From Acidobacteriota bacterium (GTDB lineage Bacteria; Acidobacteriota; Terriglobia; Terriglobales; Acidobacteriaceae), in contig QIAU01000135.1 of assembly GCA_003225055.1 (NCBI GenBank), positions 62,001 to 126,000 of the forward strand: a stretch of DNA of 64,000 bases, in the 5' to 3' direction. The first letter of the stretch is position 1, and every line of letters begins with the position of its first letter. Positions 1 through 64,000 of this stretch are shown here, one piece after another. The position numbers and the translations under genes were made by a program. Under the pieces are notes generated by a model. That model saw nothing but the letters and a program-made list of their open reading frames with translations, did not search any database and was not told where the DNA came from.

Positions 1-60
1 ACTTAGTCACGGCCAGTTTGGCGGTAGAGACGCGGCTTGCCGCGTCTTCTTCGGCGGGCA

Positions 61-555
61 CTACTGCATGGGCGCGGACACGTGCTCATGCACGATCAGC
101 CATTTGCCACCTTGCTTCTGGAACACCGCAGTCCACCGGAACGTGGACAATTCCCGCTTGCCATTGTTTTTCTCCATGTCGGACCTTATGGTGGCCGCTG
201 CCCAGCTGTACTCACCTGCGGGATGGATCTCGGCATCATCATTCACGGTAAATTTGGCGCCTTTGTAGTCGGCAAGCTCTTTGGCTACCCCGGTCTCGTA
301 CTCTTCCCAACCGTTGTACTTGAGGGGTGCGATGTCGAAGAACATATGCTTGCCTTTGGCGTAAAACTGCGCTTGTTTGGTCGCATCAAGCGCATCCCAA
401 CCATCCCAGATCTTCTGGAGATAGGCCTTGTCGATACCAGCCGCACGGCTCGACTTGTTTGCGGCGGACTTCTTGGTCTGGCTGAGACCGATTCCGCTGA
501 GCGCAAGCACGCAGACCAGGACTGCCCAAAGGCGCGCCTGATGATTACTTTGCAT
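61..555 (-). CDS. Exported SnoaL/NTF2-like protein (DUF4440-type)
   Basis: The protein is about 164 aa. The start at 555 is chosen because a GGAGGG Shine-Dalgarno lies just upstream and a hydrophobic signal peptide follows directly (RLWAVLVCVLALSGIGLSQ). The mature part has the cone-shaped NTF2 fold signature of DUF4440/SnoaL-like proteins: an early helix around WDGWDALDATKQAQFYAKG, then alternating strands ending in KQGGKWLIVHEHVS. These proteins bind small molecules or act as accessory domains; no catalytic set can be assigned here. It is probably periplasmic. It is transcribed away from the ribosomal protein genes to its right and has no visible operon partner. Confidence 0.7.
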   Translation of the reverse strand: MQSNHQARLWAVLVCVLALSGIGLSQTKKSAANKSSRAAGIDKAYLQKIWDGWDALDATKQAQFYAKGKHMFFDIAPLKYNGWEEYETGVAKELADYKGAKFTVNDDAEIHPAGEYSWAAATIRSDMEKNNGKRELSTFRWTAVFQKQGGKWLIVHEHVSAPMQ

Positions 556-606
556 AGTTCCCTCCGAATTTGGCGGAGCATTGTCGCACAAAATACCCAC
601 CACCGA

Positions 607-684
607 GCCACGAAGGCAGTGTAGGAGAAGGCACTTGAGGAGAAGACGTTTGCTTCCACTTTCTCCCGCGTGCCTTCGTGGTCT
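607..684. repeat. Inverted repeat, dispersed CCACGAAGGCA-type element
   Basis: CCACGAAGGCA near 607-618 is matched by its reverse complement TGCCTTCGTGG near 671-681, giving an 11-bp arm separated by about 50 nt. The wording (CCACAAGACCACGAAGGCA on the minus strand) resembles short dispersed repeats seen between genes in several bacterial phyla. It lies between two divergent genes. Confidence 0.5.
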
Positions 685-875
685 TGTGGTTTGACCATCT
701 TCCGCAGCGCACGCTAGAATGATTGAGTTTGCCTGTACCTGCGGCTCCGTTCTGGAGCCCGCCCGCGTCCGCAGCTAAATCAGCGCCGAGGCGGTAACAC
801 AGCAAGCGCCAAGAAATCACCAGGTTGCCCGCGAGCGCCTGTTTGCGCCGGGTTTAGGGTTCAGGAGGAATGCGT
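685..875. other. Upstream region of rplU, no gene seen
   Basis: Together with the repeat to its left, this makes a gap of about 320 nt between the divergent SnoaL-like gene and rplU. It must carry the promoter of the L21-L27 operon, but I see no clear -35/-10 pair and cannot fold a convincing L21 leader by eye. Confidence 0.4.
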
Positions 876-1352
876 ATGTACGCGGTGATCCGCGCTGGCG
901 GTAAACAGTATCGAGTGGCCCCTGGAGATGTGATCCGGGTGGAGAAGCTGGGCACTGCTGCCGACGCCAAGGTTCAGTTTAGCGATGTGCTTGCAGTCGC
1001 AGCCGGTGAAGGCGAGATCGCCAAGCCGCAGTCGGAAGCGCTCGTAACCGGGCAGGTGGTCGAGGAAGGCCGCGCCGACAAGATTCTCGTCTTCCACTAC
1101 AAACGCAAAAAGCAGTACAAGAAGCTGCGGGGGCATCGGCAGCCGTTTACCGCGGTGCGCATCACCGAAATTGCTTACGACGGCCATAGATTCACTGCGC
1201 CGGATCAGCCGAAGAAGGAAGTAAAGCCGAAGAAAGCTGCCCCACCGGCTGAAGCCGAGACGAAAGTCGAGGCTAAAGCTCCGGCTCCGGCTAGGAAGGC
1301 CGCCAAGAAGAAGGCCGTGGCAAAGAAGGCCGCTCTGAAAAAGAAGAAATGA
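876..1352 (+). CDS. rplU: 50S ribosomal protein L21
   Basis: Structural protein of the large subunit that binds 23S rRNA. The N-terminus MYAVIRAGGKQYRV is the L21 signature, and KKQYKKLRGHRQPFT marks the conserved C-terminal core. Two ATGs lie close together (870 and 876). The AGGAGG at 863-868 is properly spaced only for 876, so that start is used. The protein is 158 aa, longer than the usual 100-105, because of a tail of about 55 residues rich in Lys, Ala and Pro after the core. rpmA follows 230 nt downstream. Confidence 0.95.
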   Translation: MYAVIRAGGKQYRVAPGDVIRVEKLGTAADAKVQFSDVLAVAAGEGEIAKPQSEALVTGQVVEEGRADKILVFHYKRKKQYKKLRGHRQPFTAVRITEIAYDGHRFTAPDQPKKEVKPKKAAPPAEAETKVEAKAPAPARKAAKKKAVAKKAALKKKK

Positions 1353-1552
1353 TCCGGCTCGGACAAGTCGAAATGCAAATTCTTCGACTTCGGCGATCAT
1401 TCGCAAGCGAATGACGTGCGTCGCTCAGGGTTCGTGATTTTTTTGGATTTAAGCCATTTTTCCCGGTACCTAAGCGGCCTGTTTCCAGCGTCACCCTGTG
1501 CGAGAAGAGAAAACGAAAAGGTCACAGACTCGCAGGAATGGACCAGTTGTTC

Positions 1553-1580
1553 TTAACTGAGAACTAGGAACTGAGAACTA
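1553..1580. repeat. Tandem ACTGAGAACTA repeat before rpmA
   Basis: AACTGAGAACTA occurs twice with a short joint just before the rpmA start codon, where a Shine-Dalgarno would be expected. It belongs to a loose class of short A-rich tandem repeats found between genes in this window. Confidence 0.55.
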
Positions 1581-1584
1581 AATC

Positions 1585-1854
1585 ATGGCACACAAAAAAG
1601 GATTAGGCAGTTCGCGAAATGGGCGCGACTCCAATGCGCAGCGCCTTGGATTCAAGGCCTTTGGCGGTCAACTTGTGCCCGGAGGAACGATCATTGTTCG
1701 CCAGCGTGGCACGCGCGTCAAACCCGGCCTGAATGTCGGCCGCGGCAAAGATGACACCCTGTTTGCCAAAATCAGCGGCCGCATCAAGTTCCTGGATAAG
1801 GGCTCGATGGGCAAGTTTGTGATGATTGAGCCGGTGGAACTCGCGAAGAGCTAG
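1585..1854 (+). CDS. rpmA: 50S ribosomal protein L27
   Basis: 89-aa protein starting [16 protein letters not shown], the conserved flexible N-terminus that reaches the peptidyl transferase centre. It has no Firmicutes-type cleaved extension. [10 protein letters not shown] and [10 protein letters not shown] are family hallmarks. It forms the usual rplU-rpmA-obgE cluster. No strong Shine-Dalgarno is visible; a short tandem repeat fills the space before the ATG. Confidence 0.96.
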
Positions 1855-1903
1855 CTTTTGATCAACGAAACGGCCGCGTGAGGAATCTTAAGAGCTGGTC
1901 TCC

Positions 1904-1930
1904 GCCTCGCCTCCGGGTCGAGGCTTTTTT
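1904..1930 (+). terminator. Rho-independent terminator after rpmA
   Basis: GCCTCG (1904-1909) pairs with CGAGGC (1919-1924) across a 9-nt loop and is followed by six T residues (1925-1930). It separates rpmA from obgE, so obgE may have its own promoter or depend on readthrough. Confidence 0.8.
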
Positions 1931-2002
1931 GTGTTTTGATTTAGTCCCGTTGGCGCAGTCGTCCTCGGCTGGGCGGCTGAGGGCAGCTCTGCTCCGTGAA
2001 TC

Positions 2003-3079
2003 ATGTTTATTGATGAAGCCAAAATTCGTGTGAAGGCCGGCGATGGCGGCAACGGTTGTCTTGCGTTTCGTCGCGAGAAGTTTGTTCCGCGCGGCGGGCC
2101 TTCGGGCGGCGATGGCGGCAAGGGCGGCGACATCATCATGGAATCCAGCGAGCGCCACAACACTCTGGTTCACTTCCGCTTCAATCCGGAATACAAAGCC
2201 GAGCGCGGACGTCACGGCGAAGGCGCCAACAAGACTGGCCGGGAAGGCACAGACGTCCTGCTCAAGGTTCCCGTGGGAACAATCGTCTACGACGAGGAGA
2301 CAAGAGAGAAGGTCCACGACTTCTCGCGTCCCGATGAGCGCCTGGTAATCGCACACGGTGGCCGGGGTGGCCGCGGCAATGCGCGTTTTGCAACTTCCAC
2401 CCATCAGGCTCCCAAAGAACACGAGCCCGGGCGTCCCGGCGAAGAAAAGACCCTTCGGCTGGAACTGAAGTTGTTGGCCGATGCGGGGTTGGTGGGCTAC
2501 CCGAATGTCGGCAAGTCGACGCTGATCTCCCGGATTTCAGCGGCGCGGCCAAAGATCGCCGATTACCCTTTTACCACACTGGAACCAAATCTTGGCGTGG
2601 TCGCAGTAGGCGACAAGAATGTTCCCGAATTCAGTTTCGTCGTGGCGGATATTCCAGGTCTGATCGGGGGCGCGCACACAGGCGCTGGGCTAGGCACTCA
2701 GTTTCTGCGGCACATCGAGCGCACCCGGTTGCTGGTGCATCTGGTGGATGTTTCCGATTCTAGCGGCCGTCCCGACGTAGGGAACGATATCGAAGTGATC
2801 ATGGGCGAGTTGAGGAGCTTCGGCGCTCACCTCGAAGAGAAACCGATGATCATGGTCGCATCCAAGATCGATGTCGCTGACAAGGACAAGCTGGCAGCGC
2901 TCAAGGTCTACTGCAAGAAGAACAAGCTGGAGATGTACCCGATCTCAGCGGTCACCGGAAAAGGAATCGGCGAGCTGAAATATGCCATGGCCAAGAAGGT
3001 CGAGGAACTGCGCTCCGCTTCGCCGCGTGCAGCAGAAGACTTAACCGCCGAGAACGCCGAACTCCAGCAGAAAGCTTAG
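2003..3079 (+). CDS. obgE: GTPase Obg/CgtA
   Basis: 358-aa ribosome-associated GTPase involved in large-subunit assembly and stress control. The N-terminal glycine-rich Obg fold ([20 protein letters not shown]) occupies residues 1-158. The G domain follows, with P-loop GYPNVGKST, switch-II DIPGLI and a G4 motif reading SKID rather than NKxD. There is no C-terminal OCT domain. The last residues (TAENAELQQ) are encoded by a copy of a GCCGAGAACGCCGA repeat also seen in folC. The start ATG gives the canonical MFIDEAKI. Confidence 0.95.
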
Positions 3080-3100
3080 GACGGGCGAGGATGCCCGTCC
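3079..3100. repeat. 8-bp hairpin between convergent obgE and kinase genes
   Basis: GGACGGGC and GCCCGTCC form a perfect 8-bp stem with a 6-nt loop, overlapping the last base of the obgE stop codon. There is no T-run. Similar hairpins of the GGCAGGCGAGGGTGCCTGCC kind lie near 32396 and 39577, so this may be a dispersed repeat that serves as a transcription barrier. Confidence 0.6.
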
Positions 3101-3105
3101 CCTAT

Positions 3106-5379
3106 TTATGACGCTTCCGGCATCGGCGAACCGTGCTGGAAGTGATACTGGAGAATCTTGGCTGCCAGCGCGGGATTGGTGGCTGCGTTTTCCGCTTCCA
3201 TGGCGCGCACGATCTCTCCGCGGCAGACGACTTCTGCGGCCGATAAGCCAGCTATTTCTGCCGGCAGCATCATGCTGATTTCAAGCTGGCAGGCCGGCTG
3301 CAACATCTCTTTGGCACGGAACAGAACCCCGGAACGGCTGATGTTCTCCGTGGTTCCTTGCTGCCAGTCCTGTTCCCCGACCAACCTATAACGCAGGGGC
3401 AGGTTCAACTTAAAGCGCTGGGCCCGTAAAGCAGGCATTCTGTCTCGTATCAGGGGCATTCTTTCCGCTTGCTGTGACCTCATGGCAACCTCCAGGGGGA
3501 GAGCTTCCGCGTCGAGCACCTCCCGCACTTTCTGTCTCAGTGCCTGGAGGGTAAAAGGTTTCTGAAGCAGGGTGATGCCGGTGTCCAAAGTGCCGTTGGA
3601 GCCGACGACGTTTTCGGTGTAACCCGACATATAAATCACCTTGGTGTCGGGCCGTTGTTCAAAGAAGCGTTGAGCGAGTTCGCGTCCGTTCATGCCTGGC
3701 ATGATGACGTCGGTGAGCAGCAGGTGAACGCGCCCGGGGTGGGACACACAGATTTGCAGGGCGCCCGCGCCATCCGCCGCTTCCAGCACTGTGTATCCCA
3801 GGTTTTCCAGGTATTGGCGGGCCATGCGGCGCAGGTTGGTCTCATCCTCGACGACCAGGACGGTCTCCATGGGCTGCGTATGAGCCTGGGAGGTTGTATC
3901 CGCGGGCTGAGCCGCGGCAAATTCTTCCATGTCGACAATCCGCGGCAAGTAGACCTTGAAGGTGGTGCCTTTGCCGGGCTCGCTGTAGACCCAGATATAT
4001 CCGCCGCTCTGTTTGATGATGCCGTACACCGTGGAAAGGCCGAGCCCTGTACCTTTGGTTCCCTTGGTTGAGAAGAAGGGCTCGAAGATATGCGACTGGG
4101 TTTCCGCGTCCATACCCGAACCGGTGTCACTGATAGCCAGCATCACGTATTCGCCGGGCCTCACCCCGGCGTGAAACCGGGTGTAGCTCTCGTCGAGGGT
4201 GACATTGGAGGTTTCGATTGTCAGCTTGCCGCCCTGCGGCATAGCGTCGCGGGCGTTGACGGCGAGGTTCAGGATGACCTGCTCGATCTGGCCAGGATCG
4301 GCTTTGACAGGGCCCAGTTCCGTGGCCGGAACCATGACTAGGTCAATGTCCTCGCCGATCAGCCGCGTCAGCATTTTCAGGTTTTCGGTCACCACGGCGT
4401 TGAGGTCGAGGATCTTGGGCGCCAGCATCTGCTTGCGGCTGAAGGCCAGCAGTTGCCGGGTCAACGAGGTGGCGCGTTCGGCCGCATTGGAGATCTCCTG
4501 GGCCGGGCCGCGCAGCACCGGGTCAGGTCCAATCTTGTCCAGCAGGAACTCGCAATACCCGGAGATCACCATGAGCAGGTTGTTGAAGTCATGGGCGATG
4601 CCACCCGCCAGCCGGCCGATTGCTTCCATCTTCTGCGACTGGCGGAGTTGCTGCTCCAGGGCACGGTGCTCGGTGACATCTTCGGCAAACAGTTCGAAAG
4701 AGGTGGTGTCCTCCTCATCGCGAATGGCGCGTCCCGAGAGCCGCAGAACCGTGCCACTGCCGTCTTTGCGCAGGAAGTCCGATACCAGGGCTGTGAAATC
4801 CTTGCGGTCAGCGAAGTAGTCGGCGAGATGGAACCATTCCTGGGAACTGTGATGGAGCGCTCCCAGGTGCCGGCCGACTATTTCCGCGTCGGATTCGTAG
4901 CCCAGCATGTGAATGAATGCCGGATTAACCTCGAGGACTGTCCCCTGCATGTCGCTGCGGCAGATCCCGTACGGCGAGTTAGTGACCAGCGAGCGGAAGT
5001 TGGCTTCCGAGCGGCGCAGGCCTTCCTGGGCAGAACGCAAGGCGGCATTGAAGGAGCAGATGAGGAGGGCTACAAAAACGAAGAGCGCCAAGTGGATCAT
5101 CGCCTTGCGATGGTCCCCTTCGGTCTGGATGCCGTGCAGCGAGAAATAGGCGTTAACCGTAACCGCAAAGGCAGTCGCTACCAGGCCCGACCTCGGTCCG
5201 CCATACCATGCGCTCACCATAACCGCGACGGCGAACACCACCAGCCGGCTCTCCACGACGTCGGAAAGAAACAGGGAAGGAATCAGGGCCAGGGTTGTGC
5301 TCAGCAGGGCCACGCCATAACGCAGGACGGGCGCGGTCTTGGGCGGGACGACACCTCTGCGAAGACGGGGGAGTCTCAC
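3106..5379 (-). CDS. Membrane hybrid histidine kinase with PAS, REC and C-terminal PilZ
   Basis: 757-aa sensor kinase starting at GTG. Residues 18-110 hold hydrophobic segments of a DUF4118/KdpD-like membrane unit. A PAS domain follows (about 122-240), then HisKA with the phospho-acceptor His263 (GGIAHDFNN) and an HATPase with N-box NLAVNARDAM, G1 SDTGSGMD and G2 KGTGLGLS. The receiver (about 505-622) has acceptor Asp557 in LLTDVIMPGMNG. The C-terminus (about 652-755) matches PilZ: QRFKLNLPLRYR followed by NISRSGVLF, the two c-di-GMP-contacting motifs. It should link an envelope or cytoplasmic signal to phosphotransfer and possibly to c-di-GMP. It stands alone and converges with obgE. Confidence 0.9.
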   Translation of the reverse strand: MRLPRLRRGVVPPKTAPVLRYGVALLSTTLALIPSLFLSDVVESRLVVFAVAVMVSAWYGGPRSGLVATAFAVTVNAYFSLHGIQTEGDHRKAMIHLALFVFVALLICSFNAALRSAQEGLRRSEANFRSLVTNSPYGICRSDMQGTVLEVNPAFIHMLGYESDAEIVGRHLGALHHSSQEWFHLADYFADRKDFTALVSDFLRKDGSGTVLRLSGRAIRDEEDTTSFELFAEDVTEHRALEQQLRQSQKMEAIGRLAGGIAHDFNNLLMVISGYCEFLLDKIGPDPVLRGPAQEISNAAERATSLTRQLLAFSRKQMLAPKILDLNAVVTENLKMLTRLIGEDIDLVMVPATELGPVKADPGQIEQVILNLAVNARDAMPQGGKLTIETSNVTLDESYTRFHAGVRPGEYVMLAISDTGSGMDAETQSHIFEPFFSTKGTKGTGLGLSTVYGIIKQSGGYIWVYSEPGKGTTFKVYLPRIVDMEEFAAAQPADTTSQAHTQPMETVLVVEDETNLRRMARQYLENLGYTVLEAADGAGALQICVSHPGRVHLLLTDVIMPGMNGRELAQRFFEQRPDTKVIYMSGYTENVVGSNGTLDTGITLLQKPFTLQALRQKVREVLDAEALPLEVAMRSQQAERMPLIRDRMPALRAQRFKLNLPLRYRLVGEQDWQQGTTENISRSGVLFRAKEMLQPACQLEISMMLPAEIAGLSAAEVVCRGEIVRAMEAENAATNPALAAKILQYHFQHGSPMPEAS

Positions 5380-5615
5380 TTCGCAAACCTCGCCTAGATG
5401 TTATTCCTGGCGCGCGAATACAGCGAGTTACGCTAGTACACTCATCATAGCGCTTGCCGTATGCCTAACGGACAAGGACCAAAAGTTTCCCGGTACGCCG
5501 TTACCCTGAAAGTTAACCACCCGCTCCCGGGTCCGGTTTCGTGACAAAGGCGGGAAAAACTTGCAAGTCCCAGCGGAAAAGCCTAAAACTAGCCGTTTCC
5601 TGTGCCATCTCGCCA

Positions 5616-6299
5616 ATGAACATCGGACTCTTCGGTGGAACCTTTGACCCCATCCATCGCGGGCACACCGCCCTGACCCGCGCTGCGCAAGAACAGTTCC
5701 AGCTCGGCCGGATTTACTTCGTGCCTGCCAATATTCCGCCCCATAAGCAGAAGCGCCCGCTGGCTTCATTCCCAAGTCGGTACGCCATGGTCGCGCTGGC
5801 CACGGCCGAAAACCAAGCTTTCGTGCCCTCTTTGCTGGAGGCTCCGGCGGACGGGCAGAAATCAACTCAGGCCAACTATTCTGTGGACACGGTGAAGCGA
5901 TTCAAACAAACGCTCAAGAAAAGCGACCGGCTGTTTTTCCTCATCGGCATCGACGCCTTCCGCGAAATCGCAACCTGGCGCGACCCGGAAGCACTCTTCC
6001 GCGAATGCGAATTCATCGTGGCCAGTCGGCCGGGCTATTCGCTGGCCGATGTGGCCAATGCTTTGCCTGAAAGCCTGCGTCCGGCGCCATCGGTCACCAA
6101 GCCCTTTCAGAAACAGCCTGCCAAAGGTGATCTGGTACTCACTGGGGCGACCGTACACCTGCTGGAAAGCGTCCACTACGATATTTCCGCGACCAAAGTT
6201 CGCGAGGCGGTCGCAGCCGGCAAACCTCTGGGAAAGTTTCTTGACCCCGCGGTAAGGGAGTACATAAAAAAAACTGGGTTGTATAGGACTGGCCCATGA
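5616..6299 (+). CDS. nadD: Nicotinate-nucleotide adenylyltransferase
   Basis: Converts nicotinate mononucleotide and ATP to deamido-NAD in NAD synthesis. The start at 5616 gives MNIGLFGGTFDPIHRGH, with the nucleotidyltransferase GGTFDP and HxGH motifs at the N-terminus; an upstream in-frame start would only add a non-conserved stretch. PANIPPHK and the C-terminal ISATKVREAV complete the family set. 227 aa, a little longer than usual. rsfS follows 89 nt downstream, as in many bacteria. Confidence 0.93.
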   Translation: MNIGLFGGTFDPIHRGHTALTRAAQEQFQLGRIYFVPANIPPHKQKRPLASFPSRYAMVALATAENQAFVPSLLEAPADGQKSTQANYSVDTVKRFKQTLKKSDRLFFLIGIDAFREIATWRDPEALFRECEFIVASRPGYSLADVANALPESLRPAPSVTKPFQKQPAKGDLVLTGATVHLLESVHYDISATKVREAVAAGKPLGKFLDPAVREYIKKTGLYRTGP

Positions 6300-6388
6300 G
6301 TTCGCTCCTTACCCAGAACACCCCACATCTCAATAGCGTTTAGAATGGCTGACGGCACGAGGGCCAGCGACCACGACCAACCGACGGC

Positions 6389-6799
6389 ATGAAAAAGAAC
6401 GATTTGAAGCGACAGGTATCGGAGGCGATCGGCGCCTGCCGGGAGAAAAAAGCTGAGGAGATCACAATCCTGGAGTTGGAGAAAGATTCCGGAGCATTCA
6501 CCGATTACTTCGTCGTCTGCAGCGGCAGCAATCCGCGGCAGATCCAGGCCATTTCCGACGAAGTAAAAGAACGGTTGGAAAAGACCGGATTGCGCCCCAC
6601 CCACGTCGAAGGGTATCAACAGGCGGAATGGGTGCTGCTGGACTACGTGGATTTCGTCGTGCACGTATTTTCCGAAAAGGCGCGCAAGTTTTATGATCTG
6701 GAACGCCTGTGGAAGTCGGCGAAGCGAATGGCGCCGGCGGAGCTGGAAGCGAGGCGCCCACGTAAACGTGCGGCCGGTGCGCGTCGAAAAAAGGCCTGA
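6389..6799 (+). CDS. rsfS: Ribosomal silencing factor RsfS
   Basis: 136-aa member of the RsfS/Iojap family. It binds L14 and blocks subunit joining when nutrients are short. Family motifs: TDYFVVCSGSNPRQ, then EGYQQAEWVLLDYVDFVVHVF, then FYDLERLW. A basic tail (RRPRKRAAGARRKKA) extends beyond the core. It lies in the common nadD-rsfS-rlmH neighbourhood, here with a methyltransferase inserted before rlmH. Confidence 0.92.
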   Translation: MKKNDLKRQVSEAIGACREKKAEEITILELEKDSGAFTDYFVVCSGSNPRQIQAISDEVKERLEKTGLRPTHVEGYQQAEWVLLDYVDFVVHVFSEKARKFYDLERLWKSAKRMAPAELEARRPRKRAAGARRKKA

Positions 6800-6881
6800 C
6801 TTGCTTCGGATCTCCTAATCCTGAGGCGGCGCTGAGCCGCCCAAGGCTATTTATGGATCCCGGGCTCAGCAGGTGACAGCT

Positions 6882-7712
6882 ATGCCCGATTCTCAAACCC
6901 CGTGGAGTGCTTCCTACCGGCTGATTGCGGCCGAGAAGTGGAAGGCAAAGTCCGCCGCCATGGGAGCTCCTCTTACCGAGGCGCTGATGGAATTCGCGCA
7001 ACCGCGTCCGGGAATGCAGGTGCTCGACCTGGCTACCGGCACCGGGGAGCCCGCAATCAGCCTGGCGCAGCGAGTCGGACCCGAGGGTCACGTTTCCGGC
7101 GTCGATTTAAGCGCCGACCTGTTACCGATCGCGGCGAAGCGCGCCCAGCAACGAGGCCTTGCGAACCTTTCTTTCCACCAGGGCGACGCCCATGCCTTGC
7201 CCTTTCCCGGCAACAGTTTTGACCTGGCAACCTGCCGCTTTGGAGTGATGTTTTTCGCCGATGTCGACAAGGCTCTGGGCGAATTAGGGCGGGTTTTGCG
7301 ACCGGGAGCACGGGCCTGTTTTGTCGCATGGGGTCCTTTTGAACAGCCCTACTGGCAATCGACGATGGGCGTGGTTTTGAAGCACGCCGGTGAACCGGCC
7401 ATCCTGCCCGGCGGTCAGGATCCCTTCCGCTTTGCCCAAGCGGGCAGCTTGGCGAGGGCGCTCCGCAAGGCGGGGTTCAGGGAGACTTCAGAGGAGACCA
7501 AAGCCGTGCCATGGAACTGGCCCGGCGGACCCGAGGAGTTGTGGGACTACGCGCGATCGGTCTCGGTGCCATTTCGCGCAATGCTGGACCGCGTCCCCGC
7601 GGAAAAATGGCCGGAGATCGAAGAGGAAGTGCATGCCGCTCTTCGTGAACATGGGGGGAACGACGGAGTACATTTCAACGCGCTGGTGGTCATGGCCTCC
7701 GGAACCAAATGA
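6882..7712 (+). CDS. Class I SAM-dependent methyltransferase (UbiE-like)
   Basis: 276 aa. The ATG at 6882 is preferred over the GTG at 6873 because AGGTGA lies about 7 nt upstream of it. Motif I is VLDLATGTGEPAI, followed by the acidic SAM-ribose position in GVDLSADLL, the motif-II-like DLATCRFGVMFF and RVLRPGARACFVAWG. The substrate is not evident; UbiE-like proteins methylate quinones or small molecules. Its stop overlaps the rlmH start by 4 nt (ATGA), so the two are translationally coupled. Confidence 0.85.
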   Translation: MPDSQTPWSASYRLIAAEKWKAKSAAMGAPLTEALMEFAQPRPGMQVLDLATGTGEPAISLAQRVGPEGHVSGVDLSADLLPIAAKRAQQRGLANLSFHQGDAHALPFPGNSFDLATCRFGVMFFADVDKALGELGRVLRPGARACFVAWGPFEQPYWQSTMGVVLKHAGEPAILPGGQDPFRFAQAGSLARALRKAGFRETSEETKAVPWNWPGGPEELWDYARSVSVPFRAMLDRVPAEKWPEIEEEVHAALREHGGNDGVHFNALVVMASGTK

Positions 7713-8155
7713 TCAAGATCAAGGTTGCCTGGATTGGCAAGACCCGGGACCCCGCCATTCAAGCCCTCACCGCTGACTACCTGAAGCGGCTTGCGTATTA
7801 TGCCGACGTTGAAGGAATGGCATTCCCCAGCGAGGCGGCGCTGCTGAAAATGCGGGAGAAGGTGGGCGCTCGGCCGGCGCATTCCATCGTCTTGCTGGAC
7901 ATGCGGGGTAAGCAGCTTTCCTCGGAGGAGTTTGCCAAGCTTGTGGAAAACCATCAGAACCGCAATCCCCACCCTTTATTGTTTGCGATAGGCGGCGCAG
8001 ATGGGTTTAGCGAGCAGGCGCGTAAGTCGGCTTCTTTTATCTTGTCCCTAGGCACGATGACGCTGGCCCACGAATTGGCGCGAATCGTGTTGTTGGAACA
8101 GCTTTACCGGGCATTCAGCATCCTCAAGGGGCATCCTTATCACCTGGGTCACTGA
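7709..8155 (+). CDS. rlmH: 23S rRNA pseudouridine-1915 N3-methyltransferase RlmH
   Basis: 148-aa SPOUT methyltransferase acting on helix 69 of 23S rRNA in assembled ribosomes. The family features are the GGADGFS knot loop, LSLGTMTLAHELARIVLLEQLYRA and the terminal PYHLGH (usually ending PYHK or PYHH). Its start overlaps the upstream methyltransferase by four bases. Confidence 0.95.
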   Translation: MIKIKVAWIGKTRDPAIQALTADYLKRLAYYADVEGMAFPSEAALLKMREKVGARPAHSIVLLDMRGKQLSSEEFAKLVENHQNRNPHPLLFAIGGADGFSEQARKSASFILSLGTMTLAHELARIVLLEQLYRAFSILKGHPYHLGH

Positions 8156-8284
8156 TGTACTTCGATGTACCCCCGTATTGCGACCCTGTACCTTCGTGAT
8201 ATTTTCCTGCTTCCGGGCTTGGATATAGATTTGCACGAACCAGCACAGCCGTAACTGCTGGAATTCCCCGCGGCGAGGCCTGCC

Positions 8285-8446
8285 ATGAAAAGTGCTACCG
8301 AAGTACTCTTGATGAAAGAATTGGAACTTGAAAGGCTTAAGAAAGAAATTGAGGCCCTGCGGCTCACCGCAAAGCTGCTCGGTGAAGAAAAGCAGCCGGT
8401 GGCTCAAATGCCCCAGAAATACGCGAAGGTTGTCCAGCTCCCTTAG
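8285..8446 (+). CDS. Small coiled-coil protein (53 aa)
   Basis: An ATG with GCGAGG a few bases upstream opens a 53-codon frame. It reads MKSATEVLLMKELELERLKK at the start and continues EIEALRLTAKLLGEE. The leucine and glutamate/lysine spacing is that of a short amphipathic coiled coil, followed by a Pro-containing tail. I recall similar tiny proteins (MK.ATEVL..KE.E..R.KKEIEAL) scattered through acidobacterial genomes, with no known function. It may pair with itself or a partner protein. It stands between rlmH and cobO. Confidence 0.6.
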   Translation: MKSATEVLLMKELELERLKKEIEALRLTAKLLGEEKQPVAQMPQKYAKVVQLP

Positions 8447-8617
8447 CTCGCCTTCGACACGTCATTACCTCCAATCCTCGGCATTCTTGCCCGTGGGTCC
8501 CGTGTGCCGATCCTTCTCCCAGGCGGTGCCGGGGACGTAAACCAGATACAATCCTGAAGGCGGTTTCCAGTTTCGATTTTCTAGTGCGAGGTGTGCCGTT
8601 GAGGTCTCACTAGAGGC

Positions 8618-8640
8618 TTGAAACTCGAAACTTGAAACCG
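8618..8640. repeat. TTGAAACTCGAAACTTGAAAC repeat before cobO
   Basis: Tandem copies of (T)GAAACT with one-base variants sit immediately upstream of the cobO start. Closely similar strings occur at 10196-10220 and, on the other strand, at 23187-23207. Confidence 0.6.
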
Positions 8641-8645
8641 GAACA

Positions 8646-9182
8646 ATGCCAGACGTTCGTCGCGGACTCATCATCGTGAATACCGGCCCCGGCAAGGGCA
8701 AGACCACGGCCGCTATGGGAACCGCCCTGCGCGCCGTCGGCCAGGGCATGCGTGTCCTCATGCTGCAGTTCCTGAAGGGATCCTGGCATTACGGCGAGTT
8801 GGATGCGGTCAAAGCGTTTGGAGACAAGTTTGTGATGAAGCAGATGGGCCGCGGCTTCGTCAAGGTGGGCAAAGAGAAGCCCAGTCCCGAGGACGTCCGC
8901 ATGGTAGAGGAAGCGTGGTCCGAAGCCGACCACGCCATTCGCTCGGGCGAGTGGGAATTGGTAATCCTGGACGAGATTAACTACGCCATTGCTTATGGCA
9001 TGTTGGATGCCGCGCGAGTCGTGGATAGCTTGCAGCAAAAGCCTGAGCTGGTGCATGTCATCTTGACGGGGCGCAACGCCCATCCGACAATTGTTGATCT
9101 TGCCGACACAGTGACCGAGATGCGCCAGGTAAAGCACGCCTACGAAAAAGGCGTCATGGCGCAGAGAGGAATCGAGTATTGA
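8646..9182 (+). CDS. cobO: Cob(I)yrinic acid a,c-diamide adenosyltransferase
   Basis: 178-aa CobA/CobO/BtuR-type enzyme that adds the adenosyl group to cob(I)alamin precursors. The P-loop is NTGPGKGKTTAAMGTALRA; later motifs are LQFLKG, VILDEINYA and VILTGRNAHP. No other cobalamin biosynthesis gene is in the window, so it may serve corrinoid salvage. A corrinoid-protein pseudogene lies at 35.6-36.4 kb but is unlinked. Confidence 0.92.
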   Translation: MPDVRRGLIIVNTGPGKGKTTAAMGTALRAVGQGMRVLMLQFLKGSWHYGELDAVKAFGDKFVMKQMGRGFVKVGKEKPSPEDVRMVEEAWSEADHAIRSGEWELVILDEINYAIAYGMLDAARVVDSLQQKPELVHVILTGRNAHPTIVDLADTVTEMRQVKHAYEKGVMAQRGIEY

Positions 9183-9230
9183 GATTGATGGATCGTAGGA
9201 TTTTCGAAGCATCGACTTTCGGAGGCCTAT

Positions 9231-9253
9231 TCAATTCGTCAATTCGTCAATTC
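9231..9253. repeat. Triple AATTCGTC tandem repeat before accD
   Basis: TCAATTCGTCAATTCGTCAA: three near-perfect 8-bp units abut the accD start codon. Like the repeats before rpmA and cobO, it occupies the position of the ribosome binding site. Confidence 0.6.
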
Positions 9254-9255
9254 CC

Positions 9256-10104
9256 ATGGCCTGGTTCAAACGACAATCCGGAGAGCTGGACACATCAGGC
9301 GAGAAAAAAGTTCGCACCGAGGGGCTTTGGGTCAAGTGCGCCGGCTGTCGGCAGATCATCTGGAAGAAAGACCTGGAAGACAACCTGAATGTCTGTCCCA
9401 AATGTGAGAAGCATTTCCGGATCGACGCCCGCACCCGCTTGTCGCAATTACTCGATGACAACCAGTACGAGGTTGACGATCAGGACATCGCCTCCACCGA
9501 TCCCCTGAAATTCGTGGACCTGAAGCCCTATGCCTCGCGCCTCAAGCAGGCACAGTCCGACACCGGTTTGAAAGACGCTGTCCTCAACGTGCGCGGCAAG
9601 CTGAATGGACGGCCGGTCATCGTGAGCGCGATGGAATACTCGTTCATCGGAGGCAGTATGGGCGCGGTGGTCGGGGAAGCGATCACCCGCGCCGTGGAAC
9701 GGGCCGCCTCATGCCGCACCCCAATTGTCATTGTTTCTGCTTCCGGAGGCGCCCGCATGATGGAGGGCGTGATCAGCCTGATGCAGTTGGCCAAAATTTC
9801 CGCCGCCCTGGCCAAGCTCGACGACACCAAGGTTCCGTACATTTCTGTGCTCACCGATCCCACGACTGGCGGGGTCACCGCGTCTTATGCCATGTTGGGT
9901 GACCTGAATATCGCCGAGCCGGGGGCGTTGATTGGCTTTGCCGGACCCCGCGTGATCGAGCAGACCATCCGCCAGAAGCTGCCCCAGGGCTTTCAGCGCA
10001 GCGAGTTCCTGCTCGAACATGGCATGCTGGACGCGGTCGTGCCCCGCAAGCAGCTCAAGCCGTACATCTCAAGAGCCCTGGATTTCATGTTGGCGGCGGC
10101 ATAG
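9256..10104 (+). CDS. accD: Acetyl-CoA carboxylase carboxyltransferase subunit beta
   Basis: 282 aa. With AccA it transfers the carboxyl group from biotin to acetyl-CoA in the first step of fatty-acid synthesis. The N-terminal zinc ribbon is CAGC plus CPKC with the usual spacing. The crotonase-like core shows YSFIGGSMGAVVGEAI, SASGGARMMEG and DPTTGGVTASYAMLGD. AccA is not in the window. folC follows about 160 nt downstream, as it commonly does. Confidence 0.95.
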   Translation: MAWFKRQSGELDTSGEKKVRTEGLWVKCAGCRQIIWKKDLEDNLNVCPKCEKHFRIDARTRLSQLLDDNQYEVDDQDIASTDPLKFVDLKPYASRLKQAQSDTGLKDAVLNVRGKLNGRPVIVSAMEYSFIGGSMGAVVGEAITRAVERAASCRTPIVIVSASGGARMMEGVISLMQLAKISAALAKLDDTKVPYISVLTDPTTGGVTASYAMLGDLNIAEPGALIGFAGPRVIEQTIRQKLPQGFQRSEFLLEHGMLDAVVPRKQLKPYISRALDFMLAAA

Positions 10105-10195
10105 CAGCGATCAGCCATCAGCCTTCCGCTTTCCGCCAAACCCAGCAAGAAGCCGTTTGAGCTACCTGGCGTCACACTGGCTGCAATCCGCTGGT

Positions 10196-10220
10196 AACTC
10201 GAAATTTGAAACTAGAAACT
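10196..10220. repeat. AACTCGAAATTTGAAACTAGAAACT repeat before folC
   Basis: Second plus-strand copy of the GAAACT-type tandem repeat, 40 nt upstream of folC. It is closely similar to the copy before cobO. Confidence 0.55.
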
Positions 10221-10261
10221 GCTAAGCTGAAGCCGATCGCTGAGGGCTGACAACCCTTCTC

Positions 10262-11650
10262 ATGTCTTACGAAACCGCCATTGCCCGCATCTACGCGCTC
10301 GGTCACGAGCTGGCGCAGACCTCCGCCCGCAAGTTCGACCTGGCGCACATGCGCGTGCTGCTGGCCGCGCTGGAACATCCCGAGCGGCGCCTTGCTGGTG
10401 TGCTGATAGGCGGCACCAACGGCAAGGGCTCAACCGCCGCCACCCTGGCTTCAATTCTGCATGCTTCCGGGTTGCGAACAGGTTTATATACGTCGCCCCA
10501 CCTGGTACGCATCAACGAACGCATCCGACTCGACGGGAAGCCCATCAGCGACGACGATTTCGCCTTGCTGCACGACCTGGTCGACCGCACTGCTGAGCGG
10601 CTGGGGGAAGAAGGCGAGCTTCCATGGCATCCCAGTTTTTTCGAGATGCTGACGGCCATGGCGTTTGAGCATTTTGCGCGCAAGAAAGTCGATGTTGCAG
10701 TGCTTGAGGTCGGCATGGGTGGACGCCTGGACGCGACCAATGTGATCGAGCCTCTGGTAAGCGTGATTACTGATATCTCGCTAGACCATCAGAAATTTCT
10801 CGGCAATACCGTCGGCGAAATCGCACAGGAGAAAGCGGGGATTATCCGTGCAGGCCGGCCGGTCGTGGTTCTGCCCCAGCAGCCTGCGGCTAACGACGTG
10901 ATCGGCAACGCGATCCTGGAGCTGGGAGCGCGCGGCATCAGCGCTGTGCCCTACGTTCCTCCGCTGTCGCCAGCGGCCGCTCCGCATCTGGGAAGACTGG
11001 AAGCAAAACCTTTCGCCGCCGAGAACGCCGAGACGGAAGAAGGACGAATCTGGGCTTCTCAATATTCAGTCCGGGTAATGGGAAAAGAGATTCGCATCGA
11101 GTCACCTCTGGTAGGACGCCATCAATTACGGAATATTGCTCTCGCTATTGCTGCGGCTGAAGAACTGAAAAACCAAGGCTTCAGCGTTACGCCTGAGACG
11201 ATAGAACGCGGTATCCGTGAGACTCGCTGGCCCGGCCGATTTCAGGTGGTTCCGGCTACGAACGAATCTCCCGAGCTTGTCCTCGACGTGGCCCACAATC
11301 CGGCGGGGGCGTGGGCGTTGCGCTCCGCGCTTTCCGCCTGCTATGAGGACAGGCAACTCACCTTCATCTTCGGGGCTATGCGAGACAAAGCGATCGGAGA
11401 GATGGCCGAAATCCTGTTTCCGCTCGCCCAGCATGTGATGGCCACCCGGGCCGACAATCCGCGCTCGGCTACCCCTGAGGAAGTCCGCGACGCGGCCCTT
11501 CGGGTTTCCCCGGAGATCCGGCTAGCCCCCAGTGTAGGCTCGGCCTTGGCGCAGGCGCGAGAACTGGCCGGGCAGGCGGGGGTGATAGTGATTAGCGGGT
11601 CAATTTACATCGTGGGAGAAGCGATGCGCGAGCTCAGGTTGCGCATCTAA
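10262..11650 (+). CDS. folC: Folylpolyglutamate/dihydrofolate synthase
   Basis: 462-aa Mur-ligase-family enzyme that adds glutamate to folates. ATP-binding loop GGTNGKGSTAATLASIL, the omega-loop region SPHLVRINERIR, GGRLDATN and the C-terminal LDVAHNPAGA are all present. A segment near residues 250-262 (FAAENAETEEG) interrupts the central domain. Its DNA is a GCCGAGAACGCCGA repeat copy like the one ending obgE, so it looks like an in-frame insertion. The next gene starts 6 nt after the stop. Confidence 0.93.
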   Translation: MSYETAIARIYALGHELAQTSARKFDLAHMRVLLAALEHPERRLAGVLIGGTNGKGSTAATLASILHASGLRTGLYTSPHLVRINERIRLDGKPISDDDFALLHDLVDRTAERLGEEGELPWHPSFFEMLTAMAFEHFARKKVDVAVLEVGMGGRLDATNVIEPLVSVITDISLDHQKFLGNTVGEIAQEKAGIIRAGRPVVVLPQQPAANDVIGNAILELGARGISAVPYVPPLSPAAAPHLGRLEAKPFAAENAETEEGRIWASQYSVRVMGKEIRIESPLVGRHQLRNIALAIAAAEELKNQGFSVTPETIERGIRETRWPGRFQVVPATNESPELVLDVAHNPAGAWALRSALSACYEDRQLTFIFGAMRDKAIGEMAEILFPLAQHVMATRADNPRSATPEEVRDAALRVSPEIRLAPSVGSALAQARELAGQAGVIVISGSIYIVGEAMRELRLRI

Positions 11651-11656
11651 ACACGC

Positions 11657-12418
11657 GTGCCTTTGGATACCTCTGAAATCGACAAGCACACCTCTCGAGC
11701 GAGCCGGATAGCCGAACTGCGCTCGACGCCGGCGGATGCAAGACCCGCCCCCACAGGGAAATACCGACTGCTCAGTCGGCTGCGCTCGTATTTTGTCTTC
11801 GCTCCCTTAATCTGGCTGTACACGGTCGTGATGGGCCTGTTATCCCTGCCAACTTCAGTTTTCAGTAATAGCGGCCGCGTCCAACACGACTTTGCCCGCG
11901 TCTGGGCCTGGCTGATCATGAAGACAATCTTTTCGCCGGTGACGGTCATGGGGTTGGAGAAGATCGACACCACCAGGCCGCACGTCTACGCCGTGAATCA
12001 TGGTTCCGCGCTGGACATTCCGGTGCTCTATGTGCACTTGCCGTTCCAGTTCCGGATCGCTTTCAAGAAGGAGTTGCTGAAGTATCCCATTGTCGGCTGG
12101 CACCTGAGGCGATCCGGACAGGTATGCATTGACCAACAAAACCCGGCTGGCTCGATTGGCGCCATCCGCTCGGCTCGGAAGCGTCTCAAGCGCGGTTTCC
12201 TCGCCATAAAATCTCAGGTGGACGTAGTGCCGGTGGCGCTGGTTGGAACCTACGAACTGCTGCCCATGGACACCTATCACATCAAGTGCCGCCCCCTGGA
12301 GATGCGCGTAGGCGAGCCGATCTCGACAGCAGTTCTGACCCTGGATGAGATGGACACGCTCTCAGCGAAAGTGCAGAGCGCCATGGAAGAGCTGTATTAC
12401 GCAAACGAAACCCCATAG
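11657..12418 (+). CDS. PlsC-like lysophospholipid acyltransferase lacking the FPEG motif
   Basis: 253 aa, GTG start 6 nt after folC. A membrane anchor lies around residues 45-65 (YFVFAPLIWLYTVVMGLLSL). Motif I is NHGSALD (HX4D), motif II FKKELLKYPIVGW, and motif IV VVPVALVGTYELLPM. Motif III, FPEGTR/FPEGGR, which binds the glycerol-phosphate, is absent. The sequence runs SARKRLKRGFLAIKS, where relatives carry roughly 20 further residues between LK and RG. The frame is intact, so this looks like an in-frame deletion of about 60 nt. Activity is doubtful. Confidence 0.8.
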   Translation: MPLDTSEIDKHTSRASRIAELRSTPADARPAPTGKYRLLSRLRSYFVFAPLIWLYTVVMGLLSLPTSVFSNSGRVQHDFARVWAWLIMKTIFSPVTVMGLEKIDTTRPHVYAVNHGSALDIPVLYVHLPFQFRIAFKKELLKYPIVGWHLRRSGQVCIDQQNPAGSIGAIRSARKRLKRGFLAIKSQVDVVPVALVGTYELLPMDTYHIKCRPLEMRVGEPISTAVLTLDEMDTLSAKVQSAMEELYYANETP

Positions 12419-12499
12419 GCCCAGTAGGCCAGCCGTGGGTTTGACCCTCCCCATTCCCTCCGTTAAACTCAAAAGATTCAGCAGGGTGCAAGGCTCTTT

Positions 12500-14449
12500 A
12501 TGTCGGTCGGTAGCATCAAGATCAGACTCCCAGACGGATCGGTCAAAGAGGTTCCTAGGGGCACGACTGCCCAGGACATCGCCAAGTCGATCAGCCCGCG
12601 TCTTGCCGATGCCGCCCTGGCTGCCAAAACCAATGGCGACCTGATTGACCTCGCCCGTCCGCTGGAGAACGACACCGACCTGCGCATTCTTACCGAGCGC
12701 GATCCTGAGGCTCTGGAAGTCTACCGTCATTCCTCTGCCCACCTTCTGGCTGCAGCAGTGCTGGAGCTCTTCCCTGAAACCAAACTGGGCCATGGTCCTG
12801 CCACCGAGAGCGGTTTTTTCTACGACTTCTACCGCCCTAACCCGTTTACTGCCGAGGATCTGGAAAAGATCGAAAAGAAGATGCAGGAGCTGGTGCAGCA
12901 GAACATTCCTTACGCCCGCGAATTTCTGCCCCGGGAACAGGGCCTTACCGAGTTCAAAAAAGGAGGCGACTTCATGAAGTGTCATTTCATCGAGCAACTC
13001 ACTCGGCCCGATGAAAAGATTTCCATTTACCGCACCGGCAAGTTCACCGACTTCTGCCGCGGCCCGCATATCCCGTCAACCGGCAAGATCAAGGCGTTCA
13101 AGCTGCTGAACATCGCGGGTGCCTACTGGTTGGGCGATGAGAAAAACCCGCAGCTACAGCGCATCTATGGGACCTCGTTTTTTTCCAAGAAAGAACTGGA
13201 CGATTACCTGAACAAGATCGAAGAGGCCAAGAAGCGGGACCATCGCGCGCTAGGCCAGCAGCTAGACCTGTTCTCGATCCAGGAACTGGCCGGGCCGGGG
13301 CTGATTTTCTGGCATCCCAAGGGCGGCATCATCCGTAAAGAGATGGAAGACTGGATGCGCGAGCAGTACGTGAAGCGTGGGTATTCGCTGGTGTACACCC
13401 CGCACGTCATGCGTAAGCAGCTGTGGCAAACTTCGGGCCATGAAGGCTACTACGTCCAGAACATGTTCGACGTCATGGAGCTCGACGACGCCGAATACCG
13501 CCTGAAGCCCATGAACTGCCCCGGCCACATTCTCATCTACAAAGATTCGCTGAAATCGTACCGCGACTTGCCCGTGCGACTGGGCGAACTGGGCACCGTT
13601 TATCGCTACGAGCGCTCCGGCGTGATGCACGGCCTGCTGCGCGTGCGTGGCTTCACGCAGGACGATGCGCATATCTTCTGCACTCCCGGGCAGATTGAAA
13701 AAGAGATTGCCGATTGTGTGGAGTTCGCCCGCGACGTGCTCCGGGATTTCGGTTTCGACAAGTTCCAGACTGAGCTTTCCACCTGGGATCCCAACGACCG
13801 CAAGAATTTTGTTGGAAGCGAAGAGCAGTGGAACATGGCGACCCGCTCGCTTGAAAACGTTCTCAAGCGATTGAACATTGAATACAAGACAATTCCCGGT
13901 GAAGCCGCATTCTACGGGCCGAAGATCGATATCAAGCTGGTGGATGCAATCGGCCGTCTCTGGCAGCTCTCGACCGTCCAGTTCGACTTCAACTTGCCGC
14001 AACGGTTTCAGCTCGAGTACGTCGCGGAAGACGGCACCCGCAAGCAGCCCGTGATGGTTCACCGGGCGCTTTATGGGTCGATCGAGCGCTTCTTTGGCGT
14101 GCTGATCGAGCACTACGCCGGTGCTTTCCCGGTATGGCTATCACCGGTGCAGGCCGTGATGATCCCTATCAGCGAACGCCACAGAGACTACGCGGAGAAA
14201 GTCGCGGCCCAACTGAAAGAAGCCGGCGTGCGGGTGGAAGTGGACGCGCGCAACGAAAAAATGAACGCCAAAATCCGCGAGCACGCCTTACAGAAGGCTC
14301 CCTTTTTGCTGGTCGTAGGCGACAAGGAAGCCGAGTCCGGCAAGGTCAATGTCCGCATTCGCGGCAAAGAGAAGACCGAAGACATGCCCGCTACTGACTT
14401 CGTCGAGAGAATCAAGAACCTGATCGCGGACAAGAGCCCGACCCTGTAG
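12500..14449 (+). CDS. thrS: Threonyl-tRNA synthetase
   Basis: 649 aa, full length. N-terminal TGS domain (residues 1-65), then the editing domain with HSSAHLLAAAV. The class II core carries MNCPGHILIY (zinc Cys), YRYERSGVMHGLLRVRGFTQ and VHRALYGSIERFFGVLIEH. The C-terminal anticodon-binding domain begins around FPVWLSPVQ. ATG at 12500 fits the TGS start MSVGSIKIRLPDG. I see no T-box or obvious autoregulatory stem in the 80-nt upstream gap. Confidence 0.96.
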   Translation: MSVGSIKIRLPDGSVKEVPRGTTAQDIAKSISPRLADAALAAKTNGDLIDLARPLENDTDLRILTERDPEALEVYRHSSAHLLAAAVLELFPETKLGHGPATESGFFYDFYRPNPFTAEDLEKIEKKMQELVQQNIPYAREFLPREQGLTEFKKGGDFMKCHFIEQLTRPDEKISIYRTGKFTDFCRGPHIPSTGKIKAFKLLNIAGAYWLGDEKNPQLQRIYGTSFFSKKELDDYLNKIEEAKKRDHRALGQQLDLFSIQELAGPGLIFWHPKGGIIRKEMEDWMREQYVKRGYSLVYTPHVMRKQLWQTSGHEGYYVQNMFDVMELDDAEYRLKPMNCPGHILIYKDSLKSYRDLPVRLGELGTVYRYERSGVMHGLLRVRGFTQDDAHIFCTPGQIEKEIADCVEFARDVLRDFGFDKFQTELSTWDPNDRKNFVGSEEQWNMATRSLENVLKRLNIEYKTIPGEAAFYGPKIDIKLVDAIGRLWQLSTVQFDFNLPQRFQLEYVAEDGTRKQPVMVHRALYGSIERFFGVLIEHYAGAFPVWLSPVQAVMIPISERHRDYAEKVAAQLKEAGVRVEVDARNEKMNAKIREHALQKAPFLLVVGDKEAESGKVNVRIRGKEKTEDMPATDFVERIKNLIADKSPTL

Positions 14450-14464
14450 TTCGCCGCAGACTAC

Positions 14465-14499
14465 GTAGGCCCAGCCCCCCTCGGCTGGACAGCCCGCCA
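14465..14499. repeat. Partial copy of the GTAGG...CAGCCCCCCTCGGCTG element
   Basis: GTAGGCCCAGCCCCCCTCGG matches the left half of the approx. 45-bp elements at 20371, 31994 and 32275. It sits just after thrS. Confidence 0.5.
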
Positions 14500-14511
14500 G
14501 CAGTGAATACG

Positions 14512-14970
14512 ATGGTTCGCCTCGAGCTCACGACTTCAATTGCCGCTCCTGTCCAGCGGCGCTTCGATCTTTCCCGCGGCATTGATCTTCATCTTGCTTC
14601 AACTCACGGTACCGGTGAGGGTGCCATTAGAGTGTGTAACCAGCGGACTCACTGGCATCTGGCAGGACGTCACGTGAAAGGTTCGACAGTTTGGATCTAA
14701 CGTCCGGCATGCCAGCCGCATAACGACTTTTGATCCGCCGCGCTATTCTCCGCATTCCATACAGAAGAGGATTTTCAAGAGCTACTGTCACGACCATCAC
14801 CTCGAAGTCCATAAAAATGGCGGGCGGATGCGGGACGTTGTGGCAGGGGAACGGAACCTTTGGGTTGGATGGGACTGTTGGTCAAGAGAACCCTGCTCAG
14901 ACGCCGGATGCGCAAGCTCATCACGCGCAGGAATCAATTCATCAGGCAAGCAGCCGAATCAATGGAGTAG
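14512..14970 (+). pseudogene. Decayed SRPBCC-family (polyketide cyclase-like) gene
   Basis: Starts MVRLELTTSIAAPVQRRFDL then SRGIDLHLASTHGTGEGAI, a typical SRPBCC ligand-binding N-terminus. The frame is lost near 14630. The neighbouring frame then reads TSGLTGIWQDVT, a stop, and later RHASRITTFDPPRYSP, FKSYCHDHHLEV and GGRMRDVV. A third frame ends with MGLLVKRTLLRRRMRKLITR and then RNQFIRQAAESME and TAG at 14968. All pieces are in order and match one family of about 155 aa. At least two frameshifts, one stop and some small losses make it non-functional. Confidence 0.8.
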
Positions 14971-15247
14971 CACAAATACATTGAGCGCTAAAGACAGGGT
15001 AAAAATAGCGTCTTGTTTTTTTGTCAGGGCGCCGCTTTCGGCGGTGCCGCCGGCAAATTAGGAACAGACATCAGCCGCCGAGTACGCTCGGCTGAGGCAC
15101 GTGATTGCCGGCAGGAGAAATACGAGGGCATGTCCCGGTTTTAGCCGCTGAACGCACTCTGGTCGGCGTGAGTCAAAAGCTACCCGACCTTCGCTCGGCC
15201 GCCCAGAGGAGGGTGTCTGGGCCTACGCCAGGCTGTACTATGTTCTC

Positions 15248-16741
15248 GTGCACGATCTCGCCCGCAGGCTTCTGGAGCACGTCCGGCAGCAGCATCTGCT
15301 GAAGCCGGGAGACCGCGTCGGTGTGGCCGTTTCCGGGGGCGGCGATTCGGTTGGCTTGCTGCGGCTTCTCCTGGAACTCCGCCCGGGGCTCGGAGTTGTC
15401 CTTTCGGTCATTCACTTCAATCACCAACTCCGTGGGGCTGACTCGGACGCGGATGCTGAGTTCGTGGCCGGCATGGCGCGCGAGCATAAACTCCCGCTGT
15501 ATTTAACCAGCACCGACGTGGGCCAACGCGCCACCGAAAAGCACCTCAGTATTGAAGCCGCCGCCCGGCAGTTACGTTATCAATATTTCGTCGGCCTGCT
15601 GGGGGAAGACCTGGACAAAATTGCCACGGGGCACACTCTCGATGACCAGGCTGAAACCGTCCTGCTGCGCCTTGTCCGGGGCACGGGAATGCGAGGTCTG
15701 AGAGCCATTCAGCCGCGGCTGGAACTTCAACCGGGGGACATCGTTCGCCCCCTGCTTGGAATTCGACGCCGTGAGCTTGAGCAATACCTGCAAGCTTCCG
15801 GCCAGCCATGGCGGGATGATGCAACCAACCGCGATCCGAAGTTCACGCGCAACCGGGTGCGCCAGTTGTTGCTTCCTTTGCTCGAGCGAGATTTCAACCC
15901 GGCCATCGCCGAGAATCTGGCGGAGCTGGCCGAGATCGCACGCGGTGAAGAAGACTACTGGGAGAACCAGGTTTCCGGTTGGATGGGCACCCTGGTCCAG
16001 TGGTCCTCCCGCGAGCGGGCTCGTCCTGCCCTTGTGCAACTTGCGGCCACAAGCGGCCAAGCTGCCCCTGAACGGGAAACTTGCGGTACTGCGGTGGGGA
16101 ATGCCGCGCTGGATCTCGCGTGGTTACAAGCCGAGCCACTCGCGTCGCAGAGGCGAGTCATCAAGGCAATTGGCGACTCTGCCGGAATTCCGCTCGAATA
16201 CAAACATGTTGAAGCGATTCTCAGACTCGCGGTGGACCAGGAAACCAGCGGCAAACAACTAGTTCTTCCGAGTGGCTGGAAAGCCGTGCGCGACGGAGTG
16301 AGCCTTCAATTCCGAGCCCCGGCGGAGGGGCCGGTTGCCTCCAACTACGATTACCGTCTCTCGGTGCCGGGGGAAATCAAGGTGCCGGAAACGGCGACGC
16401 TTTTTCAGGCGCTTCGAATTGTTCCCGGCACTTCTCCCTGCGGATACAGTCCCGACCACCTTTTCGACCCCAAACATCTGTCGAAAGAACTGATCGTTCG
16501 AAATTGGCGGCCCGGAGATCGTTTCTGGCCCGCCCATACAAAATCTCCCAAGAAGATCAAGGAACTGCTGCAGGAGCGCCACCTGGCGCAGCCGCAGCGT
16601 AAGCTTTGGCCAGTGGTGGTGAGTGGAGACGAGATCGTCTGGCTTCGTGGATTTCCGCCTCCTGCTGGACTACGCGCAGGGGGCGGCCAGGAGTCCGTGC
16701 TCATCCGCGAAGTTGCCATCGAGGACAACGGGAAAGAGTAA
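15248..16741 (+). CDS. tilS: tRNA(Ile)-lysidine synthetase
   Basis: 497 aa, GTG start. Modifies C34 of the AUA-reading tRNA-Ile to lysidine. The PP-loop is AVSGGGDSVGLLRLL, followed by IHFNHQLRG, ATGHTLDDQAETVLLRLVRG and WRDDATNRDPKFTRNRVR. The C-terminal TilS domain is IVRNWRPGDRFWP with KIKELLQERHL. Adjacent to hpt and ftsH, a trio whose order is conserved in many bacteria. The 5' flank carries hairpin repeats but no clear promoter. Confidence 0.94.
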   Translation: MHDLARRLLEHVRQQHLLKPGDRVGVAVSGGGDSVGLLRLLLELRPGLGVVLSVIHFNHQLRGADSDADAEFVAGMAREHKLPLYLTSTDVGQRATEKHLSIEAAARQLRYQYFVGLLGEDLDKIATGHTLDDQAETVLLRLVRGTGMRGLRAIQPRLELQPGDIVRPLLGIRRRELEQYLQASGQPWRDDATNRDPKFTRNRVRQLLLPLLERDFNPAIAENLAELAEIARGEEDYWENQVSGWMGTLVQWSSRERARPALVQLAATSGQAAPERETCGTAVGNAALDLAWLQAEPLASQRRVIKAIGDSAGIPLEYKHVEAILRLAVDQETSGKQLVLPSGWKAVRDGVSLQFRAPAEGPVASNYDYRLSVPGEIKVPETATLFQALRIVPGTSPCGYSPDHLFDPKHLSKELIVRNWRPGDRFWPAHTKSPKKIKELLQERHLAQPQRKLWPVVVSGDEIVWLRGFPPPAGLRAGGGQESVLIREVAIEDNGKE

Positions 16742-16783
16742 AGTATCCAGTATCTCGCGTGGGCAGCTACATCTTCCCGCATC

Positions 16784-17341
16784 ATGGCAGACCAGGCTTC
16801 CAATTCCGAGTCGTTGCGGCCGGTAATCACGGCCGAACAAGTTGAGAAGCGTGTCCTCGAGATGGCCCGCCAAATCTCGGACCATTACCGTGGACGGACG
16901 CTCCACATCGTCGCCGTTCTGGAAAACAGTTTCATGTTCATGGCTGACCTAGTGCGCCTGCTGGCGGTCCCGGTGGTCTGTACCTTCATCAAGCCTCATT
17001 CCGCGAAGAAGCAGCAGGCAGAAAATGCGCCTCCCCTGGTGGAAATCTTCTTCAGCGCCGAAGTGGATATCCGCGGCCAGCATGTTCTTCTGCTGGAGGG
17101 GCTCGTGAACTCCGGCGTGACCACCGACTTTCTCATGGCTGATCTTCGGGCCCGGGGCGCCGCCTCGGTGAAGCTGGCGACGCTACTAGATCGCCAGACT
17201 GCACGCCGGGTGCAACTCCAGCCCGATTACTTCGGTTTTCTGGTGGACGAACCATTCCTGGTCGGTTACGGGCTGGCCTCTGCTCAGCAAACCTGCCGCA
17301 ATCTGCCGTTCTTGGCCATCCCAAACCAGCAGGCCAAGTGA
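16784..17341 (+). CDS. hpt: Hypoxanthine phosphoribosyltransferase-like protein with altered PRPP loop
   Basis: 185 aa, in the hpt position between tilS and ftsH. The type I PRTase fold is recognisable: IVAVLENSFMFMADLVR at the N-terminus and PDYFGFLVDEPFLVGYGLAS at the C-terminus. The PRPP-binding motif normally reads V(E/D)DIxDTGxT, but here it is LLLEGLVNSGVTT. The second acidic residue is Gly and the later Asp is Asn, so PRPP and magnesium binding should be weakened. It could be a non-catalytic paralog or a divergent enzyme. Confidence 0.75.
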   Translation: MADQASNSESLRPVITAEQVEKRVLEMARQISDHYRGRTLHIVAVLENSFMFMADLVRLLAVPVVCTFIKPHSAKKQQAENAPPLVEIFFSAEVDIRGQHVLLLEGLVNSGVTTDFLMADLRARGAASVKLATLLDRQTARRVQLQPDYFGFLVDEPFLVGYGLASAQQTCRNLPFLAIPNQQAK

Positions 17342-17410
17342 CCTAAGTCATCAGACCGAACCGTGTTTTTTAACCGGGACTAGGGCCAGGAAACAGGTAG
17401 AATAGTCGCA

Positions 17411-17470
17411 AACCCAGAATCGGCAAATCGAGCAGGGGGGTTTCTTGCGCGGGGGCTGAAATTCTGGGTT
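17411..17470. promoter_or_regulatory. 10-bp inverted repeat upstream of ftsH
   Basis: AACCCAGAAT (17411-17420) and ATTCTGGGTT (17461-17470) are perfect reverse complements 40 nt apart, about 117 nt before ftsH. Either a long stem in the leader RNA or an operator pair; no known regulator site is recognised. Confidence 0.35.
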
Positions 17471-17586
17471 CGGCGTCAAAGTAGGTGTAGACGGTTAAAA
17501 AAGAGCCGGTTAGCCTTGATCCGCATCTAAAATGGATGCGTGCGGGAGTGATAGGTGCGTCCGCGTAAGGCACTAGAGGAGTTCCC

Positions 17587-19488
17587 GTGAATTCGACGGT
17601 AAAAACAGTAGTGTTCTGGCTGGTCATTATCTTGTCGGCCGTCCTGCTCTGGCAGGTGGTCAAGAACAGCGGCGGAGGCCAGAAGGAAACCGACAGAAAC
17701 TTCACGCAGTTCTTGTCGGATGTGAACCAGGGCACGGTGCAGGACGTCACCATCAACGGCATGGAAGTGCGCGGCAAGTACCGTGATAACAAGCAGTTCC
17801 ACACTACCGTCCCCTCCAACTTCCCCGACATGTACAAGACGTTGCAGGACAAAGGTGTGCAGGTCAGCGTCCGCGATACTAGTGGCGGAGGCTGGCCCGG
17901 GTGGCTCTTCAACCTGGCTCCTATCATCCTGCTGGCAGCCCTCTGGTTCTTCATGATCCGCCAGATGCAGACCGGCGGAAACAAGGCTTTGTCCTTCGGC
18001 AAGAGCCGGGCCCGCCTGCTCTCCATGCAGCAGAAGAAAGTCACGTTCAAAGACGTAGCCGGCGTAGACGAGGCTAAGGAAGAGCTGCGGGAGATTATCG
18101 AGTTCCTGCGCGAAGCGCAGAAATTCCAGAAGCTCGGCGGACGCATTCCCAAAGGGGTGCTGCTGGTCGGACCTCCGGGAACCGGCAAAACCTTGCTGGC
18201 CCGAGCTGTAGCGGGCGAAGCGAACGTGCCGTTCTTCTCCATTTCGGGTTCCGACTTCGTAGAAATGTTTGTCGGCGTGGGCGCCAGCCGGGTTCGCGAC
18301 CTGTTCGAGCAGGGCAAGAAGAATGCCCCCTGCATCATCTTCATTGACGAAATTGACGCGGTAGGACGTCACCGCGGGGCGGGTTTGGGTGGCGGTCACG
18401 ATGAGCGCGAGCAGACACTGAACCAGTTGCTGGTCGAGATGGATGGCTTCGAATCCAATGAGGGCGTCATCTTGATGGCCGCGACCAACCGCCCTGACGT
18501 GCTCGATCCCGCGCTGTTGCGCCCCGGCCGTTTTGACCGCCGGGTAGTGGTGAGCCGCCCGGATGTACGTGGCCGTGAGGAGATCCTCCGCGTGCATACT
18601 CGCAAGATTCCTCTCGCCGACGACGTGGATCTCTCGGTCCTCGCGCGGGGCACTCCGGGATTCTCCGGCGCCGACCTGGCCAACATGGTCAACGAGGCTG
18701 CCCTGAGCGCAGCCCGCCAGAACCGCAAGGCAGTGCTTCAGTACGATTTTGAGCTGGCCAAAGACAAAGTCCTGATGGGTGTGGAGCGCAAGTCCATGAT
18801 CCTCTCCGACGAGGAGAAGAAGGTCACTGCCTTCCACGAAGCCGGGCACGCTCTGGTCGCGATGAAGCTACCGCACTCCGACCCCGTGCACAAGGTCACG
18901 ATCATTCCGCGTGGCATGGCTCTCGGCGTGACGCAGCAACTGCCTATCGACGACAAACATAATTACACCAAGGAATATCTCGAGACCAATATCGCCATTC
19001 TTATGGGTGGTCGTTTGGCGGAGGAAATCTTCCTGAACCAGATGAGCACCGGTGCCGGGAACGACATCGAGCGTGCCACCGAACTGGCTCGCAAAATGGT
19101 CTGTGAGTGGGGCATGAGCTCGCTTGGCCCGCTGACCTTCGGCAAAAAGGAAGAGCAGATCTTCTTGGGCCGGGAGATCGCGCAGCATCGCGATTACAGC
19201 GAGGACACAGCGATCAAGATTGACCAGGAAGTCAGGCGTCTGGTCGATAACGGCTACGGCACAGCGAAGGGCCTGCTTTCCGAGAACAAGGCAGTGCTGA
19301 CCAGGATCGCCAATGCCTTGTTGGAGCGCGAGGTCCTGGATGCCAACGAGATCAAGATGATCGTCGAAGGCAAAGACCTGCCGCCGATCAAGGCTGTGCC
19401 GAAGGACGACGGCGTACAGCATGTGCTGAAGCCGGAGCCGGGACGCCCCGGAATCGCCAAGGGCGGCGACTATCCTGCGCCAGCGTAA
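17587..19488 (+). CDS. ftsH: ATP-dependent zinc metalloprotease FtsH
   Basis: 633 aa, GTG start preceded by GGAG. Membrane-bound AAA protease for quality control of membrane and regulatory proteins. Two transmembrane segments (about residues 6-23 and 116-134) flank a periplasmic loop. The AAA module carries Walker A GPPGTGKT, Walker [17 protein letters not shown] and the second region of homology with [20 protein letters not shown]. The protease site is HEAGH. All functional residues are present. Confidence 0.97.
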
Positions 19489-19556
19489 GGGAGAGTTTCA
19501 ACTTTCTGATTTCCAATTTCAGATGGGCGACCAAACGGCCGCCCTCGGTTCTTGGT

Positions 19557-19597
19557 TGTCATTCTAAGCGAGGGCTTCAGCCCGAGTCGAAGGATCG
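19557..19597. repeat. GTCATTCTAAGCG...GTCGAAGGATC dispersed element
   Basis: Resembles the GTCATCCTGAGCG...GAAGGATC elements common between genes of this lineage. Related strings are at 35645-35700, 27634-27660 and 25710-25736. Confidence 0.5.
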
Positions 19598-19724
19598 CTA
19601 CCTCGATTTTCGCAGTCGGGGGATATGTTCGATTGCGTGTGGACTCTCTGCGCGAGCCCAAGCCGCGCATCAGCTGACCGGTACTGTGATACTCCCCGCA
19701 AGCCACACTCAGACGATCATCGTC

Positions 19725-19758
19725 AAGCCGTGTAGCGGAGAACGGCATGCACGGTTTG
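19725..19758 (+). ncRNA. Possible group II intron domain V remnant
   Basis: A 34-nt stretch, the canonical domain V length. It has AAGCCGTG at the 5' side and CACGGTTT at the 3' side forming an 8-bp lower stem, the AGC triad next to the 5' end, and an AGAA-type cap. The upper stem is imperfect. The following AAAGGGGA also resembles introns. I see no domain I-IV or reverse-transcriptase frame nearby, so it would be a fragment of an intron different from the IIC element at 29.2 kb. Confidence 0.45.
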
Positions 19759-19976
19759 AAAGGGGATTTGCCGGAAACGGGTCAGATTCGCTGACCGCGC
19801 GCCATCATCTACCGATGCCCATGCAGCCGAGTCCGATTGCCGAGACCTGAAGTCCGCTGCGTCCTAACTAACCGGCGGGTCTGGAATTAGCGGTGGGAAT
19901 TAGTGAATGAGTGATAGATGCGACAGCCGCACGGACGGACGATGCTGGGTATTCGAGGGGCTCGCGAAAAATCCTG

Positions 19977-21071
19977 CTACTGGGAGACTGAGATCAACAG
20001 CTTTCTTGCGGGCAGGACTTCTCCAGCTTCCACCGCTGGGACTCCGACAGCATTCAGCGCACGCGAGAGCTCAGAGGCGCCTTCGGCGGCAACCGAAATC
20101 AGAAGACCTCCGGCGGTTTGCGGATCAAACAACAAGGTCTTTAGATCGTCGCTGATGGCTTGCTCATAGCCCACCACACACTCAGCAAATTCGCGGTTAG
20201 CCCTCAGCCCACCGGGAATATTGCCGGCTCGAATGCACTCCAACGCCCCGTCCAGCACAGGCACGCGGCTCGCATAGATTCGGAGGCTGACATTGGACCC
20301 GAGCGCCATTTCGCGCGCATGTCCGATCAGCCCAAACCCGGTAATGTCGGTCATCGAATGCACAGCCCAGGTAGGGGCAGCCCCCCTCGGCTGTCCGGTC
20401 GAGCGCAGCTCGGCTCCTGCGGTCACGACCTCTGCCGCAGCTTTGTTCAGAGTAGTCATGGAGGCAATCGCGGAATTGATCCACGACTGCTTCGCGGTCG
20501 CTTTCTTGATCGCGGTAGAAATTACGCCTGTGCCCAGCGCCTTGGTAAGCACAAGCCGGTCACCAGGCTCGGCTCCGGTATTCGCCAATATTTTGAGCGG
20601 ATGGATGACTCCGGTAACGGAATATCCAAACTTGGTCTCCTCATCGCGGATGCTGTGCCCGCCGACGACGGTACACCCTGCTTCCATCATCTTGGCGAGG
20701 CCGCCGGCAAGAATCCTCTCCAAGATCTCCAGATCGCCCTTCTCTGGGTAGCCCACCAAAGCTAGAGAGGTCAGAGGCTTTCCTCCCATGGCATAGACAT
20801 CACTGAGTGAATTGGTCGCCGCAATCTGGCCAAAAGTGTAGGGATCATCCACGATGGGCGTGAAGAAATCGACGGTCTGCACTAGGGCCATGTCGGGCAA
20901 AATTTGATACACGCCGGCGTCGTCGGCGTGATCGAAGCCGACCAGCACGTTGGGATCCTGTTGCCGGGCTAATTTCCCAAGCACCGCGTCCAGCGCCGCC
21001 GGACTCAGCTTGGAAGCTCAACCGGCGGCTTTAACAGTCTCCGTCAGTCGGATAGTCTTCACCTCAGACAT
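19977..21071 (-). CDS. selD: Selenide, water dikinase SelD, itself a selenoprotein (in-frame UGA)
   Basis: Makes selenophosphate from selenide and ATP. Conventional calling would start at the GTG at 20984 and lose the N-terminus. Reading from ATG 21071 gives MSEVKTIRLTETVKAAG, then UGA at 21018-21020, then ASKLSPAALDAVLGKL running in the same frame into the rest of SelD. The UGA falls exactly where SelD has its catalytic Cys or Sec, just before the conserved lysine. The body shows GFDHADDAGVY, VDFFTPIVDDPYTFGQIAA, NSLSDVYAMGG and VVGGHSI. The 364-residue length (including Sec) fits. Residues GAELRSTGQPRGAAPTW come from an inserted dispersed repeat. Confidence 0.92.
20371..20418. repeat. Dispersed element inside selD
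   Basis: GTAGGGGCAGCCCCCCTCGG continuing CTGTCCGGTCGAGCGCAGCT. Near-copies lie in dusB (31994-32040) and across the dusB stop (32275-32317). Here it encodes an extra 17-residue segment within SelD. Confidence 0.7.
20988..21004 (-). promoter_or_regulatory. Candidate bacterial SECIS hairpin of selD
   Basis: On the mRNA, GUCCGGC-GGC-GCUGGAC forms a 7-bp stem (one G-U) with a loop starting GG. It begins 13 nt after the UGA and its apical loop lies about 20 nt after it, within the known 16-37 nt window for bacterial SECIS elements, with G in the first two loop positions. An alternative outer stem, GCCGCCGG (21022-21029) with CCGGCGGC (20995-21002), would enclose the UGA. Confidence 0.6.
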
Positions 21072-21249
21072 AGGCTCATTGTAGCGGAGGGATTAAGGTT
21101 GTGGGGGGCGCGCGCGCCCTCGTCCGTCCAGCCGAGCCAAGCTCGGCTGCGGCTGAAGCCCGCACATGTCTTTGGGTGACTTAGCGGTACGTCTGAAGAC
21201 GTGCCCTGATACGATTGGAATCCTCCAGCACGGTGGGTCGTGGGCTCGG

Positions 21250-21756
21250 CTACTTGGTGGTTACCTCCACCACCCGCATTTCAGGGAACTGATGGTTCCA
21301 CTGCGCCGAGATGCTTTCCAGAGTGAGGCGAAACGGTTTTCTCTGACCAGGACTCAGAGGCGAAGCGCTGAGGTCGACCGCGTCCGGATAAGGGCCGGTG
21401 GTCTTAAGGATGTGGAGGGGGAGCAGTTCATCCCCGACAACCTCCCCCATGTCGTCCTTGAACACGACGCGAACTACCGCATGAGTCAGAGTTTTGTCAC
21501 CCGTGTTTGAGACAATCCCATCAAGGTAGGACACCGTCGCGCCCACAAAGCTTTCCGCCGCGCTCATCTTTAGGTCGGAAATCTGGAGCTTGGCAGCATA
21601 CGGCGGAGGACCGGTGCGAGGCCGCGGCTCTTCGCGCATCGCCAGAACGATCACACCTACGACGACGACCACGATGGCCACACCAATCAAAACAGGGCGC
21701 CAGGTCGACTCGCGTTCTTCCGTGGAAACCGGCGAAGGCTGGATCAGTCCACCCAT
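21250..21756 (-). CDS. Membrane-anchored DUF2393-like protein
   Basis: 168 aa from the ATG at 21756 (MGGLIQPSPVSTEERESTWR). One transmembrane helix at about residues 22-43 (VLIGVAIVVVVVGVIVLAM), then a beta-rich extracytoplasmic domain. It contains VSYLDGIVSNTGDKTLTHAV, characteristic of the FxxLxG/DUF2393 group that resembles immunoglobulin-like folds. Function unknown. Upstream of its start is an AT-rich repeat tract. Confidence 0.65.
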   Translation of the reverse strand: MGGLIQPSPVSTEERESTWRPVLIGVAIVVVVVGVIVLAMREEPRPRTGPPPYAAKLQISDLKMSAAESFVGATVSYLDGIVSNTGDKTLTHAVVRVVFKDDMGEVVGDELLPLHILKTTGPYPDAVDLSASPLSPGQRKPFRLTLESISAQWNHQFPEMRVVEVTTK

Positions 21757-21768
21757 GAGGGAATTGTA

Positions 21769-21831
21769 GATTGTTGATTTTTGATTGTCGATTTCGGGCA
21801 ATCTGAAATCCAAATCTACAATCTGCAATCG
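21769..21831. repeat. ATTGTTGATTTTTGATTGTCGATTT-type tandem tract
   Basis: Irregular tandem repeats of GATTGT/AATCTGAAATCCAAATCTACAATC between the DUF2393-like gene and tldE. Low complexity and much more AT-rich than its surroundings. Confidence 0.55.
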
Positions 21832-21833
21832 AC

Positions 21834-23222
21834 TCACTCTCCTCCGACCGTCAGCCCATCAATCCGAAGGGTGGGGCAAGCCACCGCACCGCGAAACTCC
21901 AGGTCACTGGCGATGTCCGAGATGTTGAAGAACATTTCCTTCAGATTTCCCGCCACCGTAATTTCTTCCACCGGGTAGGTTAATTCGCCGCCCGAGATCC
22001 AGAGTCCCGAAGCTCCGCGCGAATAGTCACCCGTGACCAGGTTTACTCCGTGCCCGAGAAACTCAGTGACATATAGGCCTTCGGGAATGCCGGCGATCAA
22101 TTCCTTGGGGGGCTTTGTTCCGGGCTGCAGGAAGTAATTACCAGGCCCGATGCCCGGAGTTCCCGCCAAGCCGCGCGAGGCGTTGGCCGTGGTCTGCAAT
22201 CCAAGCTTTCTTGCCGTGTAGGTGTTCAGCAGGTAAGACTTGAGCACGCCATTCTCGATGACGATCGTACGACGGGTTGGCACACCTTCCCCGTCGAATG
22301 GACTGGTGCCAAAGCCGCCCGGCATGGTGCCATCGTCAATCACCGTCACGTTGTCGCCCGCAATTTTCTGGCCCAGTTTGCCCGCTAGGAACGAAGCTCC
22401 GCGATACACCGAATCCCCGTTCACACCTTCGAAGATATGGTCCAGGATGGAGTTTGCCACCAGTGGGTCCAATACGACAGGCAGGTGAGCCGTCTTAACC
22501 CTGCGCGCTCCTAGCCGCCTCAGGGTTCGTTCTGCCGCTACTTTACCCACCCCCTCCGGCGACTCCAGTCGAGCTAAGCTACGTGCCACCGAGTACCAGT
22601 AATCCCGCTGCATCGCACCCTTTTCGTCCTGGGCGATGGGGGCCACCGCGACCGAGCAGTAGGAACGGCGGAATTCGCCTACAAACCCATGAGAATTGGC
22701 CAGCACCTTGTATCCGGTAGCCGCGTCAAACGATCCGCCTTCCGAGTTCTTTATCCGCGGATCGTAATCGAGCGCCGTCTTCTCTGCTAGTCGCGCGTAG
22801 TTGATCCGCTCCTCTCCCGGCAACGAATAAACGTCTTCGTAGTACAAGTCGAGGTCGCCGGGAATCGAGCCCAATTGAGAGAACTCCGGAATCCCGGCAT
22901 TCGGGTCTTCGGATGTAATCTTGGCAAGCTCCAGCGCTGAGGTCAGCATGCGATCCAGGGCCGCACGCGAGAAGTCGCTGGAATAGGTACTGGCCGAGCG
23001 CTTGCCGAAGAACACGCGAACACCGATAGCCCGGGAACCCGACTCTTTTAAGGTTTCAACTTGGCCCAGACGAACGACAGTTGAGAATTCGTCGCCTTCA
23101 CGGACCACGCACTCGGCGGCAGTTGCTCCGCCGGTCATCGCGCGTCCAACGACGTCCGCAGCCAGTTCTTTCAGGTCAGTTCCGAGCTTCAAGTTTCTAG
23201 TTTCCAGAGTGGGATTTGACAT
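21834..23222 (-). CDS. pmbA: TldE/PmbA-family metalloprotease partner subunit
   Basis: Partner of TldD in the heterodimeric protease that cleaves peptides such as microcin B17 precursor. From ATG 23222 it is 462 aa. Family features: ECVVREGDEFSTVVRLGQVE near the N-terminus, GVRVFFGKRSASTYSSD, and GTSPFDGEGVPTRRTIVIEN. It lacks the HExxxH site, as expected for TldE. The first residues (TLETRNLKLG) are encoded by a GAAACTAGAAACTTGAA repeat, so the true start may lie a few codons downstream. Located 60 nt after tldD; likely one transcript. Confidence 0.9.
   Translation of the reverse strand: MSNPTLETRNLKLGTDLKELAADVVGRAMTGGATAAECVVREGDEFSTVVRLGQVETLKESGSRAIGVRVFFGKRSASTYSSDFSRAALDRMLTSALELAKITSEDPNAGIPEFSQLGSIPGDLDLYYEDVYSLPGEERINYARLAEKTALDYDPRIKNSEGGSFDAATGYKVLANSHGFVGEFRRSYCSVAVAPIAQDEKGAMQRDYWYSVARSLARLESPEGVGKVAAERTLRRLGARRVKTAHLPVVLDPLVANSILDHIFEGVNGDSVYRGASFLAGKLGQKIAGDNVTVIDDGTMPGGFGTSPFDGEGVPTRRTIVIENGVLKSYLLNTYTARKLGLQTTANASRGLAGTPGIGPGNYFLQPGTKPPKELIAGIPEGLYVTEFLGHGVNLVTGDYSRGASGLWISGGELTYPVEEITVAGNLKEMFFNISDIASDLEFRGAVACPTLRIDGLTVGGE
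23187..23207. repeat. GAAACTAGAAACTTGAAG repeat at the 5' end of tldE
   Basis: Minus-strand copy of the tandem repeat seen before cobO and folC. Here it overlaps the predicted N-terminal codons of tldE. Confidence 0.55.
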
Positions 23223-23282
23223 GAATTGATTTCGTAAATACGACAATTCGGCAGTAAGGTTGAATCTTGTCTCAGGCAGTGC

Positions 23283-24731
23283 TCACTGCATAAATCCGCC
23301 CATATCGCGCTTAGCGGTGCCGCCGACGGTGAGCCGGTCCACTTTAATGGTCGGAATGCCGACACCCACTGGAACAGCCTGGCCGTCTTTGCCGCAGGTG
23401 CCAACGCCTTCATCGAGCTGCAAATCATTGCCAACCATGGACACCCGGGTCAGCACGTCCGGCCCGTTCCCGATCAGCGTAGCGCCTTTGATAGGGGCGG
23501 TAATAACGCCGTCTTCGATCAGATAGGCCTCGGACGCCGAGAACACAAATTTCCCGTTGGTGATGTCGACCTGCCCGCCGCCGAAGTTGACCGCGTAGAT
23601 GCCACGTTTCACGGAGCGGATGATGTCCTGCGGGTCATCGTTTCCGGCCAGCAGGTAAGTGTTCGTCATGCGCGGCATGGGAATGTGCTCGTAGCTTTCG
23701 CGACGCCCATTTCCGGTATCCGCCATGCCCATTAGCCGGGACGAAAGCTTGTCGCTCAGGTAGCCCTTCAGAATTCCATTTTCAATCAGCACGGTCTCTT
23801 GGGTAGGCTGCCCTTCGTCGTCCAGATTGAGCGACCCTCTGCGCCACGGCATAGTGCCGTTGTCGACCACTGTGCATTTCTCGCTGGCTACGCGTTTGCC
23901 GATCAGGCCTGCGAAGGCCGAGGTTTTCTTGCGATTGAAATCGGCTTCCAGCCCGTGACCGACCGCTTCGTGGAGGAGCACGCCAGGCCAGCCCGGACCA
24001 AGCACTACTTCCATCTCGCCCGCCGGAGCCTCCCGCGCATCCAGTTGCAGAATAGCCTGCCGCGCGGCTTCCTTCGCAAAATACTCCGGAGTCTTCTCAG
24101 CGAAGAAAAAATCGAGTGCGACGCGACCGCCCCCTCCGGCACTGCCTCGCGCCGAGTTGCCATCGGTCTTGGCAATGCACGAAACATTCATGCGGGCCAG
24201 CGGCTGTGAGTCTTCGGCAAAGGTACCGTCCGAACCGATGACAAGAATGTTCCGAAGTTCGTCCGCATAGCTGGCGCGAACTTCCTTAATGCGGGGATCG
24301 AAGGCCCGTGCAGCTGCATCGCCACGCATGACCAGCTCAACCTTGGCCGTAATTTTCGCATCCACAGAAGGGAGCGTCACAGGATACAAGCTCCGGGCGG
24401 GCTTTTCCCGGAATCCTACGATCGGCTCCTTGGCTGGGCCGCTGGCGATCAGCGCAGCGGTCCGCGCCGCGTGCAGGATGCGCTCCGGCGAAAGGTCGTC
24501 CGTGTAGGCATAGCCGGTGCGCTCGTCCGATAGCACACGTACTCCGCACCCGGCAGAGATGCCTTGCGAAGCCGACTTCACCATCGACTCGTCTACCATT
24601 AGAGAAGTCGAGGATAAGTATTCGAAATAAAGGTCGGCATACTCGCCACCGGCGGAAACAGCGGCTGCCAGATAGCGCTCCAAATCCTGTTGAGTAAGGC
24701 CGTAGTGCTGAAAGAAGAACCTATTGGTCAT
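23283..24731 (-). CDS. tldD: TldD-family zinc metalloprotease
   Basis: Catalytic subunit of the TldD/TldE protease. The ATG at 24731 gives MTNRFFFQHYGLTQQDLERY and 482 aa, close to family length. The zinc site is HEAVGHGLEAD (HExxxH). Other family features: SLNLDDEGQPTQETVLIENG, RMTNTYLLAG and a C-terminal DGQAVPVGVGIPTIKVDRLTVGGTA. It precedes tldE in the same direction. Cellular substrate unknown. Confidence 0.93.
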   Translation of the reverse strand: MTNRFFFQHYGLTQQDLERYLAAAVSAGGEYADLYFEYLSSTSLMVDESMVKSASQGISAGCGVRVLSDERTGYAYTDDLSPERILHAARTAALIASGPAKEPIVGFREKPARSLYPVTLPSVDAKITAKVELVMRGDAAARAFDPRIKEVRASYADELRNILVIGSDGTFAEDSQPLARMNVSCIAKTDGNSARGSAGGGGRVALDFFFAEKTPEYFAKEAARQAILQLDAREAPAGEMEVVLGPGWPGVLLHEAVGHGLEADFNRKKTSAFAGLIGKRVASEKCTVVDNGTMPWRRGSLNLDDEGQPTQETVLIENGILKGYLSDKLSSRLMGMADTGNGRRESYEHIPMPRMTNTYLLAGNDDPQDIIRSVKRGIYAVNFGGGQVDITNGKFVFSASEAYLIEDGVITAPIKGATLIGNGPDVLTRVSMVGNDLQLDEGVGTCGKDGQAVPVGVGIPTIKVDRLTVGGTAKRDMGGFMQ

Positions 24732-24810
24732 CACGGTAATAATTCGATGCGGTGGGACTGGACTACTCCCCCAATTCATTATCCCATAAGCACTGTGTGG
24801 GTCCGAGCGT

Positions 24811-25690
24811 TTGACCCGCCTCCACACCGATTTAGAGGGCACCTACCCAGGATTCACTGGGCCGCGGCTTAGCACCTCCATGGACTTGGAGCACTCCTTC
24901 GGCCCTGTCTACGCTGGTGGGCTGCTTTGCAAGGGGCGCTCCTCTTTATGCCTTGTTCGGAGTAAATCAGTAAGAGACGCAAGCTTCCATCGCTGCTGTC
25001 CTGACCTTCGCAATCTTGTGGTCGAAGGGCTCAAATCCTTGCTCGCCGCCGCCAGCTCGGCCCGGAACTGCGAACGCATAGCTCACCTGAATCCCAACCC
25101 AGCCAAGTGGCGGCTGTTTGAATTTGAAGAACGAAAGATGAGTCACTGGGGGAGATCGAAAGAACGGGCGCTCGACGGCAAGAATGTGCCTGATTTCGTG
25201 AATCTAATCCGTCGCGTCGGAGAAGTGCGACGGCCGGAAAGCGCGCGCGACCACCCGCTGTTTCGCCTACATCCAGCGCGCTGGCTGGAGTGGCGGGTTA
25301 TCCAAGAATCGCCGCCCCAGATGTCGATTCCCAGGTCCCCGCCTTCTCTGACCCCGCTCGCGCCATGATCGATGTCCCAAGTATTACCCGCGACCGGAGC
25401 CTGGCGGTGGTTGAGTTGAAGCCGACAAGACATTCACCTGCCACCTGCAAGGGTTGGATTCCCGGCGCCGAGGATTGGCACCACACCCGCGGCGAGTTCC
25501 CGCGTCTCGGCTATTTCCCTGATCGGGAGCTGTCACCGAGCCGCCACTGCCCTTCCTCGTCGCCCCAGCGCTGCGTGTGCATTGCACAACCGACACATTC
25601 CTGCATTACATCTCGCCCGAGGTGCAATGGACTTTACCGGGGAATCGATGAACGATGGCGGACAGCAGTGAGGGTTATCTTCCGCAAACA
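24811..25690 (+). pseudogene. Decayed PD-(D/E)XK nuclease-like gene
   Basis: One long frame (to 25366) reads LRNLVVEGLKSLLAAASSAR, AHLNPNPAKWRLFEFEERKM and ALDGKNVPDFVNLIRRVGEV. A second frame then takes over with PQVPAF-like QVPAFSDPARAMIDVPSITR followed by LAVVELK, the D...ExK signature of PD-(D/E)XK folds. Frame changes continue: IHLP, LQGLD, EDWHHTRGEF, then EPPLPFLVAPALRVH, DTFLHYISPEVQWTL and GIDERWRTAVRVIFRKH. The pieces are in order and read as one protein of about 280 aa with at least four frameshifts. Family assignment is from memory of similar acidobacterial proteins. Confidence 0.65.
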
Positions 25691-25759
25691 CGCGAATTGT
25701 CTGCCCGGGCAGATTCCTCGCTGCGCTCGGAATGATAATCCGTGTAAATCCGGGGCCAA

Positions 25760-26248
25760 CTATTCTTCAGGCCAAGCCCCGAGCAATCGGCGCAAAGCCA
25801 CCAGCTGTCCGATATGGTATGCGTTATGGTCCGCGACCAGCAGGGCCTCCCGCAAGATTGTCTGGCCGTCGCCCCACCGAATCGGTGCATAGAGATCGGT
25901 TTTGGGATCGCTGACCAGTCGCTGCATAGCCTTCAACTCAGTCCGGAAGGACTTCACGCTCTTGTCCCATGCCGGCGCACTCAGCGGCGCCTCCCTTGCC
26001 GGCCAGTACCCCTTAGGCCAATCAGGCGACTTGTGTTTTCGATTGCGGCTGAATTCCAGAATGTCCCATTGCGCGATCCGCATATGTTCCAGAAGCATCC
26101 ACGCGGTATAAGGCAGTCCTTCGGCTTTCTTCCCACGCAGATTTTCAGGCAGATCCGCGACAGCAGCATCGAAGGTCGTGTGCGCTTGGCTGCCTTTCAA
26201 CAGGTTCAGAAGATGCGAGCGAAGGCTCTCGTCTTTCTTGTCGTCCAT
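25760..26248 (-). CDS. DinB-family putative metal-dependent hydrolase
   Basis: 162 aa from ATG 26248. Four-helix-bundle DinB/YfiT type. The three metal ligands appear as His in LLEHMRIAQWDIL and the two His in ADHNAYHIGQLVALRRLLG. Proteins of this family act as thiol transferases or have unknown roles. It starts 15 nt after the end of the UvrC-like gene on the same strand, so the two are probably co-transcribed. Confidence 0.8.
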   Translation of the reverse strand: MDDKKDESLRSHLLNLLKGSQAHTTFDAAVADLPENLRGKKAEGLPYTAWMLLEHMRIAQWDILEFSRNRKHKSPDWPKGYWPAREAPLSAPAWDKSVKSFRTELKAMQRLVSDPKTDLYAPIRWGDGQTILREALLVADHNAYHIGQLVALRRLLGAWPEE

Positions 26249-26262
26249 AAACCTACCCCTGC

Positions 26263-27432
26263 TCATCCTAGCCAAGGATCTATGTATTTCACTTCATCAA
26301 CCTCCGGCTTCTCGCCCCGGTAAACCCGTGAAATCCCGCGCACGACACGACGCAAGGGCAGGATGCCCCTATGGTCCGCGAAGAAAATTTCACCCACTCG
26401 GCTGCTGCGGTAAAACCAGCGCTGGAGGATTGCCAGATGCTCCATGGTTTCCAGTGTACTGTGAGCAGACTCCGCCGGAAGCGCCGCCAGACGCTGCAAC
26501 ACCCGCGATTCCATGGACTGCGCTTTTCCGCCGGCGATCATTTGCGGCTGTACAGAAAACGCGATCGGGCCAGAAATCCTGCCACCATCGATACGGAACA
26601 GAGCGACCGATTCCGATTCCGCCGATGGCTGGATTATCACTCCCACCAAACGGTCCACCCGATGCACGATTTCAGGAAGCTGGCCCAGTACCGGCCTCAG
26701 CTTTTCCACCCGGCCGTGGATTGCTGCCGCATTTTCGAAATCCAGATTTGTCGATGCTCGGTCCCGCTCCGCCGAGAGCTCGCGCAACAACGAATTGCCC
26801 CCCGTATCGAAGTAATCCCGTACGTGCTTCACTTCGGCTGCGTATTCCTCATCCGTGCAGCCCTTGAAGCAAGGCGCCAGACACATCTTCATCTCCGAGT
26901 AGATGCACCCCGGGAATTTTGGGTCCGGGTGCAAGTCTCCGACGCAGCGCCGCATTTTGAAGAAGTCGAGCGAGTCGTTGGCGAACTTCTCGGCGGCGGT
27001 CCGAGAAGGGAAGGGGCCGTAATAAAGGGATCTGCCTCCCGCTCTCCCCATCCGCGTGGTGACAGAGGCCCGCGGATATTCGTTCTCCATATGCATCTTG
27101 ACCAGCGGAGCAAAGCGCAACCGCAGGCGATCGCGGTAATTCTTGGGGAAAGTTGACCACAGGAGCTTATAAAGCAGGAATCCCGATTCAAAATTCGATC
27201 CCGTAGGCGTGTATTCAATCCACCGCACGCGCTGGCGTAGATTCAGCTTTTTACTTCTCTCTTCCGCGGAGCCCAGCAGGCGGGTTAGACGGCGGCGTAG
27301 GTTTGCGGTCTTGCTGACGTAGGGTTCAGATGGGTCCTCACCCCGAAGCAGGAACACGGCGGGCGCGGCAGGAACTGCGGAAACCACCTCAGCATTCCGC
27401 TCGGGCGTGAACTCGACACGATGGGTCAGCAC
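26263..27432 (-). CDS. Short UvrC-like protein with degenerate GIY-YIG site
   Basis: 389 aa, aligned to the N-terminal half of UvrC. It contains the GIY-YIG region, the cysteine region FPGCIYSEMKMCLAPC and a UVR-type helical hairpin (RASTNLDFENAAAIHGRVEK). The RNase H-like C-terminal nuclease and the HhH of UvrC are absent. In the GIY-YIG unit the sequence reads AVFLLRG...YVSKTANLRRR. The catalytic Tyr of GIY is Phe, the Gly of YIG is Ser, and the later catalytic Glu position appears to be Tyr (SGFLLYKLL). Probably not a nuclease; it may bind damaged DNA or UvrB. Confidence 0.8.
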   Translation of the reverse strand: MLTHRVEFTPERNAEVVSAVPAAPAVFLLRGEDPSEPYVSKTANLRRRLTRLLGSAEERSKKLNLRQRVRWIEYTPTGSNFESGFLLYKLLWSTFPKNYRDRLRLRFAPLVKMHMENEYPRASVTTRMGRAGGRSLYYGPFPSRTAAEKFANDSLDFFKMRRCVGDLHPDPKFPGCIYSEMKMCLAPCFKGCTDEEYAAEVKHVRDYFDTGGNSLLRELSAERDRASTNLDFENAAAIHGRVEKLRPVLGQLPEIVHRVDRLVGVIIQPSAESESVALFRIDGGRISGPIAFSVQPQMIAGGKAQSMESRVLQRLAALPAESAHSTLETMEHLAILQRWFYRSSRVGEIFFADHRGILPLRRVVRGISRVYRGEKPEVDEVKYIDPWLG

Positions 27433-27547
27433 CCGTCAATTCTAGGCCACGGATTCGACGGACGAGCACGGATTAGTGAATCTTGCCGGCACGGGACCAA
27501 AAGAAGCTTCCCCGGGGAAACCTGGCAGGGCCATAGAGTATTACCGA

Positions 27548-27660
27548 TTATTAACCGCCGAAGTGGCCGAGTCTGCCGGGAAGACCGTAATCTCTCCGCG
27601 ATCTCGGCGTACTTGCCGGTTAATTGTTAAACGAGATTCCTCGCTTTGCGAGGAATGACA
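27548..27660. repeat. Composite intergenic repeats near the DnaC-like gene
   Basis: ATTAACCGCCGAAGTGGCCG at 27548 and the inverted CCGGTTAAT near 27616 bracket the first part. A GATTCCTCGCTTTGCGAGGA hairpin element (27634-27660) follows. The GCCGAAGTGGCC wording recurs at about 30677. Confidence 0.45.
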
Positions 27661-27677
27661 AGATGACGGGGAATGCG

Positions 27678-28436
27678 TTACCGGAAATTGGCACTGCGGA
27701 ACTTCTGTCGAAAATCCTGGCCTTCCATGCGAACAATCCGGCACATCTCATGTAGGCGGGAACGCATGCGCTCGCCGATCCGATCGCCCAAAGTTTCTTC
27801 GCGGGCGGCGCCCCGAGCGCCGCTCACGGTCCCGGCGGGCTCATTGTCGAAATTTGTAGTAATGATCGTGGTCCGGTTGTTGTTGTACCGAGTATTCAAA
27901 ATCAGGCTGACCGTATCCCAGACCCATTCGCTCGGCTTGGCCGCGCCGAGTTCATCCAAGGCGAGCACTTCGGTTTCAAACACCGGCCGCAGCACATCCA
28001 GTTCGGTCGCTTTTACCGAGTCGTTATAGGAATTCTGAATCTGCTTGAGCAGCTCCCGGTAATCGTAGAAGAGACACGAAACGCCCCGGGTGAGGAGCAA
28101 ATCTTTAATGATGCCGACCACCAGGTGTGTCTTGCCCACGCCAATCTTGCCGATAATCAGCAGCCCCGTGCCGTCGCGCGGATCGTATTCCTCAACGAAT
28201 TTAGAGGCTGCAATCCGGGCGTAGGCCAGCGAAGTGTGGGCACCCGGAAAGTCAGTAGTGAAGCTGGAAAGCTCGCAGTGTTCGTAGCGTTTGGGAATGT
28301 GGGCGGCCGCCAGCAGCGTTTGCGCTCGGGCCTTCACTCGGCAGTCGCATCGGGCGACTCCCGAACCCCGCCCTGCGGACACCGTTTTCCAGCCTGTACC
28401 CCCGCAAATCGGACAAACGTCGGCGGACACCTTCAT
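27678..28436 (-). CDS. DnaC/IstB-like AAA+ ATPase (putative helicase loader)
   Basis: 252 aa from ATG 28436, which has AGGAAGG upstream; longer in-frame starts lack a binding site. An N-terminal zinc-finger-like CPICGGTGWK...CDC precedes the ATPase core with Walker A GKIGVGKTHL, Walker B VLALDELGAAKPSEW and sensor region TIITTNF. The C-terminus has RIGERMRSRLHEMC, typical of DnaC/DnaI arginine-finger segments. No transposase is adjacent, so a role as replicative helicase loader rather than IstB is favoured. Confidence 0.82.
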   Translation of the reverse strand: MKVSADVCPICGGTGWKTVSAGRGSGVARCDCRVKARAQTLLAAAHIPKRYEHCELSSFTTDFPGAHTSLAYARIAASKFVEEYDPRDGTGLLIIGKIGVGKTHLVVGIIKDLLLTRGVSCLFYDYRELLKQIQNSYNDSVKATELDVLRPVFETEVLALDELGAAKPSEWVWDTVSLILNTRYNNNRTTIITTNFDNEPAGTVSGARGAAREETLGDRIGERMRSRLHEMCRIVRMEGQDFRQKFRSANFR

Positions 28437-28842
28437 GGTCTCGTAGGCCTTCCTATTCCTCAACTGTGCACTGACCCGAGACATTTGCGCAAGTAGAAAA
28501 CCCGGTCCCACTGTGCACATCCTGTGAAGTAGTTGACCTGTCTGTGGAGGACTTAGGAAAACTCCATGCCGATTAACAGGCATCCGAACCACGAGAGACT
28601 GATGGACGGTTTGAAACCGCTATCCGCCCCGCCAAGGCTGCTCTTCCGTACGGTCGGACATCAAACCGCTCATCTGGCGCGCCACTTGGAAGGGCACCCG
28701 TGCAGATTCGGCTACCCGCGCGGATTTTCACAGTTGACATTCTGGCAACTCGGAGGAAAATAGCTGCCGCAGGTTTCCACTCCAGCGCCATGTCCGCTCG
28801 TCCGGTGTGTGCCGGAGACTATAGAACCTGCCAGGAGAAACA
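28437..28842. other. Divergent upstream region of the DnaC-like gene and hupB
   Basis: About 400 nt that must hold promoters in both directions. TTGACA at about 28734 is the best -35-like string toward hupB, but no good -10 follows at 16-18 nt. No conserved frame is visible. Confidence 0.35.
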
Positions 28843-29121
28843 ATGAACAAAGCCGATCTCGTTGACAGAATCGCAGCCGGCGCCGGCATCAGTAAGGCCG
28901 CGGCCGGAACTGCCATTGACACGGCGGTGGACAGCATTACTGCCACCCTGAGAAAAGGAGATCGGGTAGCCCTGATTGGTTTCGGCACTTTCTCGGTTTC
29001 GCAGAGAAAGGCGCGGAACGGGCGCAACCCGCAAACCGGCGCAACCATCAAGATTGCCGCCCGCAAAGTGGCAAAATTCACTCCCGGGGCCGAGCTCAAG
29101 AAAGCAGTTAACAAAAAGTAG
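28843..29121 (+). CDS. hup: HU-family DNA-binding protein
   Basis: 92-aa nucleoid protein. [20 protein letters not shown] at the start, then [20 protein letters not shown] with the beta-arm [15 protein letters not shown], and the C-terminal helix region [21 protein letters not shown] precedes the ATG by 5-6 nt. A strong terminator follows the stop by about 20 nt, and a group II intron begins directly after it. Confidence 0.96.
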
Positions 29122-29142
29122 GCCCATTCGATTTCATGGAAG

Positions 29143-29169
29143 CGGCAGGGCGTCGGCCCTGCCGTTTTT
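29143..29169 (+). terminator. Rho-independent terminator of hup
   Basis: CGGCAGGGC and GCCCTGCCG form a perfect 9-bp stem with loop GTCG, followed by TTTTT at 29165-29169. It is the apparent homing target of the group IIC intron that begins at 29174. Confidence 0.92.
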
Positions 29170-29173
29170 CTTG

Positions 29174-29824
29174 GTGTGCCGAGCATGTCCGACAGCTCAG
29201 AGGTGTAAGTTCTCTACCCAATGATGGAGGTGAAGGGTTAGCAAAACGCAAGGGTGAAATAACACCCGCCGCGAGGCGGGGCCTCAAAGAAACGTGGAGC
29301 AAAGACGCGAGCCGATGAACAAGAACCGGATATGAGGCCTAGGGTGAGGGGCGAGCGAACCAATGATTGCGAAGCCCATATCCATCAAGTGCACTGGTGG
29401 TAAATCCGGCGGTTGTGCGTTGAAGGCGGTCGAACTTACCTCAGGAGATCTGCGGCAGGTCACAAAATGTGACTGAGGGTGAAGCGATTCACTCTGACCG
29501 TGCCGCAGAAAGTCATCAGCAAACGGTGGAGTACTCCCTGAAGAGCGGAGGAAGACCCGAACGGTACCCCGCCCAGGGGAATAAAGGGAAAGGCAAGTAA
29601 GCAGCGCGATCTCAGGGACGACAGACAAGCCAATATTGCTTGGCCTTCCGGAGGCAAGTAGGGGTGAAGCCCCGAGGGGCATCCGGGAAGGGACCGAATC
29701 GCCTCCTGGCGACGCACTATGCAGAATGCTTGGCTACTTCACACCTAGCTCAACCCGCCGTATGCGGACCCGCATGTACGGTGGTGAGGGAGGGGAGGAC
29801 GGCTACCGTCCCCCCTATCCCGAT
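29174..29824 (+). ncRNA. ORF-less group IIC intron
   Basis: The 5' end GTGTGCCGAGCATG and the following AGTTCTC, GTTAGC...ACGCAAGGGTG and ATATGAGGCCTAGG match the order seen in the Oceanobacillus iheyensis IIC intron. Domain V at 29755-29784 (CCGCCGTATGCGG then CCGCATGTACGGTGG) carries the CGC triad of class C. Domain VI (about 29788-29824) ends CCTATCCCGAT. At about 650 nt, there is no room for a maturase and no reverse-transcriptase motif in any frame. It lies a few bases after the hup terminator, the typical IIC insertion site. If active, it needs a maturase supplied in trans. Confidence 0.85.
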
Positions 29825-29995
29825 TGTGCCGATTGCCCGCAATGCGAAGAGTGTGGCGCGGTCGCCCTCGTCCGGGAAGGAGACTTGGAAGATGTAACGC
29901 GGACAGTCTTGTCCGCGAAACCACGGATAGAGGTTTGTAAATGGGCGCTCTCGCCCGCGAACGCATAGTGCCGCTGGCTTTAACTTGGAAGCCCT
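29825..29995. other. 3' flank of the intron, with palindromic repeat
   Basis: Contains CGCGGAC-AGTCTT-GTCCGCG (29898-29917), 7-bp arms, the same kind of palindrome as at 31217-31238, and GGGCGCTCTCGCCCGCG at about 29943. No gene recognised. Confidence 0.5.
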
Positions 29996-30646
29996 TCAGC
30001 GCAATCCGAGAATAAGCAGGTCTGCATCGGACAAGACCACATCCCGAATCGCAGCCTTGCCGTTTTTCTTCAGTTCATTGATAGCAGAATCGACCTTGGC
30101 GGACTCAAGCCCGATCTCCCCCGTCAGGAAGTCCACGAGCTTGTCCTCTCCGACGACCTGCGCCATCTTCAGGTTTCGACTCATCGCCCCGCGCTCACCA
30201 AAGCCCACCTCGTATTCTTTCCCTTGGCCCCCGTCCATCTCGACGATGAACAACGTCCCTCCCCGTTCCGAAGAGGTTGTTGCGGATTGCAATTGCGACG
30301 GCAGGTGGACCTTATTGGACTGCGGCTCGAAACAGACGAGGCCATGTTTGTCGGCCAGCTTTAAAATCATGGGGACCACTTCGGTAGACTTATCGTCCAT
30401 CACGGACATGATGACGTGGGCTCCCGAACGCTCGTGGGCGCAGGCCCAAGGGCACGCGTCCAAGTCTTCTTCGGCAACCATGTCAACTTCCGGGTAGTTT
30501 GCACTCAGCTCGTTGTAGAAGGAGTACACATCGATATGCTGCTCGATGGGTACCTTCCTCTGTTCATACAGCCTGGTGAACAGGTCGGCTGCCTCTTTGT
30601 CGGAAATTGCTCTCTCACTATGCCAAACGGCGAGTTTGTAGCTCAC
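29996..30646 (-). CDS. Protein of unknown function (216 aa)
   Basis: Cytoplasmic by appearance. The N-terminal half (MSYKLAVWHSER...ADLFTRLYEQ, then YPEVDMVAEEDLDACPWAC and VVPMILKLADKHGLVCFEPQ) resembles a domain found in many uncharacterised bacterial proteins, some near toxin-immunity genes. The C-terminal half (GTLFIVEMDGGQGKEYEVGF...VDSAINELKKNGKAAI) is a second unit I do not recognise. Codon use matches neighbours, and the GTG/ATG start lies in a region with no paired gene. No function is proposed. Confidence 0.6.
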   Translation of the reverse strand: MSYKLAVWHSERAISDKEAADLFTRLYEQRKVPIEQHIDVYSFYNELSANYPEVDMVAEEDLDACPWACAHERSGAHVIMSVMDDKSTEVVPMILKLADKHGLVCFEPQSNKVHLPSQLQSATTSSERGGTLFIVEMDGGQGKEYEVGFGERGAMSRNLKMAQVVGEDKLVDFLTGEIGLESAKVDSAINELKKNGKAAIRDVVLSDADLLILGLR

Positions 30647-30714
30647 GTTTCACCCTGCTGGGATCAGGAGACTTATCGCCGAAGTGGCCAGGAAAGTCAA
30701 ACCGGCAAAGGTGT

Positions 30715-30739
30715 CTAAAAACCTTTTTTGGTTTTTTAG
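30715..30739. repeat. AT-rich palindrome upstream of the unknown protein and rpmE
   Basis: CTAAAAACC (30715-30723), TTTTTT, GGTTTTTTAG (30730-30739): near-perfect inverted repeat. As it lies between divergent starts it may be a regulatory stem or a terminator of an earlier transcript. Confidence 0.4.
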
Positions 30740-30891
30740 AATGATGCCCAAGGCTATTCGAGTCCGTCAAGTAAAATGCTTGTAAGCTCTTCAGATCCGC
30801 CTCGGCTAGAGGCCTGTGGGGGGGGCACATTTGCTGAATCCCGCGTAACTCCTGTAAAATCTAAAAACTCGGAACGAGGATTTATCACCCC

Positions 30892-31107
30892 ATGAAGGCA
30901 GCTATCCATCCCGCATACAACGAAGTGCGCGTGCATTGCGCGTGCGGCAACACGTTTACGACCCGTTCGACCCATAAGGGCGACATCCACATAGAAATCT
31001 GCTCCAATTGCCACCCGTTTTTCACTGGCAAGCAGAAATTGGTGGACACCGCGGGTCGCGTGGAGCGCTTCCGCCGCAAGTACGCCAAGGCTGGCGAAAA
31101 GAAGTAA
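30892..31107 (+). CDS. rpmE: 50S ribosomal protein L31, zinc-binding form
   Basis: 71 aa. [20 protein letters not shown] followed by [20 protein letters not shown] gives the cysteine set (CAC...CSNC) of the zinc-containing C+ type, so this is the zinc-replete form rather than YkgM-like. [20 protein letters not shown] is the conserved C-terminal half. dusB begins 76 nt downstream. Confidence 0.96.
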
Positions 31108-31183
31108 CTGGTCCGCGGATCTACCTGGATTTCACAGCCCCTGTTTTCGGCAGGAGCTTTGCTTTGCGAATTACAATAATCGA

Positions 31184-32278
31184 GTGCGCAAGTACTGGGA
31201 CAATGCCGATGATGCGGCGCGGACACTCTCGTCCGCGCGCTTTATCCCCGAGCTGCTGAAGATCGGCCCGGTCGAAATCCGTCCCGCCACCGTATTGGCT
31301 CCCATGGCCGGCGTGACCGACACCGTCTTCCGCCGCTTCATCCGCAACCTGGGTGGCTGCGGCCTGATCATGACCGAGTTCACCTCGGCCGATGGAGTCC
31401 TGCACGCCAGGGACGAGAAGGCCAAGCGCTACCTGCACTTCTACCAAGACGAGCACCCGATCTCAGCGCAACTTTTCGGCAGCGACCCGCTGGTGATAGC
31501 CGATGCCGCCCGCATGGTCGAGGATCTAGGCTTTGATCTCGTGGACTTGAACCTGGGCTGCCCCGCCAAGAAGGTTGTCAAGTGTAATGGTGGCTCAGGC
31601 CTGCTGCGCGATCTACCTAGAATTCGTCGCATATTCGATGCCGTGCGCGCCGCTGTAACCATTCCGTTCACGGTGAAGTTCCGCGTCGGCTGGAACGACG
31701 AGGAGATCGTCTGCGTAGAGCTGGCCAGGATGGCAGAAGACTGCGGCCTCTGCGCGGTCGCACTGCACGCCCGCACCCGCGAGCAGGGCTATAGCGGCAA
31801 TGCGCGCTGGGAATGGATTGGAGCGGTGAAGCACGCCGTGAAAATTCCCGTCATCGGCAACGGGGACATTCGGAGCCCCCAGGACGCTTGCGGCATGGTG
31901 GCGCAGACCGGTTGTGACGCGGTGATGATCGGGCGCTCCGCTGCCTCGAATCCCTGGATCTTCCGGCAAATTGCGCAGTATTCCGACAGCCACGTAGGAA
32001 CAGCTGCCCCCGGCTATCCGGCCGAGCGCCGTTCGGCAGCAGAGCCTTACGACAAGCCCACCGACGCCGACCGCTTCCAAATGATCCGCACCTACTTCCA
32101 GATGCTGATCGAAGAAGAACTGCCCGGCGCCGCCGGCAAGATGAAGCAGTTCGCCTCCTGGTTCACCCACGGTGTGTCCGGAGGCGCCGCATTGCGGAAG
32201 GCCATCTACGAAGCCAAGGCCGAACGCGAGATCCTGGCCCGGGTAGAGGAATTCTTCGAACCAGTCAAGACCACGTAG
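31184..32278 (+). CDS. dusB: tRNA-dihydrouridine synthase DusB
   Basis: 364-aa FMN enzyme that reduces uridine in tRNA. VLAPMAGVTDTVFRR, MTEFTSADGV, LNLGCPAKKVVKCNGGSGLL (catalytic Cys), VTIPFTVKFRVGW, ALHARTREQGYSG and IGNGDIRS are family motifs. Two parts come from repeats. The N-terminus (DAARTLSSARF) is encoded by a 22-bp palindrome. Residues VGTAAPGYPAERRSAAE, near 271-287, come from the same element found in selD. The stop codon lies inside another copy. The GTG start is therefore uncertain. Confidence 0.93.
   Translation: MRKYWDNADDAARTLSSARFIPELLKIGPVEIRPATVLAPMAGVTDTVFRRFIRNLGGCGLIMTEFTSADGVLHARDEKAKRYLHFYQDEHPISAQLFGSDPLVIADAARMVEDLGFDLVDLNLGCPAKKVVKCNGGSGLLRDLPRIRRIFDAVRAAVTIPFTVKFRVGWNDEEIVCVELARMAEDCGLCAVALHARTREQGYSGNARWEWIGAVKHAVKIPVIGNGDIRSPQDACGMVAQTGCDAVMIGRSAASNPWIFRQIAQYSDSHVGTAAPGYPAERRSAAEPYDKPTDADRFQMIRTYFQMLIEEELPGAAGKMKQFASWFTHGVSGGAALRKAIYEAKAEREILARVEEFFEPVKTT
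31217..31238. repeat. GCGCGGAC-N6-GTCCGCGC palindrome at the 5' end of dusB
   Basis: 8-bp arms with loop ACTCTC. It recurs at 29898-29917 with 7-bp arms and loop AGTCTT. Lies within the predicted N-terminal codons of dusB. Confidence 0.6.
31994..32040. repeat. Dispersed element inside dusB
   Basis: GTAGGAACAGCTGCCCCCGG continuing CTATCCGGCCGAGCGCCGTT. Aligns along its whole length with copies at 20371-20418 (selD) and 32275-32317. Confidence 0.7.
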
Positions 32279-32317
32279 AACAGCCGCCCCGGCTGTCGGA
32301 GCGAGCGCAGCTCGGCT
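32275..32317. repeat. Dispersed element at the dusB stop codon
   Basis: GTAGAACAGCCGCCCCGGCT continuing GTCGGAGCGAGCGCAGCTCG. The TAG of the element is the dusB stop. Preceded by CCACGTAG like the internal copy. Confidence 0.7.
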
Positions 32318-32395
32318 AAGCGTCTTTCCTCGAGTCGAACGGCAGGCGAGAGACTGCCCGAGCGAAGCGATTCCTGCTTCTACGCGACTCCAACC

Positions 32396-32415
32396 GGCAG
32401 GCGAGGGTGCCTGCC
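32396..32415. repeat. GGCAGGC-GAGGGT-GCCTGCC hairpin between convergent genes
   Basis: 7-bp arms and a 6-nt loop between dusB and the MBL hydrolase gene, just before the latter's stop. A related hairpin follows hsp20 at about 39577-39600. Confidence 0.55.
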
Positions 32416-32416
32416 T

Positions 32417-33259
32417 CTACGCAATCATCGGTTGCGCGACTAGCTTCCCTTCCGGATTCCTCTCCACATACGCCCACGGCATGTGCGGATCATGGGTGAA
32501 AACGGTCAGCCATTTTTCCGGGATGGCCTGCGCGTAGTATTGCTTCTTGCTCTCGATCGTCTGCAGAGGAAACAAGTCAAACGCCATGCCCCAAGTAAGG
32601 TCGATGTGACCCCTGGTGGGGATCAGATCGGAGATATAACATGCCGTCCGCCCCCCGCTCTTCAGGATGACAGCCTGCATATCTGCAGTGTGTCCGGAAA
32701 AAATCTTCAGGTAAATTCCCGGCAGAATCTCCTGGTCGCCATGCAGCAGGTGCATCTGCCCATTCTCGATCAGGGGATCGTAATTGTCGCTGATATAGCT
32801 GATGCGGTCGCGCTCCAGTTGGCGTCGTCCGTGTTGCCATTCGCCTTCCTGGACGTAATACTTGGCCTTGGGAAAGGTCGCGACTACCCTTTCGCCGTTG
32901 CGAATCGTATTCCAACCGCAATGATCGAAGTGCAGGTGCGTGTTGATGACGACGTCGATGTCCTGGGGAGCAATTCCTGCCGCTTTCAAATTCTCGAGCA
33001 ATTTCGCCGGCTGCCCGTAAATCTTCGCCATCTTTTCTGACAGCTTGTTGCCGATGCCAGTCTCGATCAGCACATTGTGCTTCCCGGTGCGCACGAATAA
33101 CGAGTTGAGCCCCGCGTGCACACGGTTCTTTTCGTCGGCCTTGACCTTCTTTTCCCACATCAGCTTGGGCACGACACCAAAGAACGCGCCGCCGTCCAGA
33201 TAGTAGGTTCCATCGGAGAGAACGGTCAGTTCAAAATCACCAAGATTAGTGCGGTGCAC
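32417..33259 (-). CDS. MBL-fold metallo-hydrolase
   Basis: 280 aa, GTG start (MHRTNLGDFELTVLSDG). The zinc motif is NTHLHFDHCGWN (HxHxDH), with a later His in FSGHTADMQ and Asp in ACYISDLIPTRGHIDLTW. It resembles the N-acyl homoserine lactonase/quorum-quenching-like and related hydrolase branch of the superfamily, but the substrate cannot be told. No signal peptide. The S9 peptidase gene is 68 nt upstream on the same strand, so co-transcription is possible. Confidence 0.85.
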   Translation of the reverse strand: MHRTNLGDFELTVLSDGTYYLDGGAFFGVVPKLMWEKKVKADEKNRVHAGLNSLFVRTGKHNVLIETGIGNKLSEKMAKIYGQPAKLLENLKAAGIAPQDIDVVINTHLHFDHCGWNTIRNGERVVATFPKAKYYVQEGEWQHGRRQLERDRISYISDNYDPLIENGQMHLLHGDQEILPGIYLKIFSGHTADMQAVILKSGGRTACYISDLIPTRGHIDLTWGMAFDLFPLQTIESKKQYYAQAIPEKWLTVFTHDPHMPWAYVERNPEGKLVAQPMIA

Positions 33260-33327
33260 GAATTCTGAGACCTCCGAAACCGTTTGGGGGCCGGTGCCCT
33301 CGCCCGTCGGGCCCAGCTCTGTCCGGC

Positions 33328-35550
33328 TTATTTCAATTGTTCTTGCAGAAAATCTTCCATCATCTGGTACAGATGTGCTCTCTCTTTGCCAGTTACTCCG
33401 TGAGTTTTTCCGGGATATAGCATCAGCTGGAACTGCTTGCCAGCCTGGATCAGTGAACTGATCATTTGAATGCTGTTTTGCAGGTGCACATTGTCATCGC
33501 TGGTGCCATGAATCAGCAGCAGCGAGCCATGCAAGTTGGACGCGTCCGCCGGCATTGAGGCCTGGCTGTAACCTTTTGGATTTTCTTTAGGAAGCCCCAT
33601 ATACCTTTCTGTATAGATGGAATCATAGTCATGCCAGTCGGTGACCGGCGCCCCCGAGATGCCGCAGCGATAGGCGTCGCTGTGCAGGAGCGAGTACAGC
33701 GTCATCGAGCCGCCATTGCTCCAACCCCAGATGCAGACCCGGGTTCTATCCAGCATAGGATACTGCGCCAGCAACTGATCGAGCGAGGCGAGCTGGTCTC
33801 TTAGCTCCACGGCGCCAAACTGGTGGCGCAGCGCAGTCAGAAATTTTCGTCCGCGATTGGGAGTGCCGCGATTATCCACCGCAAACACCGCATAACCATG
33901 CTGAGCCATCATCTCGTTGAACGGATTCGTGACGCCTGCCCCGAAAGCGTCCCTGACCATCTGCGCCGCGGGTCCGCCGTATACGTTGACGATCAGGGGA
34001 ACCTTGTCCGCCGGCGGATTCGTCGGCATGACCAGCTGCCCGTAAAGAATAGTGCCGTCCTCCGCCTTAAACTCGAGGTCCTTGGGGGCGATGAAGCCGT
34101 ACTCGGCGATGCCGCGCGATTCCCAGATCGAAAAGCAGGGGATTCCCGCCGCTGAACATACCGAGCGCCGCGGGGGAATAAGGGAGGCCGAGTAGCCATC
34201 CACGTAATACTTGCCATTGGGAGAGAAAGCGGGGGTGTGCGTGCCCGCCTCTTTCGCGATCCGCCGGAAACCCGAGCCATCGAGTTTCACGGAAAACACC
34301 TGTTCCTGCCGGGGATCGCCTTGGTTGGCGGCGAAATAGACGAGCCCGGCATCCTCGTCGATTCCTTTCACTCCCATCACTTCAAACTCGCCCTGTGTGA
34401 GTTGTCGTTCGAGCTTCGCCTCGGAGGCCAGCGGGTTCTGCTTGTCGAAGCTGTACAGATAAAGATGGGTGTGGCCATCGCCCCAGCTCGACCACAGAAA
34501 CCGGTCACCTGATTTCAGAATCTTGAAATCATCGCTGACGTTGACCCACGCGTCCGGAATGGTTTCGGTCAGCACCTTGCGGGAGCGCCCGGATTTTGCG
34601 TCGATAAAATAAATATCCAGTGTGTCCTGCTTCCGGTTCAGCACCATAGCCCAGAGGAGTCCATCCCGAACCCAGCCAAATCTCGGGATGTAGATCTCGG
34701 TGTCGCCAGTAACCGAGATCCATTTGACGCTGCCGCCCTTGGCGCTGATTACGCCCATCCGCACCTTGGGATTGGGGTCGCCCGGCCTGGGATATTTCTC
34801 TTGCTCAACCTGCGGACTCAGAGGCACCCAGTCGGTGATGGGATAACTCGGAACTCTGGTTTCATCCATCTGCAGGAAGACGATCTGGCTGCTGTCCGGT
34901 GACCAGAAGTAATGGCTGCGTACATCCAACTCTTCCGCGTAAACCCAGTCCACCTCACCGTTCAGAAGATTCTCGTCTTTGTCTTTGGTGAGCTGCTTTT
35001 CGCCTTCCCCGGAAATCGGCCGGACATACAGGTTGTGCTTGCGCACATAAGCCACATTATTGCCATCGGGCGAGAATTTGGGGTCGTCGGTCGGGTCGGG
35101 CGCAGAGGTGAACTCGACCGCCGTCCCGCTCTCCAGCTTGAATAACCAGAGCTGGCCCAGCGAATCAAAGAGCAGGTATTTGCCATCCGGCGACCAGTGA
35201 TATGCCGCCACGGAATAACGAGTGATCCGCTCCTTCTCGCGTTCGTTCTTGATCTTGTTGACATCCGGCGCCAGCGAGGACAGCTTGGCTTCACTGACCA
35301 GCACCTTCTTCTCGCCCGTCTGTGGATCGATGGACCACAACTCGCCGTGTTCACCCGTGTCGTCGCGCTGGACGAAGGAGAGTTTGGTGCTGTCCGGGCT
35401 CCACTGCACATTTTCCGGAGCGCGTCCCGTCAGCCCGCCTGGGGCCACGATCGCGTCAATGGTGATTATTTTTTTCTGGGGGTTCTCAGGGGCGGACTGT
35501 GCAAAAGAAGTTAGAGTTACGAGCAAGAAAAAGACAAGCAATCGTCTCAC
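33328..35550 (-). CDS. Exported S9 family prolyl oligopeptidase (DPP4-like)
   Basis: 740 aa from the GTG at 35550, which has GGAGAG upstream and gives a signal peptide MRRLLVFFLLVTLTSFAQS. An N-terminal beta-propeller (DPPIV_N) shows repeated WSPD units (WSPDSTKLSF, WSPDGKYLLF, FSPDGNNVAY). The C-terminal alpha/beta hydrolase has the nucleophile in GWSNGGS, the Asp in HGTSDDNVH and the His in GKTHGVTG. It should remove N-terminal dipeptides, typically X-Pro, from peptides in the periplasm. Confidence 0.93.
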   Translation of the reverse strand: MRRLLVFFLLVTLTSFAQSAPENPQKKIITIDAIVAPGGLTGRAPENVQWSPDSTKLSFVQRDDTGEHGELWSIDPQTGEKKVLVSEAKLSSLAPDVNKIKNEREKERITRYSVAAYHWSPDGKYLLFDSLGQLWLFKLESGTAVEFTSAPDPTDDPKFSPDGNNVAYVRKHNLYVRPISGEGEKQLTKDKDENLLNGEVDWVYAEELDVRSHYFWSPDSSQIVFLQMDETRVPSYPITDWVPLSPQVEQEKYPRPGDPNPKVRMGVISAKGGSVKWISVTGDTEIYIPRFGWVRDGLLWAMVLNRKQDTLDIYFIDAKSGRSRKVLTETIPDAWVNVSDDFKILKSGDRFLWSSWGDGHTHLYLYSFDKQNPLASEAKLERQLTQGEFEVMGVKGIDEDAGLVYFAANQGDPRQEQVFSVKLDGSGFRRIAKEAGTHTPAFSPNGKYYVDGYSASLIPPRRSVCSAAGIPCFSIWESRGIAEYGFIAPKDLEFKAEDGTILYGQLVMPTNPPADKVPLIVNVYGGPAAQMVRDAFGAGVTNPFNEMMAQHGYAVFAVDNRGTPNRGRKFLTALRHQFGAVELRDQLASLDQLLAQYPMLDRTRVCIWGWSNGGSMTLYSLLHSDAYRCGISGAPVTDWHDYDSIYTERYMGLPKENPKGYSQASMPADASNLHGSLLLIHGTSDDNVHLQNSIQMISSLIQAGKQFQLMLYPGKTHGVTGKERAHLYQMMEDFLQEQLK

Positions 35551-35646
35551 GATTACTCTCCGGGAGCAGGAAGATGCCAGACAGCTGGGCTGAAAAGTGT
35601 ACACCGGCGAGGCACCGCCGCGCAGCGAAGTGCAGCAGCGAACCTG

Positions 35647-36408
35647 TCATCCTGAACGACACTTGTCCGCACTCGCGGAACAAGTAGAGTCGAAGGACGC
35701 CCCACCGAGAAGCTCCAGCTTCGGCCTCACCGCGAACCTCCTACGGATGTGGGTTGCATCCTCTGCCATCAAATTCCGCGCCAGATCCACCGCGCTGATG
35801 GCATCCTTGGCGTAACCGTCAGTGCCGATCTCCTCACCCCAGGGGCGTGTGACGGCGTGCCTCCTACCTCCTACCATGACCTTTACCCTGGCCCGCAGCC
35901 GGATTTCCCAATGCCTCGATGACGGTCTTCCGATTACGCATCGGAGTCGTCAACAGAGCCGAAACTCCCACGAGGTCCGCCCCGACCTCCAGCGCCCTGG
36001 CTGCAAACTTCTCCTTGACACATCCACGCCTAAGTCGTACACCCGAAACCCGTGAGTGGCGAGCAACGTCCCCACCAGCGACTTGCCGACCTGGTGGATG
36101 TCGCCCTTGGTTGTACCTAACACGACGCTGCCGGCCACGAGCCATTGGCCGCGCAGCTTCTTGAGGTCCGGATCCAGCACGACCATGGCGGTCCGCATGG
36201 CTTCCGCCGAAGCCATTATGTCGGTCACGAACATCCGTCCTTTGGTGAACCGCTCGCCGACCGCATGCATTCCCGGCACCATAGCTGCCGTTGATCACCT
36301 CCAGCAGCGCAATTCCGTCGGCTAGCGCCGGGCGAGCCAGTTCGGCGGCCGTCTCAGGCGCCCGTCAATGATGCTCTGCCGCATGGCAGAAATAGCTTCG
36401 TGGGACAT
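35647..36408 (-). pseudogene. Broken corrinoid (B12-binding) protein gene
   Basis: Begins at ATG 36408 after GGGAGAG: MSHEAISAMRQSIIDG. The frame then slips. ELARPALADGIALLEVINGS-like text continues in the next frame, then MVPGMHAVGERFTKGRMFVT and KGDIHQVGKSLVGTLL, which has the DxHxxG cobalamin-binding motif. EKFAARALEVGADLVGVSAL and TTPMRNRKTVIEAL lie in a third frame, and EIGTDGYAKDAISAVDLARN in yet another. The pieces together match one protein of about 220 aa that partners corrinoid methyltransferases. At least three frameshifts. Confidence 0.8.
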
Positions 36409-36530
36409 GGTCTCTCCCGTTTGGATTGGGCCTTGCCGACCGCACAGGTGTCTGTGATGGTCTGTGATGTGTGTCAGGGGGGGAAACCGTGTCCCACGTG
36501 CTAAAATTAGGGGTCAGTTCGCAGTCCCAA

Positions 36531-37637
36531 ATGCTCCCAGAGTTACAGAACCTTCTCGAATTACAGAAAACCGACCGGGAAATCCTTCGCCTGAACGAAG
36601 AAATCGCCGCGCTGCCCAAGCGGGTCGCGGCAATCGAGCAGAAGCTTGCCGGGACCAAGGCCGTCCTGGAACAGGCCGAGGCTGCCGTCAAAGCCGACGA
36701 TGCCGCCCGCCGCAAATACGAATCCACCATCCAAGACCTGCAGCAGAAGATCTCCAAGTATCGTGACCAGTCCCTGGAAGTAAAAACCAACGAGCAATAC
36801 CGAGCCTTGCAGCACGAAATTGATTTTGCCCAACAGGAAATCCGGGCCACCGAAGACAAGATTCTCGACATGATGGTCAGTGCCGAGACCCGCGAGAAGC
36901 AGGTCAAGGCTGCCGAAGCCGATCTGAAGGCTGAGACCAGGGAAATCGAGAAAGAAAAAGAAGAGGCTCGCCAGCGCAGCGCCGAAGATCAGCAGCAGTT
37001 GGCGGAATGGACCGCCAAGCGCGATCAATTGCGTGCCGGCGTCAGCGCCGACCTCCTCCGGCACTATGATCGCGTTGTCAAATTGCGCAAGACAGGTCTT
37101 TCAGAAGTTCGCGATCACAAATGCACGGCTTGCCAGGTCATGCTTCGTCCTCAGACGTATAACGAAGTACGCAGTGGCGAGCAGGTAGTCATCTGCGATT
37201 CCTGCCAGCGCATTCTTTACTTCGATCCCGCCGCCGAAGTGGTCGTGGAAAAACCGACCACTCCCGCCCGCCGCCGTCCTCGTCCCAAAGCCGATGCTCC
37301 CCAAGGCTGGTACTACCGTCCCGAATACAGAGAGCATGGCGAGGTTCTGCTGGGATTCTCGAACGCCAACAGCATGGCGACGCGCCGGATCTACGATTTC
37401 AATACTGGCCGCCAGATTGGCGACATCGTGCTTCGAGAAGGCGACTACCATCTGGCCTTTCCGGAAGACTTCTCGGGCGACTACATCCGTCTCAATGGCA
37501 GCTGGAACGAAGCTGAGGTGGAGTCATGGGGCAACGAAATGCCGATGAACGCCTTGGACTCCCTGCATGCCGACCTGCAAGCCGCCCGTACCGAAAACTC
37601 CAGACGCCACAGCGAACCCGCCGAAGCTGCCAGGTAA
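36531..37637 (+). CDS. Coiled-coil protein with C4 zinc ribbon (CT398/CsgD-like family)
   Basis: 368 aa from ATG 36531 (MLPELQNLLELQKTDREILR). A long antiparallel coiled coil covers residues 1-185. A zinc ribbon follows with CTACQ and CDSC. After the zinc ribbon (RILYFDP) there is an unusual extra domain of about 110 residues (WYYRPEYREHGEVLLGFSNA...) not present in the core family. Relatives bind RNA polymerase factors or type III components, but the role here is unknown. Transcribed toward rlmI, 113 nt away. Confidence 0.75.
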   Translation: MLPELQNLLELQKTDREILRLNEEIAALPKRVAAIEQKLAGTKAVLEQAEAAVKADDAARRKYESTIQDLQQKISKYRDQSLEVKTNEQYRALQHEIDFAQQEIRATEDKILDMMVSAETREKQVKAAEADLKAETREIEKEKEEARQRSAEDQQQLAEWTAKRDQLRAGVSADLLRHYDRVVKLRKTGLSEVRDHKCTACQVMLRPQTYNEVRSGEQVVICDSCQRILYFDPAAEVVVEKPTTPARRRPRPKADAPQGWYYRPEYREHGEVLLGFSNANSMATRRIYDFNTGRQIGDIVLREGDYHLAFPEDFSGDYIRLNGSWNEAEVESWGNEMPMNALDSLHADLQAARTENSRRHSEPAEAAR

Positions 37638-37750
37638 GGACGGAGCGACCCCCGCTGAAACACAAGGACCGTGTGGGGACGGAGCTCTGGGCCGTCCGGC
37701 GGAGCGAAGCTGCCCTGATTTCCTCGTCGCCGCGGGTTTAAGATTCCTTT

Positions 37751-38953
37751 ATGCCCGCCATGCCCGAGAGATCCAGCGATTCCGCCCTCGCCACCGTGAC
37801 CATCTCCGCCCGGGGCACGTTGCGTCTAAGGAGCGGCCACGTCTGGGTCTATCGCTCTGACATTCTCTCAGCAGACGGCATTGCTCCAGGCGCGCTGGTC
37901 AAGGTCTCCGATCCCCAAGGCAAATCGCTCGGAACAGCTCTCTACAGTACTGCCTCTCAGATCGCCATCCGCCTGCTTTCCAGAGGTCGTGTCGAAGATT
38001 TTCCAGCTCTTCTTCGCCAGAGAATCCAGGAAGCGCTGGGTTATCGAGACCTTGTGGTCAGAGACACCGACGCCTACCGCATCGTGTTCAGCGAGGCCGA
38101 CTTCCTTCCGGGCCTGATCGTAGATCGCTATAACGACATTGTTGCGTTCCAGGTTCTCACTCAAGCCATGGACAGCGAGGCTGCTCGGCAAGCTCTGGTC
38201 TCCGAACTCTGTGACCGACTGAACCCTGCTGCCGTCGTAGAACGCGTCGATCCGCGCGTGCGCCGGCTCGAGCAATTGTCTCCGCGGAATGCAGCACTCG
38301 TCCACGGCGAGAATACCAACACGATCTTCACCATGAACGGGGTGCGCTTCCACTACGCGGCTCTCGAAGGTCAAAAAACCGGTTCCTTCCTTGACCAGCG
38401 CGAAAACTATGCTGCCGCCGCCCAGTATGCCCACGGCGACGCCCTCGATGTGTTCTGCTACCAAGGAGGTTTTGCCCTGCACTTGGCCCCGCACTGCTCG
38501 CACGTCACGGGCGTGGACAGCTCTCGCCCGGCCCTCGAGGTGGCAGATCAGAATGCCACGCTGAATGGACGCGAGATCGAATGGCTGGAGGCCAACGCTT
38601 TCGACCTGCTTAAGGACTACTCCGTGGCCGGCCGTCAATTTGACACTATCGTTCTCGACCCGCCCGCCTTCGCCAAAACCCGAAAAAACCTCGATACCGC
38701 GCTGCGCGGCTATAAAGAGCTAAACCTGCGTGCTCTGAAAATGGTCCGCCCAGGGGGAATTCTGGTCAGCTGCAGCTGTTCCTACCACGTCAGCCAGGCC
38801 GAGTTCCTGCAGATGATTTCCGAAGCTGCCCTCGATGCCCGTAAAACCCTCCGCATCTTAGAAGTTCGCGGGCAGGCAAAGGACCATCCCGTGCTGCTAA
38901 CCGTCCCGGAAACCAGCTACCTGAAGATCGTAATATGCAGACTAAGTAATTGA
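37751..38953 (+). CDS. rlmI: RlmI-like 23S rRNA (cytosine-C5) methyltransferase
   Basis: 400 aa. An N-terminal PUA domain (TLRLRSGHVWVYRSDI) is followed by a central EEHEAD-like domain (RIVFSEADFLPGLIVDRYND). The Rossmann methyltransferase has GQKTGSFLDQREN, DVFCYQGGFALHLA, DPPAFAKTRKN and GGILVSCSCSYHV. The usual catalytic Cys context is preserved in SCSCS. It modifies large-subunit rRNA in relatives. Its stop is directly followed by the inverted repeat in front of hsp20. Confidence 0.9.
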   Translation: MPAMPERSSDSALATVTISARGTLRLRSGHVWVYRSDILSADGIAPGALVKVSDPQGKSLGTALYSTASQIAIRLLSRGRVEDFPALLRQRIQEALGYRDLVVRDTDAYRIVFSEADFLPGLIVDRYNDIVAFQVLTQAMDSEAARQALVSELCDRLNPAAVVERVDPRVRRLEQLSPRNAALVHGENTNTIFTMNGVRFHYAALEGQKTGSFLDQRENYAAAAQYAHGDALDVFCYQGGFALHLAPHCSHVTGVDSSRPALEVADQNATLNGREIEWLEANAFDLLKDYSVAGRQFDTIVLDPPAFAKTRKNLDTALRGYKELNLRALKMVRPGGILVSCSCSYHVSQAEFLQMISEAALDARKTLRILEVRGQAKDHPVLLTVPETSYLKIVICRLSN

Positions 38954-38956
38954 AAA

Positions 38957-39015
38957 TTAGTGTAATAGATTGCTTGACAGTAATAAACTCATATTTTATG
39001 CTTCTATTACACTAA
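38957..39015 (+). promoter_or_regulatory. hsp20-clpB promoter flanked by a 13-bp inverted repeat
   Basis: TTGACA (38974-38979) and TATGCT (38997-39002) are 17 nt apart, a good housekeeping promoter. TTAGTGTAATAGA (38957-38969) and its perfect reverse complement TCTATTACACTAA (39003-39015) lie just outside the two boxes, so a dimeric protein could bind both and close the promoter. It is unlike CIRCE and unlike the HspR HAIR consensus. Confidence 0.7.
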
Positions 39016-39073
39016 ATTTCTCATCTAAACGAAGCGCATAAAGCTTCTAGCAAGATTCGAAGGAGGTTGAGCT

Positions 39074-39565
39074 ATGACAGTTCTGACTCGTTGGGATCCT
39101 TTCCGTGAATTCTCCACCCTGCAGGACCGAATGAACCGCCTGTTCCAGGAGTCATTTGGCCGCGAGGGCCGGGAAGAGTCTCTGACCACCACCAGTTTTG
39201 CGCCGGCGGTTGACGTCTATGAAGATGAACACAATGTCACCTTGAAGATCGAGGTGCCCGGCATCGACGAAAAGGACATTGATGTCCGCGTCGAAAACAA
39301 CACTCTGACCGTGCACGGCGAGCGCAAGTTCGAGAAGGAAGAGAAGGAAGAGAACTACCGTCGTATTGAGCGGCAGTACGGAAGCTTCATCCGTTCCTTC
39401 ACCCTGCCGAACACGGTTGATAGCGAGAACATCTCTGCCGACTACGACAAGGGCGTGCTGAACATCCGCCTGGCCAAGAAGGCGGAGGCCAAGCCGAAGC
39501 AGGTCAAGGTGAATGTTGGTAGCCAGAAGACGCTCGAAGTAAAGGGCGCGGGCAAAGCCGCGTAA
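39074..39565 (+). CDS. Hsp20/alpha-crystallin small heat shock protein
   Basis: 163 aa. AGGAGG at 39061-39066 is 7 nt before the ATG. The N-terminal arm MTVLTRWDPFREFSTLQDRM is followed by the alpha-crystallin domain from VDVYEDEHNVTLKIEVPGID to GVLNIRLAKK, including the L-x-I/V-like terminal motif region. Prevents aggregation of unfolded proteins and hands them to ClpB/DnaK. Paired with clpB downstream. Confidence 0.95.
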   Translation: MTVLTRWDPFREFSTLQDRMNRLFQESFGREGREESLTTTSFAPAVDVYEDEHNVTLKIEVPGIDEKDIDVRVENNTLTVHGERKFEKEEKEENYRRIERQYGSFIRSFTLPNTVDSENISADYDKGVLNIRLAKKAEAKPKQVKVNVGSQKTLEVKGAGKAA

Positions 39566-39664
39566 AGATGCTTGCGTAGGGACAGGCGCCCTCGCCTGCC
39601 CGCCGAGCAAAGCTGGGCACTTTTCTGCGGGAGCGGCAGAGTTGCTGTCTCCCGCTTTTGATTT

Positions 39665-39686
39665 TGTAATCTTGTAATCTTGTAAT
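39665..39686. repeat. Triple TGTAATCT tandem repeat between hsp20 and clpB
   Basis: TGTAATCTTGTAATCTTGTA: three 8-bp units. A GGGCGGTT...AATCGCCC hairpin follows directly. Confidence 0.6.
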
Positions 39687-39772
39687 TGGGCGGTTTGTTC
39701 TTGAATCGCCCGATAACAAAATTGCCGGTTACAAAATCGGAAACAAGCTCGTAGCAATTAGGAGTAAACCCC

Positions 39773-42409
<2,637 letters not shown>

Positions 42410-42413
42410 AAAA

Positions 42414-42484
42414 CAGCCACAGATTAAAATTAAACGGGATCGCTAGCGTTTCCGATGCCCGTGAAGATTCGTGGCTGATTTTTC
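42414..42484. terminator. Possible bidirectional terminator between clpB and the S41 gene
   Basis: CAGCCAC (42414-42420) pairs with GTGGCTG (42471-42477) and is followed by ATTTTT. An inner stem, CGGG.ATCG with CGAT.CCCG (42435-42462), nests inside. Lies between convergent genes. Confidence 0.45.
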
Positions 42485-42551
42485 TCGCTTTGCCGCAGCA
42501 ACTCAAAAGCCGCGACAAGCCCTGGGGATGGGTTTCCGACTCGCCCTGAAC

Positions 42552-43766
42552 TTATCCCTTGGTTTCGCGGTTCTTTAGCACTTGGATAGCTTTCTGGAGC
42601 TGATCATCCTGCTGAGGACGCGCCCGCTTTTCCTGGTCAGGAGCGCTCTGCTGATCTTCGTCGGGCAGCAGGCCATCATCGTCATTGTCGGCAACGATGA
42701 CATTGGGCGTCACCGCTGTGTCCTGAATAGCCTTGCCTTCAGGAGTGTAGTACTTGGCCACCGAGAGGATCAGAGCGGAGCCATCCTGCATTTCGATGAC
42801 TTTCTGAATCGAGCCATCGCCAAATGTCTTGTCACCCACTACGTCGCCGCGAGCATTCCCCAGTACGGCGGATGCCACAACTTCCGCCGGCCCAGCCGTT
42901 CCGCGGTTCACCAGCACGACCAGCGGCAAGCTGGTGACGGCCTTTTGCGGGTCGGCGTTGAAGGCTTCGCGGGGATACTTCTGTCCCTGCAAGTAGGTGA
43001 TGGTGCCGTGATTCAGAAATAAATTCGCGGTCGCAATGCCTTCCGATTCCTCACCCGCGGCGGCATTCCGCACATCGAGGATAAGCTTCTTAGCGCCTGA
43101 CTTTTGCAGCGACTTGATGCGATTGGCGACTTCCTGGGCCTTACCCTTGGTGAAGGCATCGACCTTGATGAGCCCAATGTTGTCCTCCAGCATCTTGTCC
43201 GTGACCTGCGGGATCGCGACCAGGTCGCGGGTAATGACAATCTTCTGCGGCTCCGCGCGGCGCGGACGAACTACGGAAATCGTGATGTTAGAACCCGGCT
43301 GCCCACTCAACAGGTTGTGGATTTCGGCGAGGGACAGCTCGCGCGTGCTCTTGCCCTCGATGGCCTCAATGATGTCGGATCCCTCGACACCTGCCTTGTC
43401 GGCGGGCCCACCGGGGATCACCGAAATCACCGCAGCGTAGCCAAAGCGCTTAGAGACAGCCGCGCCGATATCGCCACGACCTTCGCCCTTGTGTTCCTTG
43501 TATTCCTTGTATTGGGCTGGGTCGAGATAGCTGGAATTGGCATCCAGAGACTCCAGCAGCCCATGCAAAGCGCCATCCGTGACGGCGGGAATGTTGGGCT
43601 CCTCGACATACTCACTGCGCACACGGGACAGCACTTCGCTGTAAACCTGAAGCTGTCGGTAAGCCCCGTCGTTGCTGGAGGCGCGCACACCGCTCAAGCC
43701 CAGCGCCATGAACAGCACAAGCGCAAGAGACGAAACCAGAACTACCGCTTTGATTTTGTTCGACAT
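42552..43766 (-). CDS. S41 (CtpA-like) protease with substituted catalytic residues
   Basis: 404 aa from ATG 43766. Signal anchor at residues 5-25 (IKAVVLVSSLALVLFMALGL), then helical domain, PDZ (GYAAVISVIPGGPADKAGVE) and tail-protease core. In active CtpA the nucleophile lies in (S/T)ASAAE and the Lys in TFGKGSVQ. Here these read GTAGPAE (Gly at position 292) and TFGDGSIQ (Asp at 317), so both members of the Ser/Lys dyad are gone. The fold is otherwise intact, suggesting a conserved pseudoprotease or scaffold in the periplasm. The tail is acidic and Gln-rich. Confidence 0.85.
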   Translation of the reverse strand: MSNKIKAVVLVSSLALVLFMALGLSGVRASSNDGAYRQLQVYSEVLSRVRSEYVEEPNIPAVTDGALHGLLESLDANSSYLDPAQYKEYKEHKGEGRGDIGAAVSKRFGYAAVISVIPGGPADKAGVEGSDIIEAIEGKSTRELSLAEIHNLLSGQPGSNITISVVRPRRAEPQKIVITRDLVAIPQVTDKMLEDNIGLIKVDAFTKGKAQEVANRIKSLQKSGAKKLILDVRNAAAGEESEGIATANLFLNHGTITYLQGQKYPREAFNADPQKAVTSLPLVVLVNRGTAGPAEVVASAVLGNARGDVVGDKTFGDGSIQKVIEMQDGSALILSVAKYYTPEGKAIQDTAVTPNVIVADNDDDGLLPDEDQQSAPDQEKRARPQQDDQLQKAIQVLKNRETKG

Positions 43767-44041
43767 CGGATTCTTAATCTTCTCGGATGGAGCGACCACT
43801 TCCTCGGAAGTGCTTCCATTATAGCCGTTTTGATGCGCCCTTCCTATGGTTAGTTTCTGCGATTTTGGCTCAACGGTAACCAAGGCTTAATTGTCTTGTC
43901 CGTCTCGCCAAGGGCCGCTGCTCTCGTCTCCCGCAAAGAGCAGGCTTCTGGAGGGACGTCCGCCCTCGGCCGTCCGGCGGCGCGAAGCTCCGCTGCCGCG
44001 ACTGCCGCAAGTTCTTGTTTTAGTGTTGAGTAGGCCGCCCT

Positions 44042-45232
44042 TCAGTGCGAAGGAGGCTGCTCCAGGAGGACATCCAGGAGGCGCCCCAGTTGGGTTCTCT
44101 TGTCATCGGAAGGCGCGGGCGCAGAACCGCTGCCGCTGTCAGCTAGCGCCGCGAGTTGGTGCGCTAGGATTTTTACGGCCACGGCACGCGGAAAGTAGAC
44201 AGCGTCGGGGGGTAGAGCCAGTTCCCAGCTATCGCGGTCACGGCGAATCAACCCCCAATGCTGGTGTTCCAAATGCTTCTTGAGGCTGGCATGGCCTCCG
44301 ACCAGAGCAGACGGGCCACTGATAATCACCTCCGCCCAGCCATTGTTTTTATCAAGGCGAATCTTGGTAACTTCAAAGCTGTCGAAAACGATCAGCGATT
44401 GGGACAGGTTGAACACGTCCTTACCACGCAGCCCTTCCCCGGTCAGGTTGAATGTTGCAAAGAGCGCCTCACATACCTGCTGAGCCGAAGGCTTGGCCAA
44501 GTTGATGATTTGCACCCGGGGGATGACCCCAAGCGGCGGATCGGCAGCCGGACTGGCCGGCGACGCCAGGCTTGGCGCATCCATTTCGGCGATGGGATGA
44601 TGATCTTCGGAAACGGAATGGCGATCGGCAAGCAGCCGAGTATCCGTATCGGGGCCCGCGGCACCTGATGGCGCCAGGCGGGCGACCTCGGTCTTGGCCG
44701 CAAGAACACCAGGCGGAGCGGCTTTGACGTAGCGGAAGAAATGCGGCCGGCCACGGCGTTTCCAGTACTCTGAATCGTACCTCTCTACGCCTTTACCGGA
44801 ACGCAACGCGCTGAAGAAAGAGTGCTGGGTGGGGTTGATCACCAGGCCCACGTGTCCGCGCCATACCACCAGGTCCCCCGGCTGAGGGCGTGTGACCGGG
44901 CGGAATGAATCCACGCCCTGGTAAAGGTCGGTGGAACTTACGTAGGGGTAGAGAAAACCGGCACGCTCATAAACTTCATGCACGAGATGCGAACAATCGG
45001 CATTGTCTGCAATGGACCGGTGCCGGGACTCCAGAGCGGCGCCTAGAACTGCCAGGCCCTCGTCCGGAGTCAGCAACCGCGATGCAGGTAATGGTTGTGA
45101 ACTGGATGCAAGCCGAGTAGCGGTTCGATGAGGTGGTTCAGAGGGGGCGCGCTTCGTTTGCGCTGACAAAACACTGGGAGCCAGGGCGAAAAACAAAACA
45201 AATACCGGGGCTCCTTTGGCTTTGAGGCGCAT
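44042..45232 (-). CDS. Exported NlpC/P60-like protein
   Basis: 396 aa with signal peptide (KAKGAPVFVLFFALAPSVLS). The papain-like unit has Cys in NADCSHLVHEVYERAGFLYP and His in PGDLVVWRGHVGLVI, with a nearby NPTQH. The C-terminal half (from about residue 235) is a separate domain, VQIINLAKPSAQQVCEALFA...NNGWAEVIISGPSALVGGH, that I do not recognise. It may cleave peptidoglycan stem peptides or a related amide. The GTG/ATG start fits the signal peptide. Confidence 0.78.
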   Translation of the reverse strand: MRLKAKGAPVFVLFFALAPSVLSAQTKRAPSEPPHRTATRLASSSQPLPASRLLTPDEGLAVLGAALESRHRSIADNADCSHLVHEVYERAGFLYPYVSSTDLYQGVDSFRPVTRPQPGDLVVWRGHVGLVINPTQHSFFSALRSGKGVERYDSEYWKRRGRPHFFRYVKAAPPGVLAAKTEVARLAPSGAAGPDTDTRLLADRHSVSEDHHPIAEMDAPSLASPASPAADPPLGVIPRVQIINLAKPSAQQVCEALFATFNLTGEGLRGKDVFNLSQSLIVFDSFEVTKIRLDKNNGWAEVIISGPSALVGGHASLKKHLEHQHWGLIRRDRDSWELALPPDAVYFPRAVAVKILAHQLAALADSGSGSAPAPSDDKRTQLGRLLDVLLEQPPSH

Positions 45233-45378
45233 AGTCGATGTTGTATCGCAGCTTCATCATGGGGCACAGGTCACCACGGTGCAACCTGGTCCGCGAAAAG
45301 TACCCGAAATCAGATGCACCTTAGGGGCCGGCAAGTTGTTGGCCAGGGCCCCCCAAAGTGCACCAGAGTACCTGAAGC

Positions 45379-46260
45379 TCAGTTACTTTTGGGGGCAAGT
45401 AACTGCCTACGCGGCTTCCGAGCGGGTGGCGCGGGGGCAGCAGACCGCCCATCAGATGCCGTGTTTGCCGTGTTCGTCCCCGAAGAGTTCGCCATGGCTT
45501 GCAAGTCCGAAGATTTGTACTTGGGCTCACTGATGTAGCCGTGAATCTGATTCTTGTCGATCTTATTTATGACCAGCTCGACGGGTTGCCCGTTCTCGGA
45601 GGCATAGAAAATGACCGGCTCGAACACGTTCACGTGCTTCTTGGAAACCTTGAAGTCATCCACCATCATCTCCAGATCGGCATACTGATGCTTGGTGTTG
45701 GTCTTCTTCAGGCGGATGCCAACCGGGCCGTCCTTCTGGAACTGGCCGCTCTTATCGATGTCGAACTCGAAGTAGTTGCGTTGGCCTTTCTTTTGCAGCA
45801 AGACAAGTTCGTCATGCGTCCGCGCAATCGAGCCTTGAAGTTCGGTGCGGGCGCTGCCTAAATCCTGGCGGGTGGCATCGATTTGTTTCTGCTGCTCGGA
45901 CAATTGCGTTTGGATCTGCTTCCAGCGAGGATCTTCCCGGCGGGCACGCGATGCCACGCGATATGGGCGGGCCGGGGTCGCGGCGGGGGCTGGGGCCGGT
46001 TTGGCTGCTTGCTGAGCGCTAAGCTCATTCAGCTTGGACCTCAGTGCATCGACCTGACTGCGGGTCGCGTCCAAAGCGCTGGCAATTTGTCCGTTCTGCG
46101 CCGCAAGCTGGTAGGCCTGGGCGCGCTCGTGGAAGGCATAAACGGCGGCAGCGACCAGCAAGATCGCCAGCAGGACCAGCGCTATGCTGAACCGGGGGCC
46201 AGAGCTGGGTGTCGCAGCAGTTTTTTCTTCAGGGTTGGGGTTTAAAGTCTGATCAGACAT
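45379..46260 (-). CDS. Membrane-anchored coiled-coil protein of unknown function
   Basis: 293 aa. One transmembrane helix at about residues 24-43 (FSIALVLLAILLVAAAVYAF) follows a short polar N-terminus. A coiled coil (about 45-160) contains an Ala/Pro stretch at 85-98. The conserved C-terminal domain is YFEFDIDKSGQFQKDGPVGI through VNVFEPVIFYASENGQPVEL. The tail is low-complexity (Ala/Pro/Arg). Topology suggests the domain is periplasmic. Function not assigned. Confidence 0.65.
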   Translation of the reverse strand: MSDQTLNPNPEEKTAATPSSGPRFSIALVLLAILLVAAAVYAFHERAQAYQLAAQNGQIASALDATRSQVDALRSKLNELSAQQAAKPAPAPAATPARPYRVASRARREDPRWKQIQTQLSEQQKQIDATRQDLGSARTELQGSIARTHDELVLLQKKGQRNYFEFDIDKSGQFQKDGPVGIRLKKTNTKHQYADLEMMVDDFKVSKKHVNVFEPVIFYASENGQPVELVINKIDKNQIHGYISEPKYKSSDLQAMANSSGTNTANTASDGRSAAPAPPARKPRRQLLAPKSN

Positions 46261-46806
46261 GGGAGTTCTCCTGGAAAATCCGGCAGCAACTTACGTTCCA
46301 GTGTAAGTATCTTAAAACCAGCAACTTGTGTTTTGGATCCGTGCAGCAAATTCCGCGAACATGAAATCCTTTCCCGGGGCCGGGTGCAGGCGGGTCTCCC
46401 ATCCGCCACGGCAGGGCCTAAACCTATAAAGTGTTGTGGCGCTGCCGTCCCGGCGGCGGTCAACGCGGGCACCGGAGAATGGAAAGCGCCAGGACGGGCC
46501 CCCCGCCTGAGACTTCGAAACTGTGCCTCACAGATTTAGCGCAGATTGCTCTTAAGTCTTTGATTCCAGGATGCTGGGCGGGGACGGGTATATCCCCCTT
46601 GGAGCTTTGTCCCGTCAAGAGCGCCACGGATTAGCATTAGCAGGAATCGGAGAATCCGATTGCCTCTGTGGCCGCGTTTTCGCGCGATGCAAACACCCGG
46701 TCCTTCGACTCCGGCGGATGACTCGCCCGCTCATCCTCCGGCTCCGCCAAGCTATAGGCCGGATGCCACGTTGGGGAAGGGCCAGCGGTGGCGACAACAG
46801 GATGTA
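46261..46806. other. Gene-free region downstream of the efflux operon
   Basis: About 545 nt between the RND gene end and the start of the membrane coiled-coil gene. A few inverted strings (for example CCTTCGACTCCGGCGGATGA) and a probable promoter for the leftward gene must lie here, but nothing is clear. The open frames present have no recognisable protein character. Confidence 0.4.
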
Positions 46807-49800
46807 CTACGATCCGGTTGGGCTGGGGTTTGGTGACGCCGGGGATAGGCTTGCTCTGCGGGGGCGACGACGGCGAACCCACCAGCGTAAGCGATCCAAA
46901 TAAATGTAGATGACGGGCGTGGTAAACAGTGTCAGCATCTGGCTGACGATCAGACCTCCGACGATTGTGATGCCCAGCGGGCGGCGCAGTTCGGAGCCTA
47001 CCCCGGCGCCAAGTGCCAGCGGCAATCCGCCGAGAAGCGCGGCCATGGTAGTCATCATGATCGGACGGAAGCGCAGCAGGCACGCTTCATAGATGGCGTC
47101 CACCGGCGATTTGCCTTCGTCGCGCTCGGCAATCAGAGCGAAGTCGATCATCATGATGGCGTTCTTCTTGACCAACCCGATCAGCAGGATGATGCCAATC
47201 AAGCCGATCACGTTCAGTTCGTTATGCGTCAGCAGCAGGGCCAGAAGAGCGCCGACTCCGGCCGACGGCAGGGTCGAGAGAATCGTGATGGGGTGGATAT
47301 AGCTTTCGTAAAGGACGCCCAGCACGATGTAGACGGCAACCAAAGCCGCAAGAATCAGCAAGGGTTCGCTCGCGAGCGATTGCTGGAAAGCCGCCGCCGT
47401 CCCCTGGAAACTCGGATGGATGCTTCCCGGCAATCCGATTTGTCGCTCCGCGCCCTCGATCGCCTTAGTGGCATCGCCGAGAGAAACGCCAGGCGCGAGG
47501 TTGAAGGAAATCGTCACGGAAGGAAATTGACCCTGGTGATTTACCGCCAGGGCTGTGTTCGACGGGGCAAAGTGAGCGAAGGTCGAGAGCGGCACTTCCG
47601 CTCCCGTCGTGGACTTGACGTAAATGTTGTGTAACGAATCCGGGCTCTGCCTCAAGCGCGGGTCCACTTCCATAACCACGTGATACTGGTTCAGCTGCCG
47701 GTACATGGTAGAGACCTGCCGCTGTCCGAAGGCGTCGTAGAGCACGCTATCAATCGTGGCCGTGTCGACTCCAAGCCGCGCGGCCGTATCGCGATCGATT
47801 TCGACGCGCGCTTCCAGGCCGCGATTCTGCTGATCACTGTTCACGTCACGCAGGCCGGGCAGCCCTCGCATCTTCTCGAGAACTCGCGGCGCCCAGGAAT
47901 TCAGTTCGTTCAAATCTTCGCCCTGCAGGGTGTACTGATACTGCGCATTGCCCAAACGTCCTCCGATGGTCAGGTCCTGCGCCGATTGCAGGAACAGGGT
48001 CGCTCCCGGCACAATTGCCAGCTTTCGGCGCAATCGGCCAATCACCTGATCCGCACTAAGCTTTCTTTCATTCAGCGGCTTGAGCGTAGTGAACATGCGG
48101 CCGGTATTCGACGTTGCTCCGCCCCCCGCAAAACCCACAACCGTACTCACCGCCGGATCGGTTTTCACGATGTTCACAAACTGCGACATCTTGCCCCGCA
48201 GCGCTTCGAAGGAAATGTCCTGTGCAGCCTGCACCGCACCAAACATCCTGCCCGTGTCTTGCTGGGGAAAGAAGCCCTTGGGAACGATCACGTAGAGGTA
48301 AATGCTGAGACAGGCAGTTCCGATGGTGATTAACAGAGTCAAGGGCTGATGGCGCAGCACCCATTGCAGGCAGTCTCTATAGAGATACAAGACGCCATCG
48401 AACACGCGTTCGCCGAAACGATAGGCGCTCCCGTGCCGTTGCTCTCCGAGCGGCCGCAGAAACTTGGCGCACATCATAGGCGTCGTGGTCAGCGATACCA
48501 GCAGCGACACGCCAATTGCGATGCTGAGCGTGACCGCAAATTCGCGGAACAGCCGCCCAACAATGCCCCCCATCATCAGGATGGGAATGAATACCGCCAC
48601 CAGCGATGTGCTCATCGAAAGCACCGTGAATCCGATTTCCTGTGCGCCTTTGAACGCCGCCTGCACCGGACCCATTCCGTGCTCCAGATAACGGGTGATG
48701 TTTTCGAGCACAACAATTGCATCGTCTACAACGAATCCGGTCGAAATGGCCAGCGCCATTAGCGAGAGATTGTCCAGGCTGTAGTGCAGCAGATACATCA
48801 CCGCGAATGTCCCAATCAGCGACAGCGGCACCGCTACGCTGGGAATTACCGTGGCGCGCACCGTGCGCAGGAACAGGAACACCACGAGTATTACCAGCAC
48901 GATCGAGATCATCAGCGTGAACTCGATGTCGGTGACCGAGGCGCGAATCGTGGTGGTGCGGTCCATCACTACATCCAGGTTGATGGACGGCGGGATCGAC
49001 GACTTCAGCAGGGGCAGCACGCCGTATACATGGTCTACGGTGCTGATGATGTTCGCCCCAGGCTGCCGGAAAACGATGATCAGCACCGCCGGCTTGCCGT
49101 TGGCTAACCCGACGTTGCGCGTATCTTCGACCGAGTCCTCGACCTCGGCCACATCGCCCAGGCGCACCGCAGCCCCGTTGTTGTACGCGACGACTAGAGG
49201 CCGGTACTGCTCGGCGCGATAGATCTGATCGTTGTCATTGATCGCCCAGGCATTGATAGCATCGGCCAGCTGTCCTTTTGGCCGGTTTGCATTGGCAGCG
49301 CCTAAAGCGGTGCGGACCTGATCGAGACTGATTCCCAGCTTGTTCAGCAGCGTTGGATTCAGTTCCGCGCGAACTGCCGGACGCGCGCCGCCGCCGACAA
49401 ATACCTGGCCAACGCCACCGACCTGCGCAAGCTTCTGCGAGAGGATGGAATCGGCAACATCGTAAATGCGCGGAAGCGTGATTTCGTCGGAACTGAGCGC
49501 CAGGATCAGAATCGGCGCGTCGGCAGGGTTGACCTTGCGGTAGCCGGGATTATTCGGAAGATTCGCAGGCAGTTGCCCGCGGGCGGCATTGATGGCGGCC
49601 TGCACATCGCGCGCCGCCGCATCAATGTTCCGGTTCAGATCAAATTGCAGGGTGACGTTCGTCGACCCCAGCTGACTCGTGGAGGTCATCTGGGTAACGC
49701 CCGCAATGCGTCCGAACTGGCGCTCCAATGGCGTGGCCACGGCGGAGGCCATGGTTTCAGGGCTGGCGCCGGGCAGGCCGGCGGATACCGAGATCACCGG

Positions 49801-49926
49801 AAACTCCACTTGCGGCAGCGGAGCGACCGGCAGGAAGTTGAAGGCCAGAGCTCCCGCCAGCAATAGCGCCACGGTGAGCAGCGAGGTGCCCACCGGACGC
49901 TTGATAAATGGAGCAGAGATATTCAT
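46807..49926 (-). CDS. RND efflux transporter, MdtC-like subunit
   Basis: 1039-aa inner-membrane proton antiporter with 12 transmembrane helices. The N-terminus is MNISAPFIKRPVGTSLLTVA. TM4 holds the proton-relay Asp pair in [20 protein letters not shown]. The porter domain has the AcrB-family layout, and GYVIYES-equivalent [14 protein letters not shown] and [15 protein letters not shown]-like text occur near the C-terminus. Four nt downstream of the sister RND gene. The pair probably forms a mixed trimer like MdtBC. The C-terminal tail is basic and Ser/Pro-rich. Confidence 0.92.
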   Translation of the reverse strand: MNISAPFIKRPVGTSLLTVALLLAGALAFNFLPVAPLPQVEFPVISVSAGLPGASPETMASAVATPLERQFGRIAGVTQMTSTSQLGSTNVTLQFDLNRNIDAAARDVQAAINAARGQLPANLPNNPGYRKVNPADAPILILALSSDEITLPRIYDVADSILSQKLAQVGGVGQVFVGGGARPAVRAELNPTLLNKLGISLDQVRTALGAANANRPKGQLADAINAWAINDNDQIYRAEQYRPLVVAYNNGAAVRLGDVAEVEDSVEDTRNVGLANGKPAVLIIVFRQPGANIISTVDHVYGVLPLLKSSIPPSINLDVVMDRTTTIRASVTDIEFTLMISIVLVILVVFLFLRTVRATVIPSVAVPLSLIGTFAVMYLLHYSLDNLSLMALAISTGFVVDDAIVVLENITRYLEHGMGPVQAAFKGAQEIGFTVLSMSTSLVAVFIPILMMGGIVGRLFREFAVTLSIAIGVSLLVSLTTTPMMCAKFLRPLGEQRHGSAYRFGERVFDGVLYLYRDCLQWVLRHQPLTLLITIGTACLSIYLYVIVPKGFFPQQDTGRMFGAVQAAQDISFEALRGKMSQFVNIVKTDPAVSTVVGFAGGGATSNTGRMFTTLKPLNERKLSADQVIGRLRRKLAIVPGATLFLQSAQDLTIGGRLGNAQYQYTLQGEDLNELNSWAPRVLEKMRGLPGLRDVNSDQQNRGLEARVEIDRDTAARLGVDTATIDSVLYDAFGQRQVSTMYRQLNQYHVVMEVDPRLRQSPDSLHNIYVKSTTGAEVPLSTFAHFAPSNTALAVNHQGQFPSVTISFNLAPGVSLGDATKAIEGAERQIGLPGSIHPSFQGTAAAFQQSLASEPLLILAALVAVYIVLGVLYESYIHPITILSTLPSAGVGALLALLLTHNELNVIGLIGIILLIGLVKKNAIMMIDFALIAERDEGKSPVDAIYEACLLRFRPIMMTTMAALLGGLPLALGAGVGSELRRPLGITIVGGLIVSQMLTLFTTPVIYIYLDRLRWWVRRRRPRRASLSPASPNPSPTGS

Positions 49927-49929
49927 CCG

Positions 49930-52900
49930 CTAGCCTGCTCCTGCGGGCTCCTCGATGGGATTGCCAATGCGGAAACGCGCGAATCTTCGGGCGAGACGGT
50001 CGAACCAGAGATAAACGACCGGCGTCGTATAAAGCGTGAGCAACTGGCTCAGCAGCAAGCCACCGACGATCGTAATGCCAAGGGGATGACGCAGTTCGGA
50101 ACCTGTGCCGGTACCCAGCGCGAGCGGCAAGCCGCCCAGCAGCGCGGCCATGGTCGTCATCATGATGGGACGGAAACGCAAGAGGCTGGCTTGATAGATC
50201 GCTGCTTCCGGCGGTTTGTGTTCATCGCGCTCTGCCTCCAGCGCGAAGTCAATCATCATGATGGCGTTCTTCTTGACGATGCCGATGAGCAGGATGATTC
50301 CGATCAGCCCTACCACGTTCAGATCATTACGCGTGAGCAGCAAGGCGAGAATGGCGCCCACACCCGCCGACGGCAGCGTCGAAAGAATCGTGACCGGATG
50401 GATGTAACTTTCATACAGCACCCCCAAAACAATGTAGACGGTAACGATCGCAGCCAGGATCAGCCAGGGCTCGGTCGAGAGTGAGTTGCGGAATGCGGCT
50501 GCGGTCCCCTGAAAGCTGGAATGGATGCTGGCGGGCAGACTGATTTCGCGCTCCGCATTTTCCATCGCCTGAGTCGCCTCTCCTAGCGACACTCCCGGCG
50601 CGAGATTGAAGGAAAGTGTCACGACCGGAAATTGGCCCTGGTGGTTGATTGCCAGCGAGGTGCTGGTTTGCTCGAAATGGCTGAATGCGGACAAGGGCAC
50701 TTGCGTGCCGCTGCTGGATTTCACGTAAATGTCCTTCAGCGAATCGGGCGTCTGCTGGAATTGCGGGTCGACTTCCAGCACCACGTGGTACTGGTTCAAC
50801 TGCGTGAAGATAGTGGAGACCTGGCGCTGGCCGAAAGCGTCATCGAGCGTGTCGTCAATGGCCTGGGGCAGAATGCCGAGGCGCGAGGCCGTGTCGCGAT
50901 CGATGACCAGGTCCGCCTGCAGACCCGCATTGAGCTGGTCGCTGGCAACGTCCCAAAGCTCCGGGACAGTTTGCAGTTTCGACACCAATTTCGGCGCCCA
51001 GGAATTCAGCTCCTGCGTATCCGCGTCTTCGATCGTGTACTGAAACTGCGTGCGGCTGACCCGGTCCTCCACCGTCAGGTCCTGTACCGGCTGCATGTAA
51101 AGCGTAATGCCCATCACCTGCGCCAACTTCGGCTGCAACCGGCGAATGATTTCGGATGCGGTCTGCCTCCGTTGAGCACGCGATTTCAGGTTGATTTGAA
51201 TGCGGCCGCTGTTGGGAGTCGTGTTAATGCCATCCACGCCAATGAAGGAAGACAGGCTGGCTACATCGCGATCCTGCAGAATAATTTTCGCCAATTCCTG
51301 CTGGCGCTGCGCCATGGCGTCGAAGGAAACCGTCTCCGGGGCTTGCGAGATGCCGAGAATCACGCCGGTGTCCTGCACCGGGAAGAAGCCCTTGGGCACG
51401 ACTATATAAAGAAAGAGCGTCAAGACCAGGGTGCCGAACGTGATCAGCAGGGTCGCGGTCTGATGACCGAGGACCCATTTCAGAGTCCGGCCATAGTAAT
51501 GAATGACGCGCTCATAGAAGTTCTCCGAGGCCTGGTAAATGCGCCCCGGCTCCTTGCCAGCTTTCGACTTCAGCAGCTTGGCTGACATCATTGGGGTCAG
51601 GGTCAGCGAGACAAGGGCGGAAACGATAATGGTTACCGCCAAGGTCACGGCAAACTCGCGGAATAGCCGGCCGACTATATCTCCCATGAACAACAACGGA
51701 ATCAGCACGGCAATCAGGGAAACAGTCAGTGAAACGATGGTGAACCCGATCTGTCCGGAGCCTTTCAGCGCCGCTTCCAGCGGAGGATCGCCTTCTTCAA
51801 GGAAGCGTGCAATGTTTTCGATCATGACGATGGCGTCGTCGACCACGAATCCGGTGGAGATCGTGAGCGCCATCAGGGTCAGATTGTTCAGGCTGTAGCC
51901 CAGCAGATACATCACACCGAAGGTGCCGACCAGTGAGAGAGGAACGGCGACGCTTGGAATGACGGTTGCCGACAGGTTCCGCAGAAAAAGGAAGATTACC
52001 ATCACCACCAGAGCGACAGTGAGCATCAATTCGAACTGGACATCTTTCACTGACGCGCGGATCGTTTCCGTCCGGTCGGTAAGGATTGAGACCTTTACTG
52101 CCGAGGGCAGCGACGATTGCAGTTGCGGCAGGAGCTTCTTGATGCGGTCAACGACGGCGATGATGTTCGCGCCAGGTTGGCGCTGGATGTTGACGATGAC
52201 CGCCGGTACTGTGTTCATCCAGGCCGCCTGCTTGGCGTTTTCCGCGCCCTCAATCACGGTGGCCACATCGGAGAGCCGAATGGGAGCGCCATTCTTGTAG
52301 GCGATGATGAGCGGCCGGTAGTCGTTGCTCGAGACCAACTGGTCATTGGCGCCGATCGTGAAGGCCTGACGCGGGCCGTCAATCACACCCTTAGCTTGAT
52401 CAACATTGGCCTGGCCGAGTGCGGTACGGAGGTCTTCCAAGCTGAGACCATGGAACGCGAGAGCCGTGGGATTGGCCTGGATTCGAACCGCCGGCTTCTG
52501 TCCGCCGCTGATCGAGACCAGGCCAACACCTGACAGCTGCGAAACCTTCTGGGCCAGGGCCGTGTCCGCCAAGTCCTCGACTTTATTGAGCGGCAGTGTG
52601 TCGGAAGTCAGAGCGAGCGTGAGGATGGGCGCATCTGCCGGGTTGACCTTGCTGTAGATCGGGGGATTGGGCAAATCGCGCGGCAGATAAGTGCCGGATG
52701 CGTTGATGGCAGCCTGAACTTCCTGTTCGGCGACGTCAATATTCTGATCGAGGGCGAATTGCAGGGTGATGATCGAGCTGCCGAATGAGCTTGTGGACGT
52801 CATCTGGCTCAGGCCCGGAACCTGGCCAAACTGGCGCTCCATCGGAGCTGTCACCGCTGACGCCATGACATCCGGATCAGCACCCGGATAAAAGGTCACT

Positions 52901-53040
52901 ACCTGGATGGTCGGGTAATCAACTTCCGGCAATGCCGAAACCGGCAATTGCCGGTACGCCACAATCCCCACCAGCAGCAGGCCGATCATGAGCAGTGAAG
53001 TCGCGACCGGCCGCAGAATAAAGATTCGGGACGGACTCAT
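49930..53040 (-). CDS. RND efflux transporter, MdtB-like subunit
   Basis: 1036 aa, the second and more upstream pump subunit. [20 protein letters not shown] starts it, [20 protein letters not shown] carries the relay Asp residues in TM4, and [20 protein letters not shown] and [19 protein letters not shown] are near the end. Its ATG overlaps the stop of the membrane-fusion gene by 4 nt. Full length with no visible damage. Confidence 0.93.
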
Positions 53041-54374
53041 GGCGTGGGATTTCCCGCAGACGGGGCTGGTCGACTGCGTGGCGAATTGTTGGCCGGGGCA
53101 TTGATAGTGGGTGCATGATTTCTCCCCGGCGCGCTCGTGCTGGGAGCATTGGCAGGATTCGGGGGAGCCGCTGTGCGCGCATCCACCTTGCTCCCCGCCT
53201 GCAGCTTGTCTTGTCCGTCGGTAACGACCTGATCGCCCGGCGCCAGCCCCTGTCCGATCGCGCTGGTATGGCCCTGGGTCAGCACCACCGTTACCGGTCG
53301 CACTTCCACCGTCTTGTCCGGCTTCACCACGAAGGTGAAGGTGCCCTGCGGGCCACGCTGGATGGCTGCCGCCGGAATCACGATGCTATTTTTCCGGACC
53401 TCCAGCAGAAGATGCGCGTTCACGAACTGGTTGGGCCAGAGCGCATTATCTTTGTTGTCGAACACCGCCTTCAGCCGGCCAGTGCCGGTGGTCTGATCAA
53501 TCTCGTTATCAATCGTCAGCAGACGGCCGGTGGCCAGCTTGGTTTGATCATCCCGGCTGTAAGCGTCCACCTCCAACGCGCCGCTTCTCATGCGACGTGA
53601 GACCGAAGGCAGCTGGTCCTCGGGAAGGGTGAAGATCACGGTTACCGGCTGCAATTGCGTAACGACCAGCATGGGATTCTGATCAGAGGCGTGTACCATG
53701 TTGCCGGGATCCACCAGACGCAGACCTATGCGGCCGTCGATGGGCGAGGTAATGTGGCAGTAGTTGAGCTGAAGCTTGGCGTTATCGATTTGTGCCTGGT
53801 CGTTGCGAACCGCTCCTTCATACTGGTCAACCAAGGCCGCCTGTGTATCCACTTGCTGCTGCGACATGGCGCCCGAACTCTGCAGCAGATCTTTGAAGCG
53901 CTGATAATTTAGCTTTGCATCACGCAGCAGGGCCTGATCGCGGAACAAGGTCGCCTCCGCCTGGCTGAGTTGCACTTCGAAAGGCCGCGGATCGATTACA
54001 GCGAGGAGCTGGCCTTTCCGGACCTGCTGGCCTTCGCGAAATGCAACCTGGGTCAACTGCCCGTCGACGCGGCTCTTGATGCTGACCGCATTCAGGGGTG
54101 TTACCGATCCCAGGCCCTCCAGATATACCGGCACGTCCTGCTGCTGAGCAGGGGCAACCGCTACCGGGACTGGCTGATTGGTGGCAGCGCGGACGTTACT
54201 TTTCGAATCGGAAGAGCTGCAACCGATGGCCAGCGCGAAGATGACAACGATAATGGCAAGCGACAGCAATGACGGTGCGGCGGGTCGCTTGCTCGGACAA
54301 GGGGAACCCCTCAGTTGCGCGCAATGTGCGGCGCCAAGGCGGTAACCTCCTGGTCGCGAGAGTAATCGTTGCAT
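53037..54374 (-). CDS. Membrane-fusion protein (MdtA-like) of the RND pump
   Basis: 445 aa. The N-terminal hydrophobic stretch [17 protein letters not shown] has a lipobox (ALAIGC), so this is a lipoprotein anchored from the periplasmic side. Barrel-sandwich halves ([20 protein letters not shown] and [20 protein letters not shown]) flank a helical hairpin, followed by beta-barrel and membrane-proximal domains. The Pro/Asn/Ala-rich tail is disordered. First gene of the operon; no outer-membrane TolC-type partner is encoded here, so one must come from elsewhere. Confidence 0.9.
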
Positions 54375-54758
54375 AATACGGTCCTAGAGCTGCGCGTTGG
54401 ACGCTCTTTAACGTAGCCGGGTTGCGGAATCTGCCTCGTTTGCCCCCCCGAGATGCTTTTGCCTCGCACGCCGGAGCGGATCCAAGCGCGCGCGACTTAT
54501 TTGACTAAGTACAAGGTCAAAAAGCTGTTGAGTTTACAAAACTTTACCTTGGCCAGCCTGCATGCCAGGCGCCATCAATCAACAGCCAAGCGCGCAAGAA
54601 AAATACTATCATCCTGCTTCGCGAGCGGGACGAGCAGCGGGTCGGTGAGCCCAACCCGGTGCATTTCTGCCCTCCTGCTTGTCGGGACAAGGATCTCTCT
54701 AAGAATTTTTGGTGTGACACGCCGGCGGTGTGGTAAACGCGTCGGTCTGGAGGTCCCC

Positions 54759-55340
54759 ATGGTGATCGCATCGGAATTAAAGGCAGGCATGGCCATCCGG
54801 GTGGAAGGAGAGATCTACGAAGTCCTGGAAGCGGAATCCAAAGCCGGGACCGCGAAGCTAGGAGGAGTAGTAAAGACTAAGCTGCGCAACGTGCACAGCG
54901 GGCGCATGTGGGAGCCCCATTTCCGGCCTCAGGAGCGGATGGAAGACCTCGAAGTGGAGCAGCGCCTGATGGAGTTTCTCTTTTCTGGCGGAGACTCCTG
55001 CACCTTCATGGACCCGCGCAGCTTCGAACAAATCGAGATCCCTAGGGCCATGGTTGGACGGGCAGAAAAATTCTTGCCGGCGGGTATGCAATTGCTGGTG
55101 GAGTTTTTTGAGGGCCAAGCGATCAACGTTGTTTTTCCGGATATCGTCGAGGCGCGGGTGGCCCATACCGCGCCGCCTGCGCATTCGCAACAAGACAGCA
55201 CCTGGAAAGAAGCCACTCTCGACAATGGCTTGGAGATTCGGGTGCCTTTGTTTATTGGTCCCGGAGAAGTTGTGCGTGTGGACTTGAGAACCGGCCGCTA
55301 TGTGGAACGTACCCGGGGTGAACGCAGGCGCAGCGCCTGA
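54759..55340 (+). CDS. Divergent elongation factor P-like protein
   Basis: 193 aa from ATG 54759, with GGAGG 5 nt upstream; the longer open frame to the left has no EF-P character. Three-domain EF-P: MVIASELKAGMAIRVEGEIY, GGDSCTFMDPRSFEQIEIPR and FIGPGEVVRVDLRTGRYVER. The tip loop that normally reads PGKG(Q/S)A is SKAGTAKLGGVV. A Lys still sits at the position that aligns with Lys34. EF-P rescues ribosomes at polyproline; this copy looks like a second, specialised paralog. No modification enzyme gene is adjacent. Confidence 0.85.
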   Translation: MVIASELKAGMAIRVEGEIYEVLEAESKAGTAKLGGVVKTKLRNVHSGRMWEPHFRPQERMEDLEVEQRLMEFLFSGGDSCTFMDPRSFEQIEIPRAMVGRAEKFLPAGMQLLVEFFEGQAINVVFPDIVEARVAHTAPPAHSQQDSTWKEATLDNGLEIRVPLFIGPGEVVRVDLRTGRYVERTRGERRRSA

Positions 55341-55439
55341 TTCATGGGGCGACGGGGCTTCGATCCGCCTGAGTCAAAGTCCCTAGGCCTAGGCGTCGAG
55401 ACCGATCCACCGAGGGGGCTGAAAATATCTGAGCAACGC

Positions 55440-56494
55440 CTACTGTATTTTGCCCACCACAGTTTGTGCCTTGGAGACCAAGTCAGGCGGCAACGTCGCA
55501 TTACCCATATTGCGGGCCATCACTTGACCATCCTGCAAGGCCCAGTCAAGGAAATGTCCCAGCGCATGGTTTCGTTCGGAGGGAACCACCGGAATAGGGA
55601 GATAAAGCCAGGTGAAGCTGCTGACCGGGTAGGAATCCTTACCCGGGCCGTAGGTAATCGATGTTCCGAAATCTGCAGGAGATCGACTCTTCTACGGCAG
55701 CGCAGGCAGCCGCGATGCTGGCGGAGGTAGCTTTGATGAAGTGACCAGCCGCATTCTGCACCTTGCCATAGCCGATGTCGGAGCGCCGTGCGAAGTCCAC
55801 CTCGACATAGCCGATAGCGCCCGCAGTGGCAGCTACTTTTTCCACCATGTCCTCACCGCGGTTGGGGTCGGCTCCCAACCGCCATTTGGGGGAAGGACTC
55901 TTGCCTATCTTGGAGCGAAACTCGGAACTTGTCTTCGAAAGAAAGTCGCTGAATATGTAATTGGAGCCCCTGCCCGGCGTGCGGTGGACAATAGCGATCG
56001 GCAGATCGGGGAGGGTGATCCCAGGGTTCAACTTCGCGATCCGCGGATCTTTCCAGCTCTTAATGTTTCCCAAGAAGATATTCGCCAGTAGTTCGCCGGA
56101 GAAGTTGAGTTCCGGACCGCCGGCCAGGTTGTAAATCGGCACGATTCCCACCAGCACGGTGGGAATTTGCCCGAGCGTCACCTTGGCGCTGCGTGTCTGC
56201 TCACGGGTTAGTGGCACTTCTCCCCCTCCAAAATCTCCGCATCCTTCGCTGACTTGTTTCATGCTCTCGGAAGTGCCTAAAGGAAGTGCCTAAAGGAAGA
56301 TAGCGCACCTGAATATTGGGATTCTTTCGGTTGAATTCGTCGATCCATGCCCCGAATATGAGGTGGTTCGGCACATTCGATCCAGACCCGACGATTGAGA
56401 CGCGGGTTTGAGCCAACAGCGGAGTTGCCGGCAAGGGCTCGATTACGATCGCGGCGAGGCAGAGCGAAGCGAGCACTGCTTTCGAACGTGGCAT
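55440..56494 (-). pseudogene. pstS: PstS-like phosphate-binding protein, broken by a 13-bp duplication
   Basis: A signal peptide and TRVSIVGSGSNVPNHLIFGA, WIDEFNRKNP and VRYLPLGTS open the gene. Two tandem copies of GGAAGTGCCTAAA (56269-56281, 56282-56294) then shift the frame. Removing one restores RYLPLGTSESMKQVSEGCGD and FGGGEVPLT. The second frame runs through ELLANIFLGNIKSWKDPRIA and GAIGYVEVDFA. A further 1-nt shift near 55680 leads to ADFGTSITYGPGKDSYPVSS and ends GNATLPPDLVSKAQTVVGKI. It otherwise aligns fully with PstS, so inactivation is recent. Confidence 0.88.
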
Positions 56495-56653
56495 TAGCAT
56501 CTCCTTGGCGATGGATGCGACCAGATCGGTTTGTCTTTGCCAGTAAGTTTAATCCCCTTCAGCTTCTGACAACACTCGTACTCTCCGCGACAAGTAACTC
56601 TGCTGGTTATCCAAAACGTCGCATTCCAAAACCTCACATTTTGACGAGTGCCC

Positions 56654-57472
56654 ATGAACGCTTGTAAGATGCGCCAGCATTTCCGCTCCAGCATCTTGCA
56701 ATTCAGAAATCCAATCTTTCTTTTTCTGGCCGCTGTGATTGCCGGCATGCTGAATTCGGTTGCCGGTGGCGGCAGCTTCGTTTCCTTCCCCGCGCTGCTG
56801 TTTGCCGGTTTGCCGGCCGTGCAGGCGAACGCGACCAACACAGTGGCTCTGTGGCCCGGCTTGGCCGCCAGCAGTCTCGCCTATCTGAAGAGACTGGACG
56901 TTCCCCGACGACTCCTAGTTCCTTTGCTGGTGACCAGCATCATCGGCGGCCTGAGCGGCGGGTTGCTGCTGATTAAAACCCCGCAACACACCTTCCTGCA
57001 CCTGGTCCCATGGCTCTTGCTGGCTGGGACACTCATGTTCGCCTTTGGCCATAGGTTTCGCGCCTTGGCAGGAAAAACCGCCAGCGATCATGACCTGCGC
57101 CAGACAAGCTGGCGGACGATTACGTTCATAGCGGGCCTGGAGTTGCTGGTAGGGATCTACGGCGGATATTTCGGCGCCGGCATTGGGTTCATTACCTTAG
57201 GCATGTTGGCGGCCCTCGGCATGCGCAATATCCATGCCATGAACGCGCTCAGAACGCTGCTTGCCGTGGTCATCAACGTGGCGGCGGTGGCCACCTTCAT
57301 CGCGGCCGGCGCTGTGTTGTGGCGGCAATGCCTCGTCATGATCGCCGGTTCGCTCACCGGCGGCTGGTTCGGTGCGCACTACTCCCAGAGAGCCGATCCT
57401 AAGGTGATGCGTTACCTGGTAATCGCCGTGGGGTTGGCAATGAGTGCTTATTTCTTTGCTACCGTCCGCTAA
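56654..57472 (+). CDS. TauE/SafE-family (TSUP) membrane permease
   Basis: 272 aa with about eight transmembrane helices. The two family repeats are FLAAVIAGMLNSVAGGGSFV with NATNTVALWPG in the first half, and LVGIYGGYFGAGIGFITLGM with NALRTLLAVVINVAA in the second. Members export sulfite, sulfoacetate or other organosulfur anions; the substrate is not evident. The ATG at 56654 is chosen over a GTG two codons earlier. Divergent from the pstS remnant. Confidence 0.88.
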   Translation: MNACKMRQHFRSSILQFRNPIFLFLAAVIAGMLNSVAGGGSFVSFPALLFAGLPAVQANATNTVALWPGLAASSLAYLKRLDVPRRLLVPLLVTSIIGGLSGGLLLIKTPQHTFLHLVPWLLLAGTLMFAFGHRFRALAGKTASDHDLRQTSWRTITFIAGLELLVGIYGGYFGAGIGFITLGMLAALGMRNIHAMNALRTLLAVVINVAAVATFIAAGAVLWRQCLVMIAGSLTGGWFGAHYSQRADPKVMRYLVIAVGLAMSAYFFATVR

Positions 57473-57687
57473 AAACTGCGCCCAGTGATACAAGAAAGGT
57501 CTATGAGTCGATGTGAAAAACGCTGTAGCACTGACCGGGGTTCTGCCCACTATCGCTGATTACCTCCACAGGGAAAGGCTGCTCAGGTTGGCGTCCAGGG
57601 AATTCTGAGAGTGACATCTAAGCCGCAAAAAAGTTCCTGCTAAGGTTTTGCCAGGCCGACTCTAGTCAACAGCGCAGAAGTCTCTCT

Positions 57688-58128
57688 CTAATTGTCGATT
57701 CGCTGGACAACCGAGAGAATTTTCCACACTCCATCCGACTTGGAAAGTGTCATGTAATCCACCCAGTGCAGAGCGACCAGTTTGGCAGAAGCGATGTCTC
57801 CCGAAATGTCCAGCACGCTGATCTGCTCCGTTCGCTCTGCTTGGGGAAGGTCAGTGGGACCTTCGGAACGTACGTCCTGTACCATCTGCCAACCCGTTTT
57901 CGTCCTCATCGGGATGTTTCCATGAATCACATGCTTCAGATAGTGGGGATGCAGCGTTTGCTCCATCCGGCTGGCATCGCCGGTGTAATAGGCTTCGATG
58001 TAGTCCCTGACCGTGGCCCGCACGGCGGAAAGATCGTCGCGGGTAGCTTTGTTCTGTTGCGCGTGGATTGAAATGGTGACAAGCGGAAGCAGCAGGCATA
58101 GGCCGAGGCCCAGAAGGAAGATTTTCAT
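57688..58128 (-). CDS. Exported NTF2-like (putative lumazine-binding) protein
   Basis: 146 aa from ATG 58128, with signal peptide MKIFLLGLGLCLLLPLVTIS. The rest is a NTF2-like fold of the Lumazine_bd_2 type: VRDYIEAYYTGDASRMEQTL, HPHYLKHVI and DGVWKILSVVQRID. Found in many acidobacterial and Bacteroidetes exported proteins; ligand unknown. Confidence 0.75.
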   Translation of the reverse strand: MKIFLLGLGLCLLLPLVTISIHAQQNKATRDDLSAVRATVRDYIEAYYTGDASRMEQTLHPHYLKHVIHGNIPMRTKTGWQMVQDVRSEGPTDLPQAERTEQISVLDISGDIASAKLVALHWVDYMTLSKSDGVWKILSVVQRIDN

Positions 58129-59136
58129 GGTGGATTGTCTCCGGCACCGAAGAGATCGAACATTGCGATTATGCTCCATCCTTGATGGTGATGAAGCACA
58201 CCAAGGTCCAGTATCCGTGGGACCCGGTAGAACAAGCCGGATTCAATTGTCGCGACCGCGCCGCATCGGTGCGCCTTATTGCCGCACAGCCCCAAGCGAT
58301 GCACTCTGGCGAGAACTCGGTCGGCTGGACGCCGGCAAAAAGTCAGCTCCCAACTGGTGATGATTAGTGGAAAGACGCTTCCTTGCTTAAGTTTTTGCGC
58401 TGCCACTCTTCGGCTGTGCTTCGCTCCCGCCGCGCTGGCTGAAGGAACTTCGGTACCGGTTCAGGCGGACGGATATCGAGCAGCGACATCGTCAGGAACT
58501 CTTGGTCAGAACTCTTGTTCAGGAACTCTTGGCTGGAATATCCATGCTCAGTGGCGGCATCGTTCACTTCAAGGAAGGCGAAGGTTTCGCGATCATATCC
58601 GCATGGGCCGTGAGTTATTCGCGAAGGGTATCCCCAAGAACTTCCAACTCTACCTTCCTGGCGGCCTCTTCTGTGTTTGTTCATAGGTACGTCGGGATGG
58701 GCGTCCAAACCTTCGCCCAACGCATGGTGTGTTCCGAGACCGCCGGCAGTTCCGATTCTCGAACAGATCATTGGGCGGTCCGGTGATCTGGATACATTTG
58801 ACTAATGCAAGTAATCTGGCATGAATTTAAGGTGGCAACTCAGCTGGACGATCAAGCCGGTCACGTTACAAACAGGCTCATGTGTAGCCGATACGGACTC
58901 TCCCGCCGTAACGGCATCCTCGCCCAGCATTTCGGCGCAGACTTCGCGGATCCGAGCATCGGCGCTTGGGGTTCGGCTTGCGCGCGGTTCTTGCGCGGGT
59001 TCCTCAAGCCGGTTGAGGAAAAGCGTCGCGACGGCCATCCTTTCGACCAATTCCGCGGCGAATCGCGGGCCAATACCGCCCTTCGTCGAGAAGGGCTGCA
59101 TGAAATTGGGAGTCCTAAGCGAGATACGGTTGCCGA
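58129..59136. other. About 1 kb without an intact gene
   Basis: Holds the PAS-domain remnant at 58364-58597 and some longer open stretches on both strands with no recognisable protein. Likely old, eroding coding DNA. Confidence 0.4.
58364..58597 (-). pseudogene. Remnant of a PAS-domain sensor protein
   Basis: YDRETFAFLEVNDAATEHGY, SSQEFL and TMSLLDIRPPEPVPKFLQ are a clear PAS core. Between QEFL and MSLLDIRPPE the sequence repeats QEFLNKSSDQEFL because a 13-14-bp unit (CAGGAACTCTTG) is present three times at 58491-58532. The protein is cut off on both sides, and just upstream the PAS text NNSRPMRI lies in another frame. Confidence 0.65.
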
Positions 59137-59826
59137 TTAGAACGAAACGTTGACGGCAATCGCGACGCCGGGATGGCGTCGGTTGTAGATGTAATACCCA
59201 TCGTTCACGTAATCGATGTAAACGTCGTCGGTTTCGTACCAGGTGCGCGACCAGGATTCCGGCCATGGATCGATCATGCTGAACCAGAAGCCCGCGTACT
59301 GGAACCGGGGGTATCCATCCAACTCGATGATTGGAAGGTTGTGCACGCGAAACCAGCGTGCGCCGCCAAAATACGCACGGAAACGGTCTTCAGGGATGCG
59401 GTAGCCTCTGTAGCCCCCGCGTTCACGCCAGCTGTGGTGCTCGCGTCGCCAATGCTGCGCACGCTGACTCTGCCAGATGTCTCGCGGTCTGAAGTGTTGT
59501 TCCTGTTCGTGCCAGTTTGCCTCCCGCATGGATTGCGGCCCGCGTGCCTGCGGGTGACGGGGCTGCTGCCGTTCCGGCCTGTTCTGCTTTGCCCACTTTT
59601 GTTGGTGGGGACGTTGTTCGCGTCGCTCCGGCCCATTCGCCTGCCCTCTGTCCGAGTACTGCTGGGCAGCTGAGTGTCGGTGGTTCTTTTGATGGTTGTT
59701 TCCTTGCTGCGCATGGGAATCAGCCTTCCCTCCGTCGTCGTGGTCGCGCTGTGCGCTGGCAAGAGGAGGCGCTCCTAGAAGGAGGCCGAGTGTTGCTGTA
59801 CAAATGATTGCAACTATTTTCATCAT
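59137..59826 (-). CDS. Exported His/Gln/Arg-rich protein of unknown function
   Basis: 229 aa. Signal peptide (MMKIVAIICTATLGLLLGAP), then a hydrophilic stretch (26-135) very rich in His, Gln and Arg, then a compact C-terminal domain. The latter reads IPEDRFRAYFGGARWFRVHN, YAGFWFSMIDPWPESWSRTW and YIDYVNDGYYIYNRRHPGVA. The C-terminal part resembles a domain often seen in acidobacterial exported proteins; the His-rich part could bind metal. Function unknown. Confidence 0.7.
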   Translation of the reverse strand: MMKIVAIICTATLGLLLGAPPLASAQRDHDDGGKADSHAQQGNNHQKNHRHSAAQQYSDRGQANGPERREQRPHQQKWAKQNRPERQQPRHPQARGPQSMREANWHEQEQHFRPRDIWQSQRAQHWRREHHSWRERGGYRGYRIPEDRFRAYFGGARWFRVHNLPIIELDGYPRFQYAGFWFSMIDPWPESWSRTWYETDDVYIDYVNDGYYIYNRRHPGVAIAVNVSF

Positions 59827-60104
59827 GAGTACCCGATATTAACGCCAGTCTAGTCCACCTCAGTGGCGCCGTCCTAGTTAGCAAGGCGGGGGTTCTTAGG
59901 CGTTCGCCTCCTCCTTGCGAACCATCATGCGAATGGCCTGCCAGATCGTCATTCGATCTTTCGCGCGCACCCCGGTTCCGGGCTTAATTAAGCCCTAAAC
60001 CCCTACAGGCAGAGTAGCGCCTGGAGGTGATGTCTTGCCGACCTAATGTTGCTGCCCGCCGCAATGGTTTGAGTACAGGGAAAAAATTAAAGTTCTTCTG
60101 GGCC

Positions 60105-60172
60105 TTTACTTTGCACTTGACAGGGTGCGTATAATCTTATGGTCCACTTAGCGGACCAGTTGAGGCTTCCCC
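60105..60172 (+). promoter_or_regulatory. Promoter and GntR-type operator of the OFOR operon
   Basis: TATAAT at 60130-60135 with a weak TTTACT 19 nt upstream. TGGTCC-ACTTAGC-GGACCA (60140-60158) is a perfect 6-bp inverted repeat right at the expected transcription start. FadR-family sites are usually TGGTNNNACCA-like, so autorepression by the next gene is likely. TTGACA at 60117 is too close to the -10 to serve it. Confidence 0.6.
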
Positions 60173-60880
60173 GTGGCGACCACGCTCAACGACGATTTCG
60201 AAGCGATTCGTAGGAACAAAGTCTACGAAGAGGTCGCAAAGCAAATCGAGCGGCTGATCCTGAAAAAGCTGCGACCGGGCGACAAACTCCCATCCGAACG
60301 CGAATTGGCAGAGATGCTCGGCGTGAGCCGCAGTTCTATACGCGATGCTATCCGCAGCCTCGAGTTGGTCGGCCTGGTCGAACCGCGGCAAGGCGCAGGC
60401 ACCGTCGTGAAGGAAATTTCGACCAGCGCCTTGGCGAGTCCTCTCGGTGCGGTGCTGCGGCACAAGCGTGAGGCCGTCAGCGAGCTTCTGGATTTTCGCA
60501 AGATGCTGGAGCCGCCTTTGGCCGCCCGCGCCGCCACCCACGCTTCCGCGGAAGAAATCGCCGAAATGGATGAAATTCTGAATCGGCAAGAAGAGAAGGT
60601 CTGCCGAGGCGATGTCGCAATCGAGGAAGACTCCGAATTCCATTACAGCGTAGCGATGGCGTCGGAAAACTCCGTCATCCTGAAAGTTTTGGACGTGGTG
60701 ATGGACCTGCTGCGCGAAACCCGGGAACGCTCGTTGCAACTAGAAGGGCGTCCGCAGAAGTCGCTCGCCGGCCACCGCCGGATTGTCGCCGCGATTAAGG
60801 GGCGTGATCCGGAGGCCGCCGAGAAAGCCATGCGGCGCCATATCCAGGACGTAGAAGAGATCGTGCTTAAGAAGATTTAG
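60173..60880 (+). CDS. FadR-type GntR-family transcription regulator
   Basis: 235 aa, GTG start. N-terminal winged helix: KVYEEVAKQIERLILKKLRP, GDKLPSERELAEMLGVSRSS and RDAIRSLELVGLVEPRQGAG. The C-terminal all-helical FCD effector domain has the metal-binding His/Asp set in DFRKMLEP, EFHYSVAMAS and GHRRIVAAI. It starts just after the palindrome and 50 nt before the oxidoreductase genes, so it probably senses an organic acid metabolised by that enzyme. Confidence 0.9.
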   Translation: MATTLNDDFEAIRRNKVYEEVAKQIERLILKKLRPGDKLPSERELAEMLGVSRSSIRDAIRSLELVGLVEPRQGAGTVVKEISTSALASPLGAVLRHKREAVSELLDFRKMLEPPLAARAATHASAEEIAEMDEILNRQEEKVCRGDVAIEEDSEFHYSVAMASENSVILKVLDVVMDLLRETRERSLQLEGRPQKSLAGHRRIVAAIKGRDPEAAEKAMRRHIQDVEEIVLKKI

Positions 60881-60929
60881 AAAAGAATTAGAAAAGAAAA
60901 AGAATTAGAAAAGAAAGGGAGGCTCCCCA

Positions 60930-62102
60930 ATGGGCCGGTTATTCGCAATCGAGATTATTTACCGAGGCATCTACCAGAAAACTCTGGCGAGCCGGATCAG
61001 TCGGGCCATTGTCCTGGCGGCGCATCAGGAAGGCAAGCCCGGAATCTCCTTCGGTCGGTACGGCGATAGCCCGGAGCGTAACGGGATTCCGGCGAAGAAC
61101 TTCGCCATCGTCGGCACCGACCAGGAGACGCTCGAGCAGGGCATGGCCAAGTACGAGCCTAAGGAAGTTGACATCACTATCGCGGTGGATGACACGCTCT
61201 TTAAGGGCGTTGAATCCTGGGCGTGGTACGGACTGCAGCCGGTGAACAAGCTGTTGAAACCCGGCGGCACGCTGATCGTCACCTCCCGCGAGACGCCTGA
61301 AGCGCTCATCAAGATGGCCCATCGCAAGGAGACGCCTTATCAGCTGGCCATTGTGAAAGGCACGCCGAGCTTCTCCGGCCTGTGGGTTTACAAGGACGAC
61401 CACACCGATGTACGTATTTTGGGCGCCATTGCCAAGCTGTTGCCTGAACTGTTCAGCCTCAAGTCGGTGCAGAAGGCGATCGTCAATGAATGGAAAGATC
61501 CGGTGAAAGCCGAATCGGCGGCGCGTTCCTGCGAGCGGATTTCGACCACCGAAGTGATGCCGAACCAGGGCAATCCCGAAATTCCTTACAAGTTCGAATT
61601 TCCCAAGTGGCACGAAATGGGCGAGGGTATCGCCATCCCAAGCATCCCGGCCGGGCGGGCAGTCGAAGATCCGGTAAGCCATGCGACGGGCGGGTTCCGG
61701 CCCGATCGCAATCCGACCTTCAAGAAATTCACTACCCGCACCATGCGGCCGGTCGTGAACTTTGACACTTGCATCAAATGCACGCTGTGTTGGTTGCAGT
61801 GTCCCGATTCCTGCTTCGATGTGACTCCGGAGGGGCTCTACGACGCCAACATGCAAGCCTGTTGCGGATGTGGCGTCTGCGAAGCAGTTTGCCCGGTGAA
61901 GGATTGCGTCACCATGGTCAACGAATCGGAATTCGGCGATAACGCCAGCCAGTGGGAGGACTGGAAAAAGGACAAAGCAGCCTACAAGATCTGGCTGGAA
62001 GATAAGATCAAGACGCGCTCCGAGCGCTCCCACGGTTTCCGTTATCGGGGGCAGTACGAGGAGCAGATTCCCGAAATGTTACGGATCGCCCGTGAAGGCT
62101 AG
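60930..62102 (+). CDS. 2-oxoacid:ferredoxin oxidoreductase, fused gamma-delta subunit
   Basis: 390 aa. Residues 1-190 are the gamma domain (IIYRGIYQKTLASRISRAIV, GISFGRYGDSPERNG). A linker leads to a delta domain with two [4Fe-4S] ferredoxin sets: CIKCTLCWLQCPDSC (281-295) and CCGCGVCEAVCPVKDC (311-326). The extra Cys in each set is unusual. It oxidises a 2-oxoacid to acyl-CoA with reduction of ferredoxin. Pyruvate, ketoisovalerate and phenylglyoxylate enzymes share this plan, so the substrate is open. Confidence 0.88.
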   Translation: MGRLFAIEIIYRGIYQKTLASRISRAIVLAAHQEGKPGISFGRYGDSPERNGIPAKNFAIVGTDQETLEQGMAKYEPKEVDITIAVDDTLFKGVESWAWYGLQPVNKLLKPGGTLIVTSRETPEALIKMAHRKETPYQLAIVKGTPSFSGLWVYKDDHTDVRILGAIAKLLPELFSLKSVQKAIVNEWKDPVKAESAARSCERISTTEVMPNQGNPEIPYKFEFPKWHEMGEGIAIPSIPAGRAVEDPVSHATGGFRPDRNPTFKKFTTRTMRPVVNFDTCIKCTLCWLQCPDSCFDVTPEGLYDANMQACCGCGVCEAVCPVKDCVTMVNESEFGDNASQWEDWKKDKAAYKIWLEDKIKTRSERSHGFRYRGQYEEQIPEMLRIAREG

Positions 62103-62122
62103 CGTTCAGGAGGAAAGTTGTC

Positions 62123-63355
62123 ATGGCTCAATTGGCCACCGTTTTGGAAGATCAGCGTCAAACCGATGAAACAGCATTAATCACGGGCAGCGAAGCCATT
62201 GCGGTGGCTTGCAAGCTGGCCGACGTGGACGTAATCACGGCATATCCAATCCGCCCCTACGACACGGTGATGCAGTATGTGTCCAAGCTGGTGTCCAACG
62301 GGGAACTGGACTGTGAATACATCGTTGCTGAAGGCGAACACTCGCAATTCGAAATTGTGAAACACGCTTGCGCGGCGGGCGCCCGCGTTTTCTGCGGCAG
62401 CAGCGGCGTCGGTTGGATGTATGCCATGGAAGCGCTGACCGTGACGCCAGCGTTGCGGGTGCCCATGGTCGCCATGGTGGGCAACCGTGCGCTGGACGAC
62501 CCCGGCGCCTTCGGCGTGGAGCACAATGACGCGCTGACCGTTCGCGACCTTGGTTGGCAACTTGTTTGGGTCGACACCGCCCAGGAAGCTCTGGACACAG
62601 CGCTGATTGCCTACCGCGTGTCTGAGGATCGGCGTATCTTCCTGCCGTGCGCGATCAGTTGTGATGGCGCCTTCCTGACCCACTCGCAGGCGCTGGTGCA
62701 GATTCCATCGCAAAAAAAAGTAAATGAGTTCCTGCCCCGCTATAACCGGGCAGACCTGCTCCTGCACCCTGACAATCCAATCACCGTGGCGCCGCAAGGC
62801 AACGAAGATTGGGTGATGGAAATCCGGCGGCAGAACTACGCGGCGATGGAGAGGGTCTCCGATGTACTGCGCGAAGCCTATGACCATTTCGAGCGGATCT
62901 TCGGGCGCTCTTACGGCAACCCGTTCTTCGAGGAGTTCGAGACCGACGATGCTGACATTGTTCTGATGGGTATGGGAACGCTTTCAACCCCTGTCAAGGT
63001 TGCCATCCGCAAGATGCGCAAGGAAGGCAAGAAAGTTGGATTCGTGCGCATGCGCTGGTTCCGGCCGTTTGCCGCAGCGGAACTGGCGGAGTGCCTGAGC
63101 CGCTTCTCCGCTGTCGGAGTCGTGGACCGGGACTACTCGTTCGGATCGCCATATATGAGCGGCGTGCTGGCAACTGAGGTGCGCAGCGCGTTGTATTCAG
63201 CTCCGGGGAAGAAGCCGCCTGTGGTCGGCTTCATCGCAGGTTTGGGCGGACGCGAGGTGACCGTACCCGATGTAGAGAGAATCACTGAGGGCGTCTACAA
63301 CGCCGCACAAGGCAGGCCCCAACCCTTGACCCAGTGGATCGGGCTGCGCGAGTAA
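62123..63355 (+). CDS. 2-oxoacid:ferredoxin oxidoreductase, alpha subunit
   Basis: 410 aa. GGAGG lies 10 nt before the ATG. GSEAIAVACKLADVDVITAY, PIRPYDTVMQYV, EYIVAEGEHSQFEI and GARVFCGSSGVGWMYAMEAL form the pyrimidine-domain N-terminal half. The C-terminal half has DDADIVLMGMGTLSTPVKVA and a conserved region VGVVDRDYSFG. Lies between the gamma-delta and beta genes with short gaps, one operon. Confidence 0.92.
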   Translation: MAQLATVLEDQRQTDETALITGSEAIAVACKLADVDVITAYPIRPYDTVMQYVSKLVSNGELDCEYIVAEGEHSQFEIVKHACAAGARVFCGSSGVGWMYAMEALTVTPALRVPMVAMVGNRALDDPGAFGVEHNDALTVRDLGWQLVWVDTAQEALDTALIAYRVSEDRRIFLPCAISCDGAFLTHSQALVQIPSQKKVNEFLPRYNRADLLLHPDNPITVAPQGNEDWVMEIRRQNYAAMERVSDVLREAYDHFERIFGRSYGNPFFEEFETDDADIVLMGMGTLSTPVKVAIRKMRKEGKKVGFVRMRWFRPFAAAELAECLSRFSAVGVVDRDYSFGSPYMSGVLATEVRSALYSAPGKKPPVVGFIAGLGGREVTVPDVERITEGVYNAAQGRPQPLTQWIGLRE

Positions 63356-63406
63356 CAAGGATTTTTGACTGATGTGTGGTGACCATCAGAAAGGATAAGG
63401 AGAGTT

Positions 63407-64000
63407 ATGGCTACGTATGTTCAGATTGATCCGACGCAGAAGCTAGAGCCTTTCAAGGCAGTGAAGAAGATTCCGCTGGAGGAATACTTCACCTCCGGCC
63501 ACCGCACCTGCCAAGGCTGCGAGTCGGCGCTGGTAATGAAGATGATGGCTAAGGCTGCCGGGCCGAGAACGATCGTGCTGGGCAGCACCGGGTGCATGTA
63601 TGTAGCTAATACCACCTACTACAGCACCTCGTGGGTAGTGCCGTGGATGCACACCCAGCTCGGCAGCAGCGGGTCGGCTGCGCTCGGGACGGCCGCCGCT
63701 CTGAAGGCCCTCATGCGCAAGGGCAAGATGAAGAAGGAGCCCATCAACGTCATCGCTTTCTGCGGCGACGGTGGCGGCGCCGACATGGGCGTGGGCGCGA
63801 TTTCCGCGACTCTGACCCACCCCGACTACAACTGCCTTATTTTGTTGTACGACAACGAGTCTTATGCCAATACGGACATCCAACTCTCGGGCAGCACGCC
63901 TTGGGGCGCGAATACCACGTTCAGTACGCCGGGCAAAATGAAGCGGATCATGCACCGCCGCTGGAAGAAGAACATGGCGGGCATGATGGCGGCGGGCCAT
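63407..64000 (+). CDS. 2-oxoacid:ferredoxin oxidoreductase, beta subunit (partial)
   Basis: The frame is open to the window edge (198 codons seen; the family is about 300). AAGGAGA precedes the ATG. TSGHRTCQGCESALVMKMMA holds the first cluster cysteines, and GSTGCMYVANTTYYSTSWVV and the thiamine-diphosphate motif FCGDGGGADMGVGAIS...YDNESYANT are present. It supplies the catalytic TPP site for the complex. Confidence 0.92.
   Translation, partial: MATYVQIDPTQKLEPFKAVKKIPLEEYFTSGHRTCQGCESALVMKMMAKAAGPRTIVLGSTGCMYVANTTYYSTSWVVPWMHTQLGSSGSAALGTAAALKALMRKGKMKKEPINVIAFCGDGGGADMGVGAISATLTHPDYNCLILLYDNESYANTDIQLSGSTPWGANTTFSTPGKMKRIMHRRWKKNMAGMMAAGH

Follow-up and report, generated by a model that had tools for sequence, protein, structure and literature searches.

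An intron of group IIC type without an ORF beside the hup terminator of a Terriglobales genome, and a lineage of ORF-less relatives that evidently spread after the loss of the ORF

A bacterial group II intron of IIC type that lacks an ORF was confirmed by sequence comparison downstream of the hup terminator in the MAG of a soil acidobacterium of the Terriglobales (G000; 7.4 Mb, 98.7% complete). It is 651 nt in size and occupies positions 29174 to 29824 (+ strand) of the window, the whole 64-kb stretch of DNA that was analysed. We consider it about 80% probable that the element is a non-autonomous group IIC-type retrointron, from a lineage that would have lost its ORF once and then spread, with help in trans from the maturase of an ORF-bearing sister.

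The identification was based on Rfam covariance models, covariation and intron ends similar to those of 15 other copies. The domain I core at 29265–29435 matched the full length (1–170) of RF02001, group-II-D1D4-3 (118.8 bits, E 8.9e-24), and domains V–VI matched RF00029 at 29753–29824 (43.7 bits, E 2.8e-5); both matches exceeded the Rfam gathering scores and lay on the + strand in order, and no other Rfam match was found in the 64-kb window. Domain V (29754–29785, + strand) contains a CGC triad and has lost its closing A-U pair next to an 8-nt deletion. Domain VI (29787–29822, + strand) has a candidate branch-point A at 29817. The GTGTG and GAT termini together with this A agree with the group II pattern of 5' GUGYG, 3' AY and a bulged A in domain VI; the intron closes with CCTATCCCGAT, an A being placed 8 nt from its end. 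The triad and both ends had been pointed out in a preliminary description of this DNA, and the intron does start 4 nt past the hup T-run, as claimed there, with CTTG between the last T (29169) and GTGTG at 29174. Of the span then given, 29143–29824, the end stands, but 29143 is the start of the terminator hairpin and the intron proper begins at 29174. The 'complete-looking' ribozyme of about 650 nt was right in its length and in the presence of both Rfam halves, but the copy has lesions that its relatives lack.

No RT-sized frame was found within 29174–29824, the longest ORF being one of 132 aa on the reverse strand, and the intron aligns with an ORF-bearing relative once the RT of the latter is removed, in agreement with the earlier claim that a reverse-transcriptase frame is missing. 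The features of group IIC found here are insertion after a terminator hairpin, the CGC triad in domain V and a class-C RT in the lineage; an RT ORF within the copy is lacking, having been deleted, which is still compatible with IIC because the division into IIA–IIC applies whether or not an intron has an IEP (PMC4424553).

Besides the Rfam models, covariance folding had been named as a check, and both bear the assignment out. Across 14 aligned relatives, the 5' 345 nt has 104 predicted pairs, of which 44 show changes on both sides that preserve pairing, and in domains V–VI (21 sequences) this holds for 10 of 28 pairs; the counts are biased towards the predicted structure because the pairs were predicted from the same alignments, whereas the Rfam match is independent. 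The intron strand also folded better than shuffled sequences (z −4.1; none of 20 shuffles equalled it).

The terminator belongs to the hup gene (28843–29121, + strand), encoding a 92-aa HU-family DNA-binding protein (Pfam PF00216, 114.5 bits). This intrinsic terminator (29143–29169, + strand) is a IIC-type target and comprises a hairpin at 29143–29164, CGGCAGGGC-GTCG-GCCCTGCCG, with a 9-bp stem and a GTCG loop, followed by a run of five T at 29165–29169; the 45 nt upstream of the intron fold with −25.9 kcal/mol. Terminator targeting by IIC introns is well known (PMC8919778; PMC4424553), and the preliminary description had invoked it for hup; a GC-rich hairpin likewise lies upstream in all 16 copies examined with both ends. 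At the end of the 5' exon, TTCTTG (29168–29173, + strand) is a candidate IBS1 with six of six Watson-Crick pairs to CAAGAA in a domain I loop (29320–29325, + strand), where ACAAGAACC is retained in most relatives; this EBS1 is treated as a candidate because the EBS1–IBS1 match is only partial in other copies. The first 3' exon base, T at 29825 (+ strand), is a candidate IBS3, and T occupies position +1 in 13 of the 16 copies (nominal binomial p 4e-6 against a 25% background, the copies not being fully independent).

The hup copy interrupts no gene, being located between the terminator and the next gene. The hup orthologue of G001, a genome of the same genus, has the terminator without the intron; the insertion is therefore younger than the split from G001, or the intron was lost in G001. 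Directly behind the intron, TGTGCCGA (29825–29832, + strand) is the same as intron bases 2–9 and may be what is left of an earlier intron at the hup site. The G111 copy is also followed by a 5' intron stub, longer and in the same register from intron base 2 (L131). With a length of only 8 bases, the repeat at hup does no more than suggest that a second intron inserted one base into an earlier one, a possible tandem insertion at one terminator.

A search of the genome for a IIC maturase, as proposed earlier, identified a sister intron of 1978 nt on contig C209 of the same MAG (54756–56733; L034), with 87% identity to the hup intron over the first 346 nt and 86% over domains V–VI. Its RT is intact, a class-C maturase of 412 codons in which RVT_1 and GIIM are the sole Pfam domains, and the best solved relative is the GsI-IIC RT (E 1.4e-147). 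A related IEP in the same genome is a mark of trans-mobilised ORF-less introns, and C209 provides one; its maturase is a concrete candidate for a trans-acting helper of the hup copy. The site of the sister is atypical (a hairpin within a DUF5615-family reading frame, without a T-run and with C at +1), and no clear EBS1 match was found at the C209 insertion site. Because of this site the sister's own splicing is doubtful although the RT is intact, and its expression is likewise uncertain. The bases flanking its insertion repeat about 9 bp (ACTCAAGAC). In three other hosts of ORF-less copies (G394, G037 and G111), no RT nearer to that of C209 than 31–39% was found, which speaks against the trans-assisted reading, although these MAGs are incomplete (74–84%). 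Several further group II RTs, some of them broken and some at contig ends, were seen on contigs C243, C215, C294, C281, C138, C55 and C20 of G000, and the copy numbers of repeated introns in this MAG are probably underestimated. Contig C44 (51091–51139; L037) carries a 49-nt intron 5' fragment right after a cspA-thermoregulator match (48 bits, below gathering).

Compared with C209, the ORF deletion extends from about 20 nt upstream of the RT start codon to just before the stop, TAG being kept. In the hup copy the scar lies at 29735–29748 (+ strand) and ends at the TAG aligned with the relative's RT stop codon; seven other ORF-less copies in the tree are alike. The scar reads GGCTA..CACA..TAGCTCAACCCGCCG, or differs little from it, in G394, G319, G037, G010 and G111, all from the family of the hup copy's host, and in G530 and G536, both from another family. 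In a tree of 24 ribozymes, nine ORF-less copies including that at hup formed one clade (support 100/99) adjoining C209 and two other ORF-bearing introns; the scar can be read in eight of the nine rows, all of which share it. The ninth copy, in G242, is divided over two contigs, one part being in the tree and the other (L132) bearing the scar. The preliminary description had proposed looking for further ORF-less copies in the genome; the wider comparison yielded a lineage of nine with a single deletion, from nine genomes that represent six genera in two families.

Wherever flanks were readable, the clade copies occupied different sites, so that a shared deletion at different sites, another mark of trans-mobilised ORF-less introns, was found here. 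The copies in G394 and G319 are identical over 730 nt and follow two unrelated terminators in two species; both MAGs carry isolate codes of one project (JOPF) and misbinning is possible, but it would still leave two separate insertion sites. Given one clade, one scar, sites that differ from copy to copy and a pair of identical copies at unrelated sites, the ORF-less form evidently spread after the ORF was lost, presumably by mobilisation in trans. Horizontal transfer of intron-carrying DNA could explain some of the spread between genera but does not explain why the insertion sites differ. When the exact junction was searched in a GTDB-based collection, six records came up, every one from an Acidobacteriota MAG. 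The exact junction pattern was not found in viral contigs, and plasmid records gave partial matches only, the two that were opened (Bradyrhizobium, Cupriavidus) being ORF-bearing introns. Outer-flank searches for the G394 and G319 copies gave weak matches elsewhere (64–75%) and no clean empty site. The G010 and G242 copies are cut on the 5' side, which fits incomplete reverse transcription, though later deletion or assembly could also be the cause. In G536, a same-clade ORF-less intron (L224, about 1706–2913) has its domain V split by about 1.2 kb of other sequence.

The possibility that each copy lost its ORF independently after insertion is very improbable, and for the lineage of the hup copy it is already contradicted by the single clade and the common scar. 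Losses may nevertheless recur, as G225/G153 and G157/G301:C72/G049:C23/G223 are ORF-less with central sequences unlike those of the hup lineage. Because of these different centres the ORF was probably lost more than once in the wider intron family, the separation of the two sets from each other being weakly supported. Additional ORF-less introns of IIC type whose central sequences differ were observed (L164, L174, L175, L166, L173 and L115); every one is situated after a hairpin, and three have internal deletions. A pair swap in domain VI (GGC/GCC to GGG/CCC) was considered as a correlate of ORF loss and dropped, being present in the RT-remnant L162 and absent in some ORF-less copies.

The state of the hup copy is a separate matter. 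At columns at least 95% conserved in the other copies it has 16 changes (12 substitutions and 4 gaps) vs 2 each in G394 and C209, and 11 of 132 consensus pairs are non-standard vs 3 in G394 and 2 in C209. The loss of the domain V closing pair is accompanied by the 8-nt deletion at the base of this domain, and a segment that relatives keep as GTCAGCAGAGGGC has changed and inserted bases here, giving GTCATCAGCAAACGG. These lesions give not quite an even chance that what came in as a member of this intron family has since become a dead, non-splicing pseudo-intron. Yet 92% of its pairs still form, and the domain V–VI core, triad, branch A, both ends, IBS1–EBS1 and IBS3 are retained; such decay would moreover bear on the condition of this copy and not on the identity of the family. 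We infer that the copy is drifting, probably with reduced or no activity, and it may no longer splice well; given its intergenic place behind the hup terminator, leaving it unspliced would cost the host nothing. Maturase-free self-splicing, as in C.te.I1 of C. tetani, is unlikely: the ribozyme is compact and folds well and there is a precedent (PMC4424553), but the copy carries lesions and shares its genome with a close ORF-bearing sister whose maturase is intact, as is usual where bacterial introns lack an ORF.

Under the preferred reading of a trans-assisted retrointron, splicing and mobilisation of the ORF-less copies being deduced from comparison of sequences, a C209-like ancestor carrying a class-C RT/maturase ORF would have lost that ORF once, leaving the shared scar, and the shortened intron would then have dispersed, still ORF-less, to many sites and several genera. 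Readthrough of a terminator would allow transcription of the intron, and the maturase of an ORF-bearing sister would bind the ORF-less RNA and aid splicing. The resulting RNP would reverse-splice into single-stranded DNA beside another terminator hairpin, the target being chosen by the hairpin, EBS1–IBS1 pairing and T at IBS3, and the sister's RT would also copy the inserted intron. The hup copy could have come by the same route, perhaps into a site already holding an intron, and would now be drifting outside any gene.

Insertion after a terminator hairpin, the CGC triad and relatives of the RT without an endonuclease domain are shared with group IIC introns with a class-C RT such as B.h.I1 of B. 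halodurans and GsI-IIC, which differ from the hup copy in that the latter has no RT ORF. C.te.I1 of C. tetani is also an ORF-less bacterial group II intron; it self-splices in a genome without a related IEP (PMC4424553), whereas the genome of the hup copy has an ORF-bearing sister. Trans mobilisation of ORF-less introns sharing one deletion is established in T. elongatus (PMC2882425), where TeI3a-t likewise arose by one deletion with common break-points and then spread. Sister IEPs were shown to act in trans on TeI3a-t, whereas here the trans helper is a candidate, and its 17 copies belong to another intron family within one genome, while the present copies are of IIC type, follow terminators and are scattered over genera and two families. 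In a limited search of open-access literature, no ORF-less IIC lineage across genera was found to have been described; the case is new for IIC introns and extends over genera, with a precedent from Thermosynechococcus in another intron family.

A review from 2015 described ORF-less bacterial group II introns as rare and regarded introns without an IEP as having lost retromobility (PMC4424553); the present IIC-type lineage contrasts with this view in that it was evidently still mobile after ORF loss and occurs in several genera. On balance we favour, with some reserve, a non-autonomous IIC retrointron lineage of long standing, akin to SINEs or MITEs, which would have persisted and moved across Terriglobales genera and families by parasitising the maturases of ORF-bearing IIC introns, with further ORF-less lineages having arisen independently among its relatives. 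If confirmed, it would be a bacterial, terminator-targeting counterpart of non-autonomous retroelements. It would also make it possible to test how readily a single maturase can serve a range of introns, an often proposed step towards the spliceosome.

Follow-up and report, generated by a model that had tools for sequence, protein, structure and literature searches.

Genes and features of the locus

The window, the whole stretch of 64,000 nucleotides that was analysed, is part of a 7.4-Mb acidobacterial genome and carries a gene for a small heat-shock protein followed by clpB. The features of the promoter region and of the two genes are as follows.

38957..38969, plus strand: left arm of an inverted repeat, TTAGTGTAATAGA; half-site-like on the minus strand; found in this genome only among the genomes compared
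38973..38993, plus strand: HAIR-like core, CTTGACA-GTAATAA-ACTCATA; the left half includes the -35 box; 10 of 14 HAIR positions
38974..38979, plus strand: -35 hexamer TTGACA, from promoter match and alignment with relatives
38997..39002, plus strand: -10 hexamer TATGCT, from promoter match and alignment with relatives
39003..39015, plus strand: right arm of the inverted repeat, TCTATTACACTAA; contains a half-site-like RYRCTAA element (39009-39015) near the expected transcription start
39074..39565, plus strand: hsp20, small heat-shock protein (PF00011, 86.8 bits)
39773..42409, plus strand: clpB (TIGR03346, 1349.8 bits, above cut-off)

A sequence-only reading of the window had described a TTGACA-N17-TATGCT promoter between two perfect 13-bp arms, and both are present. 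The promoter matches 10 of 12 consensus positions at a spacing of 17 nt; its -35 box begins 4 bp past the end of the left arm, and its -10 box is directly abutted by the right arm. The interval given for the repeat in that reading, 38957-39073, starts correctly but ends too late, 39073 being the base before the hsp20 ATG; the repeat stops at 39015, or at 39020 in its extended form. On the side of the promoter away from hsp20 lies a gene resembling 23S rRNA (cytosine1962) methyltransferases (384.8 bits, under the cut-off of 575). The gap between hsp20 and clpB contains, at 39660-39738, a perfect 10-bp inverted repeat (GATTTTGTAA / TTACAAAATC) that encloses smaller repeats, and three direct repeats resembling TCTTGTAAT.

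The inverted repeat

The arms pair perfectly over 13 bp as an inverted repeat, 33 nt apart, and extend to 18 nt with one mismatch (38952-38969 / 39003-39020). The window has no other perfect 13-bp inverted repeat whose spacer is 60 nt or shorter; 20 block shuffles averaged 0.1. When the local intergenic DNA was shuffled 20,000 times, 8 shuffles yielded such a repeat; an origin by chance is unlikely. A hairpin of both arms in RNA is impossible from this promoter, because the left arm precedes the -35 box.

The dyad was looked for in 87 related hsp20 promoters, where the upstream flank and the right-arm region reach a best 13-mer complementarity of 7.86 on average, compared with 8.02 after flanks had been exchanged between rows (standard deviation of the means 0.09); in the register of the window itself the values were 4.21 and 4.43, respectively. 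The window reached 13 and the runner-up 10 among the window and these 87 relatives. In the genome, single arms were matched 31 times with up to two mismatches, versus 72 times for the reversed control, and among the matches listed only the two of the window lie near each other. The sequence-only reading had staked its proposal beforehand on recurrence of the motif; the dyad is not conserved in the 87 relatives, and the search of its own genome revealed no second pair of arms among the matches listed. As far as seen, the framing dyad is thus a feature of this genome only. The left arm, aligned to relatives, sits in a variable AT-rich stretch and therefore probably arose by local changes there.

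That reading had taken the dyad for a good candidate operator of some heat-shock repressor not yet identified, which would bind at both arms, perhaps with looping of the DNA. The rarity of such a repeat in shuffled DNA and the way in which the arms frame the promoter speak for this, but it is made very unlikely by the missing conservation, by the absence of a second pair among the arm matches listed in the genome, and by the presence of a known repressor, HspR, with a fitting core site. Perfect inverted repeats can also delimit a mobile element that has inserted. Here, however, the arms enclose a conserved promoter, the right arm can be aligned to relatives, and the genome showed no second pair among the matches listed; the alignment leaves an insertion with practically no probability, and it was rejected.

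A HAIR-like core and its conservation

The consensus of HAIR is CTTGAGT-N7-ACTCAAG (PMC7464140, PMC6102357; both sources available in part). The earlier statement that HAIR is not matched is right for the two arms taken as a dyad; it fails for the DNA between them, which agrees with HAIR at 10 of 14 positions, differs at four and has the correct spacing of half-sites. Taken alone, this match is weak evidence for a HAIR site. At least 10 of 14 positions are reached by 32 of 88 hsp20 promoters, compared with 116 of 1760 shuffles (6.6%). The match at dnaK promoters is strong: 38 of 43 reach at least 10 positions, versus 55 of 860 shuffles, where 43 is the number of loci fetched and not of all genomes with dnaK. 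Twelve of the 43 read CTTGACA-N7-ACTCAAG (12 of 14 HAIR positions), with both differing bases inside the -35 box, and in many relatives the dnaK promoter carries a better HAIR than the hsp20-clpB promoter.

Upstream regions from 110 loci entered the alignment, namely the window, 80 loci of a first set and 29 relatives of a second set. Record titles in the first set are Acidobacteriota, Acidobacteria, Acidobacteriales, Acidobacteriaceae, Terriglobia, Terriglobales and Candidatus Sulfotelmatobacter. The genomes of the second set partly overlap those of the first, and as the sets share genomes and ancestry, the promoters compared are related by descent. Alignment scores were at least 29 for 87 regions and lower for 8, while 15 regions, several of them minus-strand loci, had no anchor. 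After 13 loci had been re-tried, 5 were added, which gave 88 non-redundant rows including the window.

The element TTGAYA-N7-RCTMA was found upstream of hsp20 in 71 of 80 loci of the first set, among them each of the 59 that show a ClpB signature downstream; the other nine of the 80 all carry a different leader. In the second set it was present in 21 of 29 loci, or in 24 if RCTMA-N2-TTTTA without a -35 box is accepted. The eight misses are L040, with a variant -35 box but with RCTMA present, L041, L053, L054, L055, L057, which was read at the wrong place within a clpB-like gene, L059 and L060. In 83 non-redundant aligned rows the C, the T and the final A of RCTMA are invariant and keep a constant distance to the -35 box. 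This column conservation is inflated, because rows were kept partly by their likeness to a hand-written consensus; the counts of 71/80 and 21/29, whose misses are named, are less biased. The conserved element looks like a HAIR operator merged with the -35 box.

Two variants were seen on the side. At one hsp20 promoter of genus g9 (L263, genome G210) the merged -35 form is replaced by CATGAGC-N7-GCTCATG, a palindrome of the HAIR type that is perfect. Six dnaK loci (L184-L189), all from the sister family f2, have their two highest-scoring HAIR-like sites at a distance of 26 bp.

The same element elsewhere in the genome

Five places in the genome fit a pattern drawn from relatives' hsp20 promoters; one is in the window, one at the dnaK promoter and one before another hsp20 (contig C103). 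The open reading frames next to the remaining two were not recognised as chaperones by reading, no family scan being applied. The reversed control gave six matches, so there is no excess in count, and it is the positions of the matches that carry the point: an element common to the hsp20-clpB, dnaK and another hsp20 promoter was found unprompted. A genome-wide search with the HAIR pattern at up to two mismatches was uninformative (275 matches, of which the first ones were listed, and 411 for the reversed control).

HspR and HrcA

The genome encodes an HspR of 132 amino acids on the strand of dnaK and dnaJ, past these two and a gene judged transporter-like by reading. It scores 105 bits in NF047375, equal to the curated cut-off, and 105.5 bits in the genome search. 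Of 226 genomes of the order, 222 have an HspR match at E <= 1e-20, a threshold at which 3 of 14 named control genomes also match; 84 of the 226 exceed the curated cut-off. In tables of 41 genomes, 38 have both HspR and dnaK, and in 29 of these the two are no more than 10 kb apart.

No HspR was detected in four of the 226 genomes (G009, G224, G197 and G227), each of at least 95% completeness. In G197 and G227 dnaK, too, is without a match at E <= 1e-50. The dnaK promoters of G009 and G224 are still HAIR-like (10 and 11 of 14 positions), and G009 retains RCTMA-N2-TTTTA at hsp20; its contig continues beyond dnaK (L266) with no HspR match on it. A close DnaJ of the type found beside hspR is missing from all four (best identity 37-39%, versus 63-65% in two controls). 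If HspR is really lost in G009 and G224 while the sites are kept, this counts against HspR; an unassembled segment does not.

HrcA is also encoded (TIGR00331). With up to three mismatches the CIRCE pattern matched three places in the genome, versus five for the reversed control; the best two, which were inspected, precede groES (1 mismatch) and hrcA (2 mismatches), and the third is in contig C209. No such match lies on the contig of the window, the hsp20-clpB promoter included. Binding of HrcA at a degenerate CIRCE of this promoter might be suggested by the hrcA gene itself and by the right-arm element of relatives (e.g. GTGCTAA), which resembles the CIRCE half GAGTGCTAA; it is highly improbable given the empty promoter and the location of the genome's two best CIRCE matches before groES and hrcA.

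Leaders of the hsp20 genes

The right arm is followed by a CRTCNRA motif in 57 of 88 hsp20-clpB leaders (CATCTAA at about 39022-39028 in the window), and hairpins of varied sequence often come after it. The first 45 nt of the leaders fold with a mean z of -1.5 relative to mononucleotide shuffles; the window's own leader forms a modest hairpin (z -1.65). Since RYRCTAA lies at the start of the transcript and is accompanied by this motif and folding, part of its conservation may be RNA-based. The only known RNA family matched over promoter and leader was mir-4803, at 17 bits with a gathering score of 90, which was taken as chance.

The conserved bases could then be features of the core promoter and early transcript, i.e. 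spacer, start site and 5' leader, with no repressor site at all and with the dyad as a chance product of an AT-rich stretch. The conserved bases do fall in the promoter and at the very start of the transcript, and the leader motif and the folding fit. Such an account is nevertheless unlikely: dnaK has the same RCTMA at the same distance, often as the full ACTCAAG, which a general preference for certain spacer bases fails to explain.

A different leader was observed at hsp20 paralogs that have no HspR element. It is common and nearly invariant, TCAGGTCCTCTGAACTAAGTCAGCCCATCTGAAG, is mostly predicted to form a two-part hairpin, and in many cases is followed by TCCTCTT, which is able to pair with the Shine-Dalgarno sequence AAGGAGGA. 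Its occurrences are as follows.

Upstream of hsp20: L072 (from about 4929), L089, L090, L092, L102, L126, L133, L139, L140
In the genome of the window: L154, from 1659
Before other genes: L155, 1444, minus strand; L089, 1779
Additional copy: L140, 9060, minus strand

One leader of genome G190 in this comparison duplicates that of L072. Rfam gave no match in the three loci searched, and a piece of the motif occurs in one paper, listed under a strawberry gene family. The leader is a candidate RNA thermometer or other leader RNA, and may be more interesting than the HspR-type operator.

The arms as possible accessory half-sites

A half-site matrix was built from the right half of the core in 87 relatives. 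It yields 6.0 bits for the left arm and 4.7 bits for the right, values reached at 94 and 181, respectively, of about 128,000 window positions on both strands. At the place of the right arm, 51 of the 87 relatives score at least 0, where shuffles do so in 3.9% on average and in 9.2% at most, and a conserved RYRCTAA element directly 3' of the -10 box coincides with this arm. Upstream flanks score at least 0 in 19 of 87 relatives, no excess over shuffles (24%). When a stricter matrix is used, the right-arm column hardly exceeds column 3 inside the promoter, a chance-like match; in the window itself that promoter column scores 2.3 and the right-arm column 1.9. From these matrix results an accessory half-site is probable at the right arm and no more than possible at the left.

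Proposed mechanism

The hsp20-clpB promoter is likely to be an HspR-repressed heat-shock promoter with a HAIR-type site. The action of a heat-shock repressor here, suspected by the sequence-only reading, gains support from the conservation, but the best candidate is the known HspR encoded in this genome; the operator is probably that of HspR/HAIR rather than of an unidentified repressor. What computation showed here comprises the conserved elements, the presence of an HspR gene that is often linked to dnaK, and the occurrence of the element at dnaK and another hsp20.

By analogy with HspR of other bacteria, from which binding, repression, release by heat and binding at the arms are inferred, an HspR dimer (MerR family) would bind the HAIR-type site, whose left half CTTGACA holds the -35 hexamer and whose right half RCTMA lies within the spacer between the -35 and -10 boxes. 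Bound HspR would block RNA polymerase. The half-site-like element of the right arm, just past the -10 box, would extend the operator downstream, and in this genome the upstream mirror copy, the left arm, would give it symmetry over about 69 bp. Heat or unfolded protein would release HspR, and hsp20-clpB would be transcribed together with dnaK.

More tentatively, HspR in this order may read an extended operator of repeated RYRCTMA half-sites, in which a HAIR merged with the -35 box is joined by a position-fixed half-site after the -10 box and, here, also by a mirror half-site upstream; this is possible, though rather doubtful.

Comparison with known systems

Most likely the locus is mostly an ordinary heat-shock switch in little-studied soil bacteria, and the modest point is the merging of HAIR with the -35 box; a conserved HAIR can go unnoticed where its left half doubles as a -35 box. 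The predicted layout in soil acidobacteria has two repressors, HspR acting on dnaK and hsp20-clpB, and HrcA on groES and hrcA. No description of such a layout was recognised in the literature on HspR in acidobacteria, as covered by titles and the openings of abstracts, with subscription journals mostly outside this coverage.

HrcA/CIRCE (TTAGCACTC-N9-GAGTGCTAA) also occurs in this genome, before groES and hrcA; the hsp20-clpB promoter has no CIRCE. With the Streptomyces HspR/HAIR regulon, as described in the available parts of PMC7464140 and PMC6102357, the locus shares an HspR-family repressor gene, HAIR-like half-sites spaced by N7, and dnaK and clpB as targets, predicted ones here. It differs in its left half, CTTGACA, which the -35 box dictates, in the right half at hsp20-clpB, where ACTCATA often stands instead of ACTCAAG, and in an HspR-family score that sits at the curated cut-off.

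In H. pylori and C. jejuni, too, HspR operators have an imperfect HAIR-like centre over the promoter and weaker flank sites (PMC6102357, PMC7464140; parts available). In H. pylori they cover about 70 bp, and more than 70 bp around the HAIR-like centre is given for cooperative binding on both sides (PMC6102357, part available). Binding at the flanks is footprinted in those species according to the same portions, whereas here the flank is known from sequence, with a conserved candidate half-site downstream. If the extended operator is real, the flanking half-site would be a sequence determinant of cooperative HspR spreading, which is left undefined in the available part of the H. pylori work (PMC6102357).
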